DNA of 30,702 nt from Myxococcales bacterium (GTDB lineage: Bacteria; Myxococcota; Polyangia; HGW-17; SLPX01), in NCBI GenBank assembly GCA_007131745.1, contig SLPX01000197.1, forward strand, positions 1-30,702, in the 5' to 3' direction. The translations under genes and the position numbers were made by a program. A model generated the notes under the pieces. That model was not told the DNA's origin. It saw nothing but the letters and a program-made list of their open reading frames with translations, and made no database searches. Each line of letters starts with the position of its first letter. Position 1 is the first letter of the stretch. Of this stretch, positions 1-30,702 are shown piece after piece.

Positions 1-753
1 GAATCGGTTTTCAATAAGTTCTTGTGGGCGTGGATGGGGATTGCGGTCGCTACATTCATTCTTCTCTTTTTCGTGGCCGCGCCGTACGGCCGGCACGGTA
101 GAAAGGGCTGGGGCCCGTCCATACCCTCTACCCTTGGTTGGGTTTTGATGGAGGCGGTCTCCCTGGCGACTCTTCCCCTGCTTTTTTTCATGGGCGATGC
201 TTGGGGAGACCCGGTTGCGTGGATATTTATGTTCATGTGGACGGTTCACTATTTTCAAAGAACCATTGTTTTTCCGTTGAGGAGAAGAGATACCGGCCGC
301 GACATGGCTCTTTCGGTGGCGTTCATGGCCGCGGGTTTCAACATAGTAAATGCCGGCACAAACGGATACTACCTGTTTCACCTGGCTGGGGAATACGGAA
401 GTTCCTGGCTTACGGATCCTCGCTTTTTGTCGGGAGTGATGTTGTTTATGTGCGGGATGACATTGAACATTCATTCCGACAACATCCTGCTGAACCTGCG
501 CGGTGAAGGCAAACCGCGGTATTCAATACCGGAAGGAGGGATGTTTCGCCTGGTTACCAGCCCCAACTATTTGGGAGAAATCCTTGAATGGACCGGATGG
601 GCGATTGCGACATGGAGTCTTGCAGGGCTTGCTTTCGCTGTCTGGACTGTAGCCAACCTGGCGCCCAGAGCGCGGACTCATCACCGCTGGTATCGTGAAA
701 AATTCGAAAATTATCCCCAAAACCGACGGGTTCTGATTCCGTATATTTGGTAG
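1..753 (+). CDS. 3-oxo-5-alpha-steroid 4-dehydrogenase (SRD5A)-like membrane reductase, 5' partial
   Basis: The frame is open from base 1, so the gene starts just outside the window; a TTG at 22 is a possible but unlikely start because the preceding codons continue the first hydrophobic segment. About 250 residues are visible, close to the roughly 260 of the steroid 5-alpha reductase family, so only about ten residues are missing. The order of landmarks matches animal SRD5A1: YGRH near the N-terminus, a WLTDPRFLSG stretch, the INIHSD-type motif (here LNIHSDNILLNLR), then SPNYLGEILEW and a C-terminal HHRWYREKFENYP segment ending in hydrophobic IPYIW. These are family NADPH- and substrate-site regions. 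The protein is multi-pass and would reduce a C=C bond of an enone lipid with NADPH in the inner membrane; the true substrate (sterol, polyprenoid or other enoyl lipid) cannot be read from sequence. The next gene, a symporter, is on the same strand but 150 bases away. Confidence 0.88.
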   Translation, partial: ESVFNKFLWAWMGIAVATFILLFFVAAPYGRHGRKGWGPSIPSTLGWVLMEAVSLATLPLLFFMGDAWGDPVAWIFMFMWTVHYFQRTIVFPLRRRDTGRDMALSVAFMAAGFNIVNAGTNGYYLFHLAGEYGSSWLTDPRFLSGVMLFMCGMTLNIHSDNILLNLRGEGKPRYSIPEGGMFRLVTSPNYLGEILEWTGWAIATWSLAGLAFAVWTVANLAPRARTHHRWYREKFENYPQNRRVLIPYIW

Positions 754-910
754 GGATTTTTACCGGGGCTTTTGCCCCCGAACCCACGCCGGCCCCTACC
801 CCTTCTTGATTCAACTTGATCCAAGAATAAAAGAAGTCTATTTTTCGGCTGCATAGATTACCGCGTTGATCGGGGAGCACTTTCGCTCCTGAGACAAGCG
901 AGAAGAAATT

Positions 911-2347
911 ATTCATACCTACCTGATCGTTATTCTAGGCTATTTCGGCTTGGTCACCCTGGTATCGGTGTTTACCAGGAAAGCAGCAGGCCGGTCTTCA
1001 GCTGATTTTTTGATCGCGGGCCGGAACCTCGGTGTTATTACATGCGCGGTGGTTGTTGCAGCGGAATGGCTTGGTGGGATGAGCACGATAGGTGTTAGTG
1101 AGAGCGCGTTCCGGACGGGGACACTTCAACCGGTCCTCTACAACATGTCGACCGCGTTGGGCATGGTCATCATTGGATTTACTGTAGCTCGTCATTATCG
1201 CGAAAAGAATGTGCATACAGTGAGCGAAATGCTTAACAACCTTTTCGGGGAACGGGCCGCGGCTTTTTCCGCGGTTGCATTTCTGATCGCGTACATCACG
1301 CTTGCGTATGTCCAGTTGCAGACCTGCGCCGGAGTGATGGCTCCGCTTTTCAATATCGACTGGACATGGGCGGTTTTGATTGCGTCGGTTCTCATCACCA
1401 TCTACACCTACATCGGAGGAATGCACGCTCTTGCAGTGACCGGTATAATACACGTAATCGTAATGTTTGTCGGAATCTCCATCGCCTTGCTTAACGGCTT
1501 AATCGACATCGGCGGCATGGGTCCTCTGACCGAACGTCTGGTTGAACTGGGGTCGCCTCCCAATCCGTACAATCCTTTCAGCGCTGGATTTAGTCACGCA
1601 TTGAGCCTGGTGCTGGGAGGCGTGCTCGGTGGAATGGCGGGCCAGGCGAGCATTCAGCCCATATTTGCGGCGCGTGATGCACAGACGGCCAAGAAAGCAG
1701 CTGTGTTATCCGCTTTCATTGTAGCCCCTTTCGGTATCATGACAGCGTTGCTGGGATTGATATGTAAAACGGGTTACTACTTCGATGCAGGCTCGGTAGC
1801 GGACCCTAAAATGGTGTTGTCCACGCTTTTGACTACTCCTGAATTCATCCACCCTATCGGAGGCGGCCTCGCGCTTGCAGGCGTCCTGGCGGCGATCTTG
1901 TCCACGGTGGGACCGGTTAATTTCGCGGTCGTCACTATTGCAACCAAGGATATTTATCAGTCCATTTTCAAGAAAAATGCAGCCGACACGGAGCTTGTCA
2001 TAGCGGCCCGGCGCCTGGTGCTGGCGGTCAACCTGGTGACAATCCCCCTCGCCCTCCTGAGTAAATCAGCAGTTCTGGATTCGGCATACATATCGTATGC
2101 AATCAGGGCCGTGGGCGCGATTGTGATCCTGCTCGGCATTTACGCAAAAAAATGGATATCAGTCACCGCCGTCAAGGCGGCGTTTTTGGGAGGAACGATA
2201 TCAGTGATCCTGGTCGTTTCCGCGGACGCCTTGAATATATTCAGCTTAGACAAGACATTCGCCGGTATTGGTTCAGCTGTTGTGTTTATCTTGCTTGGAA
2301 ATATCTACGAGCGCCTACGGAAAAAGGGGTCTTGCAAACAATCTTGA
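911..2347 (+). CDS. Sodium:solute symporter (SSS family)
   Basis: Multi-pass sodium-coupled symporter of the LeuT-fold SSS family (PutP/SglT relatives). Visible signatures are the SSADFLIAGRNLG segment after TM1, a GGMHALAVTGIIHV segment in the middle, and the family motif LAAILSTVGPVNFAVVTIATKDIYQ, whose Ser/Thr pair contributes to the Na+ site. The substrate is not predictable. The start is unusual. The only common start codon is TTG at 950, but it would remove half of TM1, and the reading frame continues upstream with perfectly family-like sequence (YLIVILGYFGLVTL) to a TGA at 890-892. Upstream candidates are ATT at 911, five bases after a GAGAAG ribosome-binding-like sequence at 900-905, or CTG at 923. 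I chose 911 because of that spacing; 923 and 950 remain possible. Product about 478 residues, normal for the family. Confidence 0.9.
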   Translation: MHTYLIVILGYFGLVTLVSVFTRKAAGRSSADFLIAGRNLGVITCAVVVAAEWLGGMSTIGVSESAFRTGTLQPVLYNMSTALGMVIIGFTVARHYREKNVHTVSEMLNNLFGERAAAFSAVAFLIAYITLAYVQLQTCAGVMAPLFNIDWTWAVLIASVLITIYTYIGGMHALAVTGIIHVIVMFVGISIALLNGLIDIGGMGPLTERLVELGSPPNPYNPFSAGFSHALSLVLGGVLGGMAGQASIQPIFAARDAQTAKKAAVLSAFIVAPFGIMTALLGLICKTGYYFDAGSVADPKMVLSTLLTTPEFIHPIGGGLALAGVLAAILSTVGPVNFAVVTIATKDIYQSIFKKNAADTELVIAARRLVLAVNLVTIPLALLSKSAVLDSAYISYAIRAVGAIVILLGIYAKKWISVTAVKAAFLGGTISVILVVSADALNIFSLDKTFAGIGSAVVFILLGNIYERLRKKGSCKQS

Positions 2348-2486
2348 CATGCAATAACTCTTCTCGGAACAAAAAACTGAACAGGATCTCATTGAGATCA
2401 GGACAAACATGCTCCCAGGATCCTCGATCCGGACGCCACGCAAGGCGGGAGCGCTGGGTCGGCGCAGTATACAAAAGGAATTTCTT

Positions 2487-3899
2487 TTGACTCGACGTTA
2501 TCTGGTTCTTTCGGATCTTCATCTAGCCGACGTTGAAAACCATGAAGATGGTTGGAAGTACTACAAGCAAAGACGTTTCGTACCGGACGAGGAGTTGCGC
2601 AAACTCATCGGCGAATTTATCCGGGAGTCACCGGAAGATAGCCGAAAAATACTGTTGTTAAACGGCGATGTTTTGGATTTCGACTTGATATCCCCTTCAA
2701 AAAAGGAAATGCACTTCAAGGTTTCGCCCTTTGAGCGCAGATGGGGATTGAGACCCACTAGTGAAAAATCGGTATGGAAAATAAAGAAGATCCTCCACGA
2801 TCACGATGTGTTTATCGAGGCTCTGGTGGACCTGTTGGAAAACGAAGGCGAAATCGTTTACGTCATGGGAAACCACGATCGCGAGCTGCACTTCAAGGAA
2901 GTTCAGGACGCTTTCCTGAACGCTGTTGAAGAGAAAGCCGTGGTTCGCAACGTTTCTGTTGACAGGACCAGAATCCGCTTTGAACCTTGGTTCTATTACG
3001 TCAAGGGGGAGATTTACGCGGAGCACGGACAACAATACGATTTTTACACGACTTTCCGCCATGTTCTGAGTCCCGTTGTGAAAGGAAGTCAAGGTGAAGA
3101 AATAGCACTGCCCATGGGAAACATCTCTAATCGTTACCTCATGAGCCGGATGGGCTATTTCAACCCGCATGCGTCTGATTACATTCTAAATGTATTCGCG
3201 TATATCACTCATTGGCTGCGTTACTATGCATTCTCACGAAGAAGCCTCGCTCTAAGTTGGTTCATCGGCAGTCTGGTGGTCATGCATCGGTTGCTCCGAA
3301 CCAAGAGGAAGAGAATCCTTAGGCCCAAAAACTATGCCGAGCTGATCAATCGACAAGGGGAGAAATACGGCCTGCCTCCGGAAAGAGTGGAACGTCTCTA
3401 CCGTCTGAGACACCAGCCGATAACAAACACTTTTTTCAAGATCATCCGTGAGTTCTGGATCGACAGGGTCGTGTTGAGCGCGCTGATGATAGGTGGAACA
3501 ATCGTGCTTGCGCTGGTTCCGATTCCAATGTGGATCAAACTAATGGTCCCACTCACCGGGTTCCCTTTGTTGTTTTTCATCTACGAATCGATTCTGAAGG
3601 GTGAAACCGTGCTCACCGTGGAGCGTCACATGCCGGCGAGAGCCGCTCAGGTCGCAAAAATTATCGACGACACCTCGATAATCACTTTCGGTCACTCCCA
3701 CATTCCACGACTGATACCTCTCAAAGCAGGTGTTTCTTTTGTCGACACTGGAACGTGGGCGCCGATCACCAAAGGCGCCAAGGGTTCGAAGGGTTCTGAA
3801 GAACGATCTCTTGACGAGGGATACCGCAACTACCTGATTTGCACTTTCAAAGACGAACCGTCGGCGCGAATCGAATTCGGGAGTCGACCAGTAAACTGA
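2487..3899 (+). CDS. Membrane-associated metallophosphoesterase
   Basis: Calcineurin-like two-metal phosphoesterase. From a TTG start at 2487 (AAGGAA at 2475-2480 is the ribosome binding site, six-base gap) the protein has 470 residues. An ATG at 2409 would add 26 residues that look like translated spacer, so I rejected it. Metal-site motifs appear in order: D10-x-H12 in SDLHLAD, GD61 in LNGDVLDF, GNHD at 128-131, E179-H180-G181 and GHSH at 402-405. Between the last two lie about 220 residues instead of the usual short linker, including hydrophobic stretches near 255-270 and 328-370 that look like one to three membrane helices. The catalytic domain is therefore interrupted by a membrane anchor. 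It may act on a lipid-linked phosphate (LpxH is a distant relative of this fold), but the substrate is unknown. A perfect -35 hexamer TTGACA sits at 2344-2349 without a good -10. Confidence 0.85.
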   Translation: MTRRYLVLSDLHLADVENHEDGWKYYKQRRFVPDEELRKLIGEFIRESPEDSRKILLLNGDVLDFDLISPSKKEMHFKVSPFERRWGLRPTSEKSVWKIKKILHDHDVFIEALVDLLENEGEIVYVMGNHDRELHFKEVQDAFLNAVEEKAVVRNVSVDRTRIRFEPWFYYVKGEIYAEHGQQYDFYTTFRHVLSPVVKGSQGEEIALPMGNISNRYLMSRMGYFNPHASDYILNVFAYITHWLRYYAFSRRSLALSWFIGSLVVMHRLLRTKRKRILRPKNYAELINRQGEKYGLPPERVERLYRLRHQPITNTFFKIIREFWIDRVVLSALMIGGTIVLALVPIPMWIKLMVPLTGFPLLFFIYESILKGETVLTVERHMPARAAQVAKIIDDTSIITFGHSHIPRLIPLKAGVSFVDTGTWAPITKGAKGSKGSEERSLDEGYRNYLICTFKDEPSARIEFGSRPVN

Positions 3900-4021
3900 A
3901 AGAGAATCAGAGCCTGCAAATACATGGCCTCGGGATCCATCCCACAATCCCGGATCGAGCGAGCCTGTTTGTTTACGGTTTGTCATAGAAAGGGCAAAAG
4001 AGCCGCACTCAGCGGGTTTTG

Positions 4022-4051
4022 TTGTAGAATCGTCTTTGTCCATGATATAAG
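4022..4051 (+). promoter_or_regulatory. Possible sigma70-type promoter of the PHB-regulator-like gene
   Basis: TTGTAG at 4022-4027 (three of six matches to the -35 consensus) is followed after 18 bases by TATAAG at 4046-4051 (five of six to the -10). It lies about 70 bases before the chosen ATG of the downstream gene. The -35 is poor, so this is a suggestion only. Confidence 0.3.
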
Positions 4052-4121
4052 AATGAGCTGATTGGTTCTGATTGTATCCATTGTGACTGTTCTAAAGAGC
4101 TTGGCTGAAGAGAGGAATTCC

Positions 4122-4796
4122 ATGAGCAAACCTCGGATCGTAAAACGCTATTCGAACCGCAAATTATACGACACCCAGACATCGAGTTATGTCACGCTCG
4201 AGCAAATCGCCGAAATGGTGAGAGACAAGGAAGATGTAAAGATAGTCGACAATAAGACAAAGAAAGATCTGACTTCTGTTACTCTTGCCCAGATTGTGTT
4301 CGAGGAGGAGAAAAAGAGAAGACTCGTCCCGCTGAATACATTGAAAACCATGATTCAAAACAAGGGCGAATCCATCTCAGGTTTCGTGACCCAGCTCGGA
4401 AGGGATATCGACAAACAGGTCGGAAGGGTTTTCAGGCGTCATCCTCAAAAAGATGATGATGAACAACACCGTACCGGTGAAACGGACACGGAAACCGAGG
4501 AGTCGACAAACTTGGTCTCAACACACGTGGAGCCGACAGACGACGATCAGGACCTTGAAGATGTTGTTGTAAATGAAGAGCACACTCAACATTCTCATCA
4601 TCACGCCCTTGATCTCCTGCGGGATTGGCTCATGGCGTCCCAAAAATCTTTTGACGACTGGCAGTCGAAGCTCGACGAACAGATACGCAAGGTGTTTGAG
4701 TCAATGTCGCCGCTGGCGCCCCTTCAGAAACAGGTTGAAGCGCTCAACAAGAGAGTGGAAGACCTGGAAAAGATGTTGAAAAACAAGGATGAATGA
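4122..4796 (+). CDS. Polyhydroxyalkanoate accumulation regulator-like DNA-binding protein
   Basis: The first ~60 residues match the PHB/PHA accumulation regulator DNA-binding domain (PHB_acc_N), with its hallmark IVKRYSNRKLYDTQTSSYVTL followed by VKIVDNKTKKDLT. In PHA producers such proteins (PhaR) repress phasin genes and bind PHA granules; in many Deltaproteobacteria paralogues occur without an obvious PHA locus, and no PHA synthase or phasin is seen here. The ATG at 4122 is preceded by AGAGGA at 4111-4116 and gives 224 residues; a TTG at 4062 would add an unrelated hydrophobic stretch. The middle (roughly 105-165) is an acidic, probably disordered linker rich in Asp, Glu and Thr with a short His cluster (HSHHH). 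The last ~50 residues are a predicted amphipathic coiled coil (heptad-like LEKRVEDLEKM pattern), suggesting oligomerisation. Domain call firm, physiological role uncertain. Confidence 0.85.
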   Translation: MSKPRIVKRYSNRKLYDTQTSSYVTLEQIAEMVRDKEDVKIVDNKTKKDLTSVTLAQIVFEEEKKRRLVPLNTLKTMIQNKGESISGFVTQLGRDIDKQVGRVFRRHPQKDDDEQHRTGETDTETEESTNLVSTHVEPTDDDQDLEDVVVNEEHTQHSHHHALDLLRDWLMASQKSFDDWQSKLDEQIRKVFESMSPLAPLQKQVEALNKRVEDLEKMLKNKDE

Positions 4797-4834
4797 AAAA
4801 CGCCGAGGGGGGCAACCCGAAGGTTTTCGGAAAA

Positions 4835-5881
4835 TCAGTAATCAATGCCGACTGAAAAGCTCCAGGTGTGCTGCATGTTGGCGTCGTCTTTGAGTTCAAA
4901 CGTCATGCCGCCTGCATGGTAGGAGTCATCGGAAACACCTCTGATGGTGGTAGAGTATTCGGTCGCAAGCATCAACTTTAGGTTTGTATTCAGCTCAAAA
5001 AGAAACCGCAGCCCGAAAAACAACCGATGTCTCAGAATCGCCTTCTGGTCCATGAACACGTAGTATGTCGAGCAATCAGGAGCGCCGTCCCCCCTGTCCA
5101 CGCAGTAGGCTCCCGGACCCAACGGAGTTGTGTAGCTTCCGCCCGCTGGACTTGTTTCCTGCAGAGCGTCTTGAGTGGGGTTGAAATCAATGACTTCAGA
5201 GCGGGCGATCACCCAAAAAGCGTTGTACCCGAGGTACGGGGTGAGGTTGAACGAACCCGCGATTCCAAAAGACTTTGACGCAGAAACATCGGTGCTCAAA
5301 ATGGTCATGTTCACCTGGTTCGCGCCTACCAGTCTCTGAAAATATCCCCTGACAGCGAGCGCGGGGGTAATCCAATGGTGAAAACCCTCATGAACAGCGA
5401 ACTTGGCGAAAAGATTGACCGTGAACATGTGGCTGTCGACGAGATGAGTGAATCCACCTCCCAGTTCGAAGGAAGGCAGAGGCATCCATATTCCCTTTCG
5501 AGCCTCCAGACTTATTGTTGAAGCTACGGGCTGGGGAGTGCCGTTTACGCCGTATTTCCAAAAATCCTCGGAGTGACTCAGCGATGTGAACCCGTACTTG
5601 AAATCCAGGACGAAACCATTCCAACCCGCGGTCTCCGCGGGGGCAAGAAATTGGGGTGCAAAGATAGCTCCCATTTCCGACATCAGGCTTCGCCATGCCC
5701 TGTTTACAGCGGCTTCGCTCTGATTGTTCCACTCGCCCGTGCTGTAACTGTGAAACGGGCTTTCAAAGTACTTGTGCAAGGAAAAATCATAACGATAATT
5801 CCCGGCTGATACGGGCCGGGCCGCAAACAGTATCAATACCGACAAAGCGGCGATCATGAGCCGAGCAAGACCCTTGAACAT
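4835..5881 (-). CDS. Probable outer-membrane beta-barrel protein, function unknown
   Basis: I do not recognise a named family. The protein has a clear Sec signal peptide (KGLARLMIAALSVLILFAARPVSA, cleavage probably after the Ala at about residue 26), a mature part of alternating polar and hydrophobic residues rich in Tyr, Phe, Gly and Asn, and it ends with the aromatic SFSVGIDY typical of barrels inserted by the BAM machinery. Length 348 residues would suit a 10-14 strand barrel. The start was chosen at 5881 rather than 5887: AGGAG lies only two bases before the first ATG but eight bases before the second. It is convergent with the PHB-regulator gene and divergent from trmL, with 63 bases between the two starts. 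Cargo or ligand cannot be inferred. Confidence 0.72.
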   Translation of the reverse strand: MFKGLARLMIAALSVLILFAARPVSAGNYRYDFSLHKYFESPFHSYSTGEWNNQSEAAVNRAWRSLMSEMGAIFAPQFLAPAETAGWNGFVLDFKYGFTSLSHSEDFWKYGVNGTPQPVASTISLEARKGIWMPLPSFELGGGFTHLVDSHMFTVNLFAKFAVHEGFHHWITPALAVRGYFQRLVGANQVNMTILSTDVSASKSFGIAGSFNLTPYLGYNAFWVIARSEVIDFNPTQDALQETSPAGGSYTTPLGPGAYCVDRGDGAPDCSTYYVFMDQKAILRHRLFFGLRFLFELNTNLKLMLATEYSTTIRGVSDDSYHAGGMTFELKDDANMQHTWSFSVGIDY

Positions 5882-5944
5882 TTCCATAGCTCCTATTATA
5901 GACTTACGTCCGTCAGGCTTTCAAATTGCAGGAGATGGAGGACT

Positions 5945-6493
5945 TTGTCAAGGATTTCAAATGATTCATCCGACCGCCCGAACGAAAGAACCGGGCTGGA
6001 CATCCCAAATCCCGGCCTCTTCAGGGTAGCCCTGGTTGAACCGGAAATACCTCCAAACGTTGGCGCTGTTTCCCGTACTTGCGCGGCAACAGGGTGCCCG
6101 CTGTACCTTGTCGGAGACATAAAGTTCAGGGAAGACCATCCCCGGCGCAAGCGCGCGGGCCTGGACTACTGGAACCTGGTCGAAAAGATCAGGGTGGAGT
6201 CAATAGAGGCTCTGCTGGAAAGACATCCGGACGCGAATCCTCATTTTTTCAGCAAAAAAGCCGAACGATGCATCTACGACGTTAAATTCCGTGAAGGTGA
6301 CTTGTTGATCTTCGGGTGTGAAACAACCGGTTTTTCTGAAAATGTTTTGGAAAGGTATTCTCGTCATCTCATAAGGCTACCGATGAGACCCGGGATTAGA
6401 TCCATGAACATGGCCTCGTGTGTCGGCATAGTCGTATACGAAGGAATCCGCCAGGTCTTGTACGGTTTTTCCGGAAAAGGCTGCGCCTCATGA
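5945..6493 (+). CDS. trmL: tRNA (cytidine(34)-2'-O)-methyltransferase TrmL
   Basis: SPOUT-class RNA methyltransferase that 2'-O-methylates the wobble base (position 34) of certain tRNA-Leu isoacceptors, using SAM. The sequence shows the TrmL hallmarks in order: RVALVEPEIPPNVGAVSRTCAATG near residues 27-50, RRKRAGLDYW, the FGCETTGFSENVL loop, and the knotted SAM site RLPMRPGIRSMNMASCVGIVVYE at the C-terminus. Length (182 residues) is slightly above the ~157 of the E. coli protein because of about 25 extra N-terminal residues. The TTG at 5945 follows GGAGG (5937-5941) and GGAG (5931-5934). No ATG is available in frame before the conserved core. The stop overlaps the ATG of the following TPR gene (ATGA at 6490-6493), so the two are probably translated together although no functional link is obvious. 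Confidence 0.93.
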   Translation: MSRISNDSSDRPNERTGLDIPNPGLFRVALVEPEIPPNVGAVSRTCAATGCPLYLVGDIKFREDHPRRKRAGLDYWNLVEKIRVESIEALLERHPDANPHFFSKKAERCIYDVKFREGDLLIFGCETTGFSENVLERYSRHLIRLPMRPGIRSMNMASCVGIVVYEGIRQVLYGFSGKGCAS

Positions 6494-7722
6494 AAGGACT
6501 CTTGGTGAAATCGTTCCGGACTGCGTTTGCACCCACAACGGCAATGTTGCTCATTGTGCAAGTGTCTTGCTCCGCCCCTGCTTTGCCGGCCGAATACGAA
6601 AGAGCGCAGGCAGCGGAATTGAGAGGCGATTACGAAGAAGCCCTGGATGGATATGTCGAATCATCCAAGCGGGCGAAAAGAAAAAAGGATCGTCTCATGG
6701 CCCGGTTCAGGGCGGCGGGTGTCTTAAACGCCATGGAACGAAGAGAGGAAGCGATTGCCGCTTACTTGGAAACAGCGGAGATGGGAGTTGCCATAAAGGG
6801 ATCTCAACAAGCCGACAGCTTGGCGGCCCGTTCGCTGTACCGAGCCGGCTGCATCGCGTACGACCATCTAGGTCAAGCCAACCCTGAACAAAAGGTTCGT
6901 GCGCTGGAACTTTGGTGGCGGACGATGAAAGAACACCCGGACGCTCTCGCTGCGGACGAGGCCCTGGAGAGAGTTGTCGGCCACGAACGACGGGTAAGCT
7001 CGTCTAAAAACATGGCAAGCCTTGTAAAGAAACTCTGGGCATTGTTCAGGATGCACCGGGAGAAGGACATCGCGGATAATCTTTTGTGGACCCTGGGCGA
7101 AATTTACGAAAAGGATTTTGAGTCCGCAGAGCACGCTGTTCGGATTTATGAAAAGCTCGCTCTGCGTGAACCCTCGGGACCTCTGACCGATGACGCGTGC
7201 TTCAAAACTGCCGCCCTACACCGGCAGTTGGGCAACCCTCTTCGTTCGTTGGTGTTTTACAGGAAAATACTGGAAACAGTTAAACATTCATGGGTGTTTC
7301 GGTCTTTTACTTCCCCCTACGCTCCCAAGGCTCAACTCGAGATCGGCATTGTCGGATTGAATGAATTGAACGAACCCGAAAGAGCGATAAGAGCTTTCAG
7401 GCGTTTAGTGGAGAAATTCCCGACATCCATATTGAGGGACAATGCATTGTGGTGGATCGCTCTCTCCGAATTGAGAATGGGAAACATCGCCGGAGCGCGT
7501 AGAACTCACCGGGAATTGGTAAGGCGGTTCCCCCAGAGCCGGTTCACCTACCAGCTTGACGCTCTCATCGATTGGGCTCCCGCGGCCCGGGCTATTGCCG
7601 GGGAAGATAGAGAGAATTTGTGCCGTCTGTTGAAGGACCACAGGCAAAAGCACCCTTTCGGGTGGTTTCGAAAGCACCGTGAGGATTTGTTCGAGAAGAA
7701 CGGTTGCCCCGGCGAGCTTTAG
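6490..7722 (+). CDS. TPR-repeat envelope protein, probable lipoprotein
   Basis: The ATG at 6490 overlaps the trmL stop and gives 410 residues starting with a basic n-region and hydrophobic core (KSFRTAFAPTTAMLLIVQVSC). Cys27 follows Q-V-S, a weak lipobox because Gln is at -3, so it is either a lipoprotein or a cleaved periplasmic protein. The rest is helical with tetratricopeptide-like repeats, clearest at AEYERAQAAELRGDYEEAL (about residues 33-51), ERAIRAFRRLVEKFPTS and ARRTHRELVRRFPQS near the C-terminus, each with the A/L-x-x-F..P spacing of TPRs in BamD/YbgF-type envelope proteins. TPRs of this type scaffold protein complexes in the periplasm. No partner is apparent; the neighbouring barrel protein on the other strand is a possibility only. 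An upstream in-frame start at 6418 lies inside trmL and was rejected. Confidence 0.75.
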   Translation: MKGLLVKSFRTAFAPTTAMLLIVQVSCSAPALPAEYERAQAAELRGDYEEALDGYVESSKRAKRKKDRLMARFRAAGVLNAMERREEAIAAYLETAEMGVAIKGSQQADSLAARSLYRAGCIAYDHLGQANPEQKVRALELWWRTMKEHPDALAADEALERVVGHERRVSSSKNMASLVKKLWALFRMHREKDIADNLLWTLGEIYEKDFESAEHAVRIYEKLALREPSGPLTDDACFKTAALHRQLGNPLRSLVFYRKILETVKHSWVFRSFTSPYAPKAQLEIGIVGLNELNEPERAIRAFRRLVEKFPTSILRDNALWWIALSELRMGNIAGARRTHRELVRRFPQSRFTYQLDALIDWAPAARAIAGEDRENLCRLLKDHRQKHPFGWFRKHREDLFEKNGCPGEL

Positions 7723-7770
7723 CGCTCGTTTTCACAGAGTGCGAGGTTTGCATGACCATGATTTTTAAGA

Positions 7771-8376
7771 ATGGTTCATTCGACAAAAAAGAAAATGATT
7801 ATAAAGAAGAAAAATAATAGGCAGGGACACCGCTATCTAGGCATCGACGATGCTCCGTTTAAGAACCGGCGGGGATCCCGGGTACTGCTGATCGGGGCGG
7901 TCTGTCGTGGAACCGAGCTTGACGGCGTAATATCGACACACGTCACAAAGGACGGATGGAACGCAAGCGCAAAAATCGCTGAAATGATCACCAGATCGAA
8001 GTTTCACCGCCAAATCCGCGCTGTTTTGCTGGACGGCATAGCAGTGGGCGGCCTGAATGTTGTGGATCTTCCATTCCTGCATGAACAAACCGGGCTTCCG
8101 GTGATCACGGTTATGCGCAAGGAACCCGACCCGGCAGGCATGGAACGTGCTTGCAGAAAACTCCCACGGTCCGCGAAACGAATTGCACTAATAAAAAGAG
8201 GGGGCGGCATATCGAGATCCGGCGCGATTTTTTTTCAAGGCTTTGGGTTGCCGTACGAAGAGATTCGCGCAATCCTGAAAGAGTTGTCCGTATGTGGACA
8301 TATTCCTGAACCCGTGAGACTGGCGCACCTGATAGCCGGCGGTGTCATCTCAGGGGAAAGCGGCAAGAGAGCTTGA
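7771..8376 (+). CDS. DUF99 family protein (endonuclease V-like fold)
   Basis: Matches the DUF99 family, which is best known from archaea and is structurally related to endonuclease V and the RNase H-like nucleases; no DUF99 function is established. Conserved blocks visible are YLGIDDAPF (residues ~23-31, with the Asp pair expected at the active site), LDGVISTHVTKDGWNAS, IRAVLLDGIAVGGLNVVDLPFLHEQTGLPVI and the C-terminal IPEPVRLAHLIAGGVISGES. Length 201 is typical. The first ~20 residues are a lysine-rich tail that may not all be translated: ATG at 7795 is an alternative start, and neither has a strong ribosome binding site. Its stop overlaps the TTG start of the CDF transporter (TTGA at 8373-8376), implying translational coupling. 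Family assignment is firm, nuclease activity is inference. Confidence 0.85.
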   Translation: MVHSTKKKMIIKKKNNRQGHRYLGIDDAPFKNRRGSRVLLIGAVCRGTELDGVISTHVTKDGWNASAKIAEMITRSKFHRQIRAVLLDGIAVGGLNVVDLPFLHEQTGLPVITVMRKEPDPAGMERACRKLPRSAKRIALIKRGGGISRSGAIFFQGFGLPYEEIRAILKELSVCGHIPEPVRLAHLIAGGVISGESGKRA

Positions 8377-9404
8377 AAAGCAAACCTGAAAAGGATGCGG
8401 TTCACGAAAAACAACGCGGATCGCGAAGCGGCATGAAGGAACGAGAAGTTCAAAAGAAGGATGAGTCGGAAAGCGGTTTGGATTACCACCACCAGGATCG
8501 GGAAGATCACCACCATCTGCATTCCGACCTTTCCACGGCTCGGATCATCTGGGCCGTCGTAATAAATATCGGCATCACCGCTGTTGAATTGATAGCCGGG
8601 ATCTTGACCGGCTCTCTGGCTCTTTTGTCCGATGCCGTGCATAATTTTTCCGATGTGCTGGTTTTAGGAGTCACCTATCTCGGCGCCAGGGTGGCCGGCG
8701 GAAAACCCGACAAGCATCATACATTCGGCTTCGGTAGGGCCGAGGTGCTGGCCGGGCTCATCAATGCCGCAGCCCTTGTCGTAATAACGTTGTTTCTTGT
8801 TTACAAGGCGTTTCAGCGTTTGCTCGATCCTCAACCCGTCCAGGGCACTATCGTCCTGGCCGTCGGGTTTGTCGGGTTGCTGGGAAACGTGGCGTCGGTT
8901 CTGGTTCTGACTCTTAAAAGGAAAGAGAAAAGTCTGAGCATCAACTTGAGAAGCGCTGTTTTACATCTTCTGCTGGATGCGCTGTCCGCTATTGGAGTCA
9001 TGATTGCAGCAGGGGTCATCATTCTGACCGGTTGGCAGTACGCTGATCCGGTGGCGGCTGCAGTAATTGCTGTTCTCGTCTTTGTGGGAAGCGTGAGATT
9101 ATTGCGGGAAGCGATAGAAATCCTTATGGAAAAGGCTCCTTCAGGTCTTTGCGTGAATAGAATAAATGAGGCACTGATGGAAATTGAAGGCATATCTGAA
9201 GTGCACGATCTGCATGTCTGGTCGGTTTCAAGCACATCGCGGATAATGAGCGCTCATTTCGTCACGGATCCCGCTGCATCCAGGTCGGTGGAAGACATCG
9301 TGATAGAAGCCCGCAAGGTGCTCGCTAAAAGGTTTTCGATCCTTCACTGCACTCTGCAACCCGAGCGAACAGGATGCTCGAAATCCGAAATCGATCCGCT
9401 GTGA
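8373..9404 (+). CDS. Cation diffusion facilitator (CDF) family zinc/divalent-metal exporter
   Basis: Six-TM proton-coupled efflux carrier of the CzcD/ZitB type in the inner membrane. The signature SLALLSDAVHNFSDVL gives H90-x3-D94 in TM2, and H198-x3-D202 in TM5 (HLLLDALS) completes the four-residue transport site; His at the first position of each pair is the pattern associated with Zn2+ rather than Mn2+. A His/Asp-rich cytosolic N-terminus (about residues 39-51, HHQDREDHHHLH) precedes TM1, and the C-terminal cytoplasmic domain contains ISEVHDLHVWSVSS, the usual metal-binding ferredoxin-like fold. 343 residues, normal length. The TTG start overlaps the stop of the DUF99 gene; an internal ATG at 8433 would still include the His cluster. 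A hairpin terminator candidate follows about 40 bases downstream. Confidence 0.93.
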   Translation: MKSKPEKDAVHEKQRGSRSGMKEREVQKKDESESGLDYHHQDREDHHHLHSDLSTARIIWAVVINIGITAVELIAGILTGSLALLSDAVHNFSDVLVLGVTYLGARVAGGKPDKHHTFGFGRAEVLAGLINAAALVVITLFLVYKAFQRLLDPQPVQGTIVLAVGFVGLLGNVASVLVLTLKRKEKSLSINLRSAVLHLLLDALSAIGVMIAAGVIILTGWQYADPVAAAVIAVLVFVGSVRLLREAIEILMEKAPSGLCVNRINEALMEIEGISEVHDLHVWSVSSTSRIMSAHFVTDPAASRSVEDIVIEARKVLAKRFSILHCTLQPERTGCSKSEIDPL

Positions 9405-9441
9405 CACGCTCCGGTTGATTGTTCAAGAGCGAGATCCACCA

Positions 9442-9476
9442 TTCGGGGGGTTCCCCGGAGCTTGAGAATTTTTATT
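9442..9476 (+). terminator. Candidate intrinsic terminator after the CDF gene
   Basis: TTCGGGG (9442-9448) pairs with CCCCGGA (9453-9459) around a GGTT loop, a seven-pair stem with one G-T wobble. A T-rich stretch TTTTTATT begins at 9469, nine bases after the stem, which is further than ideal. It fits the end of the DUF99-CDF unit. Confidence 0.45.
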
Positions 9477-9539
9477 GAAATCCCTCAGCCTTTAGAGCAT
9501 GGTTCGGTCGTAAAGTGCATCGAACCGTTGGAATAATGG

Positions 9540-9568
9540 TTGAAAAAAAATTCTTAAGTGTTTAGAAA
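9540..9568 (+). promoter_or_regulatory. Candidate promoter for the Cys-rich lipoprotein gene
   Basis: TTGAAA (9540-9545) is separated by exactly 17 bases from TAGAAA (9563-9568); each hexamer matches four of six consensus positions. It lies in the AT-rich gap after the terminator candidate and would give a leader of about 60 bases ending in the strong ribosome site AGGAGAGGAG before the ATG at 9637. Confidence 0.35.
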
Positions 9569-9636
9569 TCTGAGTGGTTTGGAAGCACGAAACAAAGAAG
9601 GGCAATCTTTCATAAAAAAAAGGAGAGGAGCGAGCC

Positions 9637-11745
9637 ATGCAAAGGAAATGGTTGTGTTTGTTGATGGGAGGAGCATTTTTGGTGACAATGGGTTTTTCCG
9701 CTTGCGGAGACAACGGGGAAAAAGATGATGATGTAGACGCGGGTATAGACGCTGATCTGGTTGACGCGGATCTTGTCGACGCGGATCTTGTCGACGCCGA
9801 CACGCCCGACGGTGAGGTGCCTGAACCTGGATGCACCGGGGATTCGCCCGCCCATGCCCAGGAAGTCGGCGGATGCTGCCTGCGTGGCAGCGATTGCGTC
9901 AAAGGTTACTGTTTCGCTGGATATTGCACCGGTCAATGCACCGGGGACAGTGACTGTGAACCCGTAGCTGTCGGCCCGTTTCCGCTCGACACCGAGTTCA
10001 ACTGTAACGTAAATTCCATGGGCTTTTACAGTTACTGCGCTCCCGGCAGTCTGCAGCACTGCGGAGGCGAATCCGATTCCCCCTGCCCCGCGGGTGAATC
10101 CTGTGTCCTGGGATGGGACGACACAACAACAGTGAGCAACGATCCCGACCAACCCGGGCTGCGCGGGGTATGCATGACCAACCTATACGGAGAAGGCGTG
10201 TTGGCCGCCGGCGAACAGTGTGATAACACTATCGATGCAGCTGATTATCAGTGTGAAGCTCCGGGTTATCTTTTCGGAAGTTGCATGGGCCGTCGTTGCA
10301 CCGTGGCCTGTGATGCAGCCAACCCGGATGACACCTGCCCGGCGGGAACGGAATGCATAGGCCCGATAGCCCTGGAAACCGGCGGAGCTGACTTGCTCCT
10401 GGGGACGGGTTTCTGCGGAGGACAAAGTTGCGGAAGAATGGAGTTTTCCACGAACCCGGACGAAGACATCCGCATTCCGGGTTTGGACGCCGATTGTCCG
10501 CAGGGCGAAGTGTGCACTCCGTTTATGATACTGGGAGCCGAAGGGGATGTTTATTCGATGAGGTGTATTCCCGAGATGACCGCCTACGGGGCCCCCGGAG
10601 ACACATGCGAGCATGCAAGGAAATTCGGGCAATTCTGTAATCACGACCTGTGCCTCCAGGCATCTCCGGTTTGGCAATCCGACGGGGCGTATTGCGATTT
10701 CCACGAAGACTGCGGTCCCGATGAAGTCTGCGCAAGGGCGCCCAACCAGTTCGTCAGGGATCGTTGCGCGCCGAAACCCGACCCGGGATTCTGTTCGGTC
10801 ATGTGTCGCTCGGACGCTGATTGCCCGGACATGAATGGAGGCCCCGCCTACTGCATCACCCTGGGAGCAGGCAAACTCCACAACGGACAAAGCGCCTACT
10901 TGACTGCATGTTATCCTGAAAGCGAACTTTTCGAAGTCGATCCCGAACCGTGCGAAAGAGAAAGCGATTGTGACACAGCACTGGGTCTGGGATGCTTCAG
11001 GTTGGGCAATTACAGCCACAAGAAATTCTGCGACCAATCGGTTACAGCGGATCCGAACGGCGTGGAATGCACGAACGACCCAACGATTTGCGAAAATTGG
11101 GAAGCATGCGTGGAGGATTTCGACACAGGCGTGAGCACGTGTACTTCGGTAGGATTCGTGGGTGATCCTTGCACACCCGGTGAGGGAGAGTGTTTGAGCG
11201 GCTGGTGTTTTGACGGCGAATTCGACATCGAAGACGATGGGGGCAATCCTACCAATACTTTTTGTTCCGCAGTGTGTACCACGACGGATGACTGCGGTGC
11301 GAACCAGGTATGCGAAAATATCCTCTGGGCGAAAAACGATCCCGATACGAGTGACGATGATATAACCGGAGGAATCTGCCGACCCATGACGGTAAGGATT
11401 CAGAGCGAAGCCTGCGAAAACTCGGACGAATGCGACGGCGACAAAGTCTGCGACACCGATACCGGACGTTGCTTTGACCCGGCCTCCGAATGGGGAAGCG
11501 CGTGCACCGACGACTCCGACTGCAACCAAAACGGGCTCTGCAACACCAATGTACCGAACGGTCTTTGTTACAAACCCGGTTGCGATCCCGCAAACCCAGG
11601 CGATTACTGTGGAACCGGCGACGCTGTCTGCTCGGAAAATAGCAGCGTCGGCGTCTGCCTTGAAGAATGCACCCAAGACAGCGATTGTTCGAGGCACACA
11701 GACGACGGCCATATTTGTGTAAATGGAGCTTGTGAAAGCCCTTAG
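9637..11745 (+). CDS. Large cysteine-rich surface lipoprotein with low-complexity N-terminus
   Basis: No enzyme domain is recognised. The protein (702 residues) begins with a signal peptide and a near-lipobox FSAC giving Cys23 as the probable lipidated residue. Residues ~30-56 are an acidic tether built from Asp, Ala, Val and Leu, including an exact five-residue repeat D-A-D-L-V, as is common in surface lipoproteins of Bradymonadia and other Deltaproteobacteria. The remainder is a chain of short disulfide-rich modules of the form CxxDSDC....CxxGxC, resembling the EGF/Dickkopf-like cysteine patterns that recur in this group (for example DCVKGYCFAGYCTGQCTGDSDC and ENSDECDGDKVCDTDTGRC). The ATG at 9637 follows an excellent AGGAGAGGAG site. 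It probably forms an extended, disulfide-stabilised structure on the outer face; binding partner unknown. A CAP-domain secreted protein follows on the same strand. Confidence 0.85.
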   Translation: MQRKWLCLLMGGAFLVTMGFSACGDNGEKDDDVDAGIDADLVDADLVDADLVDADTPDGEVPEPGCTGDSPAHAQEVGGCCLRGSDCVKGYCFAGYCTGQCTGDSDCEPVAVGPFPLDTEFNCNVNSMGFYSYCAPGSLQHCGGESDSPCPAGESCVLGWDDTTTVSNDPDQPGLRGVCMTNLYGEGVLAAGEQCDNTIDAADYQCEAPGYLFGSCMGRRCTVACDAANPDDTCPAGTECIGPIALETGGADLLLGTGFCGGQSCGRMEFSTNPDEDIRIPGLDADCPQGEVCTPFMILGAEGDVYSMRCIPEMTAYGAPGDTCEHARKFGQFCNHDLCLQASPVWQSDGAYCDFHEDCGPDEVCARAPNQFVRDRCAPKPDPGFCSVMCRSDADCPDMNGGPAYCITLGAGKLHNGQSAYLTACYPESELFEVDPEPCERESDCDTALGLGCFRLGNYSHKKFCDQSVTADPNGVECTNDPTICENWEACVEDFDTGVSTCTSVGFVGDPCTPGEGECLSGWCFDGEFDIEDDGGNPTNTFCSAVCTTTDDCGANQVCENILWAKNDPDTSDDDITGGICRPMTVRIQSEACENSDECDGDKVCDTDTGRCFDPASEWGSACTDDSDCNQNGLCNTNVPNGLCYKPGCDPANPGDYCGTGDAVCSENSSVGVCLEECTQDSDCSRHTDDGHICVNGACESP
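9748..9792 (+). repeat. Three 15-bp tandem repeats encoding Asp-Ala-Asp-Leu-Val
   Basis: Units at 9748-9762, 9763-9777 and 9778-9792. The last two are identical (GACGCGGATCTTGTC) and the first differs at three third-codon positions. A partial unit (GACGCCGAC) follows. Unit length is a multiple of three, so copy-number change would lengthen or shorten the surface tether without a frameshift. Confidence 0.9.
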
Positions 11746-11875
11746 AAAGACGTAAACTGGGCGATGTGATCATTTTTGTCACGGCTGTTTTTCGGGCGTT
11801 GCGGTGCTTTACAGGTCGATAGGCCGGTAAAATAAATACCGAGCGTCCGCAATTCACAAAAGCCGAGGATTAGTC

Positions 11876-12022
11876 ATGAAACATCGCTTGCTTACGGCGG
11901 AAGTCTCATCTTTATATGGAATTTTGAATCTTTCTCGGTCGGTCCTCATAACCATTTCATTCATTGTTTTAGGGTGCGAAGGTTTGTCCTACGAGGAAAA
12001 TCCGAGCGATCAGAATTTATAA
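11876..12022 (+). pseudogene. Detached lipoprotein signal-peptide start of the CAP-domain gene (in-frame TAA)
   Basis: An ATG at 11876 with a good ribosome site (GAGGA, six-base gap) opens a 48-codon frame that reads as a lipoprotein signal: a hydrophobic stretch followed by an ideal lipobox V-L-G-C with Cys34, then EGLSYEENPSDQNL and a TAA at 12020-12022. This frame is the same as that of the CAP-domain ORF that begins with conserved-looking sequence right after the stop (AERIETKERALGEP...). The simplest reading is one gene, 11876-13576, broken by a single nonsense codon such as CAA, GAA or AAA changed to TAA. Alternatives are a sequencing error, programmed readthrough, or a true 48-residue lipoprotein gene, which is less likely. 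Confidence 0.65.
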
Positions 12023-12073
12023 GCGGAAAGAATCGAAACAAAAGAGCGTGCTCTCGGAGAACCGATTGAAGGT

Positions 12074-13576
12074 TTGCCCACATATCACGAGCGGACTCTG
12101 CACCACATGACTAACCGTATCAGGGCCGGCATGCACTGCGGAAACGATAGCCTCGTGTGCGGCGGCGCTCCGGTCCGTCCAGTTCGCTGGTACCACGAAG
12201 CCGGCAAGGCTGCTCACTGGTTTGCGCAGCACCTGCATGACGCAAAATGCTTTCAGCATCAAACATGCTGTTGGCTGGAAGTTGTAGACGGCGTGGTTCA
12301 ATGCGACAGCCAGGGTTATCAGTGTTCGGGCGGCGAGGGCAATTGCAATAGCAACAACTGTGATGGAACCAGCGTAGGCGGACGTCTGAGCCTATTCGGC
12401 GCATCATACACAGGAGAAAACATAGCCGCGGGAAATTCCACGGCAGCGGCCACGATCTGCCAGTGGCTCAATTCTCCCGGACACCGCAACAACATGTGCA
12501 ATTCATCCCACGGTGCACTCGGCACCGGACACTACTCCGGATCGAACTGTTACGGATCATACTGGGTTCAAAACTTTGCGGGCGGGTCGCCCCCCGCGGG
12601 TGTGGTTTCAGCAAGCCACTGGAGCGATTCGGGTGGAACCGTTTTCGGAGCGCTTCTTTATTTCCCGGGCGCTGACGACCCGCCGATGTCGGCAGACGTT
12701 GTATTAAACGGAGTTTGTCATCCAATGACCCGGGAACTGGGCAATAACGTTACCGGCGCTTTTATCACCGGGGGCATAAGCCCCGGTTCAGGTTGCCACG
12801 CCTACTGGTTTCTTGTACGTGACGCAGACGGCGAACGATACGCCTACCCGACTACAGGTTCATACCTGTTCGGGAGCGGTTGCGGAGCCGAGTATACGAA
12901 CGACCAGGCGGGCGCGGACTGCGAAGGCGGAGCTCCAAGCTGCCTTCCGGGAGAAACGCGGCACTGCTACTCGGGCCCACCCGGCACGGAGAACGTGGGA
13001 GAATGCAGAGGCGGCCAACAGGAGTGCATAGCCGGCACGTTCGGGCCCTGTGTAGGCGAGGTTCTTCCGCAACCCGAAGTATGCGACGGCAGGGACAACG
13101 ACTGCAACGGCATCATCGACGACCCGTGCGAGTGCACTCCCGGAACGGAAATTCCCTGTGGCACCGATGTCGGTGAATGCGAAACAGGCATTCAGACATG
13201 CAATTCCGACGGAGAGTACGGGCCTTGCGAAGGCGGCGTTTGGCCTGAACAAGAAGTATGCGACGGCAGGGACAACGATTGCAACGGAGTCATCGACAAC
13301 GACTGCATCCCACTGGACGGAGGAGTGGTGGATCCTGACGGCGGACCACACCCCAGCGACGGAGGAACTTCAGACTTCGACGGCGCTGTCTCGTTGGTAG
13401 ACGGGTCAACGCAACCAGGACAATCTTTCACAGGAACGATGACCGGAGGTTGCTCCTGCCGTTCCGTCCACTCCACAGCCTTGAACACCTCTCAAACATC
13501 GGATCTCCCGCTGCCGAAAGAAGTTTTCTTTATGTTCCTGGCCCTGCTCGGCCTGGGGATGACTCGTTTTCGTTGA
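12074..13576 (+). CDS. CAP/SCP-domain secreted protein with MopE-type repeats and MYXO-CTERM-like sorting signal
   Basis: Residues ~10-175 form a CAP (SCP/PR-1) domain: PVRWYHEAGKAAHWFAQHL, a cysteine-rich insert, GENIA, CQWLNSPGHRNNMC and YWVQNFAGG are the classic blocks, with His residues of the usual metal-binding cleft. A beta-rich region follows, then two copies of the MopE-type metal-binding motif CDGRDNDCNGxIDxxC (nucleotides about 13,080-13,125 and 13,258-13,306), each preceded by a G-x-C-x-x-G linker. The C-terminus has GGCSC, a Ser/Thr spacer, a hydrophobic helix (FFMFLALLGLGM) and a basic end (TRFR), the tripartite form of MYXO-CTERM-like sorting signals. The TTG at 12074 has no properly spaced ribosome site and no signal peptide; the real N-terminus is almost certainly the lipoprotein leader at 11876, separated by an in-frame TAA. 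A protein with both an N-terminal lipobox and a C-terminal anchor would be unusual. Confidence 0.85.
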   Translation: MPTYHERTLHHMTNRIRAGMHCGNDSLVCGGAPVRPVRWYHEAGKAAHWFAQHLHDAKCFQHQTCCWLEVVDGVVQCDSQGYQCSGGEGNCNSNNCDGTSVGGRLSLFGASYTGENIAAGNSTAAATICQWLNSPGHRNNMCNSSHGALGTGHYSGSNCYGSYWVQNFAGGSPPAGVVSASHWSDSGGTVFGALLYFPGADDPPMSADVVLNGVCHPMTRELGNNVTGAFITGGISPGSGCHAYWFLVRDADGERYAYPTTGSYLFGSGCGAEYTNDQAGADCEGGAPSCLPGETRHCYSGPPGTENVGECRGGQQECIAGTFGPCVGEVLPQPEVCDGRDNDCNGIIDDPCECTPGTEIPCGTDVGECETGIQTCNSDGEYGPCEGGVWPEQEVCDGRDNDCNGVIDNDCIPLDGGVVDPDGGPHPSDGGTSDFDGAVSLVDGSTQPGQSFTGTMTGGCSCRSVHSTALNTSQTSDLPLPKEVFFMFLALLGLGMTRFR

Positions 13577-13796
13577 CCTTTGCCGAAATACGGATTACCA
13601 ATCAACAAACTACGGAAAAACCGTGTCCGGAGTTGAGCGAGCGTGAGTGTTCGGGTCAACGAGATATTTGAAACGCAAGAACCTGTTCTGCTCAACAGCA
13701 AATACTCTCCGGAACAAAAACATCGAGCAACTGAGATTTGGGTGGATTTTATCCCCGTGGTCTGATATTAAAATTTACCGGTAACAGGAGGACATA

Positions 13797-14276
13797 ATGA
13801 CAAAAAGAGTTTTAACGGGAAGAAACGGGATTAAGGCGGCAGGCGCGATTTTTGCGTCCGCGATTATTGCATCTTTTGCAGTGTTTGTGTTTTTCGGAAA
13901 AGCTGATCTGAAAGCCGATGGCGGGGAATCCCGTTCCGAAGAAAAAGCACCCACCATTTTCGGAGCTTGGGAAGTGAGTTGCTGGAATTCCAAGGGCATG
14001 GTTATCGAGTTTTCAGGAAGCCGCGGCAAGGCCAAAGGGGTCATCAAGGTTTTAGGAAAGGGTGGAAAGTTCCACTATTCACAGGGAGACGAGATATTCA
14101 GGCTCCGGGAGAGTTCCGGAAAGTGGCTCGGCCAATTCTTGTGGCGAAATACGGACGGTGTACAAAGATGGCAACCCGTCACATTCACCTTCATCAGAGA
14201 TGCTCACAAGAACTGGCGTCTTCACGGCAAGACAGCCAACGAACACTGCTACGAATACATGAAAAGAGCAGAGTAA
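13797..14276 (+). CDS. Membrane-anchored or secreted protein of unknown function
   Basis: Not recognised. The 159-residue product starts at an ATG with a strong AGGAGG site seven bases upstream and an extended -10-like TGATATTAA at about 13,763. It has one N-terminal hydrophobic helix (AAGAIFASAIIASFAVFVFFG, about residues 14-34) without a clear cleavage site, a short charged linker and a C-terminal domain of about 105 residues rich in Trp, Gly and beta-prone segments, such as GAWEVSCWNSKG and WKLHG-like WRLHGKTANEHCYEY. The two Cys residues at either end of that domain could form one disulfide. The general look resembles small lipocalin-like or DUF-type periplasmic beta-barrels that start with GxW, but this is only an impression. 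It stands alone, followed by a convergent PEGA gene. Confidence 0.7.
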   Translation: MTKRVLTGRNGIKAAGAIFASAIIASFAVFVFFGKADLKADGGESRSEEKAPTIFGAWEVSCWNSKGMVIEFSGSRGKAKGVIKVLGKGGKFHYSQGDEIFRLRESSGKWLGQFLWRNTDGVQRWQPVTFTFIRDAHKNWRLHGKTANEHCYEYMKRAE

Positions 14277-14510
14277 TCGCTTTATCCCCATAAAACCTTT
14301 CGAAAAACTACGATCTATCCTTATCGTGATCCTTGTAGACGAGTGTGACCTTCCAGTCCAAACTAAACGCACTAACCTTGAGCGCCGATTCATCCCCCCA
14401 TGCTGCGATGATTGCTCACGTACCTCAAGTGCGCTGCGCCGAATTGCAGGAGTATCCTCGGTTGTCAAAGGGCAACGTCTAATCAGGTAGGATGATTCTT
14501 ACGTGGAAAG

Positions 14511-14535
14511 GCTTGGGTCCGATGGGGACCCAAGC
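14511..14535 (-). terminator. Perfect 10-bp hairpin downstream of the PEGA gene, possible terminator
   Basis: GCTTGGGTCC (14511-14520) and GGACCCAAGC (14526-14535) are perfect inverted repeats around a five-base loop, starting 24 bases after the stop of the minus-strand PEGA gene. The stem is GC-rich and stable. The tract that follows on the minus strand is CTTTCC rather than a T-run, so it may be a transcript-end or processing hairpin rather than a textbook terminator. Confidence 0.5.
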
Positions 14536-14559
14536 AAGCCTACTGCTCAGGACCGGCTT

Positions 14560-16131
14560 CTATCTTCTTCCCCGCCCTCGCCGCATTATGACATTTACTC
14601 TCGTCACCCTGCCGGGTTGAACATCCACGGTTCTTCTCTCGATGAATCCCTTTCTTCCTTTTCTGGGTTCAAAACGGAGTTCATATCTTCCAGGACGAAC
14701 TTCAAGACGAGGAATGGGCGTAACTCCCACGAACTCGCCGTTCAAAAACACCTTAGCATCAGGCCTAGAAGTAGCATTGATATAACCCATTCTAACTTTG
14801 GGTCTGAGCGTCCTCTCTACGTCTTGCAATTCTCCTGGACGTGCATGGAACTTGACTACTTCAGGATGGTGGCCTCTCGCTCTCAATTCCAGGGTGTGCC
14901 TCCCCGGCGGAATTTCTTCCCGCCTGATTGGAGTCTCGCCGATGTGCTCGCCGTTTAAATACACACGAGCCTGCGGATTCGACCTGACCCTGAGCCGCGC
15001 ATGCCGGACCTTGGGCTGAAGGTTTCTCTCCACGTCTTGCAATTCTCCTGGACGTGCATGGAACTTGACTACTTCAGGATGGTGGCCTCTCGCTCTCAAT
15101 TCCAGCGTGTGCCTCCCCGGCGGAATTTCTTCCCGCCTGATTGGAGTCTCGCCGATGTGCTCGCCGTTTAAATACACACGAGCCTGCGGATTCGACCTGA
15201 CGCGCAATCTCGCGAATACAGGCTTCAGGTCCCGCTGAACATCCTGGAAATCCCCCGGTTTCGCAAAAAACTTGATGACTTCAGGGAGATGTCCCGGTGC
15301 TCGCAATTCAAGCAAATACCTGCCTCGACGCAGATCATCCACCTCTAGGGGGGTCCTGCCAATGCTTCTCTTGTTGAGGAATACCTCCGCCTCCGGATTA
15401 GACCTGACGCGCAATCTCGCTGTTTCAGGCCTCAGGTCCCGCTGAACATCCTGGAAATCCCCCGGTTTTGCAAAGAACTTGATGACTTCATTGAAATGCC
15501 CACGAGCTCGCAACTCCAGAACATGTCTGCCGCGACGTAGATCTTCCACTTCAAGGGGGGTCCTACCGATGTGTTCGCCGTTTAGATACACCCGAGCCTC
15601 CGGATTCGACCTGACGCGCAATCTCGCGGCTCTGGGAGGAAACCGGTGCTCTATATTCACCGGAGTTCCGTGCCTGACGTGCACTCTCGTAGACCATTCA
15701 CGTCCTCCTTTTGTCACCAACCTAACGTCGTATGGTCCTTCCGGTAAAGCGCGGTTGATCATCGGCGTTCTTCCGAAATTCTTGCCGTTGAGATATATGG
15801 ACGCCGGAGGTTCAGAACGTACGGCCATACGTCCCATAGGAGGCGCCAACGGTGTCAGTTTCTCAAACAAAACCGTCTTTCGTCCGCCCTGCACATCAGC
15901 GGAAACAACCAATTCCTGATACCCGCGCGCACGCAAAATCACTTTGTGTCTTCCATGTGCCAATGGAATCGCCAAAGGGGTCTCTCCCCGGAATTTCCCC
16001 CTGATGTATACGCGTGCAGATGGTTTCGAATTGATCCTCAACATTCCTTTTCCCTGCGCTTCGGCTTCTCCAGCCAACGCAAAACACGACAAAAACCCCG
16101 CCACGACAACCAATAGTCTTCTACCATTCAT
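14560..16131 (-). CDS. Secreted protein of seven tandem PEGA domains
   Basis: PEGA domains are ~70-residue beta-sandwich modules found on bacterial surfaces, probably mediating contacts with other envelope components. The ATG at 16131 follows AAGGAGG by six bases and gives 523 residues with a signal peptide (MNGRRLLVVVAGFLSCFALAGEAEA, cleavage near 25/26). An upstream start at 16176 would add 15 arginine-rich residues and was rejected. Seven repeats begin near residues 29, 99, 167, 237, 307, 378 and 448; each contains the pattern V-x-S-x-P-x-A-x-V-Y-L-N-G-x-x-x-G-x-T-P, and ends with an R/G-H-x-L-E-L-R-A-x-G-H strand. Nothing but repeats and a very basic tail (RRGRGRR) is present, so the whole protein is a repeat rod. 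Repeats five and six are almost identical in DNA. Convergent with the 13.8 kb gene, and read from the same side as purM but with its own spacer. Confidence 0.9.
   Translation of the reverse strand: MNGRRLLVVVAGFLSCFALAGEAEAQGKGMLRINSKPSARVYIRGKFRGETPLAIPLAHGRHKVILRARGYQELVVSADVQGGRKTVLFEKLTPLAPPMGRMAVRSEPPASIYLNGKNFGRTPMINRALPEGPYDVRLVTKGGREWSTRVHVRHGTPVNIEHRFPPRAARLRVRSNPEARVYLNGEHIGRTPLEVEDLRRGRHVLELRARGHFNEVIKFFAKPGDFQDVQRDLRPETARLRVRSNPEAEVFLNKRSIGRTPLEVDDLRRGRYLLELRAPGHLPEVIKFFAKPGDFQDVQRDLKPVFARLRVRSNPQARVYLNGEHIGETPIRREEIPPGRHTLELRARGHHPEVVKFHARPGELQDVERNLQPKVRHARLRVRSNPQARVYLNGEHIGETPIRREEIPPGRHTLELRARGHHPEVVKFHARPGELQDVERTLRPKVRMGYINATSRPDAKVFLNGEFVGVTPIPRLEVRPGRYELRFEPRKGRKGFIERRTVDVQPGRVTRVNVIMRRGRGRR
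14819..15201 (-). repeat. Two nearly identical 170-bp copies within the PEGA gene
   Basis: Bases 14819-14988 and 15032-15201 are the same except for one visible substitution (G versus C in the ...CCAG[G/C]GTGTG... segment). The offset is 213 bases, exactly 71 codons, so the copies encode PEGA repeats five and six in register. Other repeats in the gene are clearly more diverged, which points to recent duplication or gene conversion. Confidence 0.92.
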
Positions 16132-16251
16132 GAGGCACCTCCTTATTCTATGCCTATTACAATGCCGTTTATTCAATACCCATTAAACGGATGTTTCCCA
16201 AGACGTTCTTCCAGGCCTTTTTATTCAAAAAAAGTTTTCTCCCCAAAAACG

Positions 16252-16294
16252 TTGAATCACTCACTCAATCACTCAATACTGAATCAATGATTGA
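16252..16294. repeat. Short direct and inverted repeats in the PEGA upstream region
   Basis: CACTCAAT occurs twice in tandem (16262-16269, 16270-16277); TGAATCA occurs at 16253-16259 and 16280-16286; TCAATCA (16265-16271) and TGATTGA (16288-16294) form a perfect inverted pair. The cluster covers the expected transcription start of the candidate minus-strand promoter just beside it, where a repressor operator could lie. Confidence 0.6.
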
Positions 16295-16319
16295 ATTCCC
16301 AAAACCCGACCTTTGTCAA
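16290..16319 (-). promoter_or_regulatory. Candidate promoter for the PEGA gene
   Basis: On the minus strand a perfect -35 TTGACA (16319-16314) is followed after 18 bases by TTCAAT (16295-16290, four of six to the -10 consensus). Transcription would start near 16283 inside the short repeat cluster and leave a leader of about 150 bases before the ATG at 16131. Confidence 0.35.
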
Positions 16320-16371
16320 CAAAAGAACAACACTCCCGGAAACGAAAAACACCCCGAAAATCAACAAGAAA

Positions 16372-17466
16372 CTATTCAAGGATAACCCTGCCGCCGTCTT
16401 TTTCGGAACGAATGACCTCCCCTATCGTCCAGGCGCTCACACCCGTTTTCTCAAGAGCTTTGGTGATCTCGACGGCGTTATCGCGCTCAGCGAAAAGCAC
16501 AAGTCCGAGACCCATGTTAAACGTCCTGTACATCTCCCATTCCTCGACCCCTGCCGAGGAAATGATTTCAAAAATGGGAGGAATCGGCCAGGCACTTCTT
16601 GATAGGCGCAAACCCAAGTTCGGTTTTTCAGTGAGACAGCGTACCGGGTTTTCGACAAGCCCCCCACCGGTAATGTGCGAAGCAGCCTTGAGTCCGCCCG
16701 TTTTCATCGCATTACGAATAGCGCGCCCGTAGATCCGCGTGGGTTCCAAGAGTTCCAACCAAAGCGGCCTTTCCAAACCGCGGGGCGAGTCATCCAGTCC
16801 GTAACCCAATTCCTCGAACAAAACTTTTCGGGCTAGCGAATAACCATTGGAATGAAGGCCCGATGAAGCCGCGCCGATCAGAACATCTCCCTCTCGAATG
16901 GTCTCACCGGTGAGAATTTTTTTTCGCTCGACCACCCCCACGCAAAACCCACTCAAATCGTATTCCCCGTCGGGATAAAATCCGGGCATCTCGGCTGTTT
17001 CTCCGCCAAGCAAGGCACATCCGGCCTGGCGACATCCCACCGCTATACCCTCGATCACCGATTGAGCGATGTGACGTTCCAGTTTCCCTGCAGCAAAATA
17101 ATCCAGGAAAAAAAGTGGTTCAGCGCCTGTCACGGCCACGTCGTTTACGCACATGGCGACCAGGTCAATACCCACGGTGTCATGGCGCCCGGACGCGAAA
17201 GCTATCTTGAGTTTTGTACCCACACCGTCCGCTCCGCTCACGAGAACCGGCTCATCATACCCTGAAGGAATCGAGCACAAACCTGCAAACCCGCCGATTC
17301 CCGACAGTACTTCAGGCCTCCTTGTGGTCTCTACGAACTGTTTTATGCTCTGAACAAATTTGTCTCCCTCCTCGATATCCACTCCGGCCTGTGCATACGT
17401 CAATATTTTCCTTTTCTCCTGATTCGAATCCATTTCGTGTCCAGAAGGCTTGTCGTTTTCTTTCAT
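16372..17466 (-). CDS. purM: Phosphoribosylformylglycinamidine cyclo-ligase (AIR synthetase)
   Basis: Fifth step of purine synthesis: ATP-dependent ring closure of formylglycinamidine ribonucleotide to aminoimidazole ribonucleotide, cytosolic homodimer. The family blocks are all present: TYAQAGVDIEEG near the start, LVSGADGVGTKLKIA (ATP/metal site), VAMCVNDVAVTGAEPLFFLDYFA, LLGGETAEMPGFY and IGAASSGLHSNGYSLARKV. 364 residues, slightly longer than the usual ~345 because of a polar N-terminal extension; ATG at 17433 is a plausible alternative start that removes 11 residues. The chosen ATG follows AAGGA. It lies 38 bases after the M48 protease gene on the same strand and is probably the last gene of that run. 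The C-terminus at GEVIRSEKDGGRVILE is complete. Confidence 0.96.
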   Translation of the reverse strand: MKENDKPSGHEMDSNQEKRKILTYAQAGVDIEEGDKFVQSIKQFVETTRRPEVLSGIGGFAGLCSIPSGYDEPVLVSGADGVGTKLKIAFASGRHDTVGIDLVAMCVNDVAVTGAEPLFFLDYFAAGKLERHIAQSVIEGIAVGCRQAGCALLGGETAEMPGFYPDGEYDLSGFCVGVVERKKILTGETIREGDVLIGAASSGLHSNGYSLARKVLFEELGYGLDDSPRGLERPLWLELLEPTRIYGRAIRNAMKTGGLKAASHITGGGLVENPVRCLTEKPNLGLRLSRSAWPIPPIFEIISSAGVEEWEMYRTFNMGLGLVLFAERDNAVEITKALEKTGVSAWTIGEVIRSEKDGGRVILE

Positions 17467-17504
17467 CCGATTATTTCCTTGTCTGAAAAAAATGCTGCGA
17501 GATT

Positions 17505-18506
17505 TCAGTGATGCAATGGAGCCGTAGCAACCCTGAAACGCCTGGTGCGAGCGGGCGGCGGAGATGGATAGGGATCTTTGGGGAGAAGTTCGGCCACTTT
17601 ATTTAACCGGTCTCCTGGTGGGGGATGCGTTGAAAAGAAACCTGTCCGCGCTCCTTGGAGGTTTCTCATAATTGCTATCACGTTGTACAAACCACGCGGG
17701 TCGTAACCTGCAGCATACAAAATACCGACAGCTCTCCTGTCCGCTTCGTATTCCCACTTCCTGCTGTAACCGTTTTGCACCATTGTACCAACTATGTCTC
17801 CGACCGCCTGGGTCAGAAACTGGGCGGCTGCATTGTAGTCACCGAAAGCGCCGGCAGCAGCCTCGGATGCCATCATCTGAAACACTTGGTTTCTTCTCGC
17901 TTGTTGAATGGCTCTTACACCGTGTCCACGAATGACATGCGCCATCTCGTGCGCCAGGATTCCCGCTATTTCGTCTTCGTTTCGAGCCAGGCGCAGCATC
18001 CCGGCTGTAACAAAAATATAGCCGCCCGGCGCGGCGAATGCATTGATTTCAGGGGTATCTATGATCACAAAGCGATACCCTCCGATCGGCGGCATCCGGT
18101 CCCCCTCAACATACGACATCTCTGCTGCGGCCGCCAAAACACTGCCCACGTGATAAATATATTGAGTCGTACCCGGCGGAACTCCACCCCATTCTTCCAT
18201 GTCTTCGTAATCCAGATAACCATAGTGGTAGCGGGATAAAATATTCACAGCCACGGCCCTCCCGAGCCAGTACTCGTCTTCGGGCGTAATAGCCCGATTC
18301 GCTTCGGCCGCTGCCTTTGAAATCCGCATGATGCCATGCACATCTCCCGCTATGTCCGACGCCCGCAGATCACCTCGAAGCAATCCGCCGATGGTGCGGC
18401 AACCCTGCACTGAAAAAGCAGCGACTGCGAACACTAACAAAGCTTTTGCAAATCCCCCGGTATACCCTCCTGCCCTATTCACTCTTTCCTCGCATGTTGT
18501 TTTCAT
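17505..18506 (-). CDS. M48-family zinc metalloprotease, lipoprotein
   Basis: Peptidase family M48 (the soluble periplasmic BepA/LoiP branch, not the membrane HtpX branch). The signal region carries a lipobox V-Q-G-C with Cys36. The catalytic site is H186-E187-M-A-H190 (ILAHEMAHVIRGHG), and the third zinc ligand is E254 in WEYEADRRA. The surrounding PEINAFAAPGGYIFVTAGML block is diagnostic of this branch. Relatives act on misassembled outer-membrane proteins in the periplasm. The C-terminus has FFSTHPPPGDRLNKV and then a short Pro/Arg tail, without the TPR domain of BepA. ATG at 18506 overlaps the stop of the upstream SH3 gene (ATGA), indicating translational coupling, with a GGGGGTGG ribosome site. 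333 residues. Confidence 0.92.
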   Translation of the reverse strand: MKTTCEERVNRAGGYTGGFAKALLVFAVAAFSVQGCRTIGGLLRGDLRASDIAGDVHGIMRISKAAAEANRAITPEDEYWLGRAVAVNILSRYHYGYLDYEDMEEWGGVPPGTTQYIYHVGSVLAAAAEMSYVEGDRMPPIGGYRFVIIDTPEINAFAAPGGYIFVTAGMLRLARNEDEIAGILAHEMAHVIRGHGVRAIQQARRNQVFQMMASEAAAGAFGDYNAAAQFLTQAVGDIVGTMVQNGYSRKWEYEADRRAVGILYAAGYDPRGLYNVIAIMRNLQGARTGFFSTHPPPGDRLNKVAELLPKDPYPSPPPARTRRFRVATAPLHH

Positions 18507-19003
18507 TTTCCACCCCCTTCTCTCAGCCTTATTCCTCCTTCAGACATGAATTCTGCTACGGCTTCAGGATTCACACCCGCCTTTTCGATTGTATCCACGT
18601 GCGAAAAATCGAGCGCCGCGTTTTCGTCCCGGAACCGCTGCTCGACGGTCGGATTGAACCCCCTGCCCGCCAATTCCGCTTCGCCGCGGGTCGTGCCTTC
18701 TCCGGTTCGGCCGGACTCAAGCTTGATCTCCTGGTCGCTGACGCGATTCTTGTGGATCCAGCCCTGCCTGCCGTCCGCCTGAACCATGTACCAGGGACCT
18801 TGAGTTCGAATCACCGTGACTCTTGCGCCGCGCTTCAGGTTCATCACCGACGGCCCGAAAAACTGAGGTGATTGCATAAGCTGAGCGCTAAGTGCCCTGA
18901 CGGTCAGCGTGCTGCCTTTACCGGGTTCCGATCGAGCCAGGCCCATCAAGGCGGAGCCTCCGATTAAAGCCGCAAAAATGATACCCATTGTTATCTTTTT
19001 CAT
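18503..19003 (-). CDS. Periplasmic bacterial SH3-domain protein
   Basis: A signal peptide (KKITMGIIFAALIGGSALMGLARS) is followed by one bacterial SH3 domain at about residues 33-95: TLTVRALSAQLMQSPQFFGPSV, then LKRGARVTVIRTQGPWYMVQADGRQGWIHKNRV, the usual variable-loop and W-x-x-V pattern. Such domains bind cell-wall peptides or other envelope ligands. The C-terminal ~70 residues are charged, with no recognised domain, and contain GRGFNPTVEQRFRDENAALDFSHVDTIEKAGVNPEAVAEFMSEGG, found in similar small proteins next to M48 proteases as far as I recall. Start ATG at 19003 after GAGGTGAAG. Stop overlaps the M48 gene, so it is likely a partner or targeting subunit of that protease. It follows the cyclase gene by 70 bases. 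166 residues. Confidence 0.85.
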   Translation of the reverse strand: MKKITMGIIFAALIGGSALMGLARSEPGKGSTLTVRALSAQLMQSPQFFGPSVMNLKRGARVTVIRTQGPWYMVQADGRQGWIHKNRVSDQEIKLESGRTGEGTTRGEAELAGRGFNPTVEQRFRDENAALDFSHVDTIEKAGVNPEAVAEFMSEGGIRLREGGGK

Positions 19004-19073
19004 TCTTCACCTCGTTTGGGCTTTCTCACTTGAGTCTGATCAGAAATATTCATCTCCCAACTCTCAGATCAAC

Positions 19074-21968
19074 TCATTTCGTGGTCATCCTGAACACTCC
19101 GTCCCAATCATCGGGCGGAGGCGTTCTCTCGTATTCTTCGCATCTCTCAACATACAACTCTGACGGCCGATCTCCTGGATAATCATTCAGTATAGATCGA
19201 AAAGCTATTTTGGCTTCTGAAAACTCTCTGTTCCTGTAAATCTGCAAAGCAGCCTCAAAACGTTCCACCATTTTCTTGATTCCGGGATCAGCTTCCTTTA
19301 ATTGTACGAGGAGTTCGTAAATCTTCACCGGCTCTTCTTTCCCCTTTACGGTCATCCAGTCCAGTTCCCGGGTCAGTATTTCATCAGCTACAAGATCCCT
19401 CGTGCCCTTTGCGATCATGAGCGTCGTCCCGTATACTTTGTTTGCGCCTTCAAGCCTTGCAGCCAGGTTCACAGTATCCCCCATGACCGTATAATTGTAC
19501 TTGTGAAGCGAACCCATGTTGCCCGCGACAGCGTTTCCAGTGTTGATCCCGGCACGGAAATTCACGGTTTCACTGAAACGTTCCTTCCAGCCGCCCTGGA
19601 GTTCCATCAATTTCTTTTTTGTTCTCAACGCGGCTCTGCATGCGTGCAATGCATGCTTGTCATCATCCAGAGGCGCTCCCCAAAAGGCCATTATTGCGTC
19701 TCCGATGTACTTGTCCACGATTCCATTTTCCTCCAGGATTATGTCCGTCATCGCTGTCAAATACTCGTTGAGAAGCACAACAAGCTTTTGCGGCCCCAAT
19801 CTTTCGGATATGCTCGTAAAACTCACGACGTCAGAAAAAAACACGGTCAAATCGCGACTCTCACCCCATTCAAGGGAAAGCGCTTTCGGATTATTCATCA
19901 ACTCCCGGACAAGAGCCGGCGACGTATACCTTCCCAATGCATCCTGCACAAAACGCCGGTCGAGACTCTCCTTGTATACGTGCATTGCAACCACCCCGGC
20001 CCAGGTGACCAAAGCCCCAAGAAACGGTGTTGCAAAGTCCACCCAGACACCGTGTCTTTTAAAAAGCAAGTGTTCCGTTAAAGCCAGCGCACCTATCAAA
20101 CCCGCCGTGATGAGCAGGCTCGAAAGAGCCGCCATCAAAGCGGAGCGCACCATGCCCACAAGAAAAAAGGCTCCGGTTCCAAGCAGAAAGCAAAGCAGAA
20201 ACGATAGCAAAGCTCCGGACAGGCGAGGTATTCTGCGCACGAAATCATCGTTTAATAAATTATCGATGAATGTTGCATTGATCTCCGCTCCAAGCGCTCT
20301 GGCATCCAGCGGAGTCGGCTTCAAGTCCCTCATTGCGGCGGCCGCTGCATGGATGATGAAAATCCGGCCTTCCACCGTCCCCGGTTGCATTCCAGCTATC
20401 CTCTTCATGCTCCCGGGATTCTTACCGTCGCTTTTTTCAAGCTGTTTTACCAAGGTATCATCGATTTTCGGAACACACACCCCGCTTTCAAAAACCTTCT
20501 TGAGTTCACTGATCAACGATGCCGCGGATGGAGCCGGGTCAGCGTCTCGTGAAACCGTTTCTATTTGTTCCTCCCTCGGTTTGTTCACAGCCGAACCGGT
20601 TTTTCTTACGCTTTGCAGCAGCGGAGTCAGCTTTTCACCGCATCCCTCCGGAAGCTTCAGGTGACCAATGCTTTCCACCGCGCCATGCAGAATTTCCAAT
20701 CTTCTTGCATCCGTGTCGCCACCTTTTGAATCTCCGGTTTCCGAGTGTTTTTCTTCTTTCGGAATGAGGTTTTGTTCAATCTTTGATAATGCGTCTTCTA
20801 CTGTCTCCCGGAAAAGGTTGATCTCCATCTCCTGAGCCGCAACATTCAACACATGCCTGATTCCGACCCTGGAATAGATATCGCCTGAACCGTGGTATCG
20901 CAACACCACCCTTCCGTTTTCATCCAGTGGAATCCGTCGGCCGTCGAAAAACAGATCATTGCCTTTCAGTTCCGGTTTCTTTTCGGGAAAAGCCGCCATC
21001 GCAACCGCAACACCAAAGGAAGGAAACAGACTGGACCGATGCGCCATTACCGGAGCATATCGTCTGAAGAGTCCGTCTTTTTCCGGATCCTGCCGAACAA
21101 CTCCCATGGCGGAATTAACCATAAGGGGCATGAGAGGAGGAATGATATGCGGGTATGTCCTGTAAACGGAATCATCGGGCGCATCGTCCGGAAGTCTTCC
21201 CATTTCCACAGCGATGTCCTCTTCTCTTAGTTCCCGGACCTGCTCGTCCGGTTTCAATTTCCCCACCCGGATTTGGGAAAGATCCTTTAACAGTTCCTCG
21301 AAAGGTTCCTGGATGGCGAGTCTTTCCAGTTCCTTCCTCAGACTCTCCTCGCTTTCCTCACCCCCAATCCAAAGCTTGCAACCCTTGGTTACATTTTCCC
21401 CCCGGAATTCCGATAAGAACACTCGACTCTGCCACCACAAGAGCTGACGGGCGAGTTCATCCGCTTCTTTGCAATCTTCAAACTCCCTTACCAAGGCCGC
21501 CCACGGCCCGGGTTCCTCAATGGATCTTCCGAACCTGGATAACTCCAGTCCTATGACCGTCCGCGTGGAAGAACCCAGCACTTCCCCGAATCTTTCCACG
21601 TCCTCCACCCCGGCATTTCCAGGGTCCACGAACACGAAATCGAAAACGACCGCGGCTGCTCCCCTTTCCAATAAGTGTTTGGCTGCAACAGCAAACAGCT
21701 CCCTCGGCCAAGGCCAACTCAAATGGCTATTGCGATGAACCCATCGGATATCGTAATCATCCACGTCCACCATGACGATTCGCGGATCCGCCCGCCCCTT
21801 GTCCGCTGATGAACGGGCTCGTACATCATAGGTATAAAGCTCCAGCCCTTCCATCCAGCCGGGTCTCAAAAACGCGGTAAACCCGGCGACTATTCCCACG
21901 ATTATGCCCACAAGCATTCCCGGCCAAAGACGCCTCAAAAGATGAGCATTCGGTTTTTCTCCAAGCAT
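19074..21968 (-). CDS. CHASE2-domain class III adenylate cyclase
   Basis: Membrane cyclase of 964 residues. N-terminal TM (about 17-36) is followed by an extracytoplasmic CHASE2 sensor, three further TM helices (about 585-665) and a cytosolic class III cyclase domain (about 700-880). Catalytic positions are intact: metal Asp713 (FFSDVVSFTS) and Asp757 (KYIGDAIMAFWG), Lys753 and Thr827 at the two adenine-recognition positions, and transition-state Asn834 and Arg838 (VNLAAR). Lys/Thr is the class IIIb adenylate pattern, so cAMP is the expected product. The last ~70 residues are a TPR-like helical tail ending PPPDDWDGV, usual in this family. CHASE2 here is about 540 residues instead of the common ~300-350, with an acidic low-complexity piece near 400-420. 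The ATG shares one base with the stop of the upstream REC-PilZ-STAS gene (TGATG). Confidence 0.95.
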   Translation of the reverse strand: MLGEKPNAHLLRRLWPGMLVGIIVGIVAGFTAFLRPGWMEGLELYTYDVRARSSADKGRADPRIVMVDVDDYDIRWVHRNSHLSWPWPRELFAVAAKHLLERGAAAVVFDFVFVDPGNAGVEDVERFGEVLGSSTRTVIGLELSRFGRSIEEPGPWAALVREFEDCKEADELARQLLWWQSRVFLSEFRGENVTKGCKLWIGGEESEESLRKELERLAIQEPFEELLKDLSQIRVGKLKPDEQVRELREEDIAVEMGRLPDDAPDDSVYRTYPHIIPPLMPLMVNSAMGVVRQDPEKDGLFRRYAPVMAHRSSLFPSFGVAVAMAAFPEKKPELKGNDLFFDGRRIPLDENGRVVLRYHGSGDIYSRVGIRHVLNVAAQEMEINLFRETVEDALSKIEQNLIPKEEKHSETGDSKGGDTDARRLEILHGAVESIGHLKLPEGCGEKLTPLLQSVRKTGSAVNKPREEQIETVSRDADPAPSAASLISELKKVFESGVCVPKIDDTLVKQLEKSDGKNPGSMKRIAGMQPGTVEGRIFIIHAAAAAMRDLKPTPLDARALGAEINATFIDNLLNDDFVRRIPRLSGALLSFLLCFLLGTGAFFLVGMVRSALMAALSSLLITAGLIGALALTEHLLFKRHGVWVDFATPFLGALVTWAGVVAMHVYKESLDRRFVQDALGRYTSPALVRELMNNPKALSLEWGESRDLTVFFSDVVSFTSISERLGPQKLVVLLNEYLTAMTDIILEENGIVDKYIGDAIMAFWGAPLDDDKHALHACRAALRTKKKLMELQGGWKERFSETVNFRAGINTGNAVAGNMGSLHKYNYTVMGDTVNLAARLEGANKVYGTTLMIAKGTRDLVADEILTRELDWMTVKGKEEPVKIYELLVQLKEADPGIKKMVERFEAALQIYRNREFSEAKIAFRSILNDYPGDRPSELYVERCEEYERTPPPDDWDGVFRMTTK

Positions 21969-23119
21969 CAGCGCTCCTCAAACGGGAGATAGCCGAAAAG
22001 CCGCTCCGGCAGGTCGTCCAGCACGAGCCTCACACTGCATGCATTGCACATAAATGAGTATTTCGCCATATCGGACGCCAATGCATCATTCGGCACCTCC
22101 AGGAGAAAAACACTCTCTCTCCTGCACTCTTCGCAAAAATAAGGAACAAACTGAGAGATGACATTTCCCTCTCCCAGCATCTTCGGAATCATGGAAGCCT
22201 GGCGGGCAAACGCGGGGGAAATTCGCGAAAAAACATAGTCATCGACGGAGTGAAGCGCCTCCAGAAAATAAACCCATGAGCGCAGTCCAGTGGAATTGAT
22301 ATACCTGATGCCGGCCAGGTCAAACTCCACCTTGCCCTTGAGCTTTCCCGGAAGTTCCCCGAATTCAGTGGCTTCCGTGAGATCCCCGACAAAACTGACT
22401 ATGGTTACTCCCTTGTCCTCGCTTATCTCCCAAAACGCCAGCTCTGAGATCTGCCGTCTCAGCAAGCTGGGCAATTTGGGGAATTCCAGGCCCAACACGC
22501 CGGTTCCATTTGTAGACAGTTCCGAACGCCACACAACTGTGGCGTCCAGTATAATCGGCCGGGAGGACTTGTGTCGTTTGACTTTCAAGCTGACATCGGT
22601 GAAAGAATTGAACACCGTCCGATTCAATCCGTCCAACTCGACCCTGGCGCCGTGTATACCCAGGTCTTTAACTCTTCCCCTGTACCGTCCACCCTCGTTT
22701 TCCACCTCGGCATCTATGGACACTTCAATGCGTCTTCCCAGACGTCTCGGCAAACCCAAGACCTGCGACAGATTCTGAAACAGATCCTCGTCCGACAAGG
22801 GATAATGCAAAACGCTATGCGCCCCAGCCCTCTCTGCATCTTTAAGCAAATCATCGTTGGAATCCTCTTTCGAAACAGCCAGGAAAATTCTGACATGCAA
22901 CAACTCCGGCCGTGTCCTCATGATTCCACAAAGATCAAACCCATCCACATCCGGCAGTTTACGATCCACGATCACCAATTGCGGACGAAGATCGATTGCA
23001 GCTTTGAGCAACTCTTCCCCTGTATCGCAAGATTTCAAAAGCACGCCCAAACGGCGGAAATAGGAGGATTCCAGGCGGCTTATGAGATCCTGATTTTTAG
23101 AAATCAAAGCAAGTATCAC
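21968..23119 (-). CDS. Fusion of degenerate receiver, PilZ, STAS-like and zinc-ribbon domains
   Basis: GTG start at 23119 with GGAGG six bases upstream; 383 residues. Residues 1-120 are a receiver-type fold with the phosphorylatable-position Asp52 (LVIVDRKLPDVDG), but the N-terminal acidic pair is Ser7-Lys8 and the switch Lys is Tyr106 (HYP instead of KP), so it is probably not a conventional phospho-receiver. Residues 124-230 look like PilZ, with R125-x3-R129 and D152-x-G-x-x-G157 (Ser of the usual D/N-x-S-x-x-G is Gly), compatible with c-di-GMP binding. Residues ~236-330 resemble a STAS domain (FDLAGIRYINSTGLRSW, with a Ser in the expected position). The C-terminal part has CEEC and CNAC pairs, a likely zinc ribbon. 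It is translationally coupled to the adenylate cyclase and is the first gene of the minus-strand run. Role inferred as a signal-integrating regulator of that cyclase. Confidence 0.8.
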   Translation of the reverse strand: MILALISKNQDLISRLESSYFRRLGVLLKSCDTGEELLKAAIDLRPQLVIVDRKLPDVDGFDLCGIMRTRPELLHVRIFLAVSKEDSNDDLLKDAERAGAHSVLHYPLSDEDLFQNLSQVLGLPRRLGRRIEVSIDAEVENEGGRYRGRVKDLGIHGARVELDGLNRTVFNSFTDVSLKVKRHKSSRPIILDATVVWRSELSTNGTGVLGLEFPKLPSLLRRQISELAFWEISEDKGVTIVSFVGDLTEATEFGELPGKLKGKVEFDLAGIRYINSTGLRSWVYFLEALHSVDDYVFSRISPAFARQASMIPKMLGEGNVISQFVPYFCEECRRESVFLLEVPNDALASDMAKYSFMCNACSVRLVLDDLPERLFGYLPFEER

Positions 23120-23393
23120 GCTAAACCTCCAATATTCAAAAACAATACAAAGAAGAGATCGGCTTTTCTATATTCAGCATCTCGACAACACTGATTGCCT
23201 TGCAAAAACAACCGGATAAGGGCCAAAACAAGGTTTAATCCATCTTCTTTTTCAACGATCTTTTATCCGATATTTGCAATTTAAAGTAAAGCCCCGCAAA
23301 TAGGTGGGTTTTGAATGATCGTGCAGTCCAACCAGCAGATCCCGTGGAAAGCTTCCTGTTTCCAACCAAAAATACGTCGGACATTTTTCGGTT

Positions 23394-23774
23394 TCAGTCG
23401 CAGCCGGAACTACATACGCATGTGCCGATGTTTTCACAGGTGAGAGAACAACCGAAAGAGCAATCGGACAAGATGCAATTCCCGCTTCCGCTGCAGTGCT
23501 GGGAACACTCGCCCCCTTCGCAGGACAAATTGCAGTTTCCAGTGCCCTGGCAAGCTACGCTGCAACCTCCTCCTTCACAATCGAATTTGCAGTTGCCCGT
23601 GCCCTGGCAGATCATGATGCAGTCGCCGCCGGGACATTCGATATCGCAGTTGCCGATTCCTGAACATACGCATGTTTCGCCGGGCTTGCACGAGGTCGAT
23701 TTATTACCGATACAAGACGATGCCGCCGGAACGAAAACCGACAAAACCAATGACAAAACAGCATACTTCTTCAT
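23394..23774 (-). CDS. Small exported protein made of 19-residue four-cysteine repeats
   Basis: From ATG at 23774 (a longer frame to 23969 has no signal and was rejected; ribosome site weak) the product is 126 residues. Residues 1-20 are a signal peptide ending A-A-S-S before Cys21, an imperfect lipobox. Residues 37-112 are four repeats of 19 residues with Cys at 1, 7, 11 and 16: C-x-G-x-G-N-C-x3-C-x-G-G-x-C-x3, the fourth slightly shifted. There are 23 Cys; if Cys21 is lipidated, 22 remain, an even number suited to full disulfide pairing. The Gly/Asn-Cys rhythm suggests a flat beta-solenoid similar to DUF3060-type repeats, which recur in Myxococcota secreted proteins; no function is known. 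Located between the signalling run and the ABC exporter. Confidence 0.75.
   Translation of the reverse strand: MKKYAVLSLVLSVFVPAASSCIGNKSTSCKPGETCVCSGIGNCDIECPGGDCIMICQGTGNCKFDCEGGGCSVACQGTGNCNLSCEGGECSQHCSGSGNCILSDCSFGCSLTCENIGTCVCSSGCD
23439..23666 (-). repeat. Four 57-bp units encoding the 19-residue Cys repeat
   Basis: Four consecutive 57-base units cover residues 37-112 of the small Cys-rich protein. The central two units are most alike (both begin with the codons for CQGTGNC). They are similar but not identical, so this is an older expansion than that of the PEGA gene. Confidence 0.85.
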
Positions 23775-24107
23775 GTAGGATTTCTCTTTTTGAAACACCT
23801 TTGGAACTTTCAAAAAATATTCCCGCAAGGAATTCCAGTCAAGCCTATTCGAGGCGCAGACGAACCTCCAGCAGGGAGGTTGGAACAAGCCGTCCGGCGA
23901 TTTCGGCCCCTGCGAAGACCCATGGTTCGGCATCGTTGTGACCGGCGGTTTGTCCACTGCCGTAAACAAGCAGGCTCGCGCGATCCCGGAAGCTGTTTAT
24001 AGAGTGAGTTGCACTCTGCATTTATTACAAAGGTGACTTTATCTCCCACTTTGTTAAAAAGGACCGAATAACGGCAAAAGACCGACGTCAAATGCAAAAG
24101 GCAAATC
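23775..24107. other. 333-base divergent intergenic region before the ABC exporter
   Basis: No gene is supported here. It should hold the promoters of the Cys-repeat gene (leftward) and the ABC exporter (rightward). Two perfect short hairpins stand out: AACCTCC/GGAGGTT at 23863-23881 with a five-base loop, and AGAGTG/CACTCT at 24001-24017 with a five-base loop. Neither is followed by a T-run, so they are better candidates for operators or leader structure than terminators. AAAGG precedes the ABC start codon by six bases. Confidence 0.5.
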
Positions 24108-26714
24108 ATGGCCGAACGATTGGACGACTGGGTTTCCATTTGGCACAAGCCTTATCGAAAACATCTGCTTCAACTGCTTGTGATCGGCACGGCAGCAGGT
24201 GGATTAGTCTATCTTGAAAACACTTTTCTTCGAGGTTTGGTAGAAAGCCTCTCCGCGGCTCCTAGGGCTGGTGAAAGCTTTTTTTCAGATTTTTTCACTG
24301 CCGCCTGGGGAGAACGGTCTGTTGCCTGGATCTTTCTGGGGTCTGTTTTCTTGGTTGGCCTTGCACGTTCCCTGTTGGGAGTATCCCGAGATCTTCTATC
24401 AGGCAAGCTGGAGGCCGAATCGCGATGCGATCTGGAAAGACAAATATTGAGACACCTGTTGCATCATGAAGATGGTTTTTTCGCCGAGCATTCCAGTGGA
24501 GAAATTCTCAACCGCCTTGAAGTCGACTTGTTCCGTATATTGGATCGCCGTGAAACATTGGTGACTGTGTGGTGGTCCTCTCTTACGATTCTGGGCAACT
24601 TCGTGTTCTTCGGACTCGCGGATTGGCGTTTGGCCGTGGTGGTTTTAGTCATTTCGATCCTTGGCATCCTGGTCACTCAATACGCCGGTCTTCCGTTGAA
24701 GGATTCCGACGCCGCCTACTTCACCGCCGGAGACCGTGTGAAAACGGATTTCGAGGATTACATGAAGGCCGTGCCTGAAATCCAGGTCGGCGGGTTGTAC
24801 GAATCCATGATCCAAAGGTTTCGGATTCCTCAAAACAGCAGGGTGAGAGCTTACCTGCGCTGGGTTAAATCCAACACGGGCTTCGGTTTCACCCGGGTTT
24901 TCTGGCCCGTACTTGCCTTTTTGGCGACAGTCCTCGTTATTGTCTACAGCTATACAAAGCAAGGAGAGGACGCGTCGCACAAACTCGCCCTGATACCTGT
25001 TTTGATCTTTGCGCTTCCCACGATTTTCAACAATGTGACGAACCTCGTGGGTCAACGTGTAAAGTTTCAAATAGCGCGAAACAGTGTAAATAGAATTCTG
25101 GAATATAATTGTGACAATATTGCGCCCGTGGAGGACCATTCCGGAGAGTCCGTGGAACTTGGAGAACCCGGAAGAATTACACTCGATGATGTCACCTATC
25201 GTTACCGGGCCGCAACCGGTCAACTCCAGGGCGGAGTATCCAATGTCACCGTTTCTTTCGCTCCTTCGACATGGACGACGCTTGCGGGAGGAGCCGGATC
25301 CGGCAAGTCAACTCTTTGCAACCTGATCCTGGGGCGGCTGGTCCCCGACAAAGGGGTTATTCAGCTTCAAGACACATCCTTTGCAAGAATCAACGAAGCT
25401 TCACGCCGGAATCTTGCAACCATCATGCCGCAGAGAATCGTCCTTTTCGACACGACAATAGCTGAAAACCTCTCAATAGGCAGGGGAAAGATTGTAGATG
25501 CTTCCAAACCGGACGACTCGTCTTTTAATAATTATATTTCCGGAGCGGACATCGAAATTCTTGAATCCATCGGTCTCGCTGAAGTGTGCAGAATGAAAGC
25601 ACTCGAAATGAATCCTTCGCCCGGATCTCTGGATCTTTTCTCCGCTTCGGAGATCAGGGAACTCAGAGAAAAAGCCCGTGGGATCGTCAGTGATTTAAAG
25701 ATTAATCACACGGTTTTTTCCAAAGACAACCCTGACCCCGAAAGACCGGTTTTTGAAGGTTTGTTAGGTGGGAGAACCGATCTGAAAAAGGTTGTGGAAA
25801 GAATTTTCACGGAGTCTTTCCGCTCCCGCTCATGGAAAAAATTCTCGGATTCACCTATGGGCGATTTTCTTGCCAACTTGGGAAGCGCAGTGATTTCAGG
25901 GTCTAAAAACCTCCTCGAAATTCCCGACCATGATTCCTTTGCCGCTTTGAGTCCTTCGAACTTGGAAAGGAAGATCTGGGAAGAACGGCGACGCATCCTA
26001 ACTCAATCAAGGCAATCCAAACCCTCGGCGGCGCAGCTTAAGTCCCGACGTCTGAAGTTGTCCTTGATTCGTATCGGTTTGACTTGCACTCTTTCCGAGA
26101 TACATGAAACCGATACATTGAAGAAGATGGATTTCAAATCACTTAAAGCATGGCGGGAAAAATATCCTGATGATGCAAGCCTGATCCGTGAAATAGCAGG
26201 GAACCAATGGCATCCGTCGGATCCCGAAAGCCTCGATCCTACGTTGAACTGGCGGGACAACTTGGTATTCGCCAGGTTGCACACGACAAACAGCCGGCAA
26301 GCTCAGAGGATTGACGAAGCATTGCTGCGGCTCATGGGTGAAGGCCGTTGGAAAGATTTCTTCGTGGAACAAGGCTTGGGTTACAAAGTTGGAAGAAATG
26401 GTTGTCGTCTATCCGGCGGTCAGAATCAACTTGTAGCGTTGGGCCGCGCTCTCCTGAGACGCACTCCGGTGCTGGTTCTAGACGAACCGACTTCAGCTCT
26501 TGATCCGGCACGTAGAAATAAGATCGTTAATTTCTTGAACGAATGGAAAGACAAAAGAATAGTGATAGCCATCAGCCATGATCCCGAACTTGCAAAAGCG
26601 GCCGACAAGGTCATCTTGATGAAAGACGGTCGATTGTCCGCTGAAGGCGTTTATGAACAACTGATGGAGAGTTCGAATGATTTTCAGGCGGTGTTCCGCA
26701 GTTCACGGTTCTGA
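24108..26714 (+). CDS. ABC exporter (fused membrane and ATPase domains) with a giant ATPase insertion
   Basis: 868-residue half-transporter. The N-terminal ~330 residues are a six-helix exporter-type membrane domain; RQILRHLLHHEDGFFAEHSSGEILNRLEVDL is the usual coupling-region sequence. The ATPase domain has an intact Walker A (GGAGSGKS, Lys400), Q-loop Q442 (IMPQ), signature LSGGQ at 768-772, Walker B D792-E793 and switch H824. Q-loop to signature is 325 residues, against roughly 55-60 in ordinary exporters, so about 265-270 residues are inserted into the helical subdomain between IAENLSIG (about 453) and the segment FFVEQGLGYKVGRNGC just before the signature. The insertion is highly charged and mostly helical, without recognised motifs. 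ATP hydrolysis residues are complete, so it should be an active homodimeric exporter with an extra cytosolic domain. A cyclic-nucleotide-binding protein follows 28 bases later, probably the same operon. Confidence 0.92.
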   Translation: MAERLDDWVSIWHKPYRKHLLQLLVIGTAAGGLVYLENTFLRGLVESLSAAPRAGESFFSDFFTAAWGERSVAWIFLGSVFLVGLARSLLGVSRDLLSGKLEAESRCDLERQILRHLLHHEDGFFAEHSSGEILNRLEVDLFRILDRRETLVTVWWSSLTILGNFVFFGLADWRLAVVVLVISILGILVTQYAGLPLKDSDAAYFTAGDRVKTDFEDYMKAVPEIQVGGLYESMIQRFRIPQNSRVRAYLRWVKSNTGFGFTRVFWPVLAFLATVLVIVYSYTKQGEDASHKLALIPVLIFALPTIFNNVTNLVGQRVKFQIARNSVNRILEYNCDNIAPVEDHSGESVELGEPGRITLDDVTYRYRAATGQLQGGVSNVTVSFAPSTWTTLAGGAGSGKSTLCNLILGRLVPDKGVIQLQDTSFARINEASRRNLATIMPQRIVLFDTTIAENLSIGRGKIVDASKPDDSSFNNYISGADIEILESIGLAEVCRMKALEMNPSPGSLDLFSASEIRELREKARGIVSDLKINHTVFSKDNPDPERPVFEGLLGGRTDLKKVVERIFTESFRSRSWKKFSDSPMGDFLANLGSAVISGSKNLLEIPDHDSFAALSPSNLERKIWEERRRILTQSRQSKPSAAQLKSRRLKLSLIRIGLTCTLSEIHETDTLKKMDFKSLKAWREKYPDDASLIREIAGNQWHPSDPESLDPTLNWRDNLVFARLHTTNSRQAQRIDEALLRLMGEGRWKDFFVEQGLGYKVGRNGCRLSGGQNQLVALGRALLRRTPVLVLDEPTSALDPARRNKIVNFLNEWKDKRIVIAISHDPELAKAADKVILMKDGRLSAEGVYEQLMESSNDFQAVFRSSRF

Positions 26715-26742
26715 GGTCAATCGGTAGAGAGTAAGGCACTGT

Positions 26743-27186
26743 ATGTTGAGCATCGAACAGAAAAAGGAAGCGCTGCGATGTTGTCCTTTGTTTTCGGGGA
26801 TGGAAGCGACCGAGATCGGGGTCTTGTCCGAAGCAATGGAAGAAGAGTTTTTCCAGGAAGGAGAAGAAATCTGTGTTGCCGGAGAAACGGCCGACAGGAT
26901 ATACGTTGTCTACGAAGGAGAGCTCTCGGTCTACCTGCCCGGCATTGATGAACCCGTAAGAAGATTGATAGGAGGCCAAGTCCTGGGCGAATACGGTATG
27001 TTCACGAAAACCCGGACCACAACAATCCTTGCATCAAAACCCACTCTCATGCTGTCGATGGATTATGAAAGATTCCAAATGTTTTTGTTCAGTTATCCGA
27101 AAGCCATGTTCGAACTTTTCAAAACCTCGGTCAGGCGATTGATCCAAGCGGAGGATAGGTTGCGCGACAAGACGGACAAGAGTTAA
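26743..27186 (+). CDS. Stand-alone cyclic-nucleotide-binding domain protein
   Basis: 147 residues forming essentially one CNB domain of the CRP/PKA-regulatory type: FFQEGEEICVAGETADRIYVVYEGELSVYL is the beta-roll, and GQVLGEYGMFTKTRTTTI is the phosphate-binding cassette, with Glu83 and Arg91 in the places that contact ribose and cyclic phosphate. The C-terminal helix (YPKAMFELFKTSVRRLIQAEDRLRDK) has the usual lid/dimerisation look. No helix-turn-helix, kinase or other effector follows, so it cannot be a DNA-binding CRP protein and probably acts by protein contact. ATG at 26743 is preceded by AAGG. Being 28 bases downstream of the ABC exporter and near an adenylate cyclase locus, it is a candidate cAMP-sensing subunit for the exporter. 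A weak hairpin with a T-run follows. Confidence 0.9.
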   Translation: MLSIEQKKEALRCCPLFSGMEATEIGVLSEAMEEEFFQEGEEICVAGETADRIYVVYEGELSVYLPGIDEPVRRLIGGQVLGEYGMFTKTRTTTILASKPTLMLSMDYERFQMFLFSYPKAMFELFKTSVRRLIQAEDRLRDKTDKS

Positions 27187-27204
27187 AATTCAAAAACCAA
27201 GGCC

Positions 27205-27229
27205 AAAAAGGCTAAAAGTGTCTTTTTTT
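27205..27229 (+). terminator. Weak intrinsic terminator after the cNMP-binding gene
   Basis: AAAAAGGC (27205-27212) pairs with GTCTTTTT (27220-27227) around a seven-base loop, with one G-T wobble, and runs directly into seven Ts. The stem is AT-rich, so stability is modest, but position (19 bases after the stop) and the T-run fit. Confidence 0.4.
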
Positions 27230-27355
27230 CATCCGTTTTATCCGGAATCCCTTGCCTCAAGCCGAAAAGAGGTTATGTTTGTTCCTGTAAAAGGTTATTG
27301 AAAAACATGCAGAGTGTTTTTTGTTTTTGAAAAGAAGAAAAAAAGGAGAAAGACC

Positions 27356-27409
27356 ATGAGCCACAGACCAGACCCAGTACCCGAACCCGGAACCCCCCCA
27401 ACTCCCTGA
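27356..27409 (+). CDS. Possible 17-residue proline-rich micro-ORF
   Basis: AGGAG at an ideal seven-base distance precedes an ATG opening a 17-codon frame, MSHRPDPVPEPGTPPTP, ending in TGA. Seven of the 17 residues are Pro, and there is no similarity I recognise. It sits in an AT-rich gap of about 250 bases between two genes and is not part of either. It might be a small peptide, or a leader that stalls ribosomes on polyproline, but no regulated gene follows on the same strand. Chance is possible. Confidence 0.3.
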   Translation: MSHRPDPVPEPGTPPTP

Positions 27410-27443
27410 AGAAATTTTTTTCAAAAAGGGAACTTCGGTTTAT

Positions 27444-29090
27444 TCAGATTTCAATCGTCTCATCATCTTCCCGGTATGTAACCCGGTAAAGATCGGTGCG
27501 GCGATCCAGCCAAGGTCTTACAGATGCTGTACGGAGTGTCCGACGCAAATCATCAAGATCTAATTCATGAACCAGCAAAGTCTCCGTGTTAGCGTTGGCC
27601 TCCGCGCCGATGCCGTCCCTCGAAAACGCTATGTCCGATGGCGTCAATATGGCCGATTGGGCATAATGGATATCCGCTCCGCTTACTGAAGGAAGATTTC
27701 CCGTGGCCCCACATAACACACAGTAGACATGGTTTTCGATACAACGGGCGTGTGCGCAATATCTCACCCGCAAATGCCCGCTCCTCACATCGGTATTGTA
27801 GGGCACAAAGAGAATCCGCGCTCCCTTTGAAACAGCGATCCTTGCCAACTCTGGAAACTCGATGTCATAGCAGGTCAGGATAGCGATCTTTCCGCTGTCG
27901 GAGTCGAAAACCTTCAGCCTGTCTCCAGGTTTAACCCCCCACCACCTGAACTCCGCCGGAGTAATCTGGATTTTCTTCTGTCTCTCGAAACTGCCGTCAC
28001 GCCTGAAGAAATACGCGGTATTGTATAGGTCTTCTCCCTCCATGGTCAGGTGCGAACCGCCTATGATGTTTACGGCATACTTGATAGCCATGCGGCGAAA
28101 AAAATCTATGTACTCAGGTGTAAACTTGTCCAGCAACCGAGCCGTTACACCGGGTCTACCTTCCGGCAAGAGAGGAAAAAGCTGCGTGGTAAGCAACTCG
28201 GGAAATATCACGAAATCAGAACGGAAATCCCCGGCACTGTCGATAAAAAACTCGCAGGTTGTCATGAACTCTTCAAAAGAACTGACCCTTCTCATCTCGT
28301 ATTGAACCGAAGCGACACGAACACGGCCGCGACCGGCCATGGTGCCTGTCGGCGGCACGTACTTGGTGTTCAGCCACTCCATTAATACGGCGTGCCCCCT
28401 TGAAGACTTGTCTTCGAGCAGATAGTCCCGGATCAGCCTCAAAACAGCAAATCCATTTGCCAATTGGGCTGTTATCACTGGGTCCCTGATTTGCTTTGTC
28501 ACCACCCTACGCAAATACTCTTCCGGAGATATCTGTTCGGCCCACTTGAAGTACCGCGGCATACGCCCGCCGATAACCAACCTCCTAAGGTTCTTTTCGA
28601 CCACCAGCTTTTTGCGGGCGTCATACATCCGCCTGGACAACCGAAGCCCACGGTAGTCAGGGTGCACCGACATCTCAACACCGTAAAGAGTATCTCCTTC
28701 TTCATTGTGAGTCCCGAACCAACCCCTGTCGGTTGCCTGCTCATATGTGTGTTTAGATCCCAACTCGTCCAGATCCACGATGAGGCTTCCGGAGTTCGCC
28801 ACCAACATGCCGTCCAGTTCTATGCAAAGCTGGCCTTCGGGAAACGTTTCAAGCTGAGTCAGATATTGATCCTTTAGCCAGGGAACCATATCAGGATAGC
28901 ATCGTCTCTGAAGAGCCACAAAGTCTTCATAATCATCGGGTCTCAACGTTCTCAGCACCAAACGAGCTTTCATCTCGTCCTTTCGGCGTTTTTTGTCGAC
29001 CTTGACGTTGTTCCCTTTTTTGCCGGAGCTTGTATTGCCGCGTTTGCTCCCGCTGCTGCCTCCGGTTACGGAACCCTTGTCTTTTGACAT
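27444..29090 (-). CDS. GNAT acetyltransferase-nitrilase (carbon-nitrogen hydrolase) fusion
   Basis: Two enzyme domains in one 548-residue cytosolic protein. After a basic Gly/Ser/Lys-rich tail (about residues 1-40) comes a GNAT fold (about 45-215) with VEMSVHPDYRGLRLSRRMYDARK, the acetyl-CoA pyrophosphate-loop region. The C-terminal domain (about 255-525) is a nitrilase-superfamily amidase with its catalytic triad visible: Glu298 (VIFPELL), Lys372/373 (QKKIQITP) and Cys407 (ILTCYDIEFPE). Such fusions form a recognised nitrilase branch whose substrate is unknown; acyl transfer coupled to amide hydrolysis is a reasonable guess. ATG at 29090 lies five bases after GGAGG; the GTG at 29093 is only two bases away and was rejected. 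It appears to be a single-gene unit, convergent with the cNMP gene. Confidence 0.9.
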   Translation of the reverse strand: MSKDKGSVTGGSSGSKRGNTSSGKKGNNVKVDKKRRKDEMKARLVLRTLRPDDYEDFVALQRRCYPDMVPWLKDQYLTQLETFPEGQLCIELDGMLVANSGSLIVDLDELGSKHTYEQATDRGWFGTHNEEGDTLYGVEMSVHPDYRGLRLSRRMYDARKKLVVEKNLRRLVIGGRMPRYFKWAEQISPEEYLRRVVTKQIRDPVITAQLANGFAVLRLIRDYLLEDKSSRGHAVLMEWLNTKYVPPTGTMAGRGRVRVASVQYEMRRVSSFEEFMTTCEFFIDSAGDFRSDFVIFPELLTTQLFPLLPEGRPGVTARLLDKFTPEYIDFFRRMAIKYAVNIIGGSHLTMEGEDLYNTAYFFRRDGSFERQKKIQITPAEFRWWGVKPGDRLKVFDSDSGKIAILTCYDIEFPELARIAVSKGARILFVPYNTDVRSGHLRVRYCAHARCIENHVYCVLCGATGNLPSVSGADIHYAQSAILTPSDIAFSRDGIGAEANANTETLLVHELDLDDLRRTLRTASVRPWLDRRTDLYRVTYREDDETIEI

Positions 29091-29197
29091 CACATCCTCC
29101 CAAGCTTTTTATCTAATCGCTCTGTCTTTCGAATGAAGTGGTTTGGCCCATGCCAAATCGTCCATGCGGCTGAATCGCCTTTTTGCTGAATCCTATT

Positions 29198-30702
29198 CTA
29201 CGGCACCCAGGGGCAATCCGGATCCATACCGCCGGGGACGGGGTCGGAACCGCCGCAGTAGAAGTATCCAAAAAAGTCATCCCAACCGCATGTATTGAAA
29301 GGCGGGTCGTATGATGTACAGCTGTGTGAATAGAGCACTCCGGCTTCGCACCAATGCACTACATCCCCGTCGCAACAGCCCTCCAAAGGCATGTTTTCGC
29401 ACAAATCGGTTTGGTCGCCGGAGCACGTCAGCGACAGTGTATATGAACTGTGGGCGCCGGCGTAGCCGTCCACCACTATGTAGTAAGTTGTGCCCGCTAC
29501 TCCATCGAAAACAACCTGTTCGTCGCCGACTCCCGCGGAGTATGCGATGCAAAACCCGCCGTCGCACCCCCCCTCGAGTATGAAGAGGTCCAAGTCCGCA
29601 AAGAGTTCTGTGAGATCAACCGTTACCTCTCCACTTTCTTGGGGGACGAATGCGTAAACATGTTCTCCGCCCGTATGCGTCAACATAGTGCAGGACGGAT
29701 AGGAGTTAATGAGATTCGGCGAGCCTGTGGTGTCATCCATTATCACATTCCCGCAATCGATAAACCCCGGATCCGCGCAAGTCAGAAACGGTTCATGCGG
29801 AACACAGATACCTTCATCACACAGAAAGCCTTCTCCGCATACGCCGCAGGAAACGCCGCATATAGGGTCCGGTCCGCAATCCAGGCCGGTGCAATCAGGT
29901 GTACAGCCCCAGGGACAATCGGGAACGATATCAACGGGGACGGGGTCGGAACCGCCGCAGTCGAAGAAACCGTCGGCTTCACTCCAACCGCAAATATCGT
30001 CGGGTGGTATGTTTTGCGAACAGTCGAGAGCATAGAGTGTGCCGTCTTCGCACCAATAAACTACACTTCCGTCGCAACATCCTTCGTAACCAACGCCTTC
30101 ACATTCATCATCGGGATCGCTGCACGTCAGCGACAGGGTGTATGAGCTGTGGGCGCCGTCATAGCCGTCCACCACTATGTAGTACGTTGTGCCCGCTACT
30201 CCATCGAAAACAACCTGTTCGTCGCCGACTCCCGCGGAGTAAGCGATGCACAACCCGCCGTCGCACCCCCCCTCGAGTATTAAGAGGTCCAGATCCGCAA
30301 AGAGTTCGGTGAGATCAACCGTTACTTCTCCGCTTTCTTCGGGGACGAATGTATAAACATGTTCTCCTCCTGTTTGGGGGAACGAAGTGCAGGACGGATA
30401 GGAGTTAATAAGATTCGGCGCGCCTGTGGTGTCATCAATGATTACATCCCCGCACTCGATGACCCCCGGATCTGCGCAGGTCAGCCGAATCGGCTCGCAG
30501 TACGCAGTAGTTTCCTCTTCCACGCAAACGTGCGAATCGCCGCAATCATGGGTGCTTTCCGGGTACACACACACCGGACCAGCGTCGGTTTCCTCGCAGT
30601 CGCCTGTTTCAGGATAAGTCACCAGCACGTTTCCGGTGCATTCATCGGCAGGAGGATCGTCGCAAGGTTCGATGTCCGCGCAAGTGATTTGGATCGGTTC
30701 AC
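29198..30702 (-). CDS. Secreted cysteine-rich repeat protein with PPC-like domains, 5' partial
   Basis: The frame is open to the right edge of the window, so the start and signal peptide lie outside; a GTG at 30628 is not a credible start. Over 500 residues are visible. Two copies of a 233-residue unit occur: a PPC-like (bacterial pre-peptidase C-terminal) beta-sandwich beginning CADPG and containing TGGEHVYTFVPEESGEVTVDLTE and GTTYYIVVDGYDGAHSSYTLSLTC, followed by a Cys-rich module EGCCDGSVVYWCEDGTLYALDC...CGWSEADGFFDCGGSDPVP. Such modules occur in secreted proteins of Bradymonadia and similar bacteria and are thought to help folding or surface binding. A CGPDPICGVSCGVCGEGFLC segment separates the copies. 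The protein ends soon after the second copy (DCPWVP). No catalytic domain is visible in this part. Confidence 0.85.
   Translation of the reverse strand, partial: EPIQITCADIEPCDDPPADECTGNVLVTYPETGDCEETDAGPVCVYPESTHDCGDSHVCVEEETTAYCEPIRLTCADPGVIECGDVIIDDTTGAPNLINSYPSCTSFPQTGGEHVYTFVPEESGEVTVDLTELFADLDLLILEGGCDGGLCIAYSAGVGDEQVVFDGVAGTTYYIVVDGYDGAHSSYTLSLTCSDPDDECEGVGYEGCCDGSVVYWCEDGTLYALDCSQNIPPDDICGWSEADGFFDCGGSDPVPVDIVPDCPWGCTPDCTGLDCGPDPICGVSCGVCGEGFLCDEGICVPHEPFLTCADPGFIDCGNVIMDDTTGSPNLINSYPSCTMLTHTGGEHVYAFVPQESGEVTVDLTELFADLDLFILEGGCDGGFCIAYSAGVGDEQVVFDGVAGTTYYIVVDGYAGAHSSYTLSLTCSGDQTDLCENMPLEGCCDGDVVHWCEAGVLYSHSCTSYDPPFNTCGWDDFFGYFYCGGSDPVPGGMDPDCPWVP
29424..30484 (-). repeat. Direct repeat of 362 bp encoding the two PPC-like domains
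   Basis: Bases 29424-29785 and 30123-30484 align without gaps in most of their length at an offset of 699 bases (233 codons). Some stretches are almost identical, for example the segments starting at 29470 and 30169, while others differ mainly at third codon positions. The neighbouring Cys-rich modules are duplicated at the same offset but are more diverged. Confidence 0.9.

Follow-up and report, generated by a model that had tools for sequence, protein, structure and literature searches.

An ABC exporter with a large insertion in the helical subdomain of its NBD and a small CNB protein encoded right behind it form a real, conserved unit. We think it rather probable that the two constitute one transport system, in which the CNB protein gates the pump directly, after translation. 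The starting point was a sequence-only reading of the window, the whole stretch of 30,702 nucleotides analysed here, which had put forward four genes as a cAMP-controlled exporter; all four proved to be open frames, with domains assigned by Pfam (Table 1).

The exporter and its CNB partner

The exporter carries its TMD (ABC_membrane) and the canonical NBD motifs on a single chain, as MsbA/ABCB-type exporters do, and its best-scoring solved relatives were ABCB4 and P-glycoproteins, followed by MsbA. Alignments revealed intact motifs, comprising Walker A (GGAGSGKST), the Q-loop (Q442), LSGGQ, Walker B (LDEPT) and the H-loop (H824). The NBD is split: alignments with solved ABC proteins end near residue 463 and restart near residue 755, and the intervening segment of about 280 residues is thus an insertion into the NBD helical subdomain, between Q-loop and signature motif. 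This insertion substantiates the large extra domain that had been read from the sequence and is common to relatives, where it likewise lies between Q-loop and signature. Its AlphaFold2 model was confident (mean pLDDT 93) and mostly helical, and comparing the model with the PDB by Foldseek returned no match at E ≤ 0.001. No C39 peptidase was among the Pfam matches of the exporter (E ≤ 0.05, all 868 aa). The CNB gene starts 28 bp behind the exporter stop, and the description of a CNB protein without output domain directly downstream held true. Its predicted model shows a CRP fold with a long C-helix, at which the chain ends; a DNA-binding domain is absent, Pfam matching cNMP_binding only.

Table 1. 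Features of the window and of related loci, with coordinates where given.
Feature	Locus	Position	Strand	Basis or remark
CHASE2 adenylate cyclase, 964 aa	window	19074-21968	-	Pfam CHASE2 120.4 bits, Guanylate_cyc 78.1 bits
REC-PilZ regulator, 383 aa	window	21968-23119	-	Pfam Response_reg and PilZ
Cys-rich secreted or lipoprotein-like gene, 126 aa	window	23394-23774	-	start chosen by reading
ABC exporter, MsbA/ABCB type, 868 aa	window	24108-26714	+	open frame; Pfam ABC_membrane and ABC_tran above cut-off
NBD insertion, ~280 residues	window	25545-26384	+	exporter residues 480-759, in helical subdomain
Lone CNB protein, 147 aa	window	26743-27186	+	Pfam cNMP_binding alone; separate ORF, different frame from exporter
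RyR-TPR-S protein, C-terminal cyclase-like domain	L001	4516-6843	+	adjoins exporter-CNB pair
RyR-TPR-S protein, C-terminal cyclase-like domain	L004	11411-13765	+	adjoins pair, opposite side from L001
RyR-TPR-S-cyclase-like protein	L011	7592-9808	-	third genome, away from exporter-CNB pair
Paralogous precursor-like genes	L002	3443-3736, 6759-7052		MSKKTIKK... leader, variable C-terminus
Paralogous precursor-like genes	L004	1704-1940, 6815-7042		as above
Paralogous precursor-like genes	L005	3692-3949, 6800-7045		as above
LanM enzyme	L003	7105-10392
NHLP-leader-like ORF	L003	10238-10672		by reading
Soluble class III cyclase gene	L015	1-1236	+	PF00211 53.8 bits; Hyphomicrobiales plasmid
Same cyclase gene	L037	9651-11006	-
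Separate CNB gene	L016, L018, L019, L022, L023, L029-L036			n=13; L036 CNB frame broken in two
Fused exporter-CNB	L015, L020, L021			n=3; Pfam

Scanning a collection of 84,980 species with two short motifs from three sequences yielded five loci: L001 from a Methylomirabilota MAG, L002, L004 and L005 from Verrucomicrobia MAGs of a single order, and L003 from a Deltaproteobacteria MAG. Because the scan used just these motifs, it does not establish that insertion exporters are rare. Each of the five genomes holds one copy. Querying with the insertion alone found two other proteins, and an 8-member alignment gave 44 matches at E ≤ 1e-40 out of 7996 candidates scored, the first 27 of which (P0001 included) separate from general ABC proteins (E 6e-137 vs 1e-60). 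Relatives of the CNB protein numbered 174 at E ≤ 1e-10, 120 of them listed, and hint at further exporter-CNB pairs.

At four of the five loci (L001, L002, L004, L005), a CNB gene of about 151 aa overlaps the exporter end by 4 bp, while for L003, which lies in a LanM cluster, a whole-genome CNB search found none at the locus or on the contig. A CNB within 3 kb was accordingly seen for 4/5 insertion exporters vs 0/17 other ABC_membrane exporters of the same five genomes, a few of the 17 lying near contig ends, where a CNB neighbour could be missed. The comparison covered 22 ABC_membrane exporters (two pieces in G003:C63 counted as one) and 32 CNB places, two of them below cut-off. Fisher's test, by hand and with kinship not taken into account, gave p ~0.0007; L002, L004 and L005 all belong to a single order, which lowers the number of independent cases. 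Exporters and CNB proteins have also diverged in parallel: across eight pairs, three of them matched up on indirect grounds only, their distances correlated with r 0.97, a value reached by 0/5000 permutations. Such a correlation would fit inheritance of the two genes as a unit and is by itself no proof of contact.

The pairing in Alphaproteobacteria

Plasmid loci turned up when the window CNB was used in a tblastn search; one of them, L015, encodes an ABC exporter of 1027 aa that carries a CNB at its C-terminus (Pfam). With this exporter as query, 345 plasmid records gave a match, which in 256 spanned 80% or more of the query length. The match extends into the CNB part in 40/40 listed plasmid rows, many of which are strains of one species, and 20 annotated rows name two genes, the exporter and a CNB, CRP-like or regulator protein. 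At the loci inspected, located on rhizobial and roseobacter plasmids, a CNB was present in 16/16 cases, encoded by an adjacent gene in 13 and fused C-terminally in three. L015 and L016 had been reached with the CNB query and L022 and L023 with the fused query. A CNB-less exporter as query supplied the remaining 12, of which L018 and L021 already bore a regulator or CNB label when picked. The eight loci L029-L036, picked by species from a spread list, had a CNB in 8/8. As all 16 belong to Alphaproteobacteria, mostly Rhizobiaceae, they are not independent. The conserved exporter-CNB neighbourhood on which the sequence-only reading had staked its case was found in four of the five genomes and again in this family.

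Alphaproteobacterial and window-type exporters share 14-20% identity, and hhalign showed the insertions of both branches to be homologous, with a probability of 95.4% and a score of 64.1. With a larger profile, the values were 93.7% and 56.9; the scores of 50 controls with shuffled columns averaged 13.7 and peaked at 19.5. The two branches thus resemble each other in the NBD insertion and the CNB. They differ in the Walker A and signature motifs, which look eroded in L016 and L018-L023 and make ATP use there doubtful, and in their surroundings, glycosyltransferases being common neighbours of the alphaproteobacterial exporters. In a literature search of titles and abstract starts, we recognised no publication on the alphaproteobacterial pair. 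A different membrane protein, antiporter-like and with a CNB-like domain at its C-terminus (by reading), is encoded in Azospirillum (L014:2754-5471, +).

That the pairing recurs in distant bacteria, sometimes as a fusion, points to direct control of the pump by the sensor. We picture the CNB protein as a CRP-type nucleotide receptor devoid of a DNA-binding domain, probably dimerizing via its C-helix, that would act on the exporter at the protein level. Binding of its ligand may alter the contact between the two, most likely at the family-specific insertion of the NBD helical subdomain, a site from which the CNB could be coupled to ATPase cycling without an intermediary. The ligand would most likely be a 3',5'-cyclic nucleotide, and here cAMP from the neighbouring CHASE2 or another cyclase would be the obvious candidate.

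The nucleotide pocket and related systems

In the phosphate-binding cassette (PBC), a Glu and an Arg hold the ribose and phosphate of a bound cyclic nucleotide. The window CNB has the GE and the Arg, in a loop one residue short; with these residues it would be suited to bind a cyclic nucleotide, the ability that had been named as decisive. The Glu is retained in 124/124 CNB rows and the Arg in 122/124, which makes a cyclic nucleotide likely as the ligand. In the remaining two rows (P0046 and L005, identical motif), His replaces the Arg, and GD stands in place of GE in the CNBs fused to the L020 and L021 exporters. CRP/FNR regulators such as GlxR and Mtb CRP share the nucleotide pocket and the C-helix with the window CNB but have a DNA-binding domain, which sets the window protein apart from these transcription factors. 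Pycsar was rejected as an assignment: the window CNB carries no further domain (TIR or TM), and the PycC and PycTIR matches were general cyclase and CNB matches.

A precedent for an ABC exporter served by a CNB is HetC of Nostoc PCC 7120, in which deletion of the CNB domain abolished in vivo function; ppGpp was its best ligand and cAMP gave no stabilisation (PMC10986499). HetC has an N-terminal fused CNB and a C39 peptidase, whereas the window has a separate CNB, no peptidase match and a large NBD insertion; the window exporter thus shows neither of the two PCAT/HetC-type traits, the N-terminal C39 peptidase and the CNB fused to the chain. Bacteriocin transport of the NHLM/NHLP kind is represented by cyc_nuc_ocin (TIGR03896), in its NCBIfam description a CNB protein linked to bacteriocin-type transport, and by TIGR03797. 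Scores of 16.7 against a cut-off of 161.05 and 140 against 709.4, respectively, place the system outside NHLM. L003 resembles NHLM/NHLP systems in that a LanM enzyme and a leader-like ORF adjoin its exporter.

We consider it rather unlikely that the same two-part exporter is served by a receptor for ppGpp, cCMP, cUMP or GTP, with the neighbouring CHASE2 cyclase being unrelated. Against such ligands speak the nearly invariant PBC Glu and Arg, the nearest structural matches of the CNB protein, which are cAMP-bound CRPs, and an adenylate-cyclase-type gene that ends 91 bp upstream of the fused L015 exporter, on the same strand.

Cyclases, biosynthetic neighbours and the scope of the system

The window cyclase carries both metal Asp as well as the Lys, Thr, Asn and Arg (aligned with CyaB and CyaC), which we take to have the roles they have in an active class III enzyme, and the regulator stop overlaps the cyclase start (TGATG). 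Membership of both genes in the exporter operon is ruled out: the Cys-rich gene intervenes, and the exporter is transcribed the opposite way. The Cys-rich protein has no Pfam match and contains repeats of the kind GTGNCxxxCEGGxC. In the regulator, earlier read as REC-PilZ-STAS, REC and PilZ were borne out by Pfam. The STAS assignment was not: at a limit of E 10, the last 154 residues gave two weak zinc-finger matches only (E 0.12 and 0.44). This C-terminal part (21968-22432, -), which has no family match, holds two CxxC pairs, CEEC and CNAC. PilZ domains that bind c-di-GMP carry the motifs RxxxR and D/NxSxxG; the regulator has RRLGRR, its second motif reads DLGIHG, and neither the acidic pair nor the Lys is present in its receiver (by reading). 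Elsewhere, the window encodes a carbon-nitrogen hydrolase whose N-terminal part is GNAT-like (27444-29093, -; GNAT match under cut-off) and a protein with seven PEGA matches (14560-16176, -).

At L001-L005, no homologue of the window cyclase or regulator was detected at E ≤ 1e-3. Across 11 loci including these five, the cyclase query gave general cyclase matches in L022 only, where two cyclase genes lie 6-7 kb off, and among L015, L020 and L021 its single match was in L015. The REC-PilZ regulator was found in 0/14 loci searched, and 395 sampled genomes of one phylum, with four candidates scored each, yielded receiver-PilZ partial matches only, in two. The proposed c-di-GMP input via PilZ is thus not supported so far, and none of the relatives searched has a CHASE2 cyclase, by full-length match, beside the exporter. 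Cyclases of other types do occur. RyR-TPR-S proteins with a cyclase-like domain adjoin the pair in L001 and L004; the gene is single-copy in its three genomes, the G005 copy lying away from the pair. Its companion is a WD40 protein, encoded directly after it in L004, where the protein has a TIR-like start (by reading), and two genes before it in L001; together they look like a nucleotide-signalling conflict module. From the cyclase counts, the chance of a cyclase-like gene within 3 kb in two of five loci was estimated by hand at ~0.003, with the distance picked post hoc. Three cyclase-domain queries found no cyclase in 18/22 other loci or stretches, among which L012 overlaps L003 and L029-L036 cover just 2 kb each side. 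A cyclase beside the pair, as the sequence-only reading had it, is therefore present in the window, L001, L004 and L015, but the types differ and most loci have none, and the link is suggestive only.

A full circuit, in which an outside signal drives cAMP production by the CHASE2 cyclase, c-di-GMP or stress feeds in through REC-PilZ and the cAMP then acts on exporter and CNB, appears quite improbable to us. It would agree with the presence of every part within 8 kb, with the intact catalytic residues and the gene overlap of the window cyclase, and with the class III cyclase-type genes next to the pair in L001, L004 and L015. However, neither REC-PilZ nor full-length CHASE2 recurs near the exporter in the relatives searched, the sampled genomes gave partial matches only, the receiver and second PilZ motifs are imperfect by reading, and in L001 and L004 the cyclase-like domain keeps both Asp and the Arg but has its catalytic Asn replaced by Ser or Thr.

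The surroundings bear on possible cargo. L002, L004 and L005 are peptide-maturation clusters with three radical SAM proteins (one under the Pfam cut-off), an FkbM-like protein (by reading), a GAF protein and two or more copies of a precursor-like gene of 75-97 aa, which possibly represent a RiPP family. A subtilase belongs to the L002 and L005 clusters, and L001 has a subtilase and GAF too. In L003, the LanM gene and the leader-like ORF stand directly behind the CNB-less insertion exporter. Cluster proteins of L001-L005 had no match in the window. In the least probable alternative, the CNB protein shares no more than a transcript with the exporter and works elsewhere, for instance on enzymes of maturation or, via a partner, on gene expression. 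This would suit the close spacing (overlapping or at most about 100 bp apart in the loci measured) and the biosynthetic clusters that host pairs in several lineages, but these neighbours vary by lineage (radical SAM peptide genes, glycosyltransferases, and in the window none that was found), the combination of exporter and CNB is constant, and the fusions in L015, L020 and L021 put the CNB on the exporter chain.

Direct gating of the pump by the CNB protein is the reading we favour. Counting against it are the CNB-less L003, the kinship among L002, L004 and L005, the Arg-to-His replacement, the short loop, the GD of L020 and L021, the lack of a cyclase at most loci and the preference of the HetC CNB for ppGpp over cAMP (PMC10986499). 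Going further, we tentatively raise the possibility, for us somewhat short of an even bet, of a widespread class of ligand-gated ABC exporters, in which a CRP-derived receptor, either lacking a DNA-binding domain or fused to the pump, would bind a cyclic nucleotide and switch the ATPase via the helical insertion, placing secretion under second-messenger control with no transcriptional step.

In the literature searched, whose coverage leaves most subscription journals outside, HetC was the only ABC exporter with a CNB that we recognised. If correct, our reading would add a second case of much wider reach, in which the receptor is a subunit of its own and the NBD contains a candidate docking domain. 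Culturable rhizobia offer natural fused and unfused versions of the system, through which cAMP-type signalling would act directly on peptide and glycan export.
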